DNA of 64,000 bases from a bacterium (GTDB lineage: Bacteria > Myxococcota_A > UBA9160 > UBA4427), in NCBI GenBank assembly GCA_024742285.1, contig JANSYR010000002.1:1-64000 (forward strand). Direction: 5' to 3'. A model generated the notes under the pieces. That model had not been told where the DNA came from. It was given only the letters and a program-made list of their open reading frames with translations, and searched no databases. Positions 1 through 64,000 of this stretch are shown here, one piece after another; the stretch's first letter is position 1, and every line of letters begins with the position of its first letter. The position numbers and the translations under genes were made by a program.

Positions 1-773
1 CCGGGAATCTCCAGAAGAGCCTTCAGCGCTTGTCGTCCGGTCTCCGCATCACGCGGGCGGCGGACGACGCAGCAGGCCTCGCGATCTCGGAAGGGTTCCG
101 AGCCGACATCCGCTCGATCGGTCAGGCCCAGCGGAACGCCAACGACGGCATCTCGCTGCTGCAGGTCGGTGAAGGCGCGCTGAACGAGGTGAGCTCGATC
201 CTGATCCGTCAGCGCGAGCTGGCAATCCAGGCGGCCAACGGCACGCTCGGCAGCAGCGAGCGGACGACCCTGGACAACGAGTTCCAGGACCTGGTCTCGG
301 AGATCGATCGGATCGCGGCGGTGACCTCGTTCAACGGGACCAGCATCCTGGAGTCCGGCGCGTCGACGACGTTCCAGATCGGCGTCGATGCGACGGCCGA
401 CGACCGGATCACGGTCAGCGCGGTGGACGGTCGAGCTTCGTCGATCGGTCTGCTTCGGAGCACGGGAAACTACGGTGGCATCACCACGGTGGAGAGTGCT
501 CAGAACACGCTCGGCCTGATCGACGCGGCGATCTCGAACGTCGCTTCGCTTCGGGCGAGCTTCGGTACGGTGCAGAATCGGCTCGAGTCGTCGATCCGGT
601 CGCTGGCGGTCGCGCAGGAGAACACGTCGGCCGCGGAATCGCGGATCCGCGACGTGGACTTCGCGAGCGAGACGGCGGAGCTGACCCGGAACCAGGTGCT
701 CCAGCAGGCGGGCATCTCGGTCCTGGCGCAGGCCAACGTCTCCACCCAGAGCGCGCTCTCGCTCCTCGGCTAG
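1..773 (+). CDS. fliC: Flagellin, 5'-truncated by window edge
   Basis: This is the flagellar filament subunit, exported by the flagellar type III system and polymerised outside the cell. The reading frame is already open at base 3, and the first visible residues are the classic conserved N-terminal helix (GNLQKSLQRLSSGLRI, then a DDAAGLAIS-type motif), so the true start lies upstream of the window. The C-terminal helix (SRIRDVDFASETAELTRNQ, then QAGISVLAQAN) ends in SALSLLG, as in most flagellins. The central variable domain is short, giving a small flagellin of roughly 270-280 aa. It is followed by a strong hairpin and then fliS, its export chaperone. The downstream pseudaminic-acid and Maf genes suggest it is glycosylated (inference). 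Confidence 0.95.
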   Translation, partial: GNLQKSLQRLSSGLRITRAADDAAGLAISEGFRADIRSIGQAQRNANDGISLLQVGEGALNEVSSILIRQRELAIQAANGTLGSSERTTLDNEFQDLVSEIDRIAAVTSFNGTSILESGASTTFQIGVDATADDRITVSAVDGRASSIGLLRSTGNYGGITTVESAQNTLGLIDAAISNVASLRASFGTVQNRLESSIRSLAVAQENTSAAESRIRDVDFASETAELTRNQVLQQAGISVLAQANVSTQSALSLLG

Positions 774-788
774 TCCGCCGTTCGATCG

Positions 789-829
789 ACGCGCCGCCGT
801 CTTCCCGATTCGAGAAGGCGGCGGCGCGT
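789..829 (+). terminator. Flagellin transcription terminator hairpin
   Basis: A 16-bp stem (789-804 pairs with 814-829, one G-U pair) closes a 9-nt loop 16 bases after the flagellin stop codon. There is no long T-run, so it may work as a GC-rich terminator or as an mRNA 3'-end stabiliser for an abundant flagellin transcript. Confidence 0.6.
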
Positions 830-942
830 GGATCGTGCCGGTTCTTCGAAGAGTTCCGCTACAGACAGAGCGGGAGTCCACCGACACGGTGCACAGGGAG
901 CGCGACCGCTCCACTTGGACGTCGTAGAGAGAAGGGAATCGT

Positions 943-1338
943 TTGGGCGCTCGATATCGTGAGATGGAGATCAAAACGGCGACTCCCGAGATGGTCATCG
1001 TCAAGCTCTATGAGGGAGCGATCCGATTCCTCGGGCAGGCGAAGACTTGCCAGGCGGAAGGCAACGTCTCCGGACGAGCCACGGCGATCGCGAAGGCCCT
1101 GGCCATCGTGGGCGAGCTCCAGCAAAGCCTGAACCTCGAGGAGGGCGGTGAGATCGCTCGAAACCTCGATTCTCTCTACTTCTACGTGACGGATCGGCTT
1201 CTCGAAGCCAACGTGCGCGGCACGGCACAACCCCTGGATGAAGCCTCGGGTGTTCTCTCTACGCTGAACGAAGCGTGGGTCGAGATCTCGAAGCGGCCTG
1301 CTCCCGCCGCCAGCGGAAGTGCCGAGGCGTCCGCTTAG
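943..1338 (+). CDS. fliS: Flagellin export chaperone FliS
   Basis: This cytoplasmic helical chaperone binds the disordered flagellin C-terminus and prevents premature polymerisation before export. The 131-aa product has the normal family length. It shows the family N-terminal pattern (YREMEIKTATPEMVIVKLYE, then GAIRFLGQAK) and the conserved NLDSLYFYV / RLLEAN segment near residues 75-90. The start is TTG at 943, supported by an AGAAGGGA Shine-Dalgarno about 8 bases upstream and by alignment of the YR(x)nTA motif close to the N-terminus. It lies 170 bp after the flagellin gene, the usual arrangement. The C-terminal tail is Ala/Ser/Pro rich and looks dispensable. Confidence 0.92.
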   Translation: MGARYREMEIKTATPEMVIVKLYEGAIRFLGQAKTCQAEGNVSGRATAIAKALAIVGELQQSLNLEEGGEIARNLDSLYFYVTDRLLEANVRGTAQPLDEASGVLSTLNEAWVEISKRPAPAASGSAEASA

Positions 1339-1418
1339 CGGTTCGCACGCTCGGGGGCGGATCGGACGTTCGTTTCGATCCCGCGTTGAAACCCCCGATT
1401 GCAGCCTGAAAGGCTGCC

Positions 1419-1433
1419 CGGCAGAATCTGCCG
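1419..1433. promoter_or_regulatory. Palindromic enhancer-like site 1
   Basis: The perfect inverted repeat CGGCAGAATCTGCCG lies 37 bp upstream of a sigma-54 promoter. The same palindrome recurs upstream of two other sigma-54 promoters in this locus. A further small stem (GCAGCC/GGCTGC, 1401-1417) lies immediately upstream and may end fliS transcription. I infer a binding site for a Fis-type flagellar regulator. Confidence 0.65.
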
Positions 1434-1470
1434 CCTAACGTCCACAGCTTGCGCGAGAGCTGCGTTTCGT

Positions 1471-1486
1471 TGGCATCGTCCTTGCT
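1471..1486 (+). promoter_or_regulatory. Sigma-54 promoter for the pse operon
   Basis: TGGCATCGTCCTTGCT has GG and GC exactly 10 bases apart, matching the -24/-12 consensus. The predicted transcript start near 1497 sits at the proposed GTG of pseB, so either translation is nearly leaderless or the true start codon is downstream. Confidence 0.8.
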
Positions 1487-1498
1487 CTTGTCTCCGGC

Positions 1499-2581
1499 GT
1501 GGCATGGACGAAAGCGCGGCCCGCGCTCGAGGGCAACGACAAGCAGATTCTCGGCTCGGCGCCGAAGATCCTGGTGACCGGGGGCACTGGCTCCTTCGGA
1601 CAGGCCTTCGTACGCCGGATCCTCGCTTCGACGCCGGATTGCACGATTCGCGTCTACAGCCGGGACGAACTCAAACAGTACGACATGGCGGCGAGCCTGG
1701 GCCACGATCCCCGGGTTCGCTTCTTTCTCGGTGACGTCCGGGATCGTGATCGGCTGGAACGTGCGATGCACGGCATCGATCTCGTGGTGCACGCGGCGGC
1801 GCTCAAGCACGTCCCGATCTGCGAGTTCAATCCCGCCGAGGCGGTCAAGACCAACATCCTGGGTTCCCAGAACGTGGTCGACGCCGCGATCGATGCGGGG
1901 GTGCGCCGGACCGTCGCGCTCTCGACGGACAAGGCCGTCAATCCCGTGAATCTCTATGGGGCGACGAAGCTCTGCGCAGAGAAGCTCTTCGTGCACGGCA
2001 ACGTGTACGCCGGCTCGCGGGACATCCAGTTCGCCTGCGTCCGCTACGGGAACGTGATGGGGAGCCGCGGCAGCGTCATCCCGCTCTTCCAGAAGCAGGC
2101 GCCGACGGGTGTCCTGACCCTGACCGACCGTCGGATGACGCGCTTCTGGCTCTCCCTCGACTCCGCCGTCGATCTCGTCCTCCACGCGGTCGGCGAGATG
2201 CAGGGCGGCGAGATCTTCGTGCCGAAGATTCCGAGCATGCGAATCGTCGACCTCGCCCGCGCGATCGCGCCCACGGCGTGCATCGAGGAGGTGGGGCGTC
2301 GCCCCGGCGAGAAGCTCCACGAAGTGCTCCTCACCGCCGAGGAGTCGCGCAACACGACGGACTGCGGGCGTCACTACGTGGTGCGCCCGGACTCGGGCTC
2401 CGTACCCGAGCCGACCGTAGCGGGGCGCGCCCTCCTGGATGGCTTCGCCTACTCGAGCGATGCGAACGACGACTGGATGAGCGTGTCGGATCTGCGTGCC
2501 TTCGTCGCCGACCAGTCGACCGCTGGTGCGCCGGGACCGGCGCGCCCGAACGGCGCCGCGGCGGTCCAGGAGACGCCGTGA
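1499..2581 (+). CDS. pseB: UDP-N-acetylglucosamine 4,6-dehydratase (inverting) PseB
   Basis: PseB catalyses the first step of CMP-pseudaminic acid synthesis: it dehydrates and C5-epimerises UDP-GlcNAc to the 4-keto-L-arabino sugar. It is a short-chain dehydrogenase/reductase with the NAD(P) loop TGGTGSFGQAF near residue 28 and the diagnostic TDKAVNPVNLYGATK stretch that carries the catalytic Tyr and Lys. Length (up to 360 aa) is slightly above the family norm because the N-terminus is uncertain. GTG 1499 lies almost on the predicted sigma-54 transcript start; an in-frame ATT at 1547 would give a more typical N-terminus but is a rare start codon. It overlaps pseC by 4 bases (GTGA). Confidence 0.9.
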   Translation: MAWTKARPALEGNDKQILGSAPKILVTGGTGSFGQAFVRRILASTPDCTIRVYSRDELKQYDMAASLGHDPRVRFFLGDVRDRDRLERAMHGIDLVVHAAALKHVPICEFNPAEAVKTNILGSQNVVDAAIDAGVRRTVALSTDKAVNPVNLYGATKLCAEKLFVHGNVYAGSRDIQFACVRYGNVMGSRGSVIPLFQKQAPTGVLTLTDRRMTRFWLSLDSAVDLVLHAVGEMQGGEIFVPKIPSMRIVDLARAIAPTACIEEVGRRPGEKLHEVLLTAEESRNTTDCGRHYVVRPDSGSVPEPTVAGRALLDGFAYSSDANDDWMSVSDLRAFVADQSTAGAPGPARPNGAAAVQETP

Positions 2582-3741
2582 TTCCGTACTGCCAGCACGA
2601 GATCCGGGACGCCGATGAAGAGGCCGTCTCGAAGGTGCTGGGTTCTTCGAGGTTGACCCAGGGGCCCGCGGTCGCAGGCTTCGAGCGATCGCTCTGCGAT
2701 CGGATCGGGGCCGCGCATGCGGTCGCCGTATCGAGTGGCACGTCCGCACTCCAGGTGGCGCTCGCAGCCCTCGGCGTCGGCGCAGGTGACGAGGTGATCG
2801 TTCCCTCGCTGACCTTTCTGGCGACCGCGAACGCGGTGCTGCTGAATGGAGCGACGCCCGTCTTCGCGGACATCGATCCAGAGACGTTGATGCTCGACCC
2901 GGAGGACGTCGCGCGTCGTGCCGGACCACGGACGCGCGGCGCGATTCTTGTCCACTACGCGGGGCATGCGGGAGACGTGGGTGCGTTGCGTGCCGCGCTC
3001 GGGCCGGGACGCTTCGTGATCGAGGACGCTTGCCACGCGCTCGGCGCGGAGGATCACGGAGAGCCGATCGGCACCCGATCCGAGCTCGCCTGCTTCTCGT
3101 TCCATCCCGCCAAGCACATCACGACCGGGGAGGGCGGGGCGATCCTCACGCGTCGCGACGATCTGGCCGCCGCCTGCGTTCGCTTGCGCGAGCACGGGGT
3201 CGAACGGAGACCGCAGGCCCACCGCGGCCTCGGCCTCCCCGAAGCGCTTCGCGCGGAGGAGACCGGAACCTGGGTCTACGAGATGCACGCGCTCTCGGCG
3301 AACCACCGTCTACCGGACCTGGGCGCGGCGCTCGGAACGAGCCAGCTCTCGAGGCTCGACGACAACCTGGCCCGGCGGCGTGAGATCGCGGATCGCTACC
3401 GGGGAGCCCTGGAAGCGGACGCGCGGATTCGTCTCCTGTCGGAGCGGCCCCAGACGCGATCGGCGTGGCATCTCTATCCGATCCGTCTTCGCGAAGGGGA
3501 GCGCGCGTCGATCCATGCGCGAATGCACGAAGACGGGGTCGGGGTCCAGGTCCACTACATCCCGATCCACCTCCAGCCCTGGTACCGGGAACGATTCGGA
3601 ACGCGGTGGGGCGACCTGCCGGCGACCGAGGCGGCGTACCTGAACCTGCTGTCGATGCCGATGTTCCCGACCTTGTCGCGAAGCGACCAGGACCGATCGA
3701 TCGAGGCGCTCCTTCGCGCGCTGGAGAGCACGTCGGGATGA
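2578..3741 (+). CDS. pseC: UDP-4-amino-sugar aminotransferase PseC
   Basis: This PLP-dependent DegT/DnrJ/EryC1 aminotransferase transfers an amino group to the PseB product. The 387-aa protein begins VIPYCQHEIRDADEEAV and has the LTQGPAV motif typical of PseC. The PLP Schiff-base lysine lies in SFHPAKHITTGEGGA, preceded by the IEDACHALGA cofactor-binding motif. I chose GTG 2578 because the conserved IPY start follows immediately and the codon overlaps the pseB stop (GTGA), indicating translational coupling. The frame stays open far upstream, but that part is an overlap artefact with pseB. The stop overlaps the next gene by ATGA. Confidence 0.93.
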   Translation: MIPYCQHEIRDADEEAVSKVLGSSRLTQGPAVAGFERSLCDRIGAAHAVAVSSGTSALQVALAALGVGAGDEVIVPSLTFLATANAVLLNGATPVFADIDPETLMLDPEDVARRAGPRTRGAILVHYAGHAGDVGALRAALGPGRFVIEDACHALGAEDHGEPIGTRSELACFSFHPAKHITTGEGGAILTRRDDLAAACVRLREHGVERRPQAHRGLGLPEALRAEETGTWVYEMHALSANHRLPDLGAALGTSQLSRLDDNLARRREIADRYRGALEADARIRLLSERPQTRSAWHLYPIRLREGERASIHARMHEDGVGVQVHYIPIHLQPWYRERFGTRWGDLPATEAAYLNLLSMPMFPTLSRSDQDRSIEALLRALESTSG

Positions 3742-6047
3742 AGCCGCTCCGTCTCTTCACGGCCTTCCACGGAAACCTCGATTTCTCGGCGCTGCCCGAG
3801 GCGGATCGACCGTTCGTCCTGGCGCGATGCTACTGGCCGCTTCTCCGGCTCCCGGAAGAGCTCGGGATCCCGATCGGATTCGAGCTGAGCGCGCGCACCC
3901 TGGAGATCCTCGAGAGCGAGGATCCGGACTGGGTCAAGCGATTCCTGCGGCTCTCGGAGAGCGGGTTGATCGAGCCGATCGCTTCCGGGCGCGCGCAGAT
4001 CGTGGGTCCCCTCGCGCCGACGGAGATCAATCGACTCAACCTCAAGCTCGGAGCGGAGCGCTACGAGCAGATCCTCGGGAAGACCCCGCGGACCTGGCTG
4101 GTGAACGAGCAGACCTGGTCCGACGGACTCGCGCCGCTCTACCACGAGGCCGGCGCCGAGCGTCTCGTCATGGAGTGGAACAACCCGGCCGCGCGCCGGA
4201 GGGAACTCCGGCCGCTGCGCTGCCGGCCGGCCCGCCTCCGCGTCGCCGAAGAGCGAGGGCCGGTCCTGCTCTGGAACGACTCGATCGTCTTCCAGAAGGT
4301 GCAGCGCGTCGCCCATGGCGAGATTCCGGAGCAGGACCTCCGTGACTACGTCGAGCGCCTGCGATCGGGCGGCGGGGCGGTTGCGCTCTGTCTGTACGGG
4401 GGCGACGTCGAGATCTTCGACTACCGGCCCTCGCGTCGCCTGCCTGGAGGCGATTCGGGGCTGGAGATGGAACGACTGCTCGCGCTCTTCGAGCATTTCG
4501 CCGGGCAAGAGGGCTACGAGTTCGTGCTGCCCGGAGACGTCCCGGAGCCGGGGAGCGAGCTCGATCCCGTCGCGCTCGGGTCCGCGGAGGACCCGCTGCC
4601 CTGCAAGAAGCAGCCTCGGTACAACCCGACCCGGTGGGCCGTCTCCGGTCGCGATGGGCTCGGGATGAACACGCGTTGCGAAGCGCTCCTGCGGAGCGAG
4701 CGCGTCGTTCGACGGCTCTCCGCCGATCGGCGCGGTAGCGTGTCGGGGCGAGATCTCGTCGACCTCTGGCGCAGCGACTTCCGCACCCGCGCGACGGAAG
4801 AGAAGATCCGAAGCTTCGAGTCCGGTATCGGACTCGCGCAGGCCAGGAGTGACGAGCGACTCGGGAAGCTCGTGCCGCCGTTGGCAGAGGGCGAAGACAT
4901 CGTCGTGATGCATCCGGGCACGCGTGCCTGGCAGGGGTCGCCCGTCGAGATTCCGCTGCGCTTCCCGCCGGGCCGACATTTCAACGCGAGCGTCGTGGTC
5001 CGGGACGGACCGCCCCTCGCGGGCGCCGATCACCAGATCGACGTGCTCTCCCGCCATCGCGACGGGAGTCTTCGTGAGGCGACCCTCGTCGTCTCGCCCA
5101 GGCTCGAGTCCGGTGAGCGGTGGGGGTTGGCCGTGGTCTCGAACGACGAAGGTCCTTCGCCGGACGAGGTCGAACCCGACGTCTACGAGATCGCGACCGA
5201 ATCGGTTCGAGCGAGCTTCGTCGCCCACCGCGGTGGGGCGATCGAGGGCCTGGTCTTTCCGGAGCTCGGCGACGAACCGCTGCTCGGGACGATTCCGCAC
5301 GGCTACTTCGACGCGATCGAGTACACGCCGGACTTCTACAGTGGACACATCGTCGCGCTGACCGAGCACGCGGAGAAGAAGACGGATCTCTCGCCTGTGA
5401 GTCTCACCTACCGACGGCAGAGCTCGGGACCGGTCCGCGTCGAGCTCGAAGCCTGCTTCGAGTCGACCTTCGGTCCCTGGCGCAAGCGCTATCGGATCTA
5501 TCGAGGCTGCTCGCGGGTCGACATCATCCACGATCTCTCCTTCCACGACGCGCGTCTCGCGAGCCTTCGCCTCGGGACGATCACCCTTCGGCCGAGCGCC
5601 TGGGATCGGTCGAGCCTGCGATACGGGACCGTCAACGGGGGGGCGGGCATCGAGTGGCGGAGCCTGCCCGAAGGCGCTCGGATCAGGCAGTCGGAGGCGG
5701 TCTCCGCTTCCGTGACCGCGACCTCGTGCCTCGGCGCGACCGAGGGCTGGGTGGCCATCGCGGACCAGGCCCGCGGGCTGCTCGTCAGCACGGACCGGGG
5801 TCGCGCCGCCGTCGTGCCGCAGCTCGACTTCGAGGAGGTCGACGGCGAGTTCTTCCTTCGGCTCGGTCACACCGCGGCGGAGTGTGACGAGACCCGCGCG
5901 AGCTTCCTGCGCGGTCGACTCTCGTTCGGCTTCGCCATCGAGGCCTTCGATCCGAGCGACGGCGCGGTGATCGAGCAGGCCCGAACGCGGCAGCAGGGAC
6001 TCATCTATCGAACGGAGCACGACGTTGGAATCACGAGCGGTCTTTGA
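3738..6047 (+). CDS. GH57-like glycoside hydrolase in the pse operon
   Basis: This 769-aa protein looks like a two-part family-57-type carbohydrate enzyme. The N-terminal half resembles a GH57/GH38 catalytic barrel: FHGNLDFS near residue 11, GPLAPTEINRLNLKLG near 95, and a WLVNEQTW segment (E124) where GH57 enzymes carry their nucleophile. The C-terminal half (from about residue 520) resembles the beta-sandwich of alpha-amylase/mannosidase families (KRYRIYRGCSRVDIIHDLSF). No signal peptide is visible, so it is probably cytoplasmic. It is coupled to pseC (ATGA) and overlaps the Maf gene by 23 bp, implying a role in making, trimming or recycling the flagellar glycan. Substrate unknown; assignment is by motif pattern only. 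Confidence 0.55.
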   Translation: MKPLRLFTAFHGNLDFSALPEADRPFVLARCYWPLLRLPEELGIPIGFELSARTLEILESEDPDWVKRFLRLSESGLIEPIASGRAQIVGPLAPTEINRLNLKLGAERYEQILGKTPRTWLVNEQTWSDGLAPLYHEAGAERLVMEWNNPAARRRELRPLRCRPARLRVAEERGPVLLWNDSIVFQKVQRVAHGEIPEQDLRDYVERLRSGGGAVALCLYGGDVEIFDYRPSRRLPGGDSGLEMERLLALFEHFAGQEGYEFVLPGDVPEPGSELDPVALGSAEDPLPCKKQPRYNPTRWAVSGRDGLGMNTRCEALLRSERVVRRLSADRRGSVSGRDLVDLWRSDFRTRATEEKIRSFESGIGLAQARSDERLGKLVPPLAEGEDIVVMHPGTRAWQGSPVEIPLRFPPGRHFNASVVVRDGPPLAGADHQIDVLSRHRDGSLREATLVVSPRLESGERWGLAVVSNDEGPSPDEVEPDVYEIATESVRASFVAHRGGAIEGLVFPELGDEPLLGTIPHGYFDAIEYTPDFYSGHIVALTEHAEKKTDLSPVSLTYRRQSSGPVRVELEACFESTFGPWRKRYRIYRGCSRVDIIHDLSFHDARLASLRLGTITLRPSAWDRSSLRYGTVNGGAGIEWRSLPEGARIRQSEAVSASVTATSCLGATEGWVAIADQARGLLVSTDRGRAAVVPQLDFEEVDGEFFLRLGHTAAECDETRASFLRGRLSFGFAIEAFDPSDGAVIEQARTRQQGLIYRTEHDVGITSGL

Positions 6048-8013
6048 TCGAAACCTGGCGGCGCTCCGAAAGCGCAGCATCGACCTCGCGGAGGCCCTCG
6101 CAGAGGCGTCGACGGACGCGATCGTCGAGGAGACCGGACCGCGGGGGGCGCGGGTCTTCGTCCAGGAGGGCGTGCGGCTCGGCTCGGCCTACGACCCGGT
6201 CCAGGAGGGCGCTCAGATCGCCGAGCAGATGGCGGACGAGCCTGCGGACGTCATGGTCGCCGTCGGCTTCGGAATGGGCGAACAGTTCGCGCCCTATCTC
6301 GAGCGGAATCCCGCGACGCTGATCATCTACGAACCGTCGCTCCCTCGTCTGAAGGCGGCGCTCCACCGCATCTCCATCGCCGACCTGGTCACGAACCACC
6401 GGGACCTCTACTTCGCGCACGACCGCGTATCGCTCACGCGCTTCCTCACGGCACGCTACTCGCCGGGGCTGCGGATGCGGGTCTTCCCGCATCCGGCGGT
6501 GCTAAGGCTCGATTCCGCCGCCGTCGCGGAAGCGGTGAAGGCGACGCGCGACGCGAAGGAGGTCGTCGACGTCCAGCGCCTCACGTCGATCGAGATGCTT
6601 CTCCCCTGGGCGAACGTGACCGCCCGAAACGGCCGGCGGATCGCGGAGACCCCGCAGTTCGGCGTGCTCCACGATGCCTTTGCGGGCAAGCCCGCGGTGA
6701 TCGTGGCGGCGGGCCCGTCCCTCGACAAGCAGCTCGATCTCCTGAGGGAGGCCCGCGACCGCGTGGTCGTGATCGGCATCGGCCAGACGACCCGCGCGTT
6801 GCGTCAGGCGGGGATCGTGCCGGACTTCGTCCACGTGCTCGAGAGCCGCGACGTGAGTCATCAGCTGACCGACGCCGGAGACACGAGCGACCTGATCGTC
6901 GCTCCCTCTGCCGACGCGGATCCCGCGATCTTCGACGTGCCGAGCCGCGCGAAGTTCACCGTGACCTCCGCCGGCGGGGCGCTCGGCGTCTGGATCGCCG
7001 AGGCGACCGGAGAGCAGCACTTCTCCATCGGCGGTGGCACCGTCGCCCAGGGCGCGGTCGGTATGGCGATGATGCTCGGCTGCAATCCGATCTCGCTGAT
7101 CGGGCAGGATCTCGCTTTTTCGAACGGGCGTGCCTACGCCAAGGGGACGGCCTACGACTTCATCGAGATTACGGAGAAGGGGAATGGGAAGTTCCGATTC
7201 GACGGCATGAACGAGAAGGCCGCAATCCTGAATGAACGCGTGCCCCATCCCGAGAACGGGGGTCTGGCGGATCAGCGACTCGTCTGGGTCGACGGCTGGC
7301 AGGAAGGCGAGAAGGTCCCGACGAGAAACGCCTACGCTTCTTTCCTCGAACAGTACCGAGAGATCGGCCTCGGCTTCCGAGCACGAGGGATCTCCTTGAT
7401 CAACTGCACGGAGGGCGGCGCCCGAATCCCCGAGATCGAACATCGAACCTTTCGTTCATTCGTAGACGAGTTCGCGACGGAGCCCCTGGGCGCGCGCCAG
7501 CGTATTCTCGAGATCCATGATTCGGTGCCGCGTTGGGGCCTCGCCGACTACGCGGACGCGCTCTCCGACGCCCGTAAGCTGCTCGACAAGCTGGACGAGG
7601 AAGCGAAGAAGGGGGCCCGGTTCGCGAAGCGTGCCGAGGATCGTCTCGTCGCTGCGCGGAACGACCAGCAACGGGTGGAGGTCCTGCGACGTCTGGCACG
7701 GCACGAGAAGCGGGTGCGGACCCGGCTCGATCGCGCGCCCTGGCTCGACATGTTCGTTCAGCCCGAGATCTACAACGCGATCACGGCGGTTCGACGAACG
7801 GAGCGCCAGGATCCGACCGACGAGGAACTCGTCAGGGAGTCCATCTACCTCTTCGAGGCAGCGCGCAAGGGCATCGCCCGTGCGCGGGATTGGTTCGAGC
7901 TCTTCGAGGCGTCGTTCGAGGTCGAGACGCCGTCCGCGGGCGCGGGACGAGCGCCTTCGACGAAGGCGCCCACGCCGATCGCGGGAGGCCCGGCCGCTTC
8001 GCCGCCGGCCTGA
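6025..8013 (+). CDS. maf: Motility accessory factor (Maf/DUF115) flagellin glycosyltransferase
   Basis: This 662-aa protein carries the MAF_flag10/DUF115 domain. The core motif is at about residues 223-275 (KPAVIVAAGPSLDKQLDLL, then IGIGQTTRALRQAGIVPDF), followed by SIGGGTVAQGAVGMAMMLGC and LIGQDLAFSNGRAYA, all hallmarks of the family. Characterised Maf proteins transfer pseudaminic or legionaminic acid to flagellin Ser/Thr in the cytoplasm. The TTG start at 6025 lies inside the end of the upstream gene; it gives the natural N-terminus, but no strong Shine-Dalgarno is seen. A Pro/Ala-rich tail ends the protein. The gene closes the sigma-54-driven pse operon and converges with pseG. Confidence 0.85.
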   Translation: MESRAVFDRNLAALRKRSIDLAEALAEASTDAIVEETGPRGARVFVQEGVRLGSAYDPVQEGAQIAEQMADEPADVMVAVGFGMGEQFAPYLERNPATLIIYEPSLPRLKAALHRISIADLVTNHRDLYFAHDRVSLTRFLTARYSPGLRMRVFPHPAVLRLDSAAVAEAVKATRDAKEVVDVQRLTSIEMLLPWANVTARNGRRIAETPQFGVLHDAFAGKPAVIVAAGPSLDKQLDLLREARDRVVVIGIGQTTRALRQAGIVPDFVHVLESRDVSHQLTDAGDTSDLIVAPSADADPAIFDVPSRAKFTVTSAGGALGVWIAEATGEQHFSIGGGTVAQGAVGMAMMLGCNPISLIGQDLAFSNGRAYAKGTAYDFIEITEKGNGKFRFDGMNEKAAILNERVPHPENGGLADQRLVWVDGWQEGEKVPTRNAYASFLEQYREIGLGFRARGISLINCTEGGARIPEIEHRTFRSFVDEFATEPLGARQRILEIHDSVPRWGLADYADALSDARKLLDKLDEEAKKGARFAKRAEDRLVAARNDQQRVEVLRRLARHEKRVRTRLDRAPWLDMFVQPEIYNAITAVRRTERQDPTDEELVRESIYLFEAARKGIARARDWFELFEASFEVETPSAGAGRAPSTKAPTPIAGGPAASPPA

Positions 8014-8082
8014 CGTCCTCGCTCGGCGCGGAGCGAGCGCTTCGGAAATGGCGCGGGAATTCTGCGCGTCGGGCGCGTCGAT

Positions 8083-9180
8083 TCAACCCGGCGGGGTCGT
8101 CGCCTCGTGGTGGCGCAGGCGGGGCCAGGGAGCGCGGAGGGCGAGCTCGGTCTCGATGCGCGCGAAGATTCTCGTGACACCCTCTCCGTCGCCGAGGGCG
8201 TCCCGCGCCCGCGCAGCGCTCGTGGTCCGCCACGTCTCGTCGCGCAAGGCGTCGACGATGTGAACCGAGATCGCCGTCGGGTTCAAGCGACGCGCGGCCG
8301 CCAGCGCGCGGCCGAAGCCGCGCGAGGCGAGGTCCCGTGCCGCGCCCCGATCGTGGTCGTGGTGGGGGATCGTCAGGAACGGGGTCGCGTGCCAGGCGAG
8401 CTCGGTCACCGAAGTTCCGAAGCCGACGATCGCGAGGAGCGCCGACCGCATGCGATCCGCCATTCCGAACGCGTCGAGACCCCGATGGACCCGGCAGCCC
8501 GCGGCCTCGAGAATGGACGCGTCGCGGTCCGCCGGATCCTCGAAGGAGGGGCCGAAGACGACGTCGACCTGGAGCGCGCGGAGCCCCGACCCGGCTCGAG
8601 CGAGTGCCCGGACGGCGTCGCGGGCGGCGAGACCGACCACCGGGCCGGCCCGGTGCGGATCCGATCCGCCCAGGGTGACGAGAAGGGAATGCCTCTCGTC
8701 GGACGGGGAGGTCGCGTGCGCGCGGTGGGCGTCCGAGAGGATTGCGTAGCGCGGCCCGGAGAGGAGCGCGAAGCCCTGCGCGTCCGTCGCGCCGGAGGTC
8801 TCGCAGCGACCGTGGTGGAGGCCGGGCAGCACGCGCCAGCCGCGCGGGCTCGCGGACGTGATCGCGTAGGGGCGTTCGTCGTCGATCAGGATCGGGCGCA
8901 CGCCGAGGCCGGCGAGGTGTTCGAGCAGGGTGCCCTTGTCGTACGGCGCGTCGAGCGAGACGAGCGGCGCGAAGCGATCGGAAGCCGGGTCGAAGGGCCG
9001 GGCTTCGAACCCGCTCGTCTCGAGCCAGACCCGGTGCGCGACGGCGTCGCCGTCGACGAGTCCGCGGACGGACCAGCCGCGCCGGGCGGCCTCGCGCGCG
9101 AGTCGCGCCGATCGGACGACGTGTCCGAGTCCGAGCTCCCGCCCGCCACTCGCGACGAAGTCGATCGGCAGCGCGCTCAT
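8083..9180 (-). CDS. pseG: UDP-sugar hydrolase PseG
   Basis: PseG removes UDP from UDP-2,4-diacetamido-2,4,6-trideoxy-L-altrose, the fourth step of pseudaminic acid synthesis. The 365-aa product has a GT-B-like fold: GGRELGLGHVVRSARLA near the N-terminus (the GxGH motif with catalytic His), ILIDDERPY in the middle, LLVTLGGSDPH, and the C-terminal VGFGTSVTELAWHATPFL donor-binding segment. ATG 9180 overlaps the pseI stop (ATGA), so pseI-pseG is a coupled minus-strand operon. The frame continues upstream through pseI in another reading frame, which I disregard. It converges on maf with only 69 bp between stops. Confidence 0.85.
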   Translation of the reverse strand: MSALPIDFVASGGRELGLGHVVRSARLAREAARRGWSVRGLVDGDAVAHRVWLETSGFEARPFDPASDRFAPLVSLDAPYDKGTLLEHLAGLGVRPILIDDERPYAITSASPRGWRVLPGLHHGRCETSGATDAQGFALLSGPRYAILSDAHRAHATSPSDERHSLLVTLGGSDPHRAGPVVGLAARDAVRALARAGSGLRALQVDVVFGPSFEDPADRDASILEAAGCRVHRGLDAFGMADRMRSALLAIVGFGTSVTELAWHATPFLTIPHHDHDRGAARDLASRGFGRALAAARRLNPTAISVHIVDALRDETWRTTSAARARDALGDGEGVTRIFARIETELALRAPWPRLRHHEATTPPG

Positions 9181-10118
9181 CGGGTCAGCGGCGACCAGGT
9201 ATGGCGGAGCGGACGCAGAGGGCGGAGCCCGTCCGAGGGGTCGGCCCGCCAGGACCGCTCCTCGCTCTCGACGTTCGCCGGCTCCTTTCGTGCCTGTCCC
9301 TCGGCCCGGAAGCCGGTCTGGACCCGCTCGATCGTTTCCTGGATGTCGTAGGGGAGCCAGCAATGACCGCTCTCGAACTCGTCGCCCTCGCCCTCGAGGT
9401 CGAGGTGGAATTCGATCATCGTGGTCGGATGCGCGTGGGCCGCGCGGAACATCACGCCCGGGTCGACCGTGTGATCCGACCAGCCCGCCCGGATCGAGAC
9501 GCCGTCGAAGACGGCGTCGAGGGCAGCGAGGCTGTCGATCGCGGCGAGGTTCGCCTCCGCCGCCGGGGCCGGGTAGCCCGACACGCAGTGGAGGAGGGTG
9601 AGGTCGCGCCCGCCCGCACGTTCGATCACACGGGCGGCGTGGGCGACCTCGTCGAGGGTCGCCATCCCGGTGGAGAGCACGAGGGGCAGGCCCGTGCGTG
9701 CGCAGGCTTCGAGCAGATCGTCCCAGAGAAGCTCGTAGGACGCGATCTTGAGGAAGTCGACGAAGGGGGACAGCGCGGTGACCGCGTCGAGATAGAAGGG
9801 CGTGCATCCGAAGGCGACGCCCCGTTCCCGACATCGGTGGGCGATCGGCGCCAGGAAACGTTCCGGGAGCTCCCAACGCCGGCGGGCGCGATGGGTCGCG
9901 CTCTGGCGGAGGATCTCCGGCGCAAAGAGCTCGTCGATCCGGAAGAGCTGGAACTTCACCCCGTCGCAGCCGATCTCGGCCGCACGGTCGACGAAGCGCA
10001 GGGCACGCTCGAGGTCGCACTGATGGTTGCTCGACACCTCGGCGACGAACCGGGGCGCGGTGGAGAGCGGGCTCGGGTCGGCAGAATCGTCCGTCCGGGT
10101 GTTTCGATCTGAATGCAT
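9177..10118 (-). CDS. pseI: Pseudaminic acid synthase PseI (NeuB barrel, SAF domain missing)
   Basis: PseI condenses 2,4-diacetamido-2,4,6-trideoxy-L-altrose with phosphoenolpyruvate. The NeuB TIM barrel is clear: FVAEVSSNHQCDLERAL, CDGVKFQLFRIDELFAPEIL, KIASYELLWDDLLEACARTG, LVLSTGMATLDEV, GWSDHT and a metal-site-like IEFHLDLEGEGDE. At about 313 aa the protein ends shortly after the barrel. The C-terminal antifreeze-like SAF domain of typical 340-350 aa synthases, which completes the partner's active site, is not visible. Start ATG 10118 (MHSDRN) or the in-frame ATG 10127 are both possible. It is the first gene of a minus-strand pair with pseG. Confidence 0.8.
   Translation of the reverse strand: MHSDRNTRTDDSADPSPLSTAPRFVAEVSSNHQCDLERALRFVDRAAEIGCDGVKFQLFRIDELFAPEILRQSATHRARRRWELPERFLAPIAHRCRERGVAFGCTPFYLDAVTALSPFVDFLKIASYELLWDDLLEACARTGLPLVLSTGMATLDEVAHAARVIERAGGRDLTLLHCVSGYPAPAAEANLAAIDSLAALDAVFDGVSIRAGWSDHTVDPGVMFRAAHAHPTTMIEFHLDLEGEGDEFESGHCWLPYDIQETIERVQTGFRAEGQARKEPANVESEERSWRADPSDGLRPLRPLRHTWSPLTR
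10079..10093. promoter_or_regulatory. Degenerate palindromic enhancer-like site 4
   Basis: CGGCAGAATCGTCCG matches the locus palindrome CGGCAGAATCTGCCG at 13 of 15 bases. It lies inside the 5' end of pseI, 169 bp upstream of the sigma-54 promoter at 10263. Being within coding sequence and imperfect, it is less certain than the other three sites. Confidence 0.35.
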
Positions 10119-10262
10119 GGATTTCATCTCGCAATCGGGTTTCGGCTTCGAGCGCGTTCTGGACGCGCGCGGAGAAGACTCCCCTGCGTAGTGCAAGGCG
10201 TGTACCGGGATCAGGAACGATCTCGCGCGCGCAGGAGCTGCGATCGTCCGAGCCGGTGCGCT

Positions 10263-10278
10263 TGGCATCGGGATTGCT
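10263..10278 (+). promoter_or_regulatory. Sigma-54 promoter for the fliD operon
   Basis: TGGCATCGGGATTGCT has perfect GG-N10-GC spacing. The predicted transcript start is near 10289, 46 bases before the ATG at 10335. It lies in the divergent interval between pseI and the unknown gene that precedes fliD. Confidence 0.75.
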
Positions 10279-10334
10279 GTTTCGAGTGCTAGGACCCGCG
10301 GCTGCACGCCGGCGGGTCGGGAGGCACCGAAGCG

Positions 10335-10958
10335 ATGGACCTGATTCTCAATGGCGAACCGCAGCGACTCGACACGTCCGAGTGCGCGAACCTCGCGGAG
10401 CTCGTCACGATGGCCGAGACCGTGTCGACGAGCGGCGAGGCGTCGGTCGTCGTCGCGGTGGAGGTCGACGGGGAGGCGCTCTCGCCCGAGGCGCTCTCGG
10501 GCCTCGAACAGCATTCCCTCGACGGCGTCGGCCGGGTCGAGATCCTGCGCCGACCGACCCGGGCCGTGGCACGTTCCGTCCTCGAGCAGGGCGCGGACTA
10601 TTGCGGACAGGTCCAGTCGGCGATCGGCCAGTGCGTGGTCCACTTCCGAAGCGGCCGAAGCGACCTCGGCAACGAGCTCTTCGCGGACGTGACGGATTCG
10701 CTCACGGTCCTCACGAGTATCGCCAACTCGGTCGCCTCCATCCTCGACGAGGCGGCCCAGTCCCTCGCCGACGTCCAGCGCGAGATCTACCCCTGGCTCG
10801 AAGCGCTGGTGGAGGCGCAGACGGATGCGGATCCGCTCCGGATCGCCGACCTCCTCGAGTACGAGATCACCCCCCGCATCGGCAACTGGAGCGTCGTCAT
10901 GCGCGCAGCGGCTGCAAGCGTCGACCCGACCGAGGGGGATGCCCCGCTTTCGAGTTGA
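10335..10958 (+). CDS. Unknown flagellar-locus protein, possible beta-grasp N-domain
   Basis: I do not recognise this 207-aa protein. Residues 1-75 alternate strands and a helix in a way compatible with a small beta-grasp fold (start MDLILNGEPQRL; later a VEVDGEALSPEAL turn and a GRVEILRRP strand). Residues 80-195 are mainly helical and acidic, with one Cys-containing segment (GADYCGQVQSAIGQCVVHF). There is no signal peptide or membrane segment. ATG 10335 follows a GGGAGG about 11 bases upstream. It is the first gene after a sigma-54 promoter and directly precedes fliD, so a role as a filament chaperone or flagellar regulator is plausible but unproven. Confidence 0.75.
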   Translation: MDLILNGEPQRLDTSECANLAELVTMAETVSTSGEASVVVAVEVDGEALSPEALSGLEQHSLDGVGRVEILRRPTRAVARSVLEQGADYCGQVQSAIGQCVVHFRSGRSDLGNELFADVTDSLTVLTSIANSVASILDEAAQSLADVQREIYPWLEALVEAQTDADPLRIADLLEYEITPRIGNWSVVMRAAAASVDPTEGDAPLSS

Positions 10959-11077
10959 AACGCGCGGTGCCCAGGCCTCATCCGGTCGCGGCGGAGCACC
11001 GATAGCGGACGCTGGGATGCTTGCTTCCGGGCGCGCGCCGATGATTCGTCGCGCTTCGCCCTGATGGGGTTCATGTC

Positions 11078-12604
11078 ATGGCAACAGGCTTGATCGGTCG
11101 CCCGACCTTCGGTGGCCTCGCCAGCGGTCTCGATACGAACGCGCTCCTCTCGGGGCTGCTCGAGATCGAGCGGATTCCCCTGAACCGACTGCAGTCGCGT
11201 CGGTCGGAGATCCAGACGCAGCGCAATCTCATGCGCGAGCTCAACAGCAAGCTCGTCACCCTGAGCGACGCTGCGAAGGCGCTCGACAACCGCAACGACA
11301 CGGGCTCCGCGAACTCGGCCAGCGAAGAGTTCCTCCGCTACAGCGGAAGCTCGTCCAACGAGAACGTCGTCACGGTCAGCGCCGGATCCGGCGCCTCGCC
11401 CGGAGACATCGATGTCCTGGTCCAGGAGCTCGCGACGGGATCTCGGCGGTTCTCGACGGCCTACACGGACCCGGATGCGATCGCTCTGGCCGAAGGCACC
11501 GCGATCACGATCGCGCTCCCGAATGGTGATCCGGACGCGATCCCCGAGGTGGAGCCCACGGTGATCACGGTGACGGGCGGCGAGGGCGGCACGAGCCTCC
11601 AGAACCTCCGCGACCAGATCAACACCTCCGCGGACAACGGCAGCACGGTCCGTGCGGACGTCCTGCAGGTCTCGGACAGCGAGTTCCGCCTCGTGCTGAC
11701 GTCCACGGGAACGGGAGACTCGAACAATCTGTTCGTGTCCGGTGCCCTCGCGATCGATCCAGCCCTCTCGAGCGATGCGACGAACGCGACGGTCCAGATC
11801 TTCGGTCAGACGATCGAGCGCGAGACGAACTTCATCGACGACGTGCTCACGGGCGTCACGCTCGAGCTCGTCGGCCCGGCCGAACTCGACGATGACGACG
11901 TACCCCAGTCCGAGACGTTGACGATCGGGGTCGACGTCGAAGAGATCGCGACCGGAATCGAGTCGTTCATCACCGCCTACAACGACGTCGTTTCGTTCAT
12001 CGATCAGCAGTTCTCGTACAACGAGACGACGAAGACGTCGGGACCGCTCGCGGGCGATTCGACGCTCCGGGGCGTCCAGTCCCGCCTCCGCGACATGGTG
12101 AGTCGGGGATACGCCTTCGAGGCCAATCCGAACAACCCCTTCGCGCCGAGCGGAGAAGGCGCGCTCGGTGGCTCCATTACGGGAATCGGGATCACCCTCG
12201 AGAGCGGCGGACGGCTGTCCCTCGATCAGGAGAAGCTGGAGGAAGCGCTCGCGCGCGATGCGTTGTCGGTCGCCCAGTTCTTCCGCGGGAACGTTCGTTC
12301 GACGCCGGCGAACCAGGATCAGATCGATCTGGATCCCACGATCACCCCCGATCTCTACGACGAGGGCTTCGCTCAGCTCTTCGCGCAGGAGCTCGAAGGG
12401 CTCGTTCGCTCCGGCGACGGAACACTCGCGGAGCGCGAAGAGGCCTTCGAACGGAGAATCAGGACCTTCGACGACTCCATCGAGCGCTTCGAGGCGCGTC
12501 TCTCACAGCGCGAGGAGAGCCTGGTGCTCCGCTTCAGTGAGCTCGAGCGGATCGTCGCCGGGCTGCAGAATCAACAGGGCTTCCTGTCGAGCATCCCGGC
12601 ATGA
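11078..12604 (+). CDS. fliD: Flagellar filament cap protein FliD (HAP2)
   Basis: FliD forms the oligomeric cap at the filament tip that folds incoming flagellin. The 508-aa protein has the family N-terminal signature (FGGLASGLDTNALLSGLLEI, then LQSRRSEI), a threonine/asparagine-rich variable centre, and the C-terminal coiled coil (FDDSIERFEARLSQREESL, then RFSELERIVAGLQNQQGFL). Residues around 290-325 (ITAYNDVVSFIDQQF) match the conserved FliD_C region. ATG 11078 gives the standard N-terminus. The 119-bp leader upstream has no convincing promoter, so transcription probably comes from the sigma-54 promoter at 10263. Its stop overlaps the next gene (ATGA). Confidence 0.93.
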   Translation: MATGLIGRPTFGGLASGLDTNALLSGLLEIERIPLNRLQSRRSEIQTQRNLMRELNSKLVTLSDAAKALDNRNDTGSANSASEEFLRYSGSSSNENVVTVSAGSGASPGDIDVLVQELATGSRRFSTAYTDPDAIALAEGTAITIALPNGDPDAIPEVEPTVITVTGGEGGTSLQNLRDQINTSADNGSTVRADVLQVSDSEFRLVLTSTGTGDSNNLFVSGALAIDPALSSDATNATVQIFGQTIERETNFIDDVLTGVTLELVGPAELDDDDVPQSETLTIGVDVEEIATGIESFITAYNDVVSFIDQQFSYNETTKTSGPLAGDSTLRGVQSRLRDMVSRGYAFEANPNNPFAPSGEGALGGSITGIGITLESGGRLSLDQEKLEEALARDALSVAQFFRGNVRSTPANQDQIDLDPTITPDLYDEGFAQLFAQELEGLVRSGDGTLAEREEAFERRIRTFDDSIERFEARLSQREESLVLRFSELERIVAGLQNQQGFLSSIPA

Positions 12605-12984
12605 CGCGCGAATCGAACGAACCGGACGCGACGAGCGCGGACGCGGCGGCCCTCGAGCTGCTGGCGGCGACCGAAGCGATCCATGCGGCGCTCCTCGGTG
12701 ATGGGGAGATCGACGGAATCGGCGACGCCTATGATCGGCGCGAGCGCGCTTTCGAGTCGCTCCATGCTCGGATCGAGGACGAGGAGCCGCCGAAGCTCGG
12801 CCCCGCGGCGCGCGCCGCGATCCAGCGCGTGCGCGTCCTCGACGAGGCCATCCTCGAGGTCGGCTTCGCGGAGGCGACCGCGATCCGAGACGAGCGGCAG
12901 TCGTTGCGTAGGCGCCGCTCCGCGATCCAGGCTCACGCGGCCCGTGAACGCGAACAGCCGCGGGTGGTGACCGTCAAGGTCTGA
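12601..12984 (+). CDS. FliT-like small helical flagellar protein
   Basis: This 127-aa, mostly helical, charged protein is translationally coupled to fliD by an ATGA overlap. Its position, size and helical content match FliT, the FliD export chaperone, which typically follows fliD. Sequence similarity of FliT proteins is weak and I see no diagnostic motif, so the name rests on context. Visible elements are an acidic N-terminus, two helical segments (LLAATEAIHAALL; AAIQRVRVLDEAILEVGF) and a basic tail rich in Arg (RRRRSAIQAHAAREREQPRV). Confidence 0.5.
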   Translation: MTRESNEPDATSADAAALELLAATEAIHAALLGDGEIDGIGDAYDRRERAFESLHARIEDEEPPKLGPAARAAIQRVRVLDEAILEVGFAEATAIRDERQSLRRRRSAIQAHAAREREQPRVVTVKV

Positions 12985-12993
12985 CACGTCGGC

Positions 12994-13008
12994 CCGTCCT
13001 CGGGACGG
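12994..13008. terminator. GC hairpin after the fliD operon
   Basis: CCGTCC and GGACGG form a 6-bp stem with a 3-nt loop, 10 bases after the stop codon of the FliT-like gene. There is no adjacent T-run; a T5 run occurs 40 bases later. The remaining 200 bp up to the next gene holds no convincing sigma-54 site or other gene. Confidence 0.3.
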
Positions 13009-13216
13009 CGGCGTCGTGGGATCCGACGGACCCCGGGATTCCACTCAAGTCGGATCTTTTTCGCGACGATGTGAGGCCATGGACCCACGGTGGCTCCGCT
13101 GCCGGTGTCCTGCGCATCTCCGGGTGCGCTCTCGATGGAGACGCTGAGGGGTGTCTCCGCGAACCGGATCGCGTGGGCGTCTCGCGCCCGCCGTCGCGAC
13201 CGCGCGGGATGACCTC

Positions 13217-13609
13217 ATGTCCGAAGAAGCCGAGCCCAACGGGACGATCGTCGTGGTGGATCCCGATAGCGCTTCGCGCAACGATGCCGAAGACCTCGAG
13301 GACGAATTCGATCGCCAGGTGATCGCGATGGACTCGATGGACTTCGACACCGAGGCCTCCGAGGACGTCCTCGAGGCGTCCGTCTACATCATCTGCTGGA
13401 ACCTCGGTATCCGCGCCGGCGCCGATCTGATCGAGGAAGTGCGGTCGAACCCTCGCCTCGCGGACAAGAAGATCCTCGTCGCGCTCGACGAGCCGACGCG
13501 GACCAAGGCCCGGTGGGCGATGATGCTCGGCGCCGATGCGATCTGCTCACTTCCGTACGATCCGGAAGAGGTGGGCGCGCGGCTCGAAGCCCTCGAGCAG
13601 GCCGCCTGA
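13217..13609 (+). CDS. Degenerate CheY-like receiver protein
   Basis: This stand-alone, 130-aa receiver-domain protein aligns with CheY, but key residues are missing. The first strand reads TIVVVDPDSASRN (only part of the acidic pair). The phospho-acceptor strand reads YIICWNLGIRAGADLI, where CheY has SDWNMP, so a Cys replaces the phospho-aspartate. The last conserved strand reads ICSLPYDPEEV, with Leu replacing the conserved Lys before Pro. It therefore probably cannot be phosphorylated in the usual way and may act as a constitutive binding partner. ATG 13217 starts the domain directly; an in-frame GTG at 13151 would add a tail. The codon phases and alternating strand/helix pattern support a real gene. 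Confidence 0.75.
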   Translation: MSEEAEPNGTIVVVDPDSASRNDAEDLEDEFDRQVIAMDSMDFDTEASEDVLEASVYIICWNLGIRAGADLIEEVRSNPRLADKKILVALDEPTRTKARWAMMLGADAICSLPYDPEEVGARLEALEQAA

Positions 13610-13636
13610 CACGCGCGACGCCGTCGATCCAGAGGT

Positions 13637-13651
13637 CGGCAGAATCTGCCG
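13637..13651. promoter_or_regulatory. Palindromic enhancer-like site 2
   Basis: A second perfect copy of CGGCAGAATCTGCCG, 81 bp upstream of the sigma-54 promoter at 13733 and 27 bp after the degenerate receiver gene. Confidence 0.65.
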
Positions 13652-13732
13652 CGAGGCGGTTTCGATTCGCGAGCCCCCGATTCGTTCTGAAACGCGCGCC
13701 CCCGCTCTCGCAGCGGAGAGGGCGCCGCCAGC

Positions 13733-13748
13733 TGGCACGACCCTTGCG
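13733..13748 (+). promoter_or_regulatory. Sigma-54 promoter for the PilZ-regulator operon
   Basis: TGGCACGACCCTTGCG matches the full -24/-12 consensus with GG-N10-GC. The predicted start near 13759 leaves a leader of about 85 nt before ATG 13845. Confidence 0.85.
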
Positions 13749-13844
13749 ATCTCTCCGGGGCGTGGACGTGGACCGGTGCGCCAGGCATCGGCCGCGACCC
13801 GCCTGGACGTCGATCCGACGTCCGAATCGGGGGGATGCATCGGA

Positions 13845-14540
13845 ATGTGGGGGCGCACCAGCGAACGGGGCGATCTCGGCGACGGGGCCGGAGAGCGCGC
13901 GGCGAAGCCGAGTGGCGACTTCGCGTCGGGGCGCCGCGCCTACTACCGCGTCGAAGGCATCCTGCCCATCCGCCTGACGCCCCTCGCGCCCGAGGAGGTC
14001 GACGCCGCCCTCTTCGATCTCTCGATGCCGGATCCGCTGTGCGCCCCGGTCGGGGAGGGCGAGGAGGACACGCCGCTCATGGCCCGGCTCCGGCGCATCG
14101 AGGAGAAGCTCGATCTGCTGCTCGGGGTCGCCCCGATCGACGTGCCCCGACAGCTGAGCGGACGGGATCGTCGACCCCTCGTCTTCTCGGGGAGCGGTCT
14201 CGCCGTGGAGATCGACGGGACCTACGCGTCGGGCGACGCCTACCGCGTCGAGATCCTGCTGCCGCCCCCCTATGCGCGGACCCTACGCGCGGTCGGCTAC
14301 GCGGCGCGCGACGGACGGCCGGAGGTCGGACCCGACACACGGCAGCCGCTTCCGCTCGCGTTGACGCACATGGACGACGAAGATCGCGATGCCCTCGTCG
14401 CGTACAGCTACGACCTCCAGCGCTTCGCGCTTCGCGCGCGGACCGAAGGTGCCGGACGACGTGCGGGAGAGACGAAGCGCCTCACGGTCGTTCGCGGTCC
14501 GCACGGACCTGCGGAAATCCCGGGAGGGCCCTTCGCATGA
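13845..14540 (+). CDS. PilZ-domain protein of the flagellar locus
   Basis: This 231-aa protein is probably a cyclic-di-GMP receptor. PilZ hallmarks are split by an insert: GRRAYYRVEGILPIRL near residue 28 (RxxxR-type motif) and VFSGSGLAVEI near residue 114, in the place of the (D/N)xSxxG motif though the leading Asp/Asn is absent. Between them is a helical segment (LMARLRRIEEKLDLLLGV) found in several flagellar PilZ proteins. ATG 13845 is preceded by GGGGGA; the long open frame upstream crosses the promoter and is ignored. First gene of a sigma-54-driven operon, coupled by ATGA to the TPR gene. Confidence 0.75.
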   Translation: MWGRTSERGDLGDGAGERAAKPSGDFASGRRAYYRVEGILPIRLTPLAPEEVDAALFDLSMPDPLCAPVGEGEEDTPLMARLRRIEEKLDLLLGVAPIDVPRQLSGRDRRPLVFSGSGLAVEIDGTYASGDAYRVEILLPPPYARTLRAVGYAARDGRPEVGPDTRQPLPLALTHMDDEDRDALVAYSYDLQRFALRARTEGAGRRAGETKRLTVVRGPHGPAEIPGGPFA

Positions 14541-16582
14541 AGCGCCGATGGCGGACGATGCTCGGGCTGCTCCTGTCGGTCGCTTTCGCGAGTCCCGTCG
14601 CCGCCGCCGACGGCCTGCTGCCGAGTCCCTATGACATCCTGCGCGACCGGGGACTCGATACACCGCTTCTCGACGCCGTGCCCTACTGCGTCCCGCCCGG
14701 CCTCGATCCGGCGGTGGAGCCCGTCCTCGATCAGGCTGCGGCCGGGGAGTGGCGCGAAGCGCGGGAGGTCCTGGCCGACTGGGTGGTGGGGCTCGACGCG
14801 CCGGGGCTCGAGCTGGTCGCGCTCGACGCGGTGCTCGCGAGCCGGCAGGCCGAGGATCGAGCGGACCGGCTCGAGGTGGAAGACCACCTGCGCGCGATCC
14901 TGCGACGCTCGGACACCGACCGCGTGGAGCTCTGCATGCGGCTCGAGCTCGCGCGGATCCTGCTCACGATGGATCGTGATTCCGAGGCGGCGGCGCAGCT
15001 GACCCGCGCGAGCCGACGACTCGACGAGCAGACGAGCGCCAGCCGTCATACCGAGGAGATCGCCTTCTGGCGGGCGGAGATCCTCTATCGACGCGGAAGC
15101 GCCTTCGATGCGCATCTCGCCTACCGGAAGCTGAGTCGATCGAAGGATGCGCGGCTCGCGCTGGCGTCCCGTCTTCGCCTCACGGATCTCTCCTTCGACT
15201 CGGGGAAGATCGAGAAGGTGAGCGACGAGTACGAAGCGCTGCTGCCACGCGCCTCGGCCTATGGTGCCTCGGTCGCGGGCTGGGCCCGACGGGCGGCGGA
15301 AGCGGCCCTGGATGCCGGTGAGCACGGAAGGGCCCTGCGCTGGCTCGAGCGATTCCTCGAGAGCGGGCCGGACCGCAACGCGCGGGATGTCGTCGAGGTG
15401 CGCCTCGCCGATCTCGACGTCGTGTACGACGATCCGTTGCTTGCGAGAAAACGCCTTTCCGGTGTCTCCAACCGGCAGCGGTCGGATCCGCTGGGTGCGC
15501 TGGCGTCCGTTCGGGCCATCGATCTCGGCGTCGCGCCCGGCTCGCCGGATCAGCGTCTCGACGCGCTCCTTCGCACGCTCCGCGACCAGCGAGATGGCGT
15601 TCGGCGCTATGCGCTCGGGGTGCTCATGCGAGAGCTCCGGCATCGCGGTGACCTCGACGGCGCCCTGGCCGTGGCAACGCGGCTCGCCTACGAAGGCATC
15701 GACCCCGTCGTCACGCCGGACTACGCCGAGGGCCTCGACGCCATCCTGGCGGAGCTCGTCCGTCGACGGGTCGGCGGCGGGGACTGCAGCGAGCTCGTTC
15801 GCGCCCTCGGCGGTCGCTACGGGATCCTGATCGAGCGCGCCTCCCAGCCCGAGGCCTTCGCCCGGGTCGGGGAGTGCTTCGAAGAGATGGAGCTGCCCTG
15901 GCTCGCGGCGACGCTCTACCGAACGATCACGCGTCGCTTCGGAACCGCGGGGGCGGAACGGATCGCGCTCCCCCTGGCGCGCGCGTCCCTCTCCGTCGGC
16001 GAGATCACGCTCGCGCGGCGCGTCGCCAGTGCGGCTCTCGAGGAGCCGGACGACTCGGCGCACGAATGGCTTGCGATCCTCGCGGAGGCGGACTTCATCG
16101 AGGGGCGCTTCGCGGAGTCCGCCGAGGGCATCCGGAAGATTCTCGACCAGCCGGACCTCCGTCGGGACCGCGGACGGCTCGTCCGTCTCCTCGCGCTGAC
16201 CCTCGAGGCCAGCGGAAGTCGGAGCGACGCGCGTTTCGTCGGAGAACGGGTTCCGGGTTGGCTGGCCGAGGGCGATGTCGCGCCCGGCGCCCGGGCTGCG
16301 CTGATCGAGGCGGCGATCCTGGCCGCCCACGCCCATCGCAAGGCCGGACGGTCGAAGGAGGCGCAGCCTCTCTACCGCGTCGTCGACACCCACGCGGAAG
16401 CCGGGGCCCTGCGCTCGTCCGCGCGATTCTGGCTCGGGCTCGACGGTGCAGTCGACGGCGAGGGCGCACCGGCCTGGGGCGAGGACCCGAACGTCGCGCT
16501 CGGACCACCCTGGGCGCGCTACGCCACCTTCGAAGAGCGCGTCGGCCCTCTGTGGAAGGCCTACGGCCGGAGCGTCCAGTGA
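14537..16582 (+). CDS. Exported TPR-repeat protein
   Basis: The 681-aa protein starts with a signal peptide (MKRRWRTMLGLLLSVAFA, cleavage likely after the following SPVAAA) and is then almost entirely helical, with repeated helix pairs of TPR type. Examples are AEILYRRGSAFDAHLAYRKL and AAEAALDAGEHGRALRWLER. It is probably periplasmic or outer-membrane-associated, serving as a scaffold. A Cys pair (VPYC near residue 54; GGGDCSEL near 417) could form a disulfide. It is coupled by ATGA to the PilZ gene upstream. A motility-linked assembly role is inferred only from the operon. I do not recognise an exact family. Confidence 0.75.
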   Translation: MKRRWRTMLGLLLSVAFASPVAAADGLLPSPYDILRDRGLDTPLLDAVPYCVPPGLDPAVEPVLDQAAAGEWREAREVLADWVVGLDAPGLELVALDAVLASRQAEDRADRLEVEDHLRAILRRSDTDRVELCMRLELARILLTMDRDSEAAAQLTRASRRLDEQTSASRHTEEIAFWRAEILYRRGSAFDAHLAYRKLSRSKDARLALASRLRLTDLSFDSGKIEKVSDEYEALLPRASAYGASVAGWARRAAEAALDAGEHGRALRWLERFLESGPDRNARDVVEVRLADLDVVYDDPLLARKRLSGVSNRQRSDPLGALASVRAIDLGVAPGSPDQRLDALLRTLRDQRDGVRRYALGVLMRELRHRGDLDGALAVATRLAYEGIDPVVTPDYAEGLDAILAELVRRRVGGGDCSELVRALGGRYGILIERASQPEAFARVGECFEEMELPWLAATLYRTITRRFGTAGAERIALPLARASLSVGEITLARRVASAALEEPDDSAHEWLAILAEADFIEGRFAESAEGIRKILDQPDLRRDRGRLVRLLALTLEASGSRSDARFVGERVPGWLAEGDVAPGARAALIEAAILAAHAHRKAGRSKEAQPLYRVVDTHAEAGALRSSARFWLGLDGAVDGEGAPAWGEDPNVALGPPWARYATFEERVGPLWKAYGRSVQ

Positions 16583-16604
16583 TCGCACCGGGAAAGGCGC
16601 CCTC

Positions 16605-17339
16605 GTGAGGCCGACGACGAGACACGCGAACGAAGACTGCGCGCCGTCGGCGCGGACTACGCTCACGCAGGCCCTCGCGAGTGAGAGCCGCGGTGCCCTC
16701 GCGCGCGTCGAGCTCGCCGCGAGCGAGCTCGAACGAAGCGGGCTCGCGCCTGCGCTCGCCGCGCGGGTCTCGACGATTCGTGCGGCCGTCGCCGAGCTCG
16801 ATGGCCTGCTCGGCAAGATCGATCTCCTTTCCGACCCCGAGCGCGTGCCGGCCGTCGCGAAGATCGACTTCGCGCGCGTCGCGAGTGCCGTCGTCGAACG
16901 ACTCCGACCGGGCCTGCGGGCACGCGGGGTCGAGGTCGTCTGGGGTGGGCCGGAAGAACACGCGGAGGGGCTCGAGGTCGCGGTACCGCGGCCCACCGTC
17001 GAGCTCCTCAGTGTCGGTCTCGTACGTCTCGTCGTGGGGGCCGTGGCGCCCCAGGGCGGGGCGGACGATCTCGGGACCGCTCCCGGCACCGTCGTTCTCG
17101 CCGCGACGCGAAGGGGCGACGACGTCTGTCTCGTCGCGCGGTGTGAGAGAAAAGAAGCCTCTCCGCGATTCGATCGGACGGCGCGGCTCGAGCTCGAGGT
17201 CGTGTTGGCGGAGTGGTCGGGGGCCTTCCTGGTCGGGGACGACGTCCGTCGGGTCGAGGTGGGGTTCGCGCTGCCGGCCAGCGGCGGCGATGCAATCGAT
17301 ACCATCGACGGCGGCGCGTCGGAGCGCGGTTCGATATGA
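16605..17339 (+). CDS. Degenerate sensor kinase-like protein
   Basis: This 244-aa cytoplasmic protein resembles the core of a small histidine kinase but lacks catalytic features. The dimerisation helix reads ALASESRGALARVELAASEL, where active kinases have an H-E-x-x-N/R-P motif; Ser stands at the His position. The region resembling the ATP-binding lid (VPRPTVELLSVGLVRLVVGA) lacks the conserved Asn, and no G1/G2 glycine boxes follow. FleS-type kinases usually occupy this position beside the FleR/FlrC regulator. GTG 16605 is the chosen start, 22 bp after the TPR gene. Its stop overlaps the next gene (ATGA). The kinase-like reading is inference from pattern and context. Confidence 0.6.
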   Translation: MRPTTRHANEDCAPSARTTLTQALASESRGALARVELAASELERSGLAPALAARVSTIRAAVAELDGLLGKIDLLSDPERVPAVAKIDFARVASAVVERLRPGLRARGVEVVWGGPEEHAEGLEVAVPRPTVELLSVGLVRLVVGAVAPQGGADDLGTAPGTVVLAATRRGDDVCLVARCERKEASPRFDRTARLELEVVLAEWSGAFLVGDDVRRVEVGFALPASGGDAIDTIDGGASERGSI

Positions 17340-18568
17340 GGCTCGGTCTGGACTTCGATGGAGACGTCCTCGCGGGCCGCTCGCCGCGGGTGGGACTCGT
17401 GGTGGCTCATCCGGGGTGGAGACGGGATCTCGAACGGGCGTTCGTCTCGGCCGGCTGCCGGGTCGTCGAGCTCGGGCACGCGGAGGCCCTCCGGTGCCGA
17501 ACGGGAATCGACGTTCTCGTGAGCGATGCCGAGGCCGCACCGCGAGTCCTGGGGATCGACCGGTCCGTGAAGGACCGCCTCGCGGTGTGGGCCCCGGTGG
17601 ACGACGGGACGCCGAGCGCGTCGTCCGCGGAGGCGTGGGAGCTGCTTCCGATGCCCTTCTCGGTCGCCGATCTCGAGCGGAGCCTCGAACGGGTGCTCGT
17701 TCCGGCGCGCGCCGCCGTCGGCGTCCTCGACCCCGTGCTGGTCTCTCGCGATCCCGGTGTCGAGGCGACGCTCCTGCGCGCTCGCCGACTCGCCGAGCGC
17801 GATCTCGATCTCGTCGTCGAAGGGGAGCTCGGTGTGGGCCGGCGGGCGCTCGCGCGAGCGACCCACGATTGGAGCCCGCGAGCGGGCGGCCCCTTCGTTC
17901 CCCTCGACCGCGTCGAGCTCGCGGCCGCCGAAGCCGGTGAGGCGGTCGACCTGATCGAGCAGGCCTGGTCGGAAGTGGGCGAGGGGACGCTCCTCGCGAT
18001 CGAGCCGTCCGAGTGGACCACGCCCGCGCAACGCGCACTCGCCAGCATGCTTCGGCGCGGGAAGGGCGCGCGCGTCGTCACGATCGTCTCGCAGCCGCTG
18101 GACGCCGCCGTCGATCGAGGTCGTCTCGCACGGGAGCTGGCGGATCGGCTGGACGTCTCGCGCGTCCGGTTGCCCGCGCTGCGAGCCCGTCCTGCGGATC
18201 ATCGAGCGCTCTGCGAGGCGATCGCCCGACGGGTCGCGCGGCGGCTGGGGTGCGAGACGCCGATCCTCGACGACGCGACGATCACGGCCTGGGCGGAGGA
18301 GGGCTTCCCCGGGAACCTGCTCGGGATCGAGAGTCGCGTGCGCGCGGCGATGCTCCAGGAAGAGGTCGCCGCGGCGGTGCCGGGGCCTGCGTTGGCGGTC
18401 CGGCGTCACGTCGACGAGACCGAGTCGCTCGATCTCAAGCGACTCGAACGCGACACGATCGTCCGGGCCCTCGCCCATTGGCAGGGCAATCGGACCCGTG
18501 CATCCGAGTCGCTCGGGATCAGCGTGCGGACGCTGCGGAACAAGATCCGCGAATACGGCCTGCGCTAG
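17336..18568 (+). CDS. Degenerate NtrC/FlrC-type regulator with intact Fis helix-turn-helix
   Basis: This 410-aa protein has the three-part layout of sigma-54 activators. Residues 18-120 form a receiver-like domain with Asp64 retained (VLVSDAEAAP) but no N-terminal acidic pair and Met in place of the conserved Lys (LPMPF). Residues 158-345 resemble the AAA+ domain, but Walker A reads GELGVGRRAL (Arg for Lys), the GAFTGA loop region is deleted, and Walker B reads GTLLAIEP. Residues 371-408 are a well-preserved Fis helix-turn-helix (SLGISVRTLRNKIREYGL), as in FlbD/FlrC. It should bind DNA but not activate sigma-54 alone. It is the last gene of its operon, coupled to the degenerate kinase. Confidence 0.8.
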   Translation: MRLGLDFDGDVLAGRSPRVGLVVAHPGWRRDLERAFVSAGCRVVELGHAEALRCRTGIDVLVSDAEAAPRVLGIDRSVKDRLAVWAPVDDGTPSASSAEAWELLPMPFSVADLERSLERVLVPARAAVGVLDPVLVSRDPGVEATLLRARRLAERDLDLVVEGELGVGRRALARATHDWSPRAGGPFVPLDRVELAAAEAGEAVDLIEQAWSEVGEGTLLAIEPSEWTTPAQRALASMLRRGKGARVVTIVSQPLDAAVDRGRLARELADRLDVSRVRLPALRARPADHRALCEAIARRVARRLGCETPILDDATITAWAEEGFPGNLLGIESRVRAAMLQEEVAAAVPGPALAVRRHVDETESLDLKRLERDTIVRALAHWQGNRTRASESLGISVRTLRNKIREYGLR

Positions 18569-18597
18569 TCGCGCGAGGGACCGTCGCCGACGCGGCC

Positions 18598-18612
18598 CGG
18601 CAGATTCTGCCG
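18598..18612. promoter_or_regulatory. Palindromic enhancer-like site 3
   Basis: CGGCAGATTCTGCCG is a perfect palindrome differing by one central base from sites 1 and 2. It begins 30 bp after the Fis-type regulator gene and 125 bp upstream of the flgB sigma-54 promoter. Confidence 0.65.
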
Positions 18613-18737
18613 CCCTCCGGACGGTGTGGTTTTTCAACCTGCACGGTCCCCCCGGTTCCGCCTTCTCGCCTGCAATCCGCCGCCCGAGCTTCGCCCTGCG
18701 AAACGCCCGTGAGGCGCGCCTGGCTCGTTTTCGAAGG

Positions 18738-18753
18738 TGGCACGGCGCTTGCT
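18738..18753 (+). promoter_or_regulatory. Sigma-54 promoter for the flgB-flgE operon
   Basis: TGGCACGGCGCTTGCT is a textbook -24/-12 element (GG-N10-GC). The predicted start near 18764 gives a leader of about 55 nt to flgB. Eleven flagellar genes follow with short gaps or overlaps. Confidence 0.87.
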
Positions 18754-18818
18754 CTCTCGGTGTGTGGATGCACGGGCTTTCGATCCGAAGGCCGCCACGT
18801 GGGACGAGAGGGAAGAAG

Positions 18819-19199
18819 ATGCCGAGTTTCGGGCCGGAAGCGATGAACGCGCTGCAGACCGCCATGCGCTTCCGCATCAAGCGGGAGAGCCTGATCGCGG
18901 GCAACATCGCGAACGCCGACACGCCGGGCTACCGCCGGCGCGACATCTCCTTCGACGGCGTCCTCTCCTCGACCCGGTCGCGCATGGAACGCACCCACCC
19001 GGGCCACATGGCTCCGGGCGGGACGTCCTCGAACCCGACGGTCGAGCTCGGCCCCCGCGGCACGCGCCCCGACAAGAACGGCGTCGACCTCGACCAGGAG
19101 CTCGTGACCGCCCACCGCAACGCGGGCGCCTTCATCGACCAGGCGAACGTGCTCGCCCGTCTCTCCACCCTCGTCCGCACGGCCATCGGCCAGTCCTGA
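18819..19199 (+). CDS. flgB: Flagellar proximal rod protein FlgB
   Basis: FlgB is a rod subunit of the basal body, exported into the periplasm. The 126-aa protein has the rod-family N-terminal motif (LIAGNIANADTPGYRRRDISF) with the ANxxTPGY signature, and a C-terminal helix (ALARLSTLVRTAIGQ-type: VLARLSTLVRTAIGQS). The start ATG 18819 has a GAGAGGGAAG Shine-Dalgarno. It opens the sigma-54-driven basal-body operon and is followed 35 bp later by flgC, the universal order. The loop between the helices carries the DLDQELV segment typical of FlgB. Confidence 0.93.
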   Translation: MPSFGPEAMNALQTAMRFRIKRESLIAGNIANADTPGYRRRDISFDGVLSSTRSRMERTHPGHMAPGGTSSNPTVELGPRGTRPDKNGVDLDQELVTAHRNAGAFIDQANVLARLSTLVRTAIGQS

Positions 19200-19234
19200 G
19201 CGCGGCTCCCAAGGCGCCAGGCAGGAAGGGAAGC

Positions 19235-19660
19235 ATGGACTTCAAGGACATCACCGACATCGCGACGGCCGGCCTTCGCGCGCAGCGCGCGCGGATGACC
19301 GTGACCGCGAGCAACATCGCGAACGCTCAGACCACGCGGACCGACCAGGGCGGCCCCTACCGCCGTCGCGACCCGGTCTTCTCCGCGGAGCGCGTGGCCA
19401 AGCACTTCGCCTCGCGCCTCGAGCAGAAGCTGCGCTCCGTCGAGGTGACGAAGATCGCCGAGGATCCGCGCGATCCGGTGACCCGGTATCTGCCGCATCA
19501 CCCGGATGCGAACGAAGACGGGTACGTCGAGTTCCCCAACGTGAACCTGATCGAGGAGCAGGCGAACCTCGTGAGCTCCAGCCGGAGCTTCCAGGCGAAT
19601 CTGCTCGTGATGTCGAAGGTGCGCAGCATGGCCGAAGCGCTCATGCGGATCGGTCAGTAG
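19235..19660 (+). CDS. flgC: Flagellar proximal rod protein FlgC
   Basis: FlgC polymerises with FlgB, FlgF and FlgG to build the rod. The 141-aa protein shows the N-terminal signature SNIANAQTTRTDQGGPYRR and the conserved C-terminal segment YVEFPNVNLIEEQANLV followed by SRSFQANLLVMSKVR, the D0 helix shared by rod and hook proteins. ATG 19235 follows a CAGGAAGGGAAG Shine-Dalgarno. Spacing to fliE is 3 bases, so the genes are surely co-transcribed. Confidence 0.95.
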   Translation: MDFKDITDIATAGLRAQRARMTVTASNIANAQTTRTDQGGPYRRRDPVFSAERVAKHFASRLEQKLRSVEVTKIAEDPRDPVTRYLPHHPDANEDGYVEFPNVNLIEEQANLVSSSRSFQANLLVMSKVRSMAEALMRIGQ

Positions 19661-19663
19661 CGC

Positions 19664-19969
19664 ATGGACCAGGTGCTCATCGATCGCATCCGCGAGGCGG
19701 CGCCTTCCCTCGAGGACCCGCACGGGACGCGGGCCGGCAAGTCCGAGGCGGCCGGCAGCCGCTTCGCCGACCTCGTCGGCGGTCTCGTCGAGGAAGTCAA
19801 CGCGAAGCAGAACGAGGCGGCCGCGAACGCCGAAGGACTCGCCAAGGGCGAGACCGGAATCATGGAGACCGTCGTCTCCCTCAACGAAGCCGACCTCTCG
19901 CTGCGCATGATGATGCAGCTGCGAGACCGCGCGCTCGATGCCTACCAGCGCATCCTGCGGACCATCTGA
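19664..19969 (+). CDS. fliE: Flagellar hook-basal body junction protein FliE
   Basis: FliE joins the MS ring to the rod. This 101-aa protein has family length and the conserved C-terminal half (FADLVGGLVEEVNAKQNEAA, then LAKGETGIMETVVSLNEADL and MMMQLRDRALDAYQRIL). It sits between flgC and fliF as in most species. The N-terminal 30 residues are variable, as expected. Confidence 0.94.
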   Translation: MDQVLIDRIREAAPSLEDPHGTRAGKSEAAGSRFADLVGGLVEEVNAKQNEAAANAEGLAKGETGIMETVVSLNEADLSLRMMMQLRDRALDAYQRILRTI

Positions 19970-19977
19970 GGTAAGCC

Positions 19978-21660
19978 GTGCCCGAGTGGCTTCAGAACTT
20001 CTTCAACCAATTCGGCGCGCTCTCGCCGGCGCGGCAGGCGACCCTCGTGGTCACTGCGGTCGGATCGCTCGCCTTCTTCGGCTGGCTCGCGAACGGCGCC
20101 CAGCAGGCCGACTACCGCGTTCTCTATCGTGGGCTCGAAGACGCCGAGATCGCCCAGGTCATCGACGGCCTCACGGCCGAGCGGATCGAGCACCGCCTGG
20201 GCGAGGGCGGCACGGCGATTCTCGTGCCTTCCACACGAGTCCACGAGGCGCGCATGCGCATCGCCAGCCGCGGGCTGCCTTCGGGCTCGTCGCCGGGCTT
20301 CGAGATCTTCGACCAGGGCAAGTTCGGCGTGACCGACTTCGTCCAGAAGGTCAACTACCACCGCGCGCTCCAGGGCGAGCTCGCCCGGACGATCGAGCAG
20401 GTCGAAGGCGTCGAGAAGGCGCGCGTCCAGCTCGCGATCCCGGAACGACGCACGCTCCTGCGCAAGGACGACCGCCGGACGACGGCGTCGATCGTGACGC
20501 GTCTGCGTGCGGGCTGGGACCTCGACGCGTCCCAGGTTCGCGGCATCGTCCATCTCGTGGCTTCCAGCGTGGAGGGCCTCGACGTCTCGCAGGTCACCCT
20601 CGTCGACAACCACGGCCGACTGCTCGCCCCGCAGGCGGACATGGACTTCGCGGGTCGAGGCGGCGGTCCGGCCCTCGGCGCGGAGCGCCGGCTCGAGACC
20701 CAGCTCGAGGAGCAGATCGAGTCCATTCTCGGACGCACCGTCGGCCTCGGCCGTGTCGTCGCCAAGGTTTCCGCCGAGCTCGACTGGACGCAGACCGAGC
20801 AGACGCAGGAGCTCTACGACCCGGACGGGCAGGTCGCGCGCAGCACCCAGGTCGACAGCGAGAGCAACAGTGATTCGGTCCGGGAGGGCGGAGTCGCCGG
20901 GATCGCCGCCAACACGCCGGACGTCGAGCCCGCCGAAGGTCCCCTGGCGACCGGAAGTGCGTCGACGCGGACCTCCGAGACGGTGAACTACGAGATCTCG
21001 AAGACGGTGAGCCGTTCGGTGCTGCCGAGTGGTCGCGTGGAGCGACTCTCGATCGCCGTGCTGGTCGATGGCAAGCCCGTGACCGCGGCGCCCGCGGAGG
21101 GTGCCGGCGAGGGCGAGGAGACGGAGGCCTTCACGCCCTGGAGCGCGGAGGAGCTCGTCGAGTTCGAGGAGCTCGCTAAGCGTGCGGTCGGCTTCGACGT
21201 CCAGCGCGGGGACGAGATCAGCGTCATCAACTCCCCCTTCATCCAGATCGAAACCGAAGGCGAGCCCGTCGGCTTCCTCACGCCGGACGTGATGATTCTC
21301 GTGAACTCGCTGCTCCAAGCGACGGCGCTGCTGCTGGGTCTCTTCCTCTTCTCGCGACTCTTCGTTCGTCCCCTCGCAGCGGCAGTCGGCGGGGGAGACA
21401 CCGCTGCGATCGAGAGCCTGCGCGAGGAAGTCGCCGAACGGATCGCCGCGGTCCAGGTCGAGCGAGCCCAGCCGCTGGTCGGGCCGGACGGAGAGCCCAT
21501 CGCGATTCCCGACGGCATGACCATCGACGACATGGAGATTCCCGGTCTCGTCGAACAGAGCGACGAGATGACGCTGCAGCAGCAGGTGGATCGGCTCGCC
21601 CAGCTTCGCGCGGACGACTCGGTCCGCACGATCCGCGGCTGGATGGCGACGGGAGGCTGA
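19978..21660 (+). CDS. fliF: Flagellar MS-ring protein FliF
   Basis: FliF forms the inner-membrane MS ring around the export gate. The 560-aa protein has two membrane segments, one near residues 22-42 (TLVVTAVGSLAFFGWLA) and one near 438-458 (VNSLLQATALLLGLFLF). Between them lie the ring-building motifs (YRVLYRGLEDAEIAQVIDGL, GFEIFDQGKFGVTDFVQKVN, and ARVQLAIPERRTLL). A C-terminal cytoplasmic tail for FliG binding follows. GTG 19978 is chosen because MPEWLQNFFNQF starts the family homology and lies 8 bases after fliE. Lengths elsewhere are 520-570 aa. Confidence 0.95.
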   Translation: MPEWLQNFFNQFGALSPARQATLVVTAVGSLAFFGWLANGAQQADYRVLYRGLEDAEIAQVIDGLTAERIEHRLGEGGTAILVPSTRVHEARMRIASRGLPSGSSPGFEIFDQGKFGVTDFVQKVNYHRALQGELARTIEQVEGVEKARVQLAIPERRTLLRKDDRRTTASIVTRLRAGWDLDASQVRGIVHLVASSVEGLDVSQVTLVDNHGRLLAPQADMDFAGRGGGPALGAERRLETQLEEQIESILGRTVGLGRVVAKVSAELDWTQTEQTQELYDPDGQVARSTQVDSESNSDSVREGGVAGIAANTPDVEPAEGPLATGSASTRTSETVNYEISKTVSRSVLPSGRVERLSIAVLVDGKPVTAAPAEGAGEGEETEAFTPWSAEELVEFEELAKRAVGFDVQRGDEISVINSPFIQIETEGEPVGFLTPDVMILVNSLLQATALLLGLFLFSRLFVRPLAAAVGGGDTAAIESLREEVAERIAAVQVERAQPLVGPDGEPIAIPDGMTIDDMEIPGLVEQSDEMTLQQQVDRLAQLRADDSVRTIRGWMATGG

Positions 21661-21666
21661 TCGACG

Positions 21667-22686
21667 ATGGCCGGCAAGCATCTCCAGTACGAGCTCCTGA
21701 CCGGGGTCGAGAAAGCCGCCATCCTTATGATGGCGCTCGCCCCCGGCCGCGTTCGCGACCTCATGCAGCGCCTCGAGGACGCCGAGGTGGAGCGCATCCT
21801 CGCCTCCGTCGCGCGTTTCGACACCGTGCCCTCGTCGACCCTCGAGAAGGTGCTCCTCGAGTTCCAGGAAGCGATCGGCAAGCACGAGATCTCGATCCAG
21901 GGCGGCCGTGAGCAGGCGATGGCCCTGATCTCCGGTTCGATCGACGACAGTCGCGCCAGCCGCTTGATGGAGAAGCTCGGCCGGGACGAGAAGCGGATCG
22001 ACTGGACCCTGCGTGACTACACGCCGGAGTTCATCGCCGACCAGCTCTCGTCGGAGCATCCGCAGACGATCGCGCTGATCCTCGCGCAGCTCCCCGCCGA
22101 GCGCGGCGCCACGATCGTCGCGCACCTGACCGACGACGTGCGGCCGGAGGTCATGCTCCGGGTCGCGAACCTCGAGACGGTGTCGAGCAACGTCATCCAC
22201 GAGCTCGAGGACGAGATCGCGACCATGTTCAGCCGAAGCGTCGGCGCGCCGACGCCGCTCGGCGGAACGGAGGTCGCGGCGAAGCTGCTGAACGGCGTCC
22301 CCAAGGCGGACGGCCAGTTGATCCTGGACAAGATGGACACCCGCGATCCGGAGATCGCGGCGGACATCCGCAAGCAGATGCTGACCTTCAACGACCTCGA
22401 GTCGATCGACAAGCGCGGCTTCCAGGCGCTGCTTCGCGAGATCCCGACCGAGGACCTCGTGATCGCGCTCAAGACCGCGAGCGACGAGATGAAGGAGAAG
22501 GTCTTCTCGAACGTGTCGTCCCGTGCGGCCGACCAGATCAAGGAAGAGTCGGATCTGCTCCCGCCGATGCGCCTCTCCGAGATCGAGCAGATCCAGCGTC
22601 AGGTCGTCGACGTGGCACGTCGTCTCGAGGAAGAGGGCGTCGTGTCGATCGATGCGGGCGGAGGCGGCGACGATGTTCTCGTTTAG
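21667..22686 (+). CDS. fliG: Flagellar motor switch protein FliG
   Basis: FliG is the rotor protein that interacts with FliF, FliM and the stator. The 339-aa protein has the three-domain layout: an N-terminal segment starting LTGVEKAAILMMALAPGRV, a middle domain with the EHPQTIALILAQLP motif, and a C-terminal torque domain with charged residues in RGFQALLREIPTEDLVIALK. Length and motifs are standard. The start is ATG 21667, 6 bases after fliF. The 3' end overlaps fliH by 14 bp. Confidence 0.96.
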   Translation: MAGKHLQYELLTGVEKAAILMMALAPGRVRDLMQRLEDAEVERILASVARFDTVPSSTLEKVLLEFQEAIGKHEISIQGGREQAMALISGSIDDSRASRLMEKLGRDEKRIDWTLRDYTPEFIADQLSSEHPQTIALILAQLPAERGATIVAHLTDDVRPEVMLRVANLETVSSNVIHELEDEIATMFSRSVGAPTPLGGTEVAAKLLNGVPKADGQLILDKMDTRDPEIAADIRKQMLTFNDLESIDKRGFQALLREIPTEDLVIALKTASDEMKEKVFSNVSSRAADQIKEESDLLPPMRLSEIEQIQRQVVDVARRLEEEGVVSIDAGGGGDDVLV

Positions 22687-23386
22687 GCCGGACTCGGAGG
22701 CCTCCGCGTTCGAGTTCATTCCGACGCCCCTCACGCGGACGAGCGAGAGGGTGATCCTGCCGGTCGAGCAGGAGCGACCGGCCGACGATCCGGTCGAGGA
22801 CGCCGCCCGGGAGGTCGTGGCTCTGGTTCCGACGCCCGAGGAGATCGCTGTCCTCGAACAGGCGGCGTTCGATCGCGGGGTCGAGAGCGCCCGCGCGGAG
22901 CAGGACGCACTGGCTGCGACCTGTCGGAAGATGGATCGGGCGATCGCGGAGTGGCGCGCGGCCGTCTCGAGTCTGGTGACGACCCATCGTCGGGGCGTCC
23001 TCGATCTGACTCGGGCGTTGGTGGCCCAATGGGTCCAGGCCGAGCTGGTCACGGACCCGGAACTCTATGCGGCGTATCTCGACCGGGCGCTCGACGGGGT
23101 CGCGGACGACGACGCGATCCGGCTCCATCTCACGCCGACCGACCGGGCCCGTCTCGAAGCGGGCGCGCCCGAGGCGCTCGCGCGCTGGCAGGACGCGGGG
23201 GTGACCCTCACGACCGACGACGAACTCGGCGAGGCGAGCTTCCGGATCGACACGGCGACGGCAGGCATCGAGGGCGACCTCGCGACCCTGGCGGACCGCC
23301 TGCGTGAGACCCTCGCCCCGGCGATTTCGGCGCCCCCGCCCGGTGATGGCTCGGACGAAACCGAGGAAGGGGAGGGCGCCGGATGA
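22673..23386 (+). CDS. fliH: Flagellar export regulator FliH
   Basis: FliH binds and regulates the FliI ATPase at the export gate. The 237-aa protein is poorly conserved, as usual, but shows the acidic N-terminus, a long helical middle (AAFDRGVESARAEQDAL, resembling Gly/Ala-x3 repeats) and a C-terminal FliH/YscL-like domain ending in GEASFRIDTATAGIEGDLAT. ATG 22673 lies within the end of fliG; the open frame upstream is an overlap artefact. The gene overlaps fliI by ATGA. Identity comes from pattern plus position. Confidence 0.85.
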   Translation: MFSFRPDSEASAFEFIPTPLTRTSERVILPVEQERPADDPVEDAAREVVALVPTPEEIAVLEQAAFDRGVESARAEQDALAATCRKMDRAIAEWRAAVSSLVTTHRRGVLDLTRALVAQWVQAELVTDPELYAAYLDRALDGVADDDAIRLHLTPTDRARLEAGAPEALARWQDAGVTLTTDDELGEASFRIDTATAGIEGDLATLADRLRETLAPAISAPPPGDGSDETEEGEGAG

Positions 23387-24786
23387 GCGCGGCCTTCGAT
23401 CCCGGATTCGACCGCGCGGTGCGGGGACTCGCGCAGACCTTCGTTCCGTTCGAGCGGACCGGGCGCGTACGGAGCGTCGTCGGCCTGCTGGTCGAGGTCG
23501 AGGGACTTCGCCCGCCGATCGGTGCCTTCTGTGACATCGCGTCCGAAGAGCATGCGGGCGCCTCTCTCCCCGCGGAAGTCGTCGGCTTCCGGGATGACGT
23601 GACCCTCTTGATGCCGCTCGGTCCGCTGCGCGGCCTGCGCGTCGGCGCGCCGGTTCGTGCGCGCGTCGTCGGCGACGCGGTGCCCTGCGGTCCGTCTGTC
23701 CTCGGACGCGTGGTGGATGGTCTCGCGCGGCCCATCGACGGCGGTCCGCCGCTCTCCCGCGAATGGACCACGCCTCTCGAGGCGGAGCCGGTCTCGACGG
23801 TCGATCGCGCCCGGATCGACGCGCCCCTCGACCTCGGCCTGCGCGCCCTCAACACATTCTCGACGGTCGGACAGGGGATGCGCCTCGGCATCTTCGCCGG
23901 CTCCGGTGTCGGCAAGTCGACGCTGCTCGGACAGCTGGCGAGCCAGGCGGACGTCGACGTGTCGGTGATCGCCCTGATCGGTGAGCGCCGGCGGGAGGTC
24001 CGTGAGTTCGTCGAGCGGGATCTCGGCGAGGCCCTCGGCCGCTCGGTCGTCGTGGTCTCGACGAGCGACGAGCCGGCACCCATGCGAACCCGCGCCGCGC
24101 GCACGGCGACGGCGATTGCCGAGGGCTTCCGCGACCGCGGCGCGCGCGTCCTGCTGATGATGGATTCGCTCACCCGCTTCTGTACGGCGCAGCGCGAGAT
24201 CGGACTCGCGACCGGCGAGCCGCCGACGACGCGGGGCTTCACGCCGTCGGTCTGGAGTCAGCTCCCGAAGCTGGTCGAGCGGGCGGGCACGACGCGTGGC
24301 GTCGGAAGCATCACCGGTCTCTACACGGTCCTCGTCGAGGGCGACGACATGAACGAGCCGGTGGCGGACGCGGCGCGCTCGCTGCTCGACGGCCACATCG
24401 AGCTCTCTCGCAAGATCGCTCAGCGCGGACGCTTTCCCGCGGTCGACGTCCTGTCGAGCGTTTCCCGCGTCATGCCCGACGTGACCGACGAGCACCACCA
24501 GGCCCTGGCCCGACGAGCGCGCCAGCTGATGGCGACCTATCGCGACGCGGAGGATCTGATCTCGGTCGGTGCCTACCAGCAGGGGACCGATCCGGAGATC
24601 GACCGTGCCCGGGAAGTCTGGCCCGCCCTCCAGGCCTACCTGACCCAGCCTCGGGGCGAAGTCAGCTCGCTCGCCGAAGGGCTCGCGGCCCTCGAGCAGC
24701 TGCTTCCGCCGGAGCAGGCGCCGGCCGCGGCTCCCGTGATGGCGGCACCCGTCGCGGGTCCGCCGATGGCAGGAGGGGCATCATGA
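23383..24786 (+). CDS. fliI: Flagellum-specific ATPase FliI
   Basis: FliI is the hexameric ATPase that unloads export substrates, related to the F1 beta subunit. The 467-aa protein has Walker A GIFAGSGVGKSTLLGQLA near residue 168, Walker B-type RVLLMMDSLTRFCTAQ near 258, and the family ERRREVREFVE segment. The C-terminal tail is Ala/Pro-rich. Length is slightly above the usual 440-450 because of that tail. ATG start overlaps the fliH stop and the gene ends in an overlap with fliJ, so the export trio is coupled. Confidence 0.96.
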   Translation: MSAAFDPGFDRAVRGLAQTFVPFERTGRVRSVVGLLVEVEGLRPPIGAFCDIASEEHAGASLPAEVVGFRDDVTLLMPLGPLRGLRVGAPVRARVVGDAVPCGPSVLGRVVDGLARPIDGGPPLSREWTTPLEAEPVSTVDRARIDAPLDLGLRALNTFSTVGQGMRLGIFAGSGVGKSTLLGQLASQADVDVSVIALIGERRREVREFVERDLGEALGRSVVVVSTSDEPAPMRTRAARTATAIAEGFRDRGARVLLMMDSLTRFCTAQREIGLATGEPPTTRGFTPSVWSQLPKLVERAGTTRGVGSITGLYTVLVEGDDMNEPVADAARSLLDGHIELSRKIAQRGRFPAVDVLSSVSRVMPDVTDEHHQALARRARQLMATYRDAEDLISVGAYQQGTDPEIDRAREVWPALQAYLTQPRGEVSSLAEGLAALEQLLPPEQAPAAAPVMAAPVAGPPMAGGAS

Positions 24787-25271
24787 AGCGATTCGCCTTC
24801 CGGCTCGAGAGTGTGCTGCGCGTTCGTCAGTTCGAGTTCGACCGCACACGGAGCCAGCTCGCCCGCCTCGAGGAAGAGCGCACGCGCCGTGTGCAGGTCG
24901 TCCGTGCCGAGGCCGAGCGCCTGTCCAACGGGCGTGTGCTCCTCGAGGCCGAAGTCCAGCAGGGGGCGGACGGCGAGCGCATCGCCTTGCGCCACGACGC
25001 GGTCACAGCCGGGCGCTTCCGGCTCGCCAGCGCCGAGCGCGCGGTGGAGGAGATGCTCGAGCCGATTGCGGAGGTGCGCAAACGGCTGCAGCACGCCCGT
25101 GCCCGGGTGCGCAGCCTGGAGCGCCTCAAGGAGCGCGCCGCCGAGGAGCACCAACGCGAGGGTCTGGCCGCGGAGCAGGCCGAGCTCGAGGAGCTCGCCC
25201 TGTCGCGGATCGCGCTCGAGCGCGTGACGGCGGAGCGGCGCGAGCGCCTCCACGAGGAGGCGGGACGATGA
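24783..25271 (+). CDS. fliJ: Flagellar export chaperone FliJ
   Basis: FliJ is a coiled-coil stalk of the export ATPase, analogous to the F1 gamma subunit. The 162-aa protein starts MKRFAFRLESVLRVRQFE, the family signature, and is a continuous charged coiled coil thereafter. It overlaps fliI and the following motE gene by ATGA at both ends. Its small size and place between fliI and motE are typical. Confidence 0.9.
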   Translation: MKRFAFRLESVLRVRQFEFDRTRSQLARLEEERTRRVQVVRAEAERLSNGRVLLEAEVQQGADGERIALRHDAVTAGRFRLASAERAVEEMLEPIAEVRKRLQHARARVRSLERLKERAAEEHQREGLAAEQAELEELALSRIALERVTAERRERLHEEAGR

Positions 25272-25882
25272 GGTCGAGCTGGATGAAGTGGTTGGGCACG
25301 CTCCTGTTGGTGCTCGTCGTGGCTCCGTTCCCGGCGAACGGCCAGACGAGCGAGACGCCGAGCTCCGACGAAGAGACGGCGCGGAAGCCGATCGATCCCG
25401 ATGCCTTGAAGGAGGGCGCGGCGTCGGTCGATCTCCTGAATGCGCCGGGCCTGTCGCGCGGCGTGGACGCGATCATCGAAGAGATCCGCAAGCGCGAGGT
25501 CGAGATCGCGCTGCGCGAGCAGCGGGTCGCCGAGCGGGAGCGCGCGGTCGTCGAGCTCGAAGGCATGATCGGGAAGCGCTCGACGGACCTTGACCGCGTG
25601 CGGCAGGAGATCGAGGACCGCATCGCGGAGTGGAGCAGTCAGGGGCGCGATCGCGTGACCCAGCTCGCGGACGTCTACGCCGCGATGCCACCCGAGAAGG
25701 CGGGCCGACTCCTCGACAAGCTCGAGCTCGATCTTGCGGTTTCCGTCGTCCGCAACATGAAGAAGAAGGCTTCCGCGGCCGTGCTCGCCGCCATGCGCGC
25801 CGATCGCGCGCTCCTGGTGAGCCGCCGGATGTTGAAACCCCTGGATCCGTCGACCGACGCGCCCGCGGCGCGGGGGCGCTAG
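25268..25882 (+). CDS. motE: Periplasmic motor chaperone MotE-like protein
   Basis: The 204-aa protein has a signal peptide (WLGTLLLVLVVAPFPANG), a coiled coil (KREVEIALREQRVAERERAV) and a C-terminal MgtE-N-like domain (LADVYAAMPPEKAGRLLDKL, then LAVSVVRNMKKKASAAVLAA). This matches MotE, a periplasmic chaperone of the flagellar motor in Sinorhizobium and relatives, commonly encoded after fliJ. It overlaps fliJ by ATGA. The exact role here (stator or MotC-like partner) is inference. Confidence 0.75.
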   Translation: MRSSWMKWLGTLLLVLVVAPFPANGQTSETPSSDEETARKPIDPDALKEGAASVDLLNAPGLSRGVDAIIEEIRKREVEIALREQRVAERERAVVELEGMIGKRSTDLDRVRQEIEDRIAEWSSQGRDRVTQLADVYAAMPPEKAGRLLDKLELDLAVSVVRNMKKKASAAVLAAMRADRALLVSRRMLKPLDPSTDAPAARGR

Positions 25883-25932
25883 CCCGGATCCGAACTCGCG
25901 CCGAGCGCGATCCTCTCGAAGGAGGTGACTCC

Positions 25933-27327
25933 ATGAACGTCGATCTGATGAAGGCCCTGGACGCCCGAGGCGCGGAGACGCCTCGGTCCGACCCGCAGGC
26001 TGGGGAAGGCGAATTCCCCGAAGTCTTCGAGTCGACTCTGGAAGCGGCCTCGTCGAACGGCTCCGCCGGCAACGAGGATGGGGAGCGCGGCGAGTCCCCG
26101 AGCCCCGAGGCGGCCGAAGCGTCGACCGCCGGTGTGGACGCGAAGCAGCGCGACGAGGCCGAGACCGCTTCCGGCGACGAGGACGGTTCGAAGGCAGAAG
26201 CCGCCGCCGAGTCCGGTGCCGTCGGCGGGACTTCGACCGACGTCGCCGAGCGCGTGCGGGTCCAGGCCGACACGGAGCGCTGGACGGCCGAGCAGCTCGA
26301 GGGAACCGGCGACGAATCGGCCGCCGCGCGAGCCGCGGTCGAGGAAGGTCTCGAAGAGGGCGAAGCCCTCGACGAAGCGCAGGCCCGGGAAGTGATCGAG
26401 CAGCTCGAAGCGGAAGGACGCGTCGCCGCGGACGGTGACGAGGCGAGCGCCACGGCCGAGGCTGCGGTCACGGGTGCGGTCGCATCCGGGATCCCGCAGG
26501 CAGCCGGCCGGATCGCCGAGGGTCCCGTGGTGCCGTCGGAAGACGCGGGCGCAGTGGAGAACGCACGGGTCGAAGCCGAGGACGAAGCCGCGGCCGCGGC
26601 CTTCGCGGCGGAGGAACGCCCGGCGGACGCGGACCAGAACGCGCCGAGAGAGGACGCGCAGCGCGCCCCGGACGAGTCGGTCTTCGAACGGGCCGCCGAG
26701 GGCAGCGCGCAGTCGGGCGTCGATCCGAACCTGCGGCAGGCCGTGGCGAATGCCGAGGAAGCGCAGCGCGCGCCGGAAGTCGCTTCGGTCGACGGAGCGG
26801 CGGCGGTGGCGAGTCCCGTGGCGGGGCAGGTGACGGAGACGACCACGACGGCGACGCCGGGCTCACCCCAGCCGGCGGCGGCCTCCCAGGCGATCTCGGT
26901 CCAGACCGAGTGGCTCGCGACGCGGGGCGGTGGCACCGCGCGGATGGTGCTCCACCCGCCGGAGCTCGGCGAGATCGCGATCCGCGTCTCGCTTCGAGGC
27001 GGTGCGGTCGACGTCGTGATGGTCGCGCAGGAGGCGGCCGCGCGGGGCGTCGCCGAAGAACAGTCGGAGCGACTCGCGCAGGCCTTCGCCAACCGCGATC
27101 TGCGCCTCGAGAACTTCGAGGTCCGACGCGGCTCGGCCGACGATCTCCCGAACGGGGACTCCGGTCGCTTCGCCGAGTCGGGCGCCGAGCGCGACGGACG
27201 GCCGGATGACCCAGGCGGCGATCGCCAACGCGGGCCGGGTTCCGGAGCGGACACCGGGGAAGCCCCGATGGCCGTTCCGCGGATCCTGAGCCGCGCTCCG
27301 GAGACGGGCGTCGATCTGCGGATCTGA
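25933..27327 (+). CDS. fliK: Flagellar hook-length control protein FliK
   Basis: FliK is the molecular ruler that sets hook length and switches export specificity. The 464-aa protein is an extremely acidic Glu/Ala/Gly-rich ruler region (residues 1-315) followed by the conserved C-terminal Flg_hook domain: residues about 335-400, including GGTARMVLHPPELGEIAIRV and GGAVDVVMVAQEA. A textbook Shine-Dalgarno (AAGGAGGTGA) precedes ATG 25933. The ruler is unusually acidic but length is normal. It precedes flgD in the expected order. Confidence 0.9.
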   Translation: MNVDLMKALDARGAETPRSDPQAGEGEFPEVFESTLEAASSNGSAGNEDGERGESPSPEAAEASTAGVDAKQRDEAETASGDEDGSKAEAAAESGAVGGTSTDVAERVRVQADTERWTAEQLEGTGDESAAARAAVEEGLEEGEALDEAQAREVIEQLEAEGRVAADGDEASATAEAAVTGAVASGIPQAAGRIAEGPVVPSEDAGAVENARVEAEDEAAAAAFAAEERPADADQNAPREDAQRAPDESVFERAAEGSAQSGVDPNLRQAVANAEEAQRAPEVASVDGAAAVASPVAGQVTETTTTATPGSPQPAAASQAISVQTEWLATRGGGTARMVLHPPELGEIAIRVSLRGGAVDVVMVAQEAAARGVAEEQSERLAQAFANRDLRLENFEVRRGSADDLPNGDSGRFAESGAERDGRPDDPGGDRQRGPGSGADTGEAPMAVPRILSRAPETGVDLRI

Positions 27328-27396
27328 CCCGCGCCACGACATGACTTCGCGCGGGCGACACGGCCTGCGCCATTCACGTAGAGAGAGGAACCCATC

Positions 27397-28173
27397 ATGG
27401 ACGCACTCGAGAGCTTCAGAATCGAAACGGCCCTCGCGGCCCAGGCCGAGAAGGCCGCCGCAGAGGACGATGTCGGTCAGAGCGATTTCCTGACGATGCT
27501 GGTGGCGCAGCTCGAGAACCAGGATCCGCTGAATCCCCAGGACTCGGCCGACTTCGCCGCCCAGCTGGCGCAGTTCTCCTCGGTCGAGCAGCTGATCGCG
27601 ATGCGCACGGGCATCGACCAGCTGGTCGCTGCCTCGGCCGCGCCGGCCGACGCGGGGGCCGCGGTCGGGACGACGAACCTCGACCCGACGAACCTGGTCG
27701 GCAAGGACGTCACGGTCTTCGGGAGCCAGATCGAGGTCGACCCGGAACAGGGACGGGTCTCGATGGACTTCCGCACGATCGAAGACGTCAGGACCGGCAC
27801 GGTCACCCTGCGCGACGCGAACGGGAACGTCGTCTACAGCGAGGCGCTCGTGAACCAGGTCGACGGCGAGGCGGCGCGGTCGCTCCGAGCGGGAGATTAC
27901 GTCTACGAGCTCGATCCGGCTGCCCACAACATTGCGCCCGGGATCTACGCGATCGAGTTCACTGGAACGAACCCGGGCGGTGAGCCCGTGACGCTCCTGC
28001 CGACGGTTTCCGGTCGCGTGACCGGGGCGATCCTCGCCGGCACGCCCAGCATTCGCATGGGGGACCGCATCTTCTCCGTGGACGACGTCCTGGAGGTCAG
28101 TCTCTCGGGCGCCTCCACCGATCGTGAGATCGCCGGCTCCGTCGGTGTCGGTGCGCGGAGCGAAGGCGGGTGA
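27397..28173 (+). CDS. flgD: Hook assembly scaffold FlgD
   Basis: FlgD caps the growing hook. The 258-aa protein has the FlgD N-terminal signature (SDFLTMLVAQLENQDPLNP, then SADFAAQLAQFSSVEQL) and a C-terminal FlgD Ig-like domain (residues about 90-180). ATG 27397 has an AGAGAGAGGA Shine-Dalgarno. The last codons overlap a small frame that begins GTGA at 28170. The next flagellar gene flgE starts 202 bp downstream across GC-rich hairpins. Confidence 0.93.
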   Translation: MDALESFRIETALAAQAEKAAAEDDVGQSDFLTMLVAQLENQDPLNPQDSADFAAQLAQFSSVEQLIAMRTGIDQLVAASAAPADAGAAVGTTNLDPTNLVGKDVTVFGSQIEVDPEQGRVSMDFRTIEDVRTGTVTLRDANGNVVYSEALVNQVDGEAARSLRAGDYVYELDPAAHNIAPGIYAIEFTGTNPGGEPVTLLPTVSGRVTGAILAGTPSIRMGDRIFSVDDVLEVSLSGASTDREIAGSVGVGARSEGG

Positions 28174-28385
28174 GCTTCGCGCAGATCTTGTCGAACGTGA
28201 TCGAAGAGGACGATGGAACGCTCCTCCGGGTCACGGTCGTGGAACGAATGATGGAGGCGAGGGAAGCGCCGCGCGGACGGTCCGCGCGACGCTTCGACGG
28301 CCTCCGACGACGATCAGGGAAGATCACGAGCTGGGCGCGCCGCCTTCTGGGCGCGCCTGATGGAAGGAACGGAACATGTCCTTGA
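28170..28385 (+). CDS. Small unknown protein overlapping flgD and flgE
   Basis: A 71-aa frame begins GTG (GTGA overlap with the flgD stop) and ends 10 bases into flgE, suggesting translational coupling. The product is short and basic (MSFAQILSNVIEEDDGTLL, then RVTVVERMMEAREAP). I recognise no family. The region also folds into strong palindromes, so this may instead be an untranslated regulatory leader for flgE. Low confidence as a gene. Confidence 0.3.
   Translation: MSFAQILSNVIEEDDGTLLRVTVVERMMEAREAPRGRSARRFDGLRRRSGKITSWARRLLGAPDGRNGTCP
28271..28287. repeat. Perfect inverted repeat between flgD and flgE
   Basis: GCGCGGAC-G-GTCCGCGC, an 8-bp perfect stem with a 1-nt spacer. With a second hairpin just downstream it may time flgE expression or mark a protein-binding site. 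Confidence 0.45.
28334..28357. repeat. GGCGCGCC double palindrome upstream of flgE
   Basis: Two copies of the self-complementary GGCGCGCC (28334-28341 and 28350-28357) can pair as an 8-bp stem with an 8-nt loop. It ends 18 bases before the flgE ATG and leaves its GGAAGGAACGGAAC Shine-Dalgarno exposed. Confidence 0.45.
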
Positions 28386-29671
28386 CCAATGCCCTCTTCA
28401 GCAGCGTCAGCGGCCTGGAGACGGCCTCGACGCAGATCTCCGTGATCGGCGACAACATCGCGAACGCGAGTACGCCGGGCTTCAAGGAGAAGCGGGCGGA
28501 GTTCTCGGCCGTCCTCGGTCAGAGCATCACCGCCGGTTCGGGCTTCGCCCAGATCGGCGCGGGCGTGCTGACCAACGACATCGGCACGATCTTCACCCAG
28601 GGCGTCTTCGAGACGACCCAGCGACCGACGGATCTCGGGATCAGCGGCCGCGGCTTCTTCGTCCTCGAGGGCAGCTTCGGTCGCTCGTACACGCGCTCGG
28701 GCATCTTCGGGTTCGATCGGGAGGGATTCCTGGTCGATCCCCTCGACAACCGTCTGCAGGGCTACGGGATCGACCCGGCCACCGGTCAGTCTAACGGCGT
28801 GCTCGGTGACATCCAGGTGAACCTGCCGCTCTCGCCGCCGCAGCAGACCTCCGAGATTGCGCTCGGCATGAACCTCGACGCATCCGAACCCCTGATTCCG
28901 GGGGGCTTCGATCCCACGGACGCGCAGGGCACCTCGAGTGCGCGGGAGGTCGTGACGGTCTACGACTCGCTCGGCACGGCGCGCCAGGCGACGATCTTCT
29001 TCACCAAGACGAGTGCGACCGACTGGGAGTACAACGTCACGCTCGCTGACGCGGACGCCAATCCGGCGACCCGCACCGGCAACGACTACGTCGTCCAGGC
29101 GACGGGCACGCTGACGTTCGACTCGAGCGGCACGCTGACGGCGGCGTCGACGACGAACTTCGACTTCGACTTCGAGACGACCAACGGCAACGCGCAGACG
29201 CAGAACGTCGACTTCAGCATGGGGCCGGTCGGGGCCGCGGGAACCGGCGCACCGACGACGCAGTACGACGAGAACACGGTGACGAACTTCGTGAGCCAGG
29301 ACGGCTTCGCGCCGGGGACGCTCTCGGCCCTCGAGTTCGACGAGAACGGACGGCTGAACGGCGTCTTCACGAACGGTGTGACCCAGACGCTGGCGCAGAT
29401 CGCGCTGGCGAACTTCGGCAACGTCGAAGGGCTCACGGAGATCGGCCGAAGCCAGGTGATCGAATCGGTGGATTCGGGCCCCGCGGTGCTCGCGCCGGCG
29501 AACTCGGGCAACCTGGGTTCGATTCGGAACAGCTCGCTCGAGAAGTCGAACGTCGACCTCGCCCAGCAGTTCGTCAATCTGATTGTTTCGCAGCGCGCCT
29601 TCCAGGCGAACACGCGAACGGTCTCGGTGGCGAACGAGCTGCTCGCGAACCTGGTCTCGCTCGGCCAGTAG
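28376..29671 (+). CDS. flgE: Flagellar hook protein FlgE
   Basis: FlgE forms the hook joining rod and filament. The 431-aa protein has the flagellar basal-body rod N-terminal motif (LFSSVSGLETASTQISVIGD, then NIANASTPGFKEKRAEFSA), a central D1/D2 region, and the conserved C-terminal end (NVDLAQQFVNLIVSQRAFQA, then ANELLANLVSLGQ). Its length is typical of short FlgE proteins. Start ATG 28376 lies after the palindromic leader. It is the last visible gene of the sigma-54 operon. Confidence 0.95.
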   Translation: MSLTNALFSSVSGLETASTQISVIGDNIANASTPGFKEKRAEFSAVLGQSITAGSGFAQIGAGVLTNDIGTIFTQGVFETTQRPTDLGISGRGFFVLEGSFGRSYTRSGIFGFDREGFLVDPLDNRLQGYGIDPATGQSNGVLGDIQVNLPLSPPQQTSEIALGMNLDASEPLIPGGFDPTDAQGTSSAREVVTVYDSLGTARQATIFFTKTSATDWEYNVTLADADANPATRTGNDYVVQATGTLTFDSSGTLTAASTTNFDFDFETTNGNAQTQNVDFSMGPVGAAGTGAPTTQYDENTVTNFVSQDGFAPGTLSALEFDENGRLNGVFTNGVTQTLAQIALANFGNVEGLTEIGRSQVIESVDSGPAVLAPANSGNLGSIRNSSLEKSNVDLAQQFVNLIVSQRAFQANTRTVSVANELLANLVSLGQ

Positions 29672-29683
29672 TCGATCGCAGCC

Positions 29684-29746
29684 TCCGCCCTCGCGGCGGA
29701 ATTCCGTGCACGCGCCCGCGTTCCTCCCCCGGGAGGGCGCGGGCGC
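29684..29746 (+). terminator. Double hairpin after flgE
   Basis: A short TCCGCC/GGCGGA stem (29684-29700) is followed by a stronger compound hairpin: GCGCCCGC (29712) with GCGGGCGC (29739) enclosing CCTCCC/GGGAGG. It starts 12 bases after the flgE stop and is followed by CGTTT. It probably ends the basal-body operon; no long T-run is present. Confidence 0.55.
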
Positions 29747-29804
29747 TCGCCGTTTGGCCGCTGGGCGGTCCTGCGTGATATCCTCGGCGGCCGAGGGGGA
29801 ACGC

Positions 29805-30629
29805 GTGGGAGTCCAGGCGAAGAGAGGCACGTGGCGTCGGGCCGCGGGATGGCTCGCGTGCGTGCTGTTGGCCGTCCTGCCGCTCGTGGCGGTCGAAGCC
29901 GGCGAGGAGCCCGACCGATTCGACGTCGTCGTGCTCGACGCGGGGCACGGGGGCCATGACGAGGGGGCCACCGGACCTTCGGGCCTGCGCGAGAAGGACC
30001 TCGTGCTCGACGTGACGCGTCGCTTGAAGAAGCGCCTCGAGCGGAGAGGGGTAAAGGTGATCCTGACCCGGCAGGAGGATCGCTTCCTCTCGCTCGAGGA
30101 GAGGACCGCCGTCGCGAACGACGCGCGTGCCGACCTCTTCGTATCGATCCACGCGAACGCGTCCAGGAGCCGCAAGCCGCGCGGGATCGAGACCTACTTC
30201 GCGTCCCTCGAAGCGACGGACGATGCGGCGCGGGCGACGGCCGAGCGGGAGAACAGCGCCTTCGGGGCCGCGGCCCCGGACCTCGGGCAGGCCGATCCGC
30301 TGGCGGCGATCCTCGGCGACCTGATCGCGACCCAGCACCTCCAGGAGTCGAGTGAGTTCGCGAAGCTGGCCCAGGGCGAGCTGGCGGAGATCGGTCACGC
30401 ACGTTCCCGGGGCGTCAAGCAGGCGCCCTTCGTCGTGCTGATGGGGGTCCAGATGCCCGCCTCGCTCGTCGAGATCGGATTCGTCTCGAACCCGGCGGAA
30501 GAGAAGGGGCTGCGGCGGGCGAAACGACGCGACGAGATCGCCCGCGCGCTCTCGCGCGCGATCGGCGCCTTCGCCGCGCGTTACGATGAGCGTCGCGGCG
30601 TGCCGGCGAACCTCTCGCTGGCCCGCTAG
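29805..30629 (+). CDS. N-acetylmuramoyl-L-alanine amidase (AmiC type)
   Basis: This 274-aa zinc amidase hydrolyses the bond between N-acetylmuramate and L-Ala in peptidoglycan and is probably used in cell separation. The Amidase_3 domain is clear: VVLDAGHGGHDEGATG (zinc His), LFVSIHANAS (second His) and SLVEIGFVSNPAEE (catalytic Glu). A signal peptide/anchor (WLACVLLAVLPLVAV) near residues 18-33 targets it to the periplasm. GTG 29805 is preceded by GAGGGGGA; the frame continues upstream over the flgE terminator, which I exclude. No AMIN or SPOR domain is attached. Confidence 0.85.
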   Translation: MGVQAKRGTWRRAAGWLACVLLAVLPLVAVEAGEEPDRFDVVVLDAGHGGHDEGATGPSGLREKDLVLDVTRRLKKRLERRGVKVILTRQEDRFLSLEERTAVANDARADLFVSIHANASRSRKPRGIETYFASLEATDDAARATAERENSAFGAAAPDLGQADPLAAILGDLIATQHLQESSEFAKLAQGELAEIGHARSRGVKQAPFVVLMGVQMPASLVEIGFVSNPAEEKGLRRAKRRDEIARALSRAIGAFAARYDERRGVPANLSLAR

Positions 30630-30683
30630 CGCGTCGACACGGTCGTCGACGCGAACCTCGAACCGACGGGAAGACTCGGATCA

Positions 30684-31445
30684 ATGCGGAACGATGGACG
30701 GAAGGCGGACGAGCTCCGACCGCTCTCCTTCGAAGTGGACTTCACGGAACATCCCCTGGGCTCGGTGCTGACCTCGATGGGGCGGACCCGGGTGCTCTGC
30801 ACGGTGACCGAGGAGGCCTCGGTCCCGAAGTGGATGCGCGGTAGTGGGAAGGGCTGGCTCACGGCGGAGTACGCGATGCTCCCGAGCGCGACGGACACGC
30901 GAAACGATCGCGAGTCGACCCGCGGCAAGGTCTCGGGCCGGACGATGGAGATCCAGCGCCTGATCGGACGCAGCCTCCGGGCGGTGGTCGACCTCGACCA
31001 TCTGGGAGAGCGCACGCTCTGGGTCGACTGCGACGTGCTGCAAGCGGACGGGGGGACGCGGACCGCGTCGATCTCCGGCGCGTTCGTCGCGGTCGCCCTC
31101 GGCCTCGCGCGGCTCGACCGCGCGCAGGCGTTCTCCGGCCCCGTGCTCCGCGATCAGGTGGCGGCGATCTCCGTCGGCGTCGTCGGGGGGGAGCCGATGC
31201 TCGACCTTCCCTACGTCGAAGACGCGAGCGCGGACGTCGACATGAACGTCGTGGCCACCGGCTCGGGTCGCTTCGTCGAAGTCCAGGGCACGGGCGAAGA
31301 GGCGACGTTCGAACGCGGCGAACTCGACGCGCTGCTCGACCTCGCGCTCGGGGGGATCGAAGAGATCGGCGCCGCCCAGCGGGCCGCCGTCGAGGGGGCC
31401 GGCTTCAAGCTCGAGCGTCTGCTCGCGACCGGCCGCAAGGCGTGA
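30684..31445 (+). CDS. rph: Ribonuclease PH
   Basis: RNase PH is a phosphorolytic 3'-exonuclease that trims tRNA 3' ends, assembled as a hexameric ring. The 253-aa protein starts [20 protein letters not shown] and contains [31 protein letters not shown], and [18 protein letters not shown], all standard. It is coupled by GTGA to rdgB, an association seen in many bacteria. Confidence 0.96.
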
Positions 31446-32071
31446 CCGGCGAAGGCGCGGATCGGGGGGCGAACGCGAGGCGCGTCGTCGTCGCGAGCCA
31501 GAACCCCGGGAAGGCCCGGGAGATCGCGCGGATCCTGTCGGACTGGGAGGTCTCGAGCCTCGCGGACCATCCGCCGGTGGACTTCCCGGAAGAGGGCGGG
31601 GACTACACGGAGAACGCGCGGGTGAAGGCACGGACCGCCGCCCGGGTGATCGGTTTGCCGTGCGTCGCCGACGATTCGGGGCTGGAGGTCGATGCGCTCG
31701 ACGGTCGACCCGGCGCCTATTCCGCGCGCTACGGCGGTCCCGGGCTCGACGACGAGGGACGCTGGCGAAAGCTGCTCGAAGAGCTCGACGGCGAGCCGTC
31801 GCCGCGGCGGGCACGCTTCTACTGCGTCGCGGCATGCGCCTGGCCGAACGGCGAGTCGGTCGTCGCGGAAGGCGAGTGCCGGGGCGAGATCCTGACCGCG
31901 GCGAAGGGCGACGGGGGCTTCGGATACGACCCGGTGTTCGCGCCGGAGGCGGGCGGGGGCCGTTCGATGGCGGAGCTGGGACGCGCCGAGAAGGACGCGA
32001 TCTCCCACCGCGGGCGCGCCCTGGAAGCGCTCGCGCCGCAGATCACCGAGAAGGCCGGCGAACGCGACTGA
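31442..32071 (+). CDS. rdgB: XTP/dITP diphosphatase RdgB
   Basis: RdgB hydrolyses non-canonical purine triphosphates (dITP, XTP) to the monophosphates, preventing mutagenic incorporation. The 209-aa protein has [14 protein letters not shown] at the N-terminus, the metal/substrate motif [20 protein letters not shown], and the GGFGYDPVF and SHRGRAL motifs. GTG 31442 overlaps the rph stop by 4 bases. It converges with the minus-strand PilZ gene, whose stop lies 17 bp downstream. Confidence 0.96.
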
Positions 32072-32088
32072 TCCCGGTCGAAAGCTGC

Positions 32089-32811
32089 TTAGATTTCGAG
32101 CGCTTCCGCCCGACGCTGGATGAATTGCTCGAGGCTGCCGAGGGCGGTCTCGGGGATCGGGTCGAAGCGCACGCCCATGCCGAGGGGCAGGTTCGGGCGC
32201 TGCAGATTGCCGGGCACGTTCGCGAAGACGACCTCGCCGGTCAGCTCGTAGGGCCGCTCTTCGAGCTCGAAGTGGAGTGTGAGTCGGGCACCGTCCATGG
32301 ACGCGCGCGGCGTCTCGATGAAGCAGCCGCCCTCGGAGAGGCTGTAGAGGACGCCGTCCTTTTCGCGAGTCCCCACCCGCACGCGGACCGGCGCCGCCAT
32401 CGGCACGCGGCGTGATCGGCGCGCGGAGCTCTGGGTGTCGCCGCTCAGCAGCCGATTCGCCTGGAATCGGAGCATCGCTTCGTCGTAGTCATCCCAGAGC
32501 GCGAGCAGCACGCCTGCGTCGCGAAGGGCCGCGGCCTGCTTGCCCTCCGGCGCCTTGCCGTACGCCATGGCCGGCATCACCGGCTCCCGACGGCGCATGC
32601 TCTTGAGTGCCTTGCGCAGGTCGCTGCCATTGGCATCGCTCGGGACCAGGATCGCCGCGATGGCGTATTCCTTGGCCTTCACCGTCGCGACCGCGTCCGC
32701 GAGGTCGGGGACGCGGATCGGCTCGACCCCCAGCCGGACGAGTCCGGCCGCGAGCGACTCGGTGCGCTCGGGGTCCGATTCGACCAGGAGGAGGAAATGG
32801 CTCGCGGGCAT
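32089..32811 (-). CDS. Receiver-like plus PilZ domain protein
   Basis: The 240-aa protein has an N-terminal CheY-like fold (MPASHFLLLVESDPERTESL, then KEYAIAAILVPSDANGSDL) and a C-terminal PilZ domain (RRSRRVPMAAPVRVRV, then LYSLSEGGCFIETP). The receiver keeps only part of the acidic residues (ESDP) and its acceptor strand is altered, so phosphorylation is doubtful. PilZ RxxxR and SxSxxG motifs suggest cyclic-di-GMP binding. ATG 32811 is chosen because the domain begins at once; the frame extends upstream without support. It is a separate protein from the flagellar PilZ at 13845. Confidence 0.75.
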   Translation of the reverse strand: MPASHFLLLVESDPERTESLAAGLVRLGVEPIRVPDLADAVATVKAKEYAIAAILVPSDANGSDLRKALKSMRRREPVMPAMAYGKAPEGKQAAALRDAGVLLALWDDYDEAMLRFQANRLLSGDTQSSARRSRRVPMAAPVRVRVGTREKDGVLYSLSEGGCFIETPRASMDGARLTLHFELEERPYELTGEVVFANVPGNLQRPNLPLGMGVRFDPIPETALGSLEQFIQRRAEALEI

Positions 32812-32905
32812 GGCCCTTGAATCGGGTGCCCACGCGCTGCGCTTGAGTCGCCGGCCGGGGCGGACCCGGTCGAGGGGGCGACGGGACCCGCGCTCCGGGG
32901 GCGGC

Positions 32906-33205
32906 TCAGCCCGCGAGGCGTTCCACGGTTCCGGACAGCCACTCCTCGGGGGTCGGATGCGTGGGGTCGAAGGCGAGGAGGCTTCGTTCGAGGCGGCGGC
33001 GGGATCGTGGGTCGAGGCGGACGCCTTCCTCACGGAGGAGCGCGTCGAGCGGTTCCGCGACGAAGGCGTGGAGCTGATCGCGGCTCAGGTCGTCGGGATC
33101 GCCCCCCGCCTCCCATACGAGGAGCCAGAGGCCGTAGCGCGATACGCGCTTGCCGACGGCGACGCTGATCTCGTTGTACATGTGGTCGAAGGTTCGACGC
33201 GACAC
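32906..33205 (-). CDS. Small conserved-looking hypothetical protein
   Basis: I do not recognise this 99-aa protein. It begins VSRRTFDHMYNEISVAVGKR and is mostly helical with charged surface. GTG 33205 has an AGGAG Shine-Dalgarno six bases upstream, which selects this start over longer frames. It is encoded divergently from the ECF sigma factor gene, with 255 bp between starts, and precedes the receiver-PilZ gene in the same direction (94 bp gap). Confidence 0.6.
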   Translation of the reverse strand: MSRRTFDHMYNEISVAVGKRVSRYGLWLLVWEAGGDPDDLSRDQLHAFVAEPLDALLREEGVRLDPRSRRRLERSLLAFDPTHPTPEEWLSGTVERLAG

Positions 33206-33460
33206 GGTGACTCCTGGGGGGATCCCGCTCGCTCCGGGATCCGTGCTCTCCTGGTCGAGTGGAGGCGACCGTTCCGATATGTCACAGGAAACGCGCGCGC
33301 GCGCTCGCTTCCTCGTGCGGCGGGTGCGGTTGCGTTCGCACTGCACATCGGATGCGGCCGCGTCGCGCCCCGCTCGCGTCCGTTCTGCGCCGGCACCGTC
33401 CTGCGATACGATGCCATCGCGCGCGGATCCGGCTCCCGGCTCACGACGCAGGAGAGATCG

Positions 33461-34198
33461 TTGTCCGCAGACGAACGCCAGTCGGATTCGCCGGTGGACG
33501 AGCGTGCGGACGCGAGCGCGCCCACCACGGAGGCCCCGGCGTCCTCGACCGCGCCGTCGCGGACCGGGATCGACCCGGCGGTGGCGGCGCGCGAAGCGCA
33601 GCTCACCGAGTGGATGCAGGCGGCGCAGAAGGGCGACGCCGACGCCTACCGCAGGCTGCTGGGGGCGATCCAGCCGATGATCCGAGGGATCGTTCGGGCG
33701 AAGGTCCGCGACGAAGCCGCCGCCGAGGACGTGGTCCAGAACACGCTGCTCTCGATCCACCGGGGGCGGCGGACCTACCGGGCCGAGCGTCCCTTCGGTC
33801 CGTGGATGCGCGCGATCACGCGCAATACGATCATCGACCACTTCCGGGAGCGGAAGCGGAAGGGCGACCGCGAGGTGGAGCTCGTGGTGGAGGAATTCGC
33901 CGACGAGCACGAGGGCAGCGCCGAAGCGGATACGGCGCTCGCCCCGGAGCTCACGGCTGCGTTGGCGGCGCTCCCGGATTCGCAGCGCGAGGCGGTCACG
34001 CTGGTGCAGATCGAGGGCCTGTCGGTGGCGGAGGCCGCGCTTCGGGCGGGCGTGTCCGCGGGCGCGCTCAAGGTTCGCGCCCATCGCGGCTATCGCGCCC
34101 TTGCGAAGGCCCTCGAGGGCGCGCGCGTCGAGGGCGAATGGAAATCGGAGCGACCCCGGGCGGCGAGGGGCGAAGGCGGAAGCGGAGAATCGCGATGA
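33461..34198 (+). CDS. ECF-type RNA polymerase sigma factor
   Basis: This 245-aa alternative sigma factor has region 2 (DADAYRRLLGAIQPMIRGIV, then VVQNTLLSIHRGRRTYRAER with the WMRAITRNTIIDHFRERKRK segment) and region 4 (LAALPDSQREAVTLVQIEG, then SVAEAALRAGVSAGALKVRA). A disordered Ser/Ala/Thr N-terminal extension of about 45 residues precedes region 2. TTG 33461 is supported by AGGAG 6 bases upstream; the frame runs far upstream without support. Its gene overlaps the anti-sigma gene NrsF by ATGA, the classic arrangement for ECF27-like/SigF systems. Confidence 0.85.
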   Translation: MSADERQSDSPVDERADASAPTTEAPASSTAPSRTGIDPAVAAREAQLTEWMQAAQKGDADAYRRLLGAIQPMIRGIVRAKVRDEAAAEDVVQNTLLSIHRGRRTYRAERPFGPWMRAITRNTIIDHFRERKRKGDREVELVVEEFADEHEGSAEADTALAPELTAALAALPDSQREAVTLVQIEGLSVAEAALRAGVSAGALKVRAHRGYRALAKALEGARVEGEWKSERPRAARGEGGSGESR

Positions 34199-34845
34199 CG
34201 AGTGGAACCGAACGATTGATCGACGGACTGGTCGACGATCTCGAGCCGGTGACCCCGATGATTCGTGTTCGGCAGGCGTTCGCGGTCGTGATCTCGGTCT
34301 GGGCCGCGGTGCTCGGCGTCGTCCTCTGGTCTCAGCAGCACCCGGCGGGCGCGTCCTCGATCTTCTCGAACGGCGTCTACTTCACGAGCTTCGTGGGCCT
34401 CATGGTCGCTGCGCTCGCGTCCACGCTCTCCGCCCTGGCCGCGTCCCGCCCGGGCCGCGAGGGGGTCGAGCGGACCGGCCTGGGCCTGGCCGCGGGGGGA
34501 CTGCTCGTCGCCAGTGCCGTCTGCCTGGTCGGGTTGATGGGGGACGGAGCGTTGCCGTCGCCGCCCGGGGCGGACGCGATGTGCCTTCAGAAGGGCGCCT
34601 GGCTCTCCCTCCTGCCGGCCGGCGTCGTGCTCAGCTTCCTCGTCCGTGGCTGGGCAGCGCATCCGGTTCGCGCGGCGCTCGTCGGACTCGTCGCCGCCGG
34701 AGCGCTCGGGGGCGTGATCGTCCACCTGAGCTGCGACTTTCTCGGCGCCGGTCACCTGTTGCGCGGACACATGGCGGTTCCGCTCGTTCTGGCCGTCCTC
34801 GGGACCTACCCCGCCGGAGCGCTCATCCGTCGACTGCGAGGCTGA
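34195..34845 (+). CDS. nrsF: NrsF family anti-sigma factor
   Basis: NrsF (DUF1109) proteins are six-TM inner-membrane anti-sigma factors; Caulobacter NrsF controls SigF in response to chromate and cadmium through two conserved cysteines. The 216-aa protein starts MTSGTERLIDGLVDDLEPV, has about six hydrophobic segments (first AFAVVISVWAAVLGVVL), and carries Cys130 (DAMCLQKG) and Cys180 (VHLSCDFLGAGHLLRGH) at the family positions. ATGA overlap couples it to the sigma factor. Confidence 0.85.
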   Translation: MTSGTERLIDGLVDDLEPVTPMIRVRQAFAVVISVWAAVLGVVLWSQQHPAGASSIFSNGVYFTSFVGLMVAALASTLSALAASRPGREGVERTGLGLAAGGLLVASAVCLVGLMGDGALPSPPGADAMCLQKGAWLSLLPAGVVLSFLVRGWAAHPVRAALVGLVAAGALGGVIVHLSCDFLGAGHLLRGHMAVPLVLAVLGTYPAGALIRRLRG

Positions 34846-35439
34846 GTGGTGTCGACGTCGATCCTCTTCGTCCGCCACGGCGAGACGACCTGGAACGTCG
34901 CGAAGCGGTGGCAGGGCCAGGCGGACACGCCGCTCACCGAGCAGGGCGAGGCGCAGGCGCTGCGCGTGGCGGCGCTGCTCGCCGCCGAGACGGATCGACC
35001 CTGGACGCGGCTGGTGTCGAGCGATCTCCAGCGCGCCCGTCGAACGGCGGAGGCGATCGGGAGCGCCCTCGGGCTCCGTGTCGAAGACGAGCCCCGATTC
35101 CGGGAGCGGGACGTGCGGGACTGGTCGGGGCTGACCCACCCCGAGGTCGAGGCGCGCGATCCCGAGGCCTACCGCCGGTTCCGGAGCGGAGACCCGACGA
35201 TTCGGATGGGGGGCGGCGAGTCCACCCTCGATCTCCGTGCGCGGGCCCTCGCGGCGATTCGTGAGCTCCACGCCGCTGCGGACGGCCATGTGATCGTCGT
35301 GACCCACCTCGGTCTGATCCGGAGCCTCTTCCCCGGCGCGGAGGTCGCGAATACAGGGCGCCTCGCGCTCGACGCGGCGACGCTGCTCGCCTCGCCGCCG
35401 CCCACGCGGCGCGAAGACGACTCGGCGCCGGTGCTCTAG
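34846..35439 (+). CDS. Histidine phosphatase family protein
   Basis: This 197-aa phosphoglycerate-mutase-like phosphatase has the RHGE motif (ILFVRHGETTWNVAKRWQGQ), VSSDLQRARRTAEAIG, ERDVRDWSGLTHPE and the C-terminal catalytic VIVVTHLGLIRSL. Substrate (alpha-ribazole phosphate, sugar phosphate) cannot be told from sequence. The GTG at 34846 or 34849 starts it. Its last codons and stop lie inside the first copy of a 40-bp tandem repeat. Confidence 0.85.
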   Translation: MVSTSILFVRHGETTWNVAKRWQGQADTPLTEQGEAQALRVAALLAAETDRPWTRLVSSDLQRARRTAEAIGSALGLRVEDEPRFRERDVRDWSGLTHPEVEARDPEAYRRFRSGDPTIRMGGGESTLDLRARALAAIRELHAAADGHVIVVTHLGLIRSLFPGAEVANTGRLALDAATLLASPPPTRREDDSAPVL

Positions 35440-35584
35440 AAGCGGTCCGCGACCCAGCGTCCAGGCGCCGGTGCTCTAGAAGCGGTCCGCGACCCAGCGT
35501 CCAGGCGCCGGTGCTCTAGAAGCGGTCCGCGGCCCGGCGTCCAGGCGCCGGTGCTCTAGAAGCGGTCCGCGGCCCGGCGTCTAG
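35425..35584. repeat. Four-copy 40-bp tandem repeat in the convergent gap
   Basis: Four uninterrupted 40-bp units start at 35425, 35465, 35505 and 35545. Copies 1-2 carry GCGACCCAGCG where copies 3-4 carry GCGGCCCGGCG; copy 4 ends GTCTAG instead of GTCCAG. Copy 1 holds the stop codon of the histidine phosphatase (GTGCTCTAG), repeated in every copy, and copy 4 supplies the cstA stop on the other strand. The unit contains TCTAGA. It fills the whole convergent interval. Confidence 0.98.
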
Positions 35585-37251
35585 CCGTCGGTTTCGGGCT
35601 GCGCGTCGCGGAGGACCCGGAAGCCCTCGAGCAGGATCCAGACGTCGAGCGCGAGGATCAGCGTGCCCGAGAGCGAGAGCAGCCAGAGCGTCTCGAAGTT
35701 CGCGTAGTAGTCGAGCAGATTGCCGATCATGGCCCAGGCGGTGACGGCGGCGACCGCGACCATCGGCACCAGCGTATAGGCGTAGGGGCGGCCCTGGCGC
35801 TTCAGCCAGACCGACACGACCAGCAGCGTCACGCCCGCGACGAGCTGATTCGTCGTTCCGAAGAGCGGCCAGAGCGCGAGGCCCCCCTGGCCACCGCCCT
35901 GGGTGATGGCGAGCAGCAGCGCGGCGCCGATCCCGAGCGCCCCGGCCACGAAGCGGTTCGACATCGGCTTCACGCCGTAGGCTTCACCGAGCTCGGCCAG
36001 GACCAGGCGCTGGATGCGTGCTCCCGTGTCGAGGGAGGTCGCCGCGAACGCGATCACCATCACGGCCATGAAGGTTCGCGCCGTCTCGAAGGGAATGCCG
36101 AGCGCCGCAACGAAGCGCGCACCGCCGCTCACGAAGGCGTCGAGCTTGGCGGCCATGCCGTTGGCCGCGCCCCAGCTCTCGTAGTGGGCCCACCAGTCGG
36201 CCGCGGACTCGAAGCCCGCCGTCGCGGCGAGCACGGCCATCAGCCCGAGAAAACCCTCGGCGAGCATCCCGCCGTAGCCGATCGGGCGCGCGTCGGTCAT
36301 GCGCGAGAGCTGCTTCGAAGTCGTGCCCGAGGAGACCAGGCCGTGGAAGCCCGAGATGGCGCCGCAGGCGATCGTCACGAAGAGGAAGGGAATGAGCGAC
36401 GGCGCTCCTTCCGGCGAGGCATTGAGCGCGGGGGCGACGACGCCCGGCCGTAGGACGATCAGGCCCGCGGAGAGGAGGGCGAGGCCGGTCACGAGCTGGT
36501 GCGAGTTGATGTAGTCGCGCGGCTGCAGGAGGAGCCAGACGGGCATCACGCTGGCGACGAACGAATAGAGGAGCAGCAGGACCACCCAGTGGGTGATCGT
36601 GAGCTCGGTGATCGCCGGGAAGGCCTCGACGAAGGCCTGGCCCTGGAAGATCGCGAAGAGCAGCAGCGCATAACAAACGAGCGAAGGCACGAACATCGGG
36701 AGCCCGCGCTTGTACACGAGCCAGCCGAGGGTCATCGCCACGAGGATCTGGACGTTGATCGGGAAGATCGAGCTCGGGGTCGAGACGAAGAGCGTCGCGA
36801 TGATGTAGGCGAAGACGGCGAGCACGACCCAGGTCAGCAGCGAGATGATGACGAGAAAGAGCGTGCGCACCCGCGCTCCGACCACCGCGCCGGCGACGTC
36901 GCCGATCGAACGACCGCGGTGGCGGGCGCTGATCACGAGGGCGGAGAAGTCGTGGGCCGCGCCCATGAAGACGGTCCCGAGGCACACCCAGACCAGCGCC
37001 GGGACCCAGCCCCAGATGACCGCGATCGAAGGGCCGACGATCGGGGCGGCGCCGGCGATCGAGGCGAAGTGGTGGCCCCACAGCACGTGCCGCTTGGTCG
37101 GAACGTAGTCGACGCCGTCTTCGAGCTCGCGGCTCGGGACCGGCTCGTCCTCGCGCAGCTGGTAGAGGGAGTTCGCGAGGAAGCCCGAGTAGAACCGGTA
37201 GCCGAGCGCGAAGACCACGAAGACGAGGGCGGCGAGCGTTGCGGCGTTCAA
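35581..37251 (-). CDS. cstA: Carbon starvation protein CstA-type transporter
   Basis: CstA/BtsT proteins are multi-pass inner-membrane transporters of peptides or pyruvate. The 556-aa protein has at least 14 hydrophobic stretches and the family motif GHHFASIAGAAPIVGPSIAV, followed by WGWVPALVWVCLGTVFMGAA. The C-terminal half also contains ARPIGYGGMLAEGFLGLMAV, as in CstA. The start is TTG at 37251; an ATG is not available at this position. It is shorter than E. coli CstA (about 700 aa), like other compact family members. The stop is embedded in the tandem repeat, and it is convergent to the phosphatase gene. Confidence 0.92.
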   Translation of the reverse strand: MNAATLAALVFVVFALGYRFYSGFLANSLYQLREDEPVPSRELEDGVDYVPTKRHVLWGHHFASIAGAAPIVGPSIAVIWGWVPALVWVCLGTVFMGAAHDFSALVISARHRGRSIGDVAGAVVGARVRTLFLVIISLLTWVVLAVFAYIIATLFVSTPSSIFPINVQILVAMTLGWLVYKRGLPMFVPSLVCYALLLFAIFQGQAFVEAFPAITELTITHWVVLLLLYSFVASVMPVWLLLQPRDYINSHQLVTGLALLSAGLIVLRPGVVAPALNASPEGAPSLIPFLFVTIACGAISGFHGLVSSGTTSKQLSRMTDARPIGYGGMLAEGFLGLMAVLAATAGFESAADWWAHYESWGAANGMAAKLDAFVSGGARFVAALGIPFETARTFMAVMVIAFAATSLDTGARIQRLVLAELGEAYGVKPMSNRFVAGALGIGAALLLAITQGGGQGGLALWPLFGTTNQLVAGVTLLVVSVWLKRQGRPYAYTLVPMVAVAAVTAWAMIGNLLDYYANFETLWLLSLSGTLILALDVWILLEGFRVLRDAQPETDG

Positions 37252-37314
37252 TCGAGGGACTCCGGGTGACGGTCGTCGGGGGCCGCCAAACGTATCCGGG
37301 CCGCGGGAGCGCCG

Positions 37315-37854
37315 CTAGGCGCGGGTGCCGACCGAGGGGCTGTCTTCCGGCGCGCGCAGCCGGCGCGAGATCAGCAGCAGCGCGCCGATCGCGACGGCGC
37401 CCCCGGTCACGTCGATCAGGATGTCGTTCGGACTCCCGGTTCGCGCGGTCGAGAAGGCCTGGCGGGCCTCGTCCGCGGTGGCGACGAGGGCGACCAGGAA
37501 GAGGGCGGTCCAGGCGGCGGTCGCGACCCGGTTGCGGGGCGCCGAGATCAGGGCGGCACGGAAGGTGAGCAGCGCGAGAACGCCGTACTCGACGAAGTGG
37601 GCCGACTTTCGGACGGCCAGGTAGATCCGCCATTTCGTTGGGCCTTCGAGCTCGCCGAAGAAGAACTCGAGCAGCGGCGAGAGCGTTCGGCTCGTCTCCT
37701 GGAGCGACCAGTCGTCTCCGCCCAGGGACCAGATCACGCCGGCCCAGACGGCGACGAGGGTCCAGGCGAGGGCAATGCGTCGTCGTCGCGACGGGGTCGC
37801 GGGATCCGGTTCGCCCGGCTGGGAGTCGGTCGCGGCCAAGGTGCCCTTCCTCAT
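37315..37854 (-). CDS. VanZ-like membrane protein
   Basis: This 179-aa inner-membrane protein has the VanZ family motif (KSAHFVEYGVLALLTFRA), DEARQAFSTARTGSPNDILI and DVTGGAVAIGALLL, with four to five hydrophobic segments. In VanZ-type proteins these segments often occur with envelope genes. Its biochemical role is not established. ATG 37854 opens the frame after a run of Ser/Pro residues; the longer upstream frame is spurious. It is co-oriented with cstA (63 bp apart) and divergent to the ATP-grasp gene. Confidence 0.75.
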   Translation of the reverse strand: MRKGTLAATDSQPGEPDPATPSRRRRIALAWTLVAVWAGVIWSLGGDDWSLQETSRTLSPLLEFFFGELEGPTKWRIYLAVRKSAHFVEYGVLALLTFRAALISAPRNRVATAAWTALFLVALVATADEARQAFSTARTGSPNDILIDVTGGAVAIGALLLISRRLRAPEDSPSVGTRA

Positions 37855-37935
37855 CGCGCCGAAGCGCACGCGCGGAACAGGATAGCCCGCTTCGTCGAAA
37901 CGACTCGCGGCGTCCGACCTCGGTATCGTATCGGC

Positions 37936-38943
37936 ATGTCCATCCTGAACGTGGGTCTCGTCTTCGAGACCTTCGACACCTATCCCCGCGAATCCGCGGA
38001 TCCCGTCGACGCCCACGTGGAATTCGAGCCCGAATCGACGATCGAAGCCCTCGAGTCGGCGATCGCGTTCCTCGGGCACCGTCCGCGTCGCCTCGGTTCG
38101 CCGAGGGCGCTCCTGGAGGCCGCGGCGAAGGGAGGGCTCGCGGGGGTCGACGTCGCGTTCAACCTGGCCGAGGGGTTCGGCGGGCGGAACCGCGAGGCGT
38201 GGGCACCGGTCGTGCTCGAGATGGCGGGGATCCCGACGATCGGATCCGATGCGCTCTCCCTGTCCCTCTCCCTCGACAAGGCCTGGGCCAATCGCCACGT
38301 CGCGGCGGCCGGAGTTCCGATCGCGCCCCAGCGGACCCTTGCGAGCGGACGCGAGGCAAAAGAAGCCGAGCTGCCGGCCGGGTTCCCACTCTTCGTGAAG
38401 CCGCGCTGGGAAGGGACGGCGAAGGGGATCCGCGCGAGCTCGCGGGTCGAAGACCGGGAGGCGCTGGTGGCCGAGGTGGACCGCGTGACCACGACCTACC
38501 AGCAGCCGGCGCTCGTCGAGGCGTTCGTGCCCGGGGCCGAGTACACGGTCACGCTGATCGGGAACGACCCGCCCGAGGCGCTGCCCGTCGTGCAGCGGGC
38601 GCTCGAGCGCGAAACCGGGATCGGATTGCATGCCCTCGAAGGCCCCGCGTCGGGCGGAGCGGCGCTCGATCACGTGACTCCGGGCGCCCTCGAACCGACG
38701 CTCGAGGCGGAGCTCTCGCGGCTCGCGGTCCTGGCCTTCGATGCGCTCGACTGTCGGGACTTCGCACGGGCGGATTTCCGGCTCGACCGCGACGGAGGGC
38801 CGGTCTTCCTCGAGATCAACCCGCTTCCGACCTTTGCGACGGACGGGACCTTCGCCATCCTCGCGGAGCTCGAGGGGGTCTCCCTCGACGAGATGCTCGG
38901 CCGCTGCGTCCGAGCGGGGCTGCGACGTCTCGATCTGGAGTAG
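37936..38943 (+). CDS. D-alanine-D-alanine ligase-like ATP-grasp enzyme
   Basis: This 335-aa ATP-grasp ligase resembles Ddl. It has the N-terminal GLVFETFDTYP, the PVVLEMAGIPTIGSDA binding loop, the ATP-binding FPLFVKPRWEGTAKGI and the metal-site EINPLPTFA. Active Ddl motifs are partly changed and the protein is fairly divergent, so the amino-acid substrates may not be D-Ala. It is 32 bp upstream of a lysine 2,3-aminomutase gene, and the two form a plausible operon, perhaps making a beta-lysine dipeptide or related compound (speculation). Confidence 0.7.
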   Translation: MSILNVGLVFETFDTYPRESADPVDAHVEFEPESTIEALESAIAFLGHRPRRLGSPRALLEAAAKGGLAGVDVAFNLAEGFGGRNREAWAPVVLEMAGIPTIGSDALSLSLSLDKAWANRHVAAAGVPIAPQRTLASGREAKEAELPAGFPLFVKPRWEGTAKGIRASSRVEDREALVAEVDRVTTTYQQPALVEAFVPGAEYTVTLIGNDPPEALPVVQRALERETGIGLHALEGPASGGAALDHVTPGALEPTLEAELSRLAVLAFDALDCRDFARADFRLDRDGGPVFLEINPLPTFATDGTFAILAELEGVSLDEMLGRCVRAGLRRLDLE

Positions 38944-38975
38944 GGCGCAGTGGCGAGGACGAAGGAGAAGCGGGC

Positions 38976-40121
38976 GTGAGTGCGGCGACGACACAGAACG
39001 AGGCACGCCCGATCGCGGTCTGGCCGCCCGAGCCGTCGGTTCCGCCGAAGGGCGTCGATCCGTCGGATTGGTCCGATTGGGGCTGGCAGATGCGCAATCG
39101 CATCCGTGACGCCGAGGGCCTCCGCGCCTACATCGACCCGACGCCGGAAGAGGAGGCCGCGATCGTCGATCTGGCGAGCCGCTTCCGATTCGTGATCACG
39201 CCGTACTTCGCGTCCCTGATGGACCCGAAGGATCCGGCCTGTCCCGTTCGCAAGCAGGTCGTCCCGCGGCCCGCCGAGCTCGGCGACGCCGCTGGTCGCG
39301 AAGATCCGCTCGACGAGGTCGCGCACTCGCCGGTCAAGAACGTCGTCCGGGTCTATCGCGACCGGATCGCCTTCTGCGTCAACAACGAGTGCGCGCTCTA
39401 CTGCCGCTACTGCCTGCGCAAGCGGATGGTCGGCGACGCCGAGTGGACGATGCAGAAGAAGGAGCTCGAGCTCGCCCTCGACTGGATCGCGGCGACGCCG
39501 GAGATCCGGGACGTGCTGCTGACCGGCGGAGATCCCCTCGTCTTCTCCGACGCACGGCTCGAGTGGCTGCTCACCCGGCTGCGGGCCATCCCGCACGTGG
39601 AACTGATCCGCCTCGGAACGCGTCTGCCCGTCACGCTGCCTTTCCGCGTGACGGACGATCTCTGCGCGATGCTCGAACGCTTCCACCCGCTCTGGGTGAA
39701 CACCCACTTCAATCACCCGAAGGAGCTGACCGCCGACGCGGCGGCGGCCTGCGATCGCCTGCTGCGCGCGGGGATCCCGGTCGGCAACCAGAGCGTCCTG
39801 CTCCGGGGGGTGAACGACGACCACGACACGATGAAGGCGCTCTGTGAGACGCTCGTGCGGATGCGCGTCCGCCCCTACTACGTCTATCAGGCGCAGCTCC
39901 TCGAAGGGACCGAGCACTTCCGGGTGCCGATCGAGGACGGGATCGAGATCTTCAAGCAGATGCGGGGTCGGACGAGTGGCTTCGCGATCCCCCAGTTCGT
40001 GCTCGATACCCCCCATGGCAAGGTTCCCCTCGATCATCCCTTCGCACGCGGAAGGGACGGGGACGACTTCGTGGTGGAGGCCTTCGATGGCACGCTCTGG
40101 CGCGAGCCGAATCCGCGTTAG
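38976..40121 (+). CDS. kamA: KamA-type lysine 2,3-aminomutase (radical SAM)
   Basis: This 381-aa radical-SAM enzyme interconverts L-lysine and L-beta-lysine using PLP. It carries the cluster motif NECALYCRYCLRKR (C-x3-C-x2-C), DWSDWGWQMRNRI at the N-terminus, VLLTGGDPLVFSD, and PYYVYQAQLLEGTEHFRVP. GTG 38976 is preceded by AAGGAG 9 bases upstream. The size matches standalone aminomutases and exceeds EpmB (about 340 aa). It sits between the ATP-grasp gene and murJ. Beta-lysine is used as a compatible solute or precursor, but EF-P modification is also possible. Confidence 0.85.
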   Translation: MSAATTQNEARPIAVWPPEPSVPPKGVDPSDWSDWGWQMRNRIRDAEGLRAYIDPTPEEEAAIVDLASRFRFVITPYFASLMDPKDPACPVRKQVVPRPAELGDAAGREDPLDEVAHSPVKNVVRVYRDRIAFCVNNECALYCRYCLRKRMVGDAEWTMQKKELELALDWIAATPEIRDVLLTGGDPLVFSDARLEWLLTRLRAIPHVELIRLGTRLPVTLPFRVTDDLCAMLERFHPLWVNTHFNHPKELTADAAAACDRLLRAGIPVGNQSVLLRGVNDDHDTMKALCETLVRMRVRPYYVYQAQLLEGTEHFRVPIEDGIEIFKQMRGRTSGFAIPQFVLDTPHGKVPLDHPFARGRDGDDFVVEAFDGTLWREPNPR

Positions 40122-40132
40122 GGGACGCGAGC

Positions 40133-41713
40133 GTGACTGACGACCAACGTCGCGTCGCCGGTGCCGCGGGACTGCTCGCGGCGAGCGTGCTGATCGCGCG
40201 CGTCCTCGGCTTGTTGCGAGACGCGCTCCTCGCCTCTCAGCTGGGGCTTGGGCCCGAAGTCGACGTCTACTACGCGGCGTTCATGATCCCGGACATCCTG
40301 GGCTACCTGCTCGCCGCCGGGGCAGTCGCCGTCGCGATCACGCCGCCCTACGTGAAGCGGCTCGAGCACGAGGGCCAGACCGCTGCGGCGCGATTCGCGT
40401 CGGTCGTCGTCGGGACCGTCGGGGGCCTCGCGACCGGGGCGACGATCGTGCTCTGGTTGCAGGCCGAGCCCTTGATGCGGCTCCAGTTCCCGGACTTCGA
40501 CGACGCGAACCTCGCGGAGGCGGTCCGTCTGACGCGGATCGTGCTGCCGGCGCAGATCTTCTTCCTGACCGGGGGCGTGCTGCGCGGCGTGTTGATGGCG
40601 CACGGTCGCTTCGCGCCCCAGGCGTGGGCGTCGATCGTCTACAGCGCCGCGCCCATCGGCGGGGCGCTCGTCGCGATGGCGCTCGGCGTCGAGGGGCGCG
40701 CCGACGGCTTCGCCTGGGGCACCCTCGTCGGCGCGATCGTCGGTCAATGGGCGATCCCGGTCTTCGCGCTTCGCCGTCTGCCCGGTGCCGTCGGACGGAT
40801 TCGCGTGGCGCCCCTCGACCGCGATTTCCGGGAGTACGCGTGGCTCGCGCTGCCGCTCATGCTCGGGCTCGGTCTCACGACCGTCGACGAGTGGTACGAG
40901 AAGTGGCTGGGCGCGACGATCGCGCCCGGCGCGATCGCGGCCATCACCCTCGCGCGCAAGCTGATGATGGTGCCGGTCGGGATCGTGGGACAGGCGGTCG
41001 GGGCGGCGCTCCTGCCTTCGCTCACGACGCGATACCAACAGGGAGACGACGCGGGCTTCGGCGAGCTGCTGACGACGACGTTGCGGACGTGTCTCGGGCT
41101 CGGTCTCGTCGCGGCGGGCGGACTCGCGGCGCTGGCGCTTCCGGCGGTTCGGCTCGTCTACGAGTACGGACGATTCGAGGGCGCGGACTCGCTCGCGGTC
41201 GCTGGGCTCCTGGTCGTGCTCGCCGCGGCCATCCCGGGCTGGGTCGTGCAGCAGGTCGCCGTACGCGGGTTCTACGCCCGCGGCGAGATGTGGCTCGCGA
41301 TGGGGCTCTCGACGGGGATCGCGCTGGCGGTGTTCCCGCTCTACTGGATGGGCGCGCGGGGGCAGGGCGTGCAGGGGCTCGCGGCGGCCTCGGCGACGGC
41401 GATCTCGATGAACGCGATCCTGACCCTCGTCTGGCTGCACGTCCGCGCCGGGAGCCCGGATCCGCTCGCGCTCGTCCGCACGCTCGTGCGCGGCCTGCTC
41501 GTGGTCGCGCTCGCGGGGGTTGTGACGGTCCTCGCGCTCGGCCTCCTGCGCGAAGCGCTGCCCTGGGCGATCGCGCAGCTCGCAGTGGGCGGAGCGTTCT
41601 ATGGAATCGTCGCCCTCGTCGGGATCCGCTTCTTCGGCGACGAGGCGCTCCGCGAGGGCATCGAGGCCGTGCTCGCTCGGCTGCGCCGCGGATCGCGATC
41701 GGACCCCGAATGA
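40133..41713 (+). CDS. murJ: Lipid II flippase MurJ
   Basis: MurJ flips lipid II across the inner membrane for peptidoglycan synthesis. The 526-aa protein begins with ASVLIARVLGLLRDALLASQ and is hydrophobic throughout with about 14 TM helices. Conserved segments include YYAAFMIPDILGYLLAAGAV near the N-terminus and PVGIVGQAVGAALLPSLTT in the centre. The start is GTG 40133 after a short AGGGGACGCGAGC leader. Its stop overlaps the hydantoinase start (ATGA). Typical of MOP-family flippases. Confidence 0.92.
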   Translation: MTDDQRRVAGAAGLLAASVLIARVLGLLRDALLASQLGLGPEVDVYYAAFMIPDILGYLLAAGAVAVAITPPYVKRLEHEGQTAAARFASVVVGTVGGLATGATIVLWLQAEPLMRLQFPDFDDANLAEAVRLTRIVLPAQIFFLTGGVLRGVLMAHGRFAPQAWASIVYSAAPIGGALVAMALGVEGRADGFAWGTLVGAIVGQWAIPVFALRRLPGAVGRIRVAPLDRDFREYAWLALPLMLGLGLTTVDEWYEKWLGATIAPGAIAAITLARKLMMVPVGIVGQAVGAALLPSLTTRYQQGDDAGFGELLTTTLRTCLGLGLVAAGGLAALALPAVRLVYEYGRFEGADSLAVAGLLVVLAAAIPGWVVQQVAVRGFYARGEMWLAMGLSTGIALAVFPLYWMGARGQGVQGLAAASATAISMNAILTLVWLHVRAGSPDPLALVRTLVRGLLVVALAGVVTVLALGLLREALPWAIAQLAVGGAFYGIVALVGIRFFGDEALREGIEAVLARLRRGSRSDPE

Positions 41714-44700
41714 GCGCCGCCCCGTGGCAGTTCTGGATCGACCGGGGCGGGACCTTCACCGATTGCCTCGGACTCGCGCCGGACGGTGTCGTCCATACGA
41801 CGAAGGTGCTCTCGTCGGATCGCGCGCCCCTCGAGGCCGTCGAACGGATCGTCTCCGTCGCCGGCGCGGGCCCGGAGGCGACCCGGGGCGCCCGCATCAA
41901 GCTCGGCACGACCGTCGCGACGAACGCGCTCCTCGAACGGCGCGGCGTCCCGACGGCGCTGCTCACCAACGAAGGACTCTCCGGCGTCTTCGACATCGGC
42001 ACCCAGGAACGTCCCGACCTCTTCGCCCTCGAGATCACCCGCTCCCCGCGGTTGCAGCGCTGGCGGCTCGAAGTCCCCGGACGCCGCGGCGCCGACGGCG
42101 AAATCGTCGAGCCCGTCGAGCTCGACCACGCACGCTCGCTCCTCGCAGGCGCCCGCGAAGAGGGGGCCCGGGCCGTCGCGATCGTCTGGCTGCACGCCCA
42201 CCTCGACCCCGCGGACGAGCGCGCGCTGGCCGAGGTGGCGCGCGACGTCGGATTCGAGCACGTCGTGGGCTCCCACGAGCTCGCCCGCGAAATCGGCTTC
42301 CTCTCGCGCGGCGAGACGACGATCGCCGACGGCTACCTGACGCCGCTCTTGCGCGGCCACGTGGATGCCCTCGCGCGTGGTCTGCCCGAGGCCGATCTCC
42401 GTTTCATGCAGTCGTCGGGAGGACTGACCGAGGGCGAGCGCTTCCGCGGGCCGAACGCGCTGCTCTCGGGGCCGGCGGGCGGGGTCGTCGCGGCCGGCCG
42501 GGTCGCGCGGGCTGCCGGCTTCGACCGGGCGATCGGTTTCGACATGGGGGGCACGTCGACGGACGTGTCGCTGGTCGAAGGCGAGCGTCTCGACCGGGCT
42601 TTCGAGAGCGAGGTGGGCGGGGTCCGGGTGAAGGCACCGATGCTGCGGATCCATACCGTGGCCGCCGGGGGCGGCTCGCTCTGTCGCTTCGACGGAATCC
42701 GGCTGACGGTGGGGCCCGAGAGTGCGGGGAGTGATCCCGGCCCGCTCTGTTACGACCTCCGCGACGCGGAGGGGCGGCCGAAGGCGACGGAGCTCGCGGT
42801 GACCGACGTGAACCTCGCCCTCGGGCGCGTGATGCCGGACCGCTTCCCTTTTTCCCTCGCGCGCGCGCCGGTCGACCGCGCGCTCTCGTCGATGCGCGAC
42901 ACCCTGGCCAAGTCTGGATTCGAACGCAGCGAGGAGGAGATCGCGGCGGGCTTCTTCGAGATCGCGAATGCGAGCATGGCGCAGGCGATCATCGAGGTGA
43001 GCGTCGAACGCGGGGCGGATCCGCGCGACCACGTGCTCGTCGGCTTCGGTGGCGCCGGGGGCCAGCACGTCTGCGCGATCGCGCGCCGACTCGGCATCTC
43101 GGAGATCCTGCTCCATCCGTACGCCGGTCTGCTCTCGGCCTACGGGATCGGGATCGCGCCGGAGTCCTGGGACGGTCAGCGCGACGGGCGCGCGCGCACG
43201 CTGCCGATCGAAGGGCCGCTTCCGGAATCGATCGGGGCCGAGTGGTCCGCCCTGGAGGACGAGGGGCGCGGCGCGCTCACGGGCGAAGGCGTCGCCGGCG
43301 ACGATCAGCACGTCGAGCGCAGCCTCGACCTCGGCTACGTCGGAACGGATACCGCGCTCACCGTCGTCGGGTCGGGAGACGCACCCGCCTGGCGGACGTC
43401 CTTCGAGGACGAGCACCGCACGCGTTTCGGCTACGTCCGTGAAGGCCGCGAGATCGAGGTCAAGGCCGTGCGTGTCCGGCTCGCCGGCGCGGCGGGGGAG
43501 GCGCCCTCACCGGCGCCGCCGGACGGGCACGCCTCGCCGGAGCCGATCCGGCGAACACGGGCCTGGTTTCCGGAGGTCGGCCGGGTCGAGGCGCCCGTTT
43601 TCGAGCGCGAGTCGCTTCGGCCGGGGGATCGTCTGGAAGGACCGGCGCTGATCCTCGAATCGACGGGAACCGTCGTCGTCGACCCGGGCTTCGCGCTCGA
43701 GGTGGACGAGGGACGCGTGTTCCGGCTGCGCTTCGAGGGACGGGTCGAACGGACGCGATCCGTCGATCTAGAGGAGGCGGATCCGGTCCGGCTCGAGGTC
43801 CTCGGCAACCGCTTCATGTCGATCGCGGAGCAGATGGGTGCCGTGCTCCGGAACACGTCGGTCTCGACGAACATCAAGGAGCGTCTCGACTATTCCTGTG
43901 CGGTCTTCGATCGCGAGGGGGGGCTCGTCGCGAACGCGCCGCACATTCCGGTCCATCTGGGCGCGATGGCCGACACGATCGCGGCGGTGCGCGCGCGCTT
44001 TCCGGAGATGGCGCCCGGCGACGTCTTCGTCACGAACGATCCCTTCGCGGGGGGGTCGCACCTGCCGGACGTGACGGTCGTGACGCCGGTCTTCGAGGTG
44101 GGGGACGAGCGGCCGTCGTTCTACGTGGCGAGCCGCGGCCACCACGCGGACCTCGGGGGCAAGACGCCCGGCTCGATGCCTCCGGACTCGACGTGCCTCG
44201 AGGAAGAGGGCGTGCTGATCGAGGCGTTCCCGCTGGTCCGCGAAGGACACTTCGACGAGGCGCGCATCCGACGCGTGCTGGGCGAGGGGCCCTATCCGGC
44301 GCGGCGACCCGACGACAACGTCGCGGATCTCGAGGCGATGGTGGCGGCGAACCGGGCCGGAAGCGCGCTGCTCGAAGCCCTCGTCGAAGAGGTCGGGGAC
44401 GAGGTCGTGCAGGTCACGATGGCGCAGCTCCAACGGGCGGGCGCCACGAAGGTCGCCGGCGAGCTCGCGGCGCTCGCTCCGGGGGAGCACGTCTTCGAGG
44501 ACGCCCTCGACGACGGGACCCCGATCCGGGTCCGGCTCGGTCTCGTCCACGCGGACGGCAGCGATCCGGACGCGCTGCCTGCGCGGATGACGATCGACTT
44601 CGAGGGCACGGGCCCCGCGCAGGCGCACAACCTGAACGCCCCCGCGGCGGTCGTGCGCGCGGCGGTGATCTACGTGCTGCGTTCGCTCGTCGCGGAGCGG

Positions 44701-45345
44701 ATTCCGCTGAACGGTGGCTGTCTCGCGCCGGTCGACGTGCGCATCCCGAGCGGCTCGCTGCTCGACCCGCCGCGCGGCTCCGCGGTCGTCGGCGGCAACG
44801 TCGAGACGTCGCAGCGGGTGGTCGACGTTCTGCTGGGGGCGCTCGGTCGGGCGGCGGCCAGTCAGGGGACGATGAACAACGTGACCTTCGGCGACGAAGC
44901 CTTCGGCTACTACGAGACGATCGGCGGCGGCGCCGGCGCGACGCCCAACGCCCCGGGCGAGGGCGGCGTCCACACCCACATGACCAACACCCGCATCACC
45001 GATCCCGAGGTACTCGAGGCACGCTTCCCCGTCCGCCTCCTGGCCTTCGGGCTCCGGCCCGGCTCCGGGGGCGAGGGCGCTCGGCGAGGGGGCGACGGAC
45101 TCGTGCGTCGCTACCGGTTCCTGCGCCCGGTCACCGTCTCGCTCCTGACCGAACGTCGCACCCGGGCGCCCTTCGGGCTCGAAGGGGGCGAGTCGGGCGC
45201 GTGCGGTCGCAATCGCGTCCGGCGTGTCGGGACCGGCGCCTTCGAGGACGCGCCGGGGCACGCGCGGCTCGAGCTCGCGGCCGGCGACGAGCTCTGGATC
45301 GAGACGCCGGGCGGCGGCGGACACGGCGCGCGGACGGGCGGGTGA
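41710..45345 (+). CDS. Fused hydantoinase/oxoprolinase HyuA-HyuB
   Basis: This 1211-aa protein fuses the A and B halves of ATP-dependent 5-oxoprolinase/hydantoinase. The A half (residues 1-680) contains [22 protein letters not shown] and [16 protein letters not shown] of the actin-like ATPase fold. The B half (from about 685) begins [17 protein letters not shown] and ends in a Gly/His loop ETPGGGGHG. Full-length prokaryotic oxoprolinases and acetophenone carboxylases share this architecture, so the substrate (5-oxoproline or hydantoin) is uncertain. It is coupled to murJ by ATGA, an unusual neighbour. Confidence 0.9.
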
Positions 45346-45396
45346 GGCCCTCGCGGCCGCGGCGTCACGCCGCGGATGCGAAAGCACCCGGGAGTC

Positions 45397-45424
45397 TTGA
45401 ATCCCCTCCGGGTAGTGGTAAGGT
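45397..45424 (+). promoter_or_regulatory. Sigma-70-like promoter of tRNA-Lys
   Basis: TTGAAT and TAAGGT are separated by 16 bases, with the expected start at the first base of the tRNA, 7 bases downstream. Confidence 0.4.
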
Positions 45425-45430
45425 CCGCCC

Positions 45431-45506
45431 GGGCGAGTAGCTCAATTGGCAGAGCAAGTGGCTCTTAACCACTAGGTTCGGGGTTCGATTCCCCGCTCGC
45501 TCACCA
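45431..45506 (+). tRNA. tRNA-Lys (CTT)
   Basis: A complete 76-nt cloverleaf: acceptor GGGCGAG pairs with CTCGCTC (one G-U), the anticodon loop is CTCTTAA giving anticodon CTT, the T-loop is GTTCGATTC, and CCA is encoded. Confidence 0.95.
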
Positions 45507-45534
45507 TTCCTTGTTTCGGCGCGGAGCGCCTCTC

Positions 45535-45555
45535 GACGCGACCTTCGGTCGCGTC
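45535..45555 (+). terminator. Hairpin after tRNA-Lys
   Basis: GACGCGACC-TTC-GGTCGCGTC forms a 9-bp perfect stem with a 3-nt loop, 29 bases after the tRNA, followed by TTG. Confidence 0.55.
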
Positions 45556-45608
45556 TTGCGCTCAGGGCTGACAACGGGATGGTTCGGGGCTTCGAGGCCC
45601 TCTCGTAG

Positions 45609-45636
45609 GCCGCCTGTCCGGGCGGCTTTCTCCTTT
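45609..45636 (+). terminator. Rho-independent terminator between the tRNAs
   Basis: GCCGCC (45609) and GGCGGC (45621) form a 6-bp stem with a TGTCCG loop, followed by a pyrimidine run TTTCTCCTTT. This is the best rho-independent terminator in the window. Confidence 0.65.
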
Positions 45637-45698
45637 CTGGACATGGACTCGGCGGTCTGGCCGCTCCGACGAATCGGGATCCGCTACCTAATGGGCGG

Positions 45699-45784
45699 GC
45701 CGGGGTGGCGGAACTGGTAGACGCAGTGGCCTTAGGAGCCACCGTCCTCGTGACGTGCAGGTTCGAGTCCTGTCCCCGGTACCA
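45699..45784 (+). tRNA. tRNA-Leu (TAG)
   Basis: An 86-nt class II tRNA with a long variable arm: acceptor GCCGGGG pairs with CCCCGGT (terminal G-U), anticodon loop CTTAGGA gives TAG, the T-loop is GTTCGAGTC, and CCA is encoded. The extended CGTCCTCGTGACG variable arm confirms Leu. Confidence 0.95.
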
Positions 45785-45912
45785 TTTCCTTTCGCGCCCT
45801 CGCAGACCTTCGCCTTCGCTCCATCACGAGGCTCGGGCGCGATGACAGAATGATGCGTCCAGCAGAGGCCGAAGCGCCGGACGTGATCCAAGACGAATAG
45901 AGGAAGACAGTC

Positions 45913-47244
45913 ATGGCAGACGTCGAGACGGGTCGGGATGACATCCAGATCGAGACGAACGAGATCTCCGAGGTCGTGCGTGAGATCGCGATCGAGGTCG
46001 CGGCCAAGCGCGTCGATGCGGCGTTCGGGCGGGTCGTGCAGGAGCTGCGCAAGACGGCGCGCGTGAAGGGCTTCCGCCCGGGCAAGGTCCCGGCGAACGT
46101 GATCAAGCAGATGTATGGCGAGGGGCTGGGCGAGGAGATCGAGCGCCAGCTCGTGCGAGAGACCCTGGCCGACGCCGTCGAGCTCGCCGAGCTCGAGCCG
46201 GTGGTCGAGCCGCAGATCGAGGCCGAAGTTCCGAGCGAGGGCAAGGCGTTCCGCTACAAGGCTCGAATCGAGATCAAGCCGTCGATCGATCTGCCCGAAC
46301 TCTCGGCGCTTTCCGGCGAGCGGCCCCGGGTCGAGGTCGGAGACGACGAGCTCCTCACCGAGCTCGAGAGCCTACGAGAGCGGAGCGTGGCCTGGGTGGA
46401 GGAGGACGAAGAGACCCTCGCCGAGAGCGGCCATCAGGTCACGATCGACTTCGTCGGCTCGATCGACGGCGTCGAGTTCGAGGGGGGGAGCGCCGAGGGC
46501 GTCGACCTCGAGCTCGGCTCGGGCCGCATGATCCCGGGCTTCGAGGACGAGCTGATCGGCGCGAAGTCCGGCGAGGAGCGGGACCTCAACGTGACCTTCC
46601 CCGAGGACTACGGAAACGAAGAGCTCTCGGGCAAGGCCGCGGTCTTCAAGGCGACGGTCAATGCGATCAAGCGCAAGGAGCTCCCCGAACTCGACGACGA
46701 CTTCGCCAAGGACCTCGGCGAGGAGTTCGAGACCCTCGACGACGTGCGCGAGAAGATCAAGGAAGGCCTGACGGCCCAGCGCCAGCACGCCTCCGACCAC
46801 CACCTCCACAAGAGCCTGCTCGACGACCTGGTCACGCGCACGAGCTTCGAGGTCCCCCCCGGCATGGTCGAGCGTCAGCTCGAGAGCCAGCTGCAGCAGT
46901 TCGAGCAGCAGATGCAGGGCCGGGTCCCGGAGACGGATCTCCGCGCGCGCCTCTCTCAGATGCGCGAAGAGGGATGGGACGAAGCAAAGCGACGCGTCCA
47001 GGAAGGGCTCCTGCTCGAGGCGGTTGCGAAGCGCGCCGAGCTCGAGGCGAGCGAGGAAGAGATCGACGCGCGACTCGACGAGATGGCGGCGGGGCAGGGC
47101 GTCGATGCGAAGCTCATGCACGACATGGCGAACGCCCAGGGCTGGCGCCCGGCGGTCGCTGCGGAGGTCGTGGATCGAAAGGCGCTCGACCATCTGTCCG
47201 AGGCGGCGAACGTCACTGACGTCGATCCGCCCGAAGCGGACTGA
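45913..47244 (+). CDS. tig: Trigger factor
   Basis: Trigger factor is the ribosome-bound chaperone and peptidyl-prolyl isomerase acting on nascent chains. The 443-aa protein has the ribosome-binding signature GFRPGKVP near residues 52-60, an FKBP-type isomerase domain at about 165-250 (VTIDFVGSIDGVEFEGGSAE), and a helical C-terminal chaperone domain with FEVPPGMVERQLESQLQQF. The start ATG follows an AGAGGAAGACAGTC leader. It precedes clpP-clpX-lon, the common protein-quality-control block. Confidence 0.96.
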   Translation: MADVETGRDDIQIETNEISEVVREIAIEVAAKRVDAAFGRVVQELRKTARVKGFRPGKVPANVIKQMYGEGLGEEIERQLVRETLADAVELAELEPVVEPQIEAEVPSEGKAFRYKARIEIKPSIDLPELSALSGERPRVEVGDDELLTELESLRERSVAWVEEDEETLAESGHQVTIDFVGSIDGVEFEGGSAEGVDLELGSGRMIPGFEDELIGAKSGEERDLNVTFPEDYGNEELSGKAAVFKATVNAIKRKELPELDDDFAKDLGEEFETLDDVREKIKEGLTAQRQHASDHHLHKSLLDDLVTRTSFEVPPGMVERQLESQLQQFEQQMQGRVPETDLRARLSQMREEGWDEAKRRVQEGLLLEAVAKRAELEASEEEIDARLDEMAAGQGVDAKLMHDMANAQGWRPAVAAEVVDRKALDHLSEAANVTDVDPPEAD

Positions 47245-47673
47245 CGCGCGAGAGACGGACGGAGCGCTCTCCGGGTCGTTCGGTCACCGTCGCAATCGAC
47301 GACGGCCCGAGGCGATCCGGTGGAGTCGGACGAAGGTTCGCAGGCAACTCCGCGTCGTCGTTCACGATCCCGAGGGAGCGCAGCTGTCGGCCCGAGAGAA
47401 ACCGCACGCGCATGTCGGGCACTCTCTTTAGCGCGCGCCTTGCGGAGGGCGGAACTTCGGTGCCGCGAGGAGCGGCAGCCGGCTGCGTGGCCGCCTGCGC
47501 GAGTTGCGGTGGCCTCGTGCGTGGCGGAGACTAGTCTAGAGAAGTGTCCGTGATCCCCGGGGTCACGGGGCGTCGAGGCGGGCGGGGGGCCCGCGTCGGA
47601 TCGCACAGCCGCCCGAAGTGCGTCGGAGCGCCGAGAGGCGCGCGAGCGACGCGAGAGAGGAAATAGAGGCCGA
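47245..47673. other. Intergenic region tig-clpP
   Basis: This 429-bp stretch shows no gene I can support. It probably holds the clpP promoter, but I cannot pick a confident -10/-35. A GAGAGAGGAAATAGA Shine-Dalgarno ends it. The short frames on both strands have no recognisable content. Confidence 0.6.
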
Positions 47674-48309
47674 ATGGAACGGTTCAATCCCCAGGCGTAC
47701 ACGATCCCGATGGTGATCGAGCAGAACCAGCGCGGAGAGCGTGTCTTCGACATCTATTCCCGGCTGCTCAGGGACCGGGTCGTCTTCCTGGGGACCGAGA
47801 TCCACGACGAGATCGCCAACGTGATCGTCGCCCAGCTGCTCTTCCTCGAGGCGGACGATCCGGACAACGACATCCACCTCTACATCAACTCCCCGGGCGG
47901 TTCGGTGACCGCTGGGCTCGCGATCTACGACACGATGCAGTTCATCCGTCCCGACGTGCACACGACCTGCATCGGGATGGCGGCGTCGATGGGCGCCTGG
48001 CTCCTGGCGGCGGGTGCGGAAGGCAAGCGCTCCGCGCTCCCCAATGCGCGGGTGATGATCCACCAGCCCATGGGCGGGACCCGCGGGCCGGCCAGCGACA
48101 TCGACATCCAGGCGCAGGAAATCCTGAAGCTTCGCCATAGGATGAACGAGATTCTTGCGGGCCATACCGGGCGCGATCTGGACCAGATCGCGGCGGATAC
48201 GGAGCGCGACTACTATATGAGCGCCGAGGAAGCGCGGGACTACGGGATCGTCGACTCCGTGGCGAACCGTCGCTCGGGTGGCCCGGCCGAGAGCAGCAGC
48301 GAAGGCTGA
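47674..48309 (+). CDS. clpP: ATP-dependent Clp protease proteolytic subunit
   Basis: ClpP is the tetradecameric serine protease that pairs with ClpX/ClpA. The 211-aa protein has the nucleophile Ser105 in [11 protein letters not shown], His130 in MIHQPMGG and Asp near 179 in IAADTERD, forming the catalytic triad. The typical PIVIEQN-like N-terminal segment ([20 protein letters not shown]) is present. The C-terminal tail of Ser/Gly is extended slightly. It is 143 bp upstream of clpX. Confidence 0.97.
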
Positions 48310-48452
48310 ACGGATTCCATCGTCGGTTCGACCGGCAGGCGACCGGGAAGGGATCCGAACGGCCTTCATGCGGGAACAGCACGCGAACCGCACGAAAGTG
48401 TCGATGGGCCCACCGTCGGTCAAGTCAATGATCACCGGGGGGTGAGAGAAGA

Positions 48453-49697
48453 ATGAAGAAGCGAGACGACAACGCGAACCTCTCGTGCTCCTTCTGCGGC
48501 AAGTCGCAGAAGGAAGTGAAGAAGCTCATCGCCGGGCCCACCGTCTACATCTGTGACGAGTGCATCGAGCTCTGCAACGACATCATCGCCGAGGAGTACG
48601 GCCAGGAGGAGGCCGGCGGCGCACCGCCCCGCGTCCTCAAGCCCAAGGAGATCAAGGCCGCCCTCGACGAGTACGTGATCGGTCAGGATGCGGCGAAGAA
48701 GGTCCTCTCGGTCGCCGTCCACAACCACTACCGCCGGATCGAGAGCGGAAACATCTCCGACGTCGAGCTGCAGAAGGCGAACATCCTGCTGCTCGGCCCG
48801 ACCGGTTCGGGCAAGACGCTCCTCGCCCAGACCCTGGCCAAGATCCTCGACGTCCCCTTCACGATCGCCGACGCGACGACGCTCACCGAGGCGGGCTACG
48901 TCGGCGAGGACGTGGAGAACATCGTCCTCAACCTGCTCCAGGCCGCGAACTACGACGTCGAGCGCGCCCAGCGCGGGATCATCTACATCGACGAGATCGA
49001 CAAGATCGCCCGCAAGAGCGAGAACCCGTCGATCACGCGTGACGTTTCGGGCGAAGGTGTCCAGCAGGCGCTCCTCAAGATCATCGAGGGCACGATGGCG
49101 AGCGTCCCGCCCAAGGGGGGGCGAAAGCACCCGCAGCAGGAATTCCTGCAGATCGACACCACGAACATCCTTTTCATCTGCGGCGGCGCCTTCGTCGGCC
49201 TGGAGGGAATCATCGAGCGGCGGATCGGGGTGAAGGGCCTCGGCTTTGCTGCCGATATCCAACACAAGGCCGAACGCAAGAAGGGTGAGGCGCTCCGCGA
49301 AGTGCAGGCAGAAGATCTACTCCATTTCGGATTGATTCCCGAGTTCATCGGGCGCCTGCCGGTCGTGGCGACGCTCGAAGAGCTGAACGAGGAAGCGCTG
49401 ATCGCGATCCTGACCCAGCCGAAGAACGCGCTGGTCAAGCAGTACGAGAAGCTCTTCGAGTTCGAGGACGTCTCGCTCCAGTTCACCGACGGCGCGCTCA
49501 GCGCGGTCGCGCGGAAGGCCCTGTCGCAGAAGTCGGGCGCCCGTGGGCTGCGCGCGATCCTCGAGAACGCGATGTTGGAACTCATGTACGAATTGCCCTC
49601 CAGGGACGACGTCGAAGAATGCGTGGTCGGCGAAGAAGTGATCGAGCAGGGCGCAGAGCCCGTGCTCGGCCTGAAGCGGGAGGCGGAGTCGGCCTGA
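48453..49697 (+). CDS. clpX: ATP-dependent Clp protease ATP-binding subunit ClpX
   Basis: ClpX is the AAA+ unfoldase for ClpP. The 414-aa protein has the N-terminal zinc-binding domain with four cysteines (C12, C15, C34, C37), Walker A in [18 protein letters not shown], Walker B in [14 protein letters not shown], and the pore-loop [13 protein letters not shown]-terminal sensor II region ([19 protein letters not shown]) is present. The start ATG is supported by GGGGGGTGAGAGAAG. It is preceded by a 143-bp leader after clpP. Confidence 0.97.
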
Positions 49698-49721
49698 TCA
49701 GGGCGGTTTCCGGGCCAGGAA

Positions 49722-49740
49722 CGGGGGTCGCTTGCCCCCG
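49722..49740. terminator. Hairpin between clpX and lon
   Basis: CGGGGG and CCCCCG form a 6-bp stem with a 7-nt loop, 25 bases after the clpX stop. No T-run; it may weakly separate clpX from lon. Confidence 0.35.
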
Positions 49741-49835
49741 CCGCGAGCGTGCCTAGGGTTCGGTCTCGCACCCGGGATGCCTGACGAGGGCGATGCTGTG
49801 AACCGCAGGATCGAAAAGACGACGGGGGGTTGGTC

Positions 49836-52295
<2,460 letters not shown>

Positions 52296-52302
52296 TCCGG
52301 GA

Positions 52303-52318
52303 GCCCCGAACCCGGGGC
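52303..52318 (+). terminator. Small hairpin after lon
   Basis: GCCCCG-AACC-CGGGGC forms a 6-bp stem, starting 7 bases after the lon stop and ending 7 bases before the tRNA. It may end lon mRNA or guide processing of a lon-tRNA transcript. Confidence 0.35.
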
Positions 52319-52325
52319 GCATCCG

Positions 52326-52402
52326 GGGCGCGTAGCTCAGCTGGCTAGAGCACCTCGTTTACACCGAGGGGGTCCGGGGTTCGAGTCCCTGCGCGCCCAC
52401 CA
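52326..52402 (+). tRNA. tRNA-Val (TAC), integration target
   Basis: A complete 77-nt cloverleaf: acceptor GGGCGCG pairs with CGCGCCC, anticodon loop TTTACAC gives TAC, the T-loop is GTTCGAGTC, and CCA is encoded. A tyrosine integrase gene starts 183 bases downstream, so the tRNA 3' end is the probable left attachment site. Confidence 0.95.
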
Positions 52403-52504
52403 TCTTCCTTCTGAAAATCGCCTTTCTGAACAGTGACTTGCCGTCCCTCTGGTTCCTCGGCTGCCGTCACGGTAGCATGCGTCGAGTTGGGTGTGGGGGT
52501 TTTT

Positions 52505-52576
52505 GTGGGGACTCTTTCTGAATCCTGCCCCCGCGCAGCTGGCTCGGGGTCCACTGTGGGGACTTCCGTGGGGAGT
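52505..52576 (+). repeat. GTGGGGACT direct repeats upstream of integrase
   Basis: Three copies: GTGGGGACT at 52505-52513, GTGGGGACT at 52556-52564 and GTGGGGAGT at 52568-52576. They lie between the attachment site and the integrase start; the last overlaps the ribosome-binding region. They could be integrase arm sites or operators. Confidence 0.5.
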
Positions 52577-52584
52577 CTTGGTAG

Positions 52585-53661
52585 ATGGGTGTCCACCGGA
52601 GGGGTGCCAGCAAGGTCTGGCAGATCGAGTTCCAACACCGGGGGCAGCGCATTCGCCGGAGTTCTGGGACCACCATCAAGGCGGACGCTCAGGCCCTAGA
52701 GGCTCAGCTTCGGTCAGAGCTGCGTGAAGGGGATATCTACGGTTCCTTAGAGGAGCTGACCCTCAGCGAGGCATTCAGGCGGTACTACGAGGCTCGGATC
52801 AAGCAAACCGCGAGGAAGCCGAACGCCCAGAAGGTCCTGGCCGCGATCCAGCGCGTCCAGTCAGACCTGGGGCCGGACACTCCTCTTGCCGACCTCACTA
52901 CCCCCAAGCTGACCAAGTGGCGGGATGGTCTTCGGCGGGCCGACAAGGCAGACGGGACGCCAGGAGAGCCGCTCGCTCCCGCCTCCAAGAATCGGTACCG
53001 GGACGTACTGATGGCGACCCTCCGTATGGCACATGAGGAGTGGGGGGCTCTGCGTACGCTGCCCAAGCTCGCGAAGGTCAAGGAGGGCGAGCAGGTCACC
53101 CGCTTTCTCACGGACGAAGAGGAGACTGCGCTTCTGGACGCGGCACAGCCGCACCTGAAGGATCTGTTGGTATTTCTCCTGGACACCGGGGCCAGGAAGA
53201 GCGAAGCCCTCCAGCTCGAATGGGATCGCGTCAGTCTGGATAGAGCGAGTCCGTCGGTCAGCTTCGTCTCAACCAAGAGTCAGAAGCCCCGAGGTGTACC
53301 CGTTCCGAGACGGACCGAGGTGCTACTCCGGCGGCTCCATGGCGAGGCAAGCGAGCGGGCTGGTGGTCGGGAGCTAAAGGGCAGGGTCTTCCTGTGGCAG
53401 CCTCCTGGGACCGATTCGTTCGTCCCCTTCGAAGACCCAAAGAAGGGGTTCCGGGCGGCTCGCGAGAGAGCCGGACTTGGTGCCGATGTAACTCTACACG
53501 TTATGCGGCATACCTACGCCAGCCGCCTGGTCATGGCTGGGGTTCCCCTCTACGACGTGAGCAAGCTGCTCGGCCACAGTACGGTGACCATGACCGAGCG
53601 ATACGCGCATCTGGCTCCCGACCACCTGGAGCGCGCGGTTAGGCGGCTCGATCAGCGCTAG
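52585..53661 (+). CDS. int: Tyrosine integrase of the tRNA-Val island
   Basis: This 358-aa site-specific recombinase integrates the island at tRNA-Val. The catalytic residues are all visible: Arg204 (TGARKSEAL), His305 and Arg308 (LHVMRHTYASRL), His331 (LLGHSTVTM) and Tyr340 (TERYAHLAP). An N-terminal arm-binding/SAM-like region (WQIEFQHRGQRIRRSSGT, then FRRYYEARI) precedes the catalytic domain. ATG 52585 is chosen after the direct repeats; the Shine-Dalgarno (GGGAG) is weak. Its 3' end overlaps the convergent excisionase gene by 23 bp, a common int/xis layout. Confidence 0.92.
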   Translation: MGVHRRGASKVWQIEFQHRGQRIRRSSGTTIKADAQALEAQLRSELREGDIYGSLEELTLSEAFRRYYEARIKQTARKPNAQKVLAAIQRVQSDLGPDTPLADLTTPKLTKWRDGLRRADKADGTPGEPLAPASKNRYRDVLMATLRMAHEEWGALRTLPKLAKVKEGEQVTRFLTDEEETALLDAAQPHLKDLLVFLLDTGARKSEALQLEWDRVSLDRASPSVSFVSTKSQKPRGVPVPRRTEVLLRRLHGEASERAGGRELKGRVFLWQPPGTDSFVPFEDPKKGFRAARERAGLGADVTLHVMRHTYASRLVMAGVPLYDVSKLLGHSTVTMTERYAHLAPDHLERAVRRLDQR

Positions 53662-53998
53662 TGCCGGGAGCACTCAGGGCGTCGCGCTCTTCTTCGATCC
53701 AGTCTCTCGCCTTCCCGCCAGTTGTCTTGTGTCGGTTGGCCTTCCGGAGCTGGCTGGCCTTAGCGGGAGCAGCCTGAGCGAGGTTCGGGAGAGTCAGCTG
53801 TTCGGGCGCCTCTGAGATCGCGAGGTCCGACACGAAGGCGTCGAGGCTCTCTCGATGGAAGAGGACTCGTCCACCGAGCTTGATCCGAGGGATCTCCTTG
53901 TGTCGGTCGAGGGTTCGGGTGGTCATGCAGAGGTAGTCTGCTGCCTGCACGCGGGTCAGGTAGGTGCGGTCAGAAGTCGTGGTTGTGCGGGTATCCAT
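53639..53998 (-). CDS. Excisionase-like helix-turn-helix protein
   Basis: This 119-aa protein has a MerR/Xis-type winged helix near its N-terminus (TYLTRVQAADYLCMTTRTLD, then EIPRIKLGGRVLFHRESLDA), the excisionase-family signature. A basic Lys/Arg/Glu-rich tail follows (KASQLRKANRHKTTGG). ATG 53998 is preceded by GGAGCCGAGATTCC. It is convergent to integrase. It probably directs excision and regulates int; whether it binds the direct repeats is unknown. Confidence 0.7.
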   Translation of the reverse strand: MDTRTTTTSDRTYLTRVQAADYLCMTTRTLDRHKEIPRIKLGGRVLFHRESLDAFVSDLAISEAPEQLTLPNLAQAAPAKASQLRKANRHKTTGGKARDWIEEERDALSAPGTSADRAA

Positions 53999-54146
53999 GG
54001 AATCTCGGCTCCAAACGCACTGAAGCCCGGCCGGAGAACCATGAAGGCTCCCTGACCGGGCTCCAGATACAGCGAGACCCACCGGGCTTCCTCTAGGGAG
54101 CGGGGCGGGCCATGTGTTGGGGTATTCGGCTCGTTATGTGTGGACA

Positions 54147-54164
54147 GCGCCTAGCGGTAGGCGC
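54147..54164. terminator. Hairpin ending the minus-strand island operon
   Basis: GCGCCTA-GCGG-TAGGCGC, a perfect 7-bp stem with a 4-nt loop, 24 bases past the stop of the gene at 54188. It may end the primase-operon transcript before the excisionase gene. Confidence 0.5.
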
Positions 54165-54187
54165 GCGTCACGGATCGAAGGCTCACA

Positions 54188-54556
54188 TCAGTTCAGCCCC
54201 TTCTTTGATGTCCGCATGGCCGTTCTCAGTTGGCTATCGGCCGCCGCGTTTCCGGCATAGTCCGCGTAGTAGTGGGTAGGGGGAGGGGGAAGCTCGTCCA
54301 GCCCACTCGGGCACCCTTCAAGCTCGTCTAGCTCTTCTGCGCCCACTTCAAGTGCCGGTCTTTCGGTCGCACTGATGCGGTTGTCCCTGAGTAGGCCCAC
54401 ACCGGCTGATAGGTCGGCGGCCGTGGCCGTGCCATCCGCCAGCTTCTTCCTCAGATGCCGCACTGTCTCGGCAGCGAGTGTCTGAAGGTCATCCTTGAAG
54501 TAGGTGGGGTCGTCTGAGGTCTCTTGGGTCTCGGGTTCGGTATCGGGCTCAGTCAT
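54188..54556 (-). CDS. Unknown acidic island protein
   Basis: I do not recognise this 122-aa protein. The N-terminus is strongly acidic (MTEPDTEPETQETSDDPTYF), followed by a helical region (LQTLAAETVRHLRKKLADGT) and a Tyr/Pro segment (LPPPPTHYYADYAGN). It is coupled by an ATGA overlap to the zinc-knuckle gene upstream and ends at a hairpin. A role as a small replication or regulatory accessory is possible. Confidence 0.55.
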   Translation of the reverse strand: MTEPDTEPETQETSDDPTYFKDDLQTLAAETVRHLRKKLADGTATAADLSAGVGLLRDNRISATERPALEVGAEELDELEGCPSGLDELPPPPTHYYADYAGNAAADSQLRTAMRTSKKGLN

Positions 54557-55299
54557 TTCGCAGTCCCTTGCGTGTTTCGGTCTGAGGTTTGGTGTTGGTC
54601 TAGGTCTTGATTGGGTTCATTCGGTAGGCTCTTCTTGAGTTCGAGCCCAGGCAGGGGGAAGGCCATCGACTCCCTCAGCCTTGCTTCGGTGGTCCACGCC
54701 TTCTGCTCGGAGTGGACGGCATTGGTTAGGAGTGCCCCCAGCCCCTCCCACACGACTCCCCCCAGAGCGAGGTCCACTTCCTTGCGGAACCTCCGGCAAC
54801 CGCCGTAGCGCTCCCGGAGCCGAGTGATCTCCATCCCAAGGACGGTGAGGCCATCCCGGTCGGGGAGGCGGCCAAACCTCTCGGGCTCAGCCTCGGCAAG
54901 GAGGTAGACAGCGAGCGCCACCTCTAGGAGCTGCTGCGGCGCGACACCTGCGTCGGCTAGAGCGGCTGCCTCGGAGCGGACCACGCCGGCCGCGAGAGGG
55001 CACTTGAGGCTCAGGAGTCGCTCACACCAAAGAAGCCCAGCCTGGACTGCTTGGTGCCCCAGATTCCGGCTGACGAACTTGGAAGCTGCCCCCAGATAGG
55101 GGCGCAACTCGGCCATGGACAGCCGCAGTAGGTTGGTCGTCCCTGTTCTGGCCCATCGGCTGCGGTGGGCTGAGCACATTGAGGAGGCCTGGTAGCGGGT
55201 ATTGGAACAGCCAGGTACTCGGCAGGGCAGCCGCCGGTTGACCTGTATCCTGCCTTGGCGGGACTGTGGGTCAAAGAACCCGTTTAGGTGCCCGTGCAT
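54553..55299 (-). CDS. Zinc-knuckle island protein
   Basis: This 248-aa protein has an N-terminal cysteine/histidine cluster (CRVPGCSNTRYQASSMCSAH), a C-x5-C-x10-C-x2-H pattern that likely binds zinc and DNA, and then a helical body (LGHQAVQAGLLWCERLLSLK). ATG 55299 is preceded by AAGGAGA 6 bases upstream. It lies 170 bp downstream of the primase gene and overlaps the next gene (ATGA). No named family is assigned; it could assist the primase at an origin. Confidence 0.6.
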   Translation of the reverse strand: MHGHLNGFFDPQSRQGRIQVNRRLPCRVPGCSNTRYQASSMCSAHRSRWARTGTTNLLRLSMAELRPYLGAASKFVSRNLGHQAVQAGLLWCERLLSLKCPLAAGVVRSEAAALADAGVAPQQLLEVALAVYLLAEAEPERFGRLPDRDGLTVLGMEITRLRERYGGCRRFRKEVDLALGGVVWEGLGALLTNAVHSEQKAWTTEARLRESMAFPLPGLELKKSLPNEPNQDLDQHQTSDRNTQGTAK

Positions 55300-55413
55300 C
55301 GAGTCTCCTTCCATGAATTGGGCTGTATTCGAACTGAGAGGCACTAGAGAGCGCGGAGACGGCTTAGAGGGGTGCGGGACCTTACTGATCGCCACAGGTC
55401 GGGTTCCCCATTT

Positions 55414-55430
55414 AAAGGGTCAGACCCCTT
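55414..55430. promoter_or_regulatory. Palindrome between primase and zinc-knuckle genes
   Basis: AAAGGGTC-A-GACCCCTT is nearly palindromic. It lies in the 170-bp gap past the primase stop and before the zinc-knuckle start on the minus strand, and may be an operator or part of a terminator. Confidence 0.4.
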
Positions 55431-55469
55431 AGAAGGTCCGCCCCTCGAAATCGACCCTCTAACCGGATC

Positions 55470-58400
55470 TCAGAAGTCATCCTCCGGTCCGCCGGGGACT
55501 CTCTCGCCACTACGCAGCCGCACGATGGACTTATGGGTCGGGTCGTATTCCCATCCCCAGAACGGATTACTGGTGGCTTCTTCGAGAGCGCGCCTGAAGG
55601 TCTTGGGGTCGATCCCAGACCATCTGTTGGCCTCCTTCAGCTTCCGAACCGACAGCTTCTCCAGGTCATCGGGGAGCTTTGTCAGAACATCCTCGATCTC
55701 CTCGGCAAGCTGCTCCCATCGGGCCCGCTTCACTTCCTCCGTGTGCTGGGGATGCCATCGCATCACATAGGCTCCAGGCATCTCCCTCTCCAGGATGGGA
55801 GTCACCTTTCTGCTGGCAATGGGGAGCCACAAGTGCATCTGCCCAGCCTTCCCATCGACGATCCGCCTGCAAGCACCACGGCCCGCCGCCTGGTAGATCA
55901 CATGGGCCAGCTCACTGGTCATCAGCTCGTTGATCTTCCCGTCCTCGATCGGCTGCTCTGGGTCTCTTACGGCGCCGAAGTAGGCTGCGGCAAGCCGCTG
56001 TTGATCCTGGTGGAGAACTCCACACAGGATGACGTGTCGGCAGTAGGCGAAGTCGTTGAGTCCCGTCTCCTGTCCCCATGTCAGGACTGGCCATCTAGGT
56101 TTCAGCTCCACCTCTCCTCTCTCATTGGGCACTTCGATCATCGCAGCCTTGTCGAGACCATTCTCAGCCATGAGCTTGTGAAGTCGGCCCTGGAAGTCGT
56201 CTCCCTTGTTCTTGTCCCGGAAAACGAAGGTCAGTGCTGCCTCTTCAGGCTTCACTTGATTGACCATCAACTCCGCCACTTCCCGTCCGACATCCCAGTG
56301 TTTCGGGGACCGCTTCGCGAACTCCTTGGCAAGAGCCGAACGGCCAGACGGCCGGTACCAGTGGTGGATCGTCACCGGGCTGTAGTCCTTGATCCGCCCT
56401 TGGAATCCAGCGGGACGACGAATCGTCTTGTCCAGGTTCTCCAAGAGACGGATCGGGAAGCTGGCATCCAGGACCACAACGTTCTTGATGGCGTCCGGGA
56501 TCTGGACCACATAGGAGAGGGCAGCCGAGGTCCCGCCAATGGCACCAGTGCGAACTTTGAGTCCCGCCATCTCCACCAAGGCCTTCACGGTTTCCAGAGG
56601 CCTCCCATCCCGAGATGGTTGGATTTTCAGCACCTCTCGGCAGACGTAGACGAACTCGGCGGGCGCCTCTAGGGGTAGGCAGGGGATCTCCCTGGTCACA
56701 GGCGGGCAGTCCTTCTTCTTCTTTTTCCCAGTTTCAGCATCACTCGTTAGTCGCTTCTCCTCTTGGGTGCCCTCTGTGATGACATCCCGGACGTCTTCGA
56801 GCCAGGCGATTGCTCTTGAACGTTCCTCTGCCTCATGGGAGTTCTCCGGAGTTGGCATCTCCTCTATCCGAGTCTTGAGCGCCACATAGGCCTCCTCCAG
56901 GTTGACCTTCGAGACCCACCTCGCCTCGGTCGTCAGGAAGGCTTCATCCCAAATCACCAACGGTCGGAGATTCCCGCAGTAGGCGATCTGTTCGACTCCG
57001 ATGTCCTTGAGTCTCCTGACACGCTCCTGGGTAATCAGCATGTACTTTCGGCCTTGGGCTGCCTCGATACCGATGCTCGGCTCACTTGCATAGACTCTCT
57101 CAAGGTGCTGTCGGGCTCGCTCGGCCTTCTGCTCCGAGTACTCCTTGGTGTGAACAAGGCCGATCTCTTCCGGGGTCACCCCCCTGCGGACCAGCTGGCG
57201 GTAGTTCGAACAGTTGGCCTCCACCTTCTCCACAGCCACGGCCAATGGCCAAGGGAGATTCAGAGCATCGAGAGCGGTGATGAACGCCAGGATCGCCTGA
57301 GTCTTCCCGCCTCCCAGGTCGAGGTCATGGGCCTTTCGTCCCGTCTCCCGCCCGCTCGCCATCGCGGCGAACGAGAGGAGGATCTGGCGGAGGCTGTCTC
57401 GGTGCTCCTGGCTGAGCACGTTGCCGTAGTCGCTCAGTCGGGTGATGAGGAGGATCTCAGCCAGATCCGCCGCAGCTTTCTCGGGGAGGCTGTCCCGTGT
57501 CCCGATCAGCTGGTTGGCAGTCCCGTCTTCGATGCCAAGGCTGGCGAGTCTCTCGAAGACGCGGGCCCGATCGTCGTCGCTCAGCCGTTCAACCGGAATC
57601 GGGGCGTCTTCGCTTGCTGTCGGTTGCTCATGTTCGACGTCGTTCGCTCTCGGGAGCCAGTCCCAAACTTCGTCGCAATCAACGGCCCAGTTCCGTGCCT
57701 TCGCGGCGGTGCGTTCGAAGTAGTCGCCAACCTTCTGAGCGAGGCCTGCTTCCTGACGTCTGAACCTGAGGGCGTTCGCGATGTCATCTTCAGCCACGCC
57801 TTCCAGAGCAAGGAGGTTTGCGATCGCCAAGTCGATGCCACTGTCGCTTGTGTCCTTTAGGTCCTCGGTCTCTCCAGCCCAGCGGGAGCTGAGTCGCGGG
57901 TATCGGGGCGTGCCGTCGGGAGACCTCGCTTCAAGTAGGTCCACGACCGCTTCGGGGCACTCGCCATCGAAGGAAATCAGGCCGGCGGCATGGTCGCGGG
58001 GTCGCCCTTGAGTGGCTGCTCCCGCTTGAAGTTCGGCCCCACGGTCCCTCAGTGAATCGAAGGCTGAGAGCGCGTAGCGTCGCTCCGGGTGGAACTCGGC
58101 CATCCACGTCTCGTACGGGACCCGTCCCTTCGCCCGCTTCTTCTCATTGGGCCAGTTGATGGTCCCGGCGAGTCGCATGGTGCGGGAGGCGTCTGTAGCC
58201 GCTCGGTCCGCCCTGAGTACGTCAGCGATGCCCTTCAGCGTGTGCTCGAAGGTGCGGACGTTGGCCGGGTCCGTGAGGTCGATAGGCTCTTGGAGCAACC
58301 AATACAGGTGGAGTCCACCGCCGGAGTAGATCTCCATCGAAGGGACCAACGGGAAGGCCTGGATGAGGTCCCGTGCCGTGCTCTCGGCCAGCTTCGCGGA

Positions 58401-58700
58401 GAAGTCGATATCAGCCCAGAGGGCTTGGGTGGCCTGAAGGTGCTCCTTGCCGCCTCTCCTCTGACTTGTGCTCTTGGTCTGGCGAGTCGCCACTCCCACG
58501 CAGTAATTGAGTTCGCGTCTACGCGGCTTGGATGCCTCCGCCCAGACTTCTTCGGTGGTCTCGAAGACCTCCCGATCCGTTCGCCCGTCGGGTTCGATCA
58601 GTCGGAGATCGAGGTAGCCGGGGAGTCCGTCGAACAGGGCGTGCAGGAAGTCGAGCGTGTCGTTCCCGTGCGGGTCTTCGTCTCTCGGGTCGTGGGTCAT
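55470..58700 (-). CDS. Primase-helicase fusion (AEP/RepB-type primase plus SF2-like helicase)
   Basis: This 1076-aa island replication protein has an N-terminal archaeo-eukaryotic-type primase: metal site D97-x-D99 in LWADIDFS, the SGGGLHLYW motif with His131, and MRLAGTINW near 175-183. A C-terminal superfamily-2-like helicase follows: Walker A-like LDLGGGKTQAI near residue 460, VIWDEAF near 583, and QAAGRGACRR (motif VI) near 938. Such primase-helicase fusions start replication of plasmids, phages and satellites. ATG 58700 opens the frame; it is divergent to the second recombinase. The exact subfamily cannot be named from motifs alone. Confidence 0.8.
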   Translation of the reverse strand: MTHDPRDEDPHGNDTLDFLHALFDGLPGYLDLRLIEPDGRTDREVFETTEEVWAEASKPRRRELNYCVGVATRQTKSTSQRRGGKEHLQATQALWADIDFSAKLAESTARDLIQAFPLVPSMEIYSGGGLHLYWLLQEPIDLTDPANVRTFEHTLKGIADVLRADRAATDASRTMRLAGTINWPNEKKRAKGRVPYETWMAEFHPERRYALSAFDSLRDRGAELQAGAATQGRPRDHAAGLISFDGECPEAVVDLLEARSPDGTPRYPRLSSRWAGETEDLKDTSDSGIDLAIANLLALEGVAEDDIANALRFRRQEAGLAQKVGDYFERTAAKARNWAVDCDEVWDWLPRANDVEHEQPTASEDAPIPVERLSDDDRARVFERLASLGIEDGTANQLIGTRDSLPEKAAADLAEILLITRLSDYGNVLSQEHRDSLRQILLSFAAMASGRETGRKAHDLDLGGGKTQAILAFITALDALNLPWPLAVAVEKVEANCSNYRQLVRRGVTPEEIGLVHTKEYSEQKAERARQHLERVYASEPSIGIEAAQGRKYMLITQERVRRLKDIGVEQIAYCGNLRPLVIWDEAFLTTEARWVSKVNLEEAYVALKTRIEEMPTPENSHEAEERSRAIAWLEDVRDVITEGTQEEKRLTSDAETGKKKKKDCPPVTREIPCLPLEAPAEFVYVCREVLKIQPSRDGRPLETVKALVEMAGLKVRTGAIGGTSAALSYVVQIPDAIKNVVVLDASFPIRLLENLDKTIRRPAGFQGRIKDYSPVTIHHWYRPSGRSALAKEFAKRSPKHWDVGREVAELMVNQVKPEEAALTFVFRDKNKGDDFQGRLHKLMAENGLDKAAMIEVPNERGEVELKPRWPVLTWGQETGLNDFAYCRHVILCGVLHQDQQRLAAAYFGAVRDPEQPIEDGKINELMTSELAHVIYQAAGRGACRRIVDGKAGQMHLWLPIASRKVTPILEREMPGAYVMRWHPQHTEEVKRARWEQLAEEIEDVLTKLPDDLEKLSVRKLKEANRWSGIDPKTFRRALEEATSNPFWGWEYDPTHKSIVRLRSGERVPGGPEDDF

Positions 58701-59213
58701 TCTTGTTGGTTTCCTTCGTGGAAGCGCTCCCGGTTCTAACCCGCGGTTGGTGCTGGGGGCCTGCCGCGGCTTGCGGAGGGCAGACGCACCGGTCCGCTCA
58801 CGGGCCCCAAGGGGCTTCGCGTGCGGGCGGGAGTGGTGGGAGCTGTGGAATCGGTGGGGGTCCTGCGTAGAGACCAGAGGTGGCGCGGTTCGGGCGAACC
58901 CGCGGCACTCCGCGGCTACACCGTGGGCCGGGGATTCAGACGGGATGCGGGCCCAAGACCCCCAATACGTGGCTGCCGGGCTGTCGGTTGGGCTCAGATG
59001 GCCTCTTCGGGCGCAGGGGCCCGTTCAGACTCGGGCAGTCCATCTCTGTCTGTATCTGTGTACTTCCTTCGTCGTGCGTCCCTATGCCCCATCGCTCTCC
59101 GCTGACGTCTCGCGGGTTCCATTCCTTGCAGAGCACCTACCGGGCCTTGCTTGTTCATGGCATCTGATACATGCTATTCTCGGATATCAGAAACGCCTCT
59201 GAGGAGCCATGAA
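58701..59213. other. Divergent intergenic region, possible origin
   Basis: This 513-bp region between the primase-helicase and the second recombinase has no supportable gene. It contains inverted repeats near 58887-58915 (GGTTCG-GG-CGAACC, and two CCGCGG boxes 4 bases apart), and a promoter/operator at its right edge. Position beside the primase makes it a candidate replication origin. Confidence 0.45.
59151..59191 (+). promoter_or_regulatory. Promoter/operator of second recombinase
   Basis: A -35 TTGTTC (59151) and -10 TATTCT (59175-59180 region, 18-base spacing) overlap an inverted repeat TCTGATA-N15-TATCAGA (59163-59169 and 59185-59191). Repressor binding here would block the promoter; alternatively the repeat is a recombinase core site. 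Confidence 0.5.
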
Positions 59214-60179
59214 ATGCCCCCTGCCAAGCCCTCTCTCCCGTCCCCGGCTCACTCCGCCACCCCGGAGATCGCCCCCTCGGCGGCCGACTACAGGGCCTCC
59301 GCATGGTCTCCCTCCACCCGCAGGGCATACCAGTCGGGGCTCAAGGACTTCCGAGCTTGGGCTCAGTCCGAGGACCGCCCCTGGCTCCCTGCAGACGCCG
59401 CCACCGTCTCCGCCTACCTGGCCCACCTTGCCAACCTCGGCAGGTCCCCGGCGACCATCACCCAGCGTCTATCGGCCATCCGCTGGGCACACGAGGCCGA
59501 GGGGCACCCGAGCCCGACCAGCCATGCCGAGGTCCGCACCACCATGGCCGGCATCCGCCGCTCCAAGGGCACCGCGCCCGCCAACCGCAAGGACGCCGCC
59601 ACGGCCGACCGAGTCCGTGACATGTCCAACGCCTGCTCCTCGGATCTCCTCGGCATCCGCGACCGAGCCCTCATCCTGCTCGGCTTCGCCTCAGCCCTCC
59701 GCCGATCCGAGCTGATCGCGTTGACGGTCGAGGACACTGAGTGGACCCCACGAGGACTGCTCCTCACCATCCGCTCCTCCAAGACGGACCAGGAGGGGCA
59801 AGGCAGGCAGATCGCGATCCTCCCAGGGCGAAGTCCAGAGACCTGCCCGCTCCGGGCTCTGCTCATCTGGCTGGAGGCCGGAGGAATCGCCGAAGGCTGT
59901 CTACTGAGGCGGGTGGACCGGCACGGAAACGTTGGCGAGAGCCTTGGTGATCGAGCTGTGGGTGAGATCGTAAAGCGGCTGGCGAAGAGGGCAGGGCTGG
60001 ACCCGGCTCGGTTTGGTGGTCACTCGCTGCGGGCCGGCTTCATCACCTCGGCTGTGGATCGGGGAGCGAGGGTGGACCGGGTAATGGACCAGACTGGGCA
60101 CCGGACCGCGGCGATGATCAGGACATACACGCGGCGGACGGATGCATTCGAGGATCACGCGGGGGCTGGGCTGCTGTAG
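59214..60179 (+). CDS. Second tyrosine recombinase
   Basis: This 321-aa XerD-like recombinase has Arg163 in SALRRSELIAL, the H-x-L-R box in GGHSLRAGFITSA, and the C-terminal GHRTAAMIRTYTRRT with the catalytic Tyr. The N-terminal SAM-like domain (STRRAYQSGLKDFRAWAQSE) is intact. ATG 59214 is preceded by GAGGAG 7 bases upstream and matches the homology start; the longer frame upstream crosses the promoter. It has its own promoter/operator and differs clearly from the island's first integrase, so it may resolve or invert a nested element. Confidence 0.85.
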   Translation: MPPAKPSLPSPAHSATPEIAPSAADYRASAWSPSTRRAYQSGLKDFRAWAQSEDRPWLPADAATVSAYLAHLANLGRSPATITQRLSAIRWAHEAEGHPSPTSHAEVRTTMAGIRRSKGTAPANRKDAATADRVRDMSNACSSDLLGIRDRALILLGFASALRRSELIALTVEDTEWTPRGLLLTIRSSKTDQEGQGRQIAILPGRSPETCPLRALLIWLEAGGIAEGCLLRRVDRHGNVGESLGDRAVGEIVKRLAKRAGLDPARFGGHSLRAGFITSAVDRGARVDRVMDQTGHRTAAMIRTYTRRTDAFEDHAGAGLL

Positions 60180-60533
60180 ATGATCGGCTCGATGAGTCGG
60201 GTGGACTGGGATGCTGTGAGCGACGGAGGGGCGGTAGGCCCGTTCGATCGCCTCGAACAGCTGCTCTGATGGGTTCGGGCGGAGGCACCGGGGGGAAGCG
60301 CGCGCGTCTCGAATATGCGTTTGGGCATTCGGATTTCTGCGCCAGATGTCCGCCGACTTGCCCAAGGCCGCGCCTGCCGTTGGGCTACGATCGCCGTACC
60401 TCGATCAGGCCCCGCCGGCGAAGTCTTCAGGTTATGGGCTGATCCGCTATGCGGCAGACCGACTTCGCACGAAGAGAAGGCCGCCGCCGGCGATCATGGC
60501 GGGCGAAGGCTAGATCCTGCTCCGCCCTCGATA
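60180..60533. other. Intergenic region after second recombinase
   Basis: About 350 bp with no gene I can support. The short frames here lack recognisable content. It separates the second recombinase from the convergent membrane-protein gene. Confidence 0.5.
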
Positions 60534-61694
60534 CTATGCACTCAGCCAAGCAGTTGCCGCGAGATAGACATAGAGAACAGCCGGGGGCCAAGCTGCGATG
60601 ATTTCGGGCGTGCGCCTGATGACCATCGGTATCACCACGGAGCAAAAGAAAACACTCAGAGTCAACCCCGATAAGCGCCGTAGCTCTTCGTTCTCAAGAA
60701 TCCGACGGCGCAGATAGCTTTCCTTCTTTGCGAGAAGATCAAGACTCTGTGACGAGATTCGGTACTGCGATCGCAAGAAGCGTTCGAACTCCTGAAAGTG
60801 AGCAGCTGCGGACCACGGCGAAACCCGGGGGCGGGACACGACGACCAATCCGTCAGAGGCACCCGCTTCGCACGATACCCGTGCTGCGTCCTGACTCTGG
60901 CGGGGGTTGGATGCAATATTCCGAAGGGCGTCCTCTTGCTGCTTTCCGCATTCCAAGTAGTCCTCAGTTGCTCTTAGGTATGAATCGAAGCCTTCGAAAG
61001 CCTCCGCTATTAACGAGCCGGACTCAGGTCTACCAGCCCAAGTCTCTCTGAGGACCTGTCGTCCCTGAAGAACCTTCAACATGTACTCGGATTCCTTGCG
61101 AATAGATTCGAGCCATTCAGCGAGTCGTAGGTCCTTAAGTTCATCCTCCTCGACTCGATATGGATACTGCTCCGCGATCGCAGTCATAGTCGCCAAGAGG
61201 AGGGCGCCCCGAGCTGAGCCTTGAAGTCTTGGGATACTGATCTCTGCTCCGCGAACGAGTTCGCTGGATGCCCATCCCGGCTCGTCTCGTACAAGCGCCG
61301 CGAACAGCCTAGCTTTGTCATGCGGCGAGACGTACGCCTGCCCGCACGGCTCTGTCAGATAGGCGCAGGCTGCGGGTGCTCCCGAACTTTCCCAAAAAAG
61401 AGGCACGCCGGGAGGTGAGAAGCGATACCTAAACGGAAGGCCGTCCTCGTTCAGAGTTCTCGAAATCGAGAGCGCGCGTTCCTCCAGGACCTCCGACTCG
61501 CCTAGGACAAAGATTCCGTATGCAGATAGAGCCCCCAGTATCACCGAGAGCACTGAGGCGTTTAGGCGCGCGACGTCAAGGGTCTTCTCGCTCGGCAACG
61601 AGTCTATCCACGACGCGGTACGCAGAAAGAGCCGTATCCCGCGTTCGCGAGAGCTCAAGAATCGGGACTGTAGACTCTGTAGAAGAGGACCCAT
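60534..61694 (-). CDS. Unknown island membrane protein
   Basis: This protein of about 386 aa has a TM segment near residues 44-64 (NASVLSVILGALSAYGIFVL) and two C-terminal TM segments (LSGLTLSVFFCSVVIPMVI and IIAAWPPAVLYVYLAATAW), with a large soluble region between. I do not recognise a family. ATG 61694 is the best start, but no Shine-Dalgarno is evident; the frame continues about 130 codons upstream in a region that reads better as a gene on the other strand. Codon use is AT-richer than the chromosome. Confidence 0.5.
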   Translation of the reverse strand: MGPLLQSLQSRFLSSRERGIRLFLRTASWIDSLPSEKTLDVARLNASVLSVILGALSAYGIFVLGESEVLEERALSISRTLNEDGLPFRYRFSPPGVPLFWESSGAPAACAYLTEPCGQAYVSPHDKARLFAALVRDEPGWASSELVRGAEISIPRLQGSARGALLLATMTAIAEQYPYRVEEDELKDLRLAEWLESIRKESEYMLKVLQGRQVLRETWAGRPESGSLIAEAFEGFDSYLRATEDYLECGKQQEDALRNIASNPRQSQDAARVSCEAGASDGLVVVSRPRVSPWSAAAHFQEFERFLRSQYRISSQSLDLLAKKESYLRRRILENEELRRLSGLTLSVFFCSVVIPMVIRRTPEIIAAWPPAVLYVYLAATAWLSA

Positions 61695-61820
61695 GCACGA
61701 AAGGTCGGCGAAGTCTAGGCGCTCTGCAATCTCAAGGGGTGCCCACGCCCTCGGCCCGACGCATAACAAGCCTCTGAATCTGACAGGCTGATATCCGAGG
61801 TTCGAACGGGCAGCCGCCGC

Positions 61821-62096
61821 GTGGACTACGCTTTGGTTAGAACGGCGAGGTGCTCGCGCCTCTTCGCAGCTCGGCTGGCGTCTGAGGTCGCGGGGTATCG
61901 CGATGGCCAACTCACACCAGCAGTGTTCATGGCAACTCGGGACAGGTGGATAGATCCGCTCGTCCCGGACGCGCTGGTCGCCATCCTGCTCGTCCGCGCG
62001 GAGTACGCACGCAGCGTACAGGCCGAGAGCTGGGTCGAGATGTTGTTCGACGATCGAGACGCCGTCCCGCATGTTCCGGAAGCTCCGCACGATTGA
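61821..62096 (+). CDS. Small unknown island protein
   Basis: A 91-aa frame starting GTG reads MDYALVRTARCSRLFAARLA, then RDRWIDPLVPDALVAILLVR. Codon choice looks coding (C/G-rich third positions), better than the overlapping minus-strand frame. It is divergent from the membrane protein and 37 bp upstream of another small gene. Function unknown. Confidence 0.35.
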   Translation: MDYALVRTARCSRLFAARLASEVAGYRDGQLTPAVFMATRDRWIDPLVPDALVAILLVRAEYARSVQAESWVEMLFDDRDAVPHVPEAPHD

Positions 62097-62133
62097 TCCC
62101 TAGCTGATCGGCGAGCTCTCCACGATTCGGAGC

Positions 62134-62322
62134 ATGTCGATATACGACCCCTTCGCCCCTCTCAATCTACGGCAACTGGAAGAGGCTGAGCGCAAGGCGC
62201 GCCGCGCACACCCGATCCTATGGTGCGTAGCCGAGGTGATCGTCTTCGTCCGAGATCAAGTGTCTTGGTGTAGGCACTGGAGGCAGCGCCGAGCGATCGG
62301 CTACGACGGCCGGCCTCGCTGA
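62134..62322 (+). CDS. Very small unknown island protein
   Basis: A 62-aa frame starting ATG (MSIYDPFAPLNLRQLEEAER) with a hydrophobic middle (ILWCVAEVIVFV) and a basic end. It follows the 91-aa frame and converges on the CoiA-like gene. No family recognised. Confidence 0.3.
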   Translation: MSIYDPFAPLNLRQLEEAERKARRAHPILWCVAEVIVFVRDQVSWCRHWRQRRAIGYDGRPR

Positions 62323-62355
62323 TCTTCCCGGGTGCCTTGTGAGGCAGAAAGCGGC

Positions 62356-63261
62356 CTATCCCGCACCGTCCGCGCGCCGTTGGGACTCCTTAACCATCCG
62401 AATCGCGCGTTTCAGGTTCTTTTCGCGACTCGCCCTGACGGCTTCTCGCTCCGCGGGATCTTGCAGGTCTCCGAGCGGTCGCCTTGGGGCGTCCGGGGTA
62501 TCACTTGGTCCTCGCCAGTCGTAGAGTCCTTCAAGCTCAGCGATGTCTGCCTTGGCCTCTCGTTCGAAGGAGTCGATGAGCGGATCGGGGCCGATCTCGG
62601 CGCTTGCGGAAGCGCTCCCATAGCGAGCAACGAACTCAGGCAGCGGGTACGGAGCGACGTGTGACCACTTCGCACCAGGGGGCCGATGAAGCCACCACAG
62701 CATACGGTCCGAGCCATCGTCCGCCTTGTTGGACTCCTGGAAGCCGAAAAAGACCTCGACCTGGCTCTGGCCCCAGTCGCGTATCAACCGCTCGCCCTTG
62801 GTGCGGATACGTCGCACTGAACCGTTCTCGGTAACCGGCTTGGTCTCTTCCCACCTACTAGGGAGAGCGGCCCTGTCGCCGTCGCGCCTCCAGCCGTTGA
62901 CCACCCAGACGAGCGCCTCGTAGAAGGCCTCGCGTGAGCGGACTTCGGCGGGCTTGATGTAGGAGTACTGGAACTCCAGGACCTGCCCGAGAGGTGTCTT
63001 CATGTCCGCGATGTGGATCTCACCGTCGGGTGCTTCGTGTCGAATCTCCTGCCAGTCGGCCGGGAAACGGTCCTTCCAGGCACGATGCCACTCTGTCTCG
63101 GGCTCCCACCAGTGGTCGCAGTGCCGACGCCCCCTGTGCGCCCAGTGGTGCACTCTTTTCTCGCCGCATCGCGGAAGCATGGCCTGACCGCATCCGCGGC
63201 ATTCGCCGGGGAGCCCACGCTCGGCTTCGTGCCGTGCTCCGTTGACGAGGGCGAACCTCAT
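62356..63261 (-). CDS. CoiA-like nuclease-domain protein
   Basis: This 301-aa protein resembles the CoiA family of competence/recombination nucleases. An N-terminal zinc-like cluster (C21-x2-C24, C32, then VHHWAHRGRRHCDHW) is followed by a PD-(D/E)XK-type core: EWHRAWKDRF (His59, Lys63), Asp86 in HIADMKT and Glu96-x-Gln98 in LEFQYSYI. It probably cleaves or processes DNA. ATG 63261 is the start. It is co-oriented with and 43 bp downstream of another nuclease-fold gene. Confidence 0.65.
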   Translation of the reverse strand: MRFALVNGARHEAERGLPGECRGCGQAMLPRCGEKRVHHWAHRGRRHCDHWWEPETEWHRAWKDRFPADWQEIRHEAPDGEIHIADMKTPLGQVLEFQYSYIKPAEVRSREAFYEALVWVVNGWRRDGDRAALPSRWEETKPVTENGSVRRIRTKGERLIRDWGQSQVEVFFGFQESNKADDGSDRMLWWLHRPPGAKWSHVAPYPLPEFVARYGSASASAEIGPDPLIDSFEREAKADIAELEGLYDWRGPSDTPDAPRRPLGDLQDPAEREAVRASREKNLKRAIRMVKESQRRADGAG

Positions 63262-63304
63262 GAAGCGCTCCTGTGCGGGGTAGGCGATACGGGACCATTG
63301 CTCG

Positions 63305-63922
63305 CTACCTGAGCGGGATGGGCTCCGGATGGTCGAAGTAGGTTACCTCGACATCGCCGGTGAGGTCCCCGATCAGGACCCACCGCGACTGATCGGGCTC
63401 GGTCGATCCGAATAGGTACACCTCGGCGAATGGCATGTCGGGAAGCTGCAAGGCGCCATAGTTGAGCGTGCCGACCCTATTGACGTGTACGGCGAGGATC
63501 GTTCTCTCTGTCCCTGAGTATCTGGTGGCAGCTGTTTCAAGGAGCGCCTGTAGGGTGATGCCGGGGTTTAGCTCGTCTGGCGGCAGCTCCTTAAGCTGCA
63601 CGGCTGCGAAGAGATCCCCATCATCGTGCTTCACCACGGTGACGAAATCATAGTCGTCATCCTCAACCGGCGCGTACCCGACCGTCAACCCGAGCCGCGA
63701 CGCGATGCCTAGCGTGAAGAAGGCGGCATCTCGGGCTTCGCGATGGACTGCCAGGCCGCGTGTTCTGAGGTTCGCGATGTCCCCAGGGACCTCTGAGAGA
63801 TCGAAGGCAAGCTGGACAGAGCGTAGCTTGCCGAGGACCACGGCTGGATCGTGATAGTCGTAGGCCGCCCAGCGCCTGAGTGTGATCTGTTCATTGACGT
63901 CTGTGCTCCGGCGGGCGGCCAT
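63305..63922 (-). CDS. PD-(D/E)XK-like protein paired with CoiA-like gene
   Basis: This 205-aa protein has a possible restriction-endonuclease-like core: Asp92 in YDFVTVVKHDDGD and Gln109-x-Lys111 in AAVQLKELPP, a D...QxK pattern. The N-terminus (MAARRSTDVNEQITLRRW) is basic. I cannot name a family. It is followed 43 bp later in the same direction by the CoiA-like gene, suggesting a two-gene operon. The start ATG at 63922 has GGGGACACC upstream; only 78 bp of the preceding region is visible. Confidence 0.5.
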   Translation of the reverse strand: MAARRSTDVNEQITLRRWAAYDYHDPAVVLGKLRSVQLAFDLSEVPGDIANLRTRGLAVHREARDAAFFTLGIASRLGLTVGYAPVEDDDYDFVTVVKHDDGDLFAAVQLKELPPDELNPGITLQALLETAATRYSGTERTILAVHVNRVGTLNYGALQLPDMPFAEVYLFGSTEPDQSRWVLIGDLTGDVEVTYFDHPEPIPLR

Positions 63923-64000
63923 GGTGTCCCCGTTTGTTCCGCTCTCAGTCCTTGGAGCAGGCCGCTACTCGTGAAGGCTTGCGGAGGTCTTTCCCTCCCT

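Follow-up and report, generated by a model that had tools for sequence, protein, structure and literature searches.

A flgB-linked flagellar bEBP with a predicted dead AAA+ core and an intact Fis domain: a candidate DNA-bound helper of a second activator

Introduction

What can a homologue of the flagellar sigma-54 activators still do at its promoters once it has lost the GAFTGA loop and the Walker lysine, and kept its DNA-binding domain? The question is raised by a gene located directly upstream of flgB in a bacterium of the Myxococcota_A (UBA9160; UBA4427; assembly GCA_024742285.1), on the 64,000-nucleotide stretch that was analysed (contig JANSYR010000002.1, positions 1 to 64,000 of the forward strand), referred to below as the window. 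The original prediction held that its product, here named REG, binds palindromes and does not remodel sigma-54 polymerase, and offered three roles for it: a repressor, an anchor, or the partner of an activator encoded elsewhere. The evidence considered here consists of sequences, mostly from draft genomes; the features are collected in Table 1.

Table 1. Features of the REG locus, of the other sigma-54 promoters in the window, and of PARTNER.
Feature	Position	Strand	Basis or remark
m2, pseB-like gene promoter	1398..1412	+	strong; 21 bp from m1
m1, pseB-like gene promoter	1418..1434	+	palindrome search
Sigma-54 promoter before pseB-like gene	1471..1486	+	-24/-12 scan
m1-like, promoter of ORF 10335-10958	10078..10094	+	2 mismatches
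m2-like, promoter of ORF 10335-10958	10101..10115	+	weak, 12.8 bits; 22 bp from m1
Sigma-54 promoter before ORF 10335-10958	10263..10278	+	-24/-12 scan
m1, REG operon promoter	13636..13652	+	palindrome search
m2-like, REG operon promoter	13679..13693	+	weak, 11.0 bits; 42 bp from m1
Sigma-54 promoter, TPR-kinase-REG operon	13733..13748	+	-24/-12 scan
TPR-like gene, REG operon	14537..16582	+	conserved synteny
Kinase-like gene before REG	16446..17339	+	start uncertain, homology from ~residue 56; no phospho-His; stop overlaps REG start
REG, flgB-linked FlbD/FlrC-type bEBP	17336..18568	+	410 aa; degenerate receiver, predicted ATPase-dead AAA+, intact Fis HTH
Walker A remnant GELGVGRR	17822..17845	+	motif reading; K169 replaced by R
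L1/GAFTGA deletion region, junction approximate	17924..17956	+	GAFTGA columns gapped or replaced in alignment
Walker B remnant GTLLAIEP	17984..18007	+	Asp lost (I222), Glu kept
R271, counterpart of PspF R168 (trans Arg finger)	18146..18148	+	present in 13/13 dead orthologues
L329, sensor II Arg lost	18320..18322	+	motif reading
Fis-type HTH	18428..18565	+	100% identity with two nearest orthologues; dN/dS ~0.02
m1, flgB promoter	18597..18613	+	palindrome search
m2, flgB promoter	18631..18645	+	strong; m1 and m2 centres 33 bp apart
Sigma-54 promoter TGGCACGGCGCTTGCT before flgB	18738..18753	+	-24/-12 scan
flgB, first gene of flgB-flgC-fliE-fliF-fliG operon	18819..19199	+	synteny
PARTNER (another contig)	G000:C21:23333-24751		motA - motB - kinase-like - PARTNER - fliL - fliM - fliN - flhB - flhA - flhF - flhG

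Domain organization of REG

The C-terminal Fis HTH of REG, which carries the motif GISVRTLRNK, is recognized by Pfam (HTH_8, 8e-11), the AAA+ domain giving a partial match to Sigma54_activat (profile positions 2-59 of 168); the top NCBIfam model is FlbD, with a score far below the FlbD cut-off. Of the columns that are near-invariant in 38 intact orthologues, REG (P0001) keeps 19 of 21 within the HTH, 37 of 94 within the AAA+ domain and 3 of 10 within the receiver; the degeneracy of the receiver adds to the original prediction. The Walker A reading GELGVGRR, the loss of GAFTGA, the altered sensor II and the intact Fis HTH, all noted earlier for this protein, are borne out by alignment and motif reading. 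The sensor I position is occupied by S, and among the Walker A Lys, the Walker B Asp-Glu pair, sensor I and sensor II, just the Walker B Glu is retained. The AAA+ layout that had been proposed was also recovered by structure prediction: AlphaFold2 returned a confident AAA+ fold (pLDDT 88-97 for most ten-residue blocks of residues 140-340), the closest structures being FleQ and FlrC (Z ~23, rmsd 2.1-2.3 A, ~212 of 245-252 residues). REG is confirmed, at the level of motifs and model, as a dead AAA+ core on an intact DNA-binding HTH, with a predicted loss of both ATPase activity and sigma-54 activation.

In relatives from the same order, REG is found in the arrangement TPR - kinase-like - REG - flgB - flgC - fliE - fliF - fliG, and in the window its start overlaps the stop of the upstream gene (ATGA). 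The slot directly 5' of flgB-flgC-fliE-fliF-fliG is occupied by REG at 17 loci of the order, REG-flgB-flgC being found also at ~60 loci of other phyla, and both slot and HTH identify REG as the flgB-linked FlbD/FlrC-type orthologue. The kinase-like gene before REG is a conserved, predicted pseudo-kinase: the phospho-histidine is absent from every member read in the order, including those that accompany an intact REG. The kinase-like genes of the window and of loci L058-L070 and L215 keep a HisKA-like helical hairpin, ALARVELAASEL. In the order, a receiver-like protein of 152 aa (window 13151-13609) is conserved 5' of the TPR gene.

Evolutionary history and constraint

Thirteen dead and 6 intact REG orthologues were scored in the order, the fragments from G041, G072 and G075 being left unscored. 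Families f3, f4 and f5 and one genus of f6 carry an intact REG, whereas a dead one is found in f1, in genus g17 of f6 and in f7. On a tree of FlgB, FlgC, FliE, FliF, FliG and FliI this distribution requires three state changes, which are read as three losses because the outgroup REGs are intact; the predicted loss of the ATPase motor maps to three lineages, and would have taken place at least three separate times. No dead REG was found among ~75 homologues from other phyla, whose L1 loop, in syntenic orthologues as well, is GAFTGA or a near variant, and the two flgB-linked REGs readable in the same class and phylum (G211 and G245) are both intact. The claim that REG is without GAFTGA stands when close homologues are considered, the loop being missing from 4 of 4 same-genus orthologues; its presence in distant orthologues of the same syntenic slot dates the loss and does not contradict the reading of REG. 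Among the 13 dead orthologues, the cis residues are retained in 4 (Walker A K), 1 (Walker B Asp) or none (L1 Phe, sensor I, glutamate-switch Asn), and the trans Arg fingers in 13 (R168) and 7 (R162).

Sequencing error or a pseudogene was rejected, since identical losses are found in five same-genus orthologues, none of which contains a stop codon. Between this genome and its nearest relative, dN/dS amounts to 0.02 for the HTH, 0.25 for the AAA+ domain and 0.40 for the receiver; REG does not behave as a decaying pseudogene, because its HTH has hardly changed and its AAA+ domain is still constrained.

A second flagellar activator

That the genome encodes no other bEBP was rejected, ~21 others being present, among them PARTNER, the one whose neighbourhood was read. 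The intact flagellar activator that had been predicted to be encoded elsewhere was found by this genome search: PARTNER lies in a motAB-fliLMN-flhBA operon and has every ATPase and L1 residue. The arrangement of its locus is the same in all flagellated relatives whose contigs reach it, with complete motifs where these could be read. PARTNER is present in 11 of the 13 genomes with a dead REG, those without a match being G004 and G016, where the flhA contig ends at the locus. The HTH of PARTNER was detected in 25 of the 80 order genomes, against 0 of ~299 from the rest of the phylum, where a strongly diverged orthologue could have escaped the search. A second bEBP with the HTH of REG was not found in this genome at E<=1e-7. 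The genome also encodes a second GAFTGA-less bEBP-like protein (L022, G000:C2:550381-553704) of 353 aa with a Walker-like GASGSGRKQVARAIHQW.

REG and flhA are jointly absent from G001, G002, G005 and G006. In three genomes without flhA and REG, i.e. G002 (L227), G006 (L228) and G019 (L219), motA and/or motB - kinase-like - PARTNER is kept, followed in G002 and G006 by a flgF/flgG-like gene. These loci may represent either a flagellar relic or reuse for another role, and the persistence of PARTNER in them argues that it is not REG-dependent for all of its roles.

Sigma-54 promoters and paired operators

Four -24/-12 sites were found in the window with a weight matrix built from the textbook consensus, each of them 5' of a flagellar or glycosylation-type unit. 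A near-perfect -24/-12 element is present in every REG-flgB gap examined, whether REG is intact or dead. Loss of the sigma-54 system was rejected, with an rpoN match in 9 of 9 genomes tested. Upstream of the flagellar sigma-54 promoters lie two palindromes, m1 (CGGCAGAnTCTGCCG) and m2 (TTTCAGnCTGAAA). The palindromes invoked by the original prediction proved to be real, perfect m1 occurring three times in the 6.5-Mb genome, in all cases 5' of a sigma-54 site of the window. This operator, which we take to resemble the FlbD ftr consensus, is positioned in the window 45-177 bp upstream of -24.

The models of m1 and m2 were trained on flgB gaps alone, and spacing was assessed by fixing m1 and seeking the best m2 at 17-60 bp on either side. 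A significant m2 was obtained at 30 of 33 promoters with m1, and the centre-to-centre spacing is in helical phase (21, 31.5 or 42 bp, +/-1.5 bp) at 29 of these 30, with 27% expected. Outside flgB, 14 of 14 promoters are in phase, a count that leaves out the flgB promoters L215, L216 and L218 and in which promoters from related genomes are not independent samples. The promoters of this single genome use 2, 3 and 4 helical turns between m1 and m2, and phased pairs occur also in species with an intact activator REG.

At p<0.05, m1 is found in 12 of 44 outgroup flgB gaps, an enrichment that is not seen for m2 (4 of 44). Because m1, unlike m2, is enriched at outgroup REG flgB gaps, m1 is assigned to REG; from this enrichment we infer that REG binds m1, leaving m2 to PARTNER by elimination. 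At two promoters of G053, m1 was not detected despite the presence of REG. The REG operon promoter of G053 (L067, 18081) lacks m1 and instead displays a pair of m2-type palindromes separated by 23 bp, and the HTH of the G053 REG has diverged.

Proposed role of REG

We put a probability of roughly 0.55 on REG being a DNA-bound anchor or co-activator subunit for PARTNER. REG, without ATP hydrolysis or sigma-54 contact, would still bind its ancestral operator m1 upstream of flagellar promoters, and PARTNER would bind m2 on the same DNA face, 2-4 helical turns off, supplying the ATPase and the GAFTGA loop. REG would either anchor PARTNER or enter a mixed AAA+ ring and donate its Arg finger, and flagellar transcription would in this way be promoted or timed. 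Both the physical contact between the two proteins and the positive effect of REG are inferred.

Arg fingers are known to serve a neighbouring subunit: R162 and R168 of PspF act in trans, on the neighbour's nucleotide (PMC12054792), and R299 of NtrC1 does likewise (PMC7175178). The loss of the cis residues, taken together with the retention of R168 and the phased operators, points towards a mixed complex or cooperative anchoring; the last two are suggestive of a hetero-oligomer of REG and PARTNER, and R168 could instead have been kept for structural reasons. More specifically, REG might be a pseudo-ATPase subunit that contributes DNA grip and a trans Arg finger to a mixed ring with the order-specific intact paralogue, a division of labour that would have arisen three times; we regard this version as tentative and rather doubtful.

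Among the three roles offered for REG, that of anchor or partner fits best, because the operators stand well upstream of -24, off the promoter and phased with a second operator. The main rival, which we consider unlikely, is a repressor or anti-activator: REG on m1 would check PARTNER by position competition or ring poisoning, so that flagellar operons are restrained or shut down. A dead subunit with the assembly-competent fold seen in the model (FleQ/FlrC Z ~23) could poison hexamers, and the fact that REG is transcribed from a sigma-54 promoter that itself carries m1 is consistent with feedback, but m1 occupies a typical enhancer position, which is not occluding, and its phased pairing with m2 in species with an intact REG points to a layout built for activation.

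It is distinctly improbable that REG is a relic, made redundant when PARTNER arose and now being lost, with DNA binding kept to avoid harm. Distant pairs within the genus do show near-neutral evolution of the receiver (dN/dS up to ~1), and the kinase-like gene is dead as well; however, over the same-genus pairs dN/dS stays at ~0-0.12 for the HTH and 0.25-0.57 for the AAA+ domain (below 0.6), the five reading frames are uninterrupted, and dead REG persists in 13 genomes of three lineages. More improbable still is that REG has turned into a sigma-70-type regulator, like the GAFTGA-less NtrC proteins of Rhodobacter capsulatus and Caulobacter, which act at sigma-70 promoters (PMC10274813): the perfect m1 sites all accompany sigma-54 promoters, which are kept together with sigma-54 itself, and REG is without the Walker and sensor residues, whereas R. 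capsulatus NtrC reportedly needs ATP binding. Direct activation of sigma-54 by an unusual route, for which only the continued presence of REG at sigma-54 promoters speaks, is scarcely credible with nearly all ATPase cis residues altered and the L1 loop missing throughout the same-genus clade.

The locus may be of wider use. One syntenic slot holds a graded natural set of proteins, intact at one end and fully dead at the other, with promoters and operators preserved. Such a set could serve to test which of the operator grip, the Arg finger and the L1 loop a bEBP subunit must have if it is to help transcription, and could show how AAA+ subunits turn into pseudo-enzymes.

Comparison with known systems

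Mixed bEBP rings are known from few cases. HrpR/HrpS and VnfA resemble the proposed arrangement in that paralogous bEBPs form mixed complexes, but an ATPase-dead member is not described for them in the available part of the source (PMC9542535). GAFTGA-less NtrC of R. capsulatus and Caulobacter shares with REG the deletion of the L1 loop (PMC10274813), but acts at sigma-70 promoters, whereas the candidate sites of REG are at sigma-54 promoters. FlbD of Caulobacter and FlrC of Vibrio are flagellar bEBPs of the type to which REG belongs by its syntenic position next to flgB and by its HTH, and the AAA+ fold of REG is that of FlrC and FleQ; FlbD, however, keeps GAFTGA (PMC10274813) and FlrC has a working ATPase, both of which REG is predicted to have lost.

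The nearest precedent is the FleQ/FleT pair of Rhodobacter (Cereibacter) sphaeroides, in which two flagellar bEBPs cooperate at sigma-54 flagellar promoters (PMC7277832, PMC11999139), one of them missing a domain function; the genome studied here likewise holds, in PARTNER, an intact second flagellar bEBP. The roles are nevertheless divided the other way round: the helper FleT is without a DNA-binding domain and keeps its AAA+ domain (PMC11999139), whereas the putative helper REG would keep DNA binding and has a dead AAA+ core, and two distinct operators are found here.
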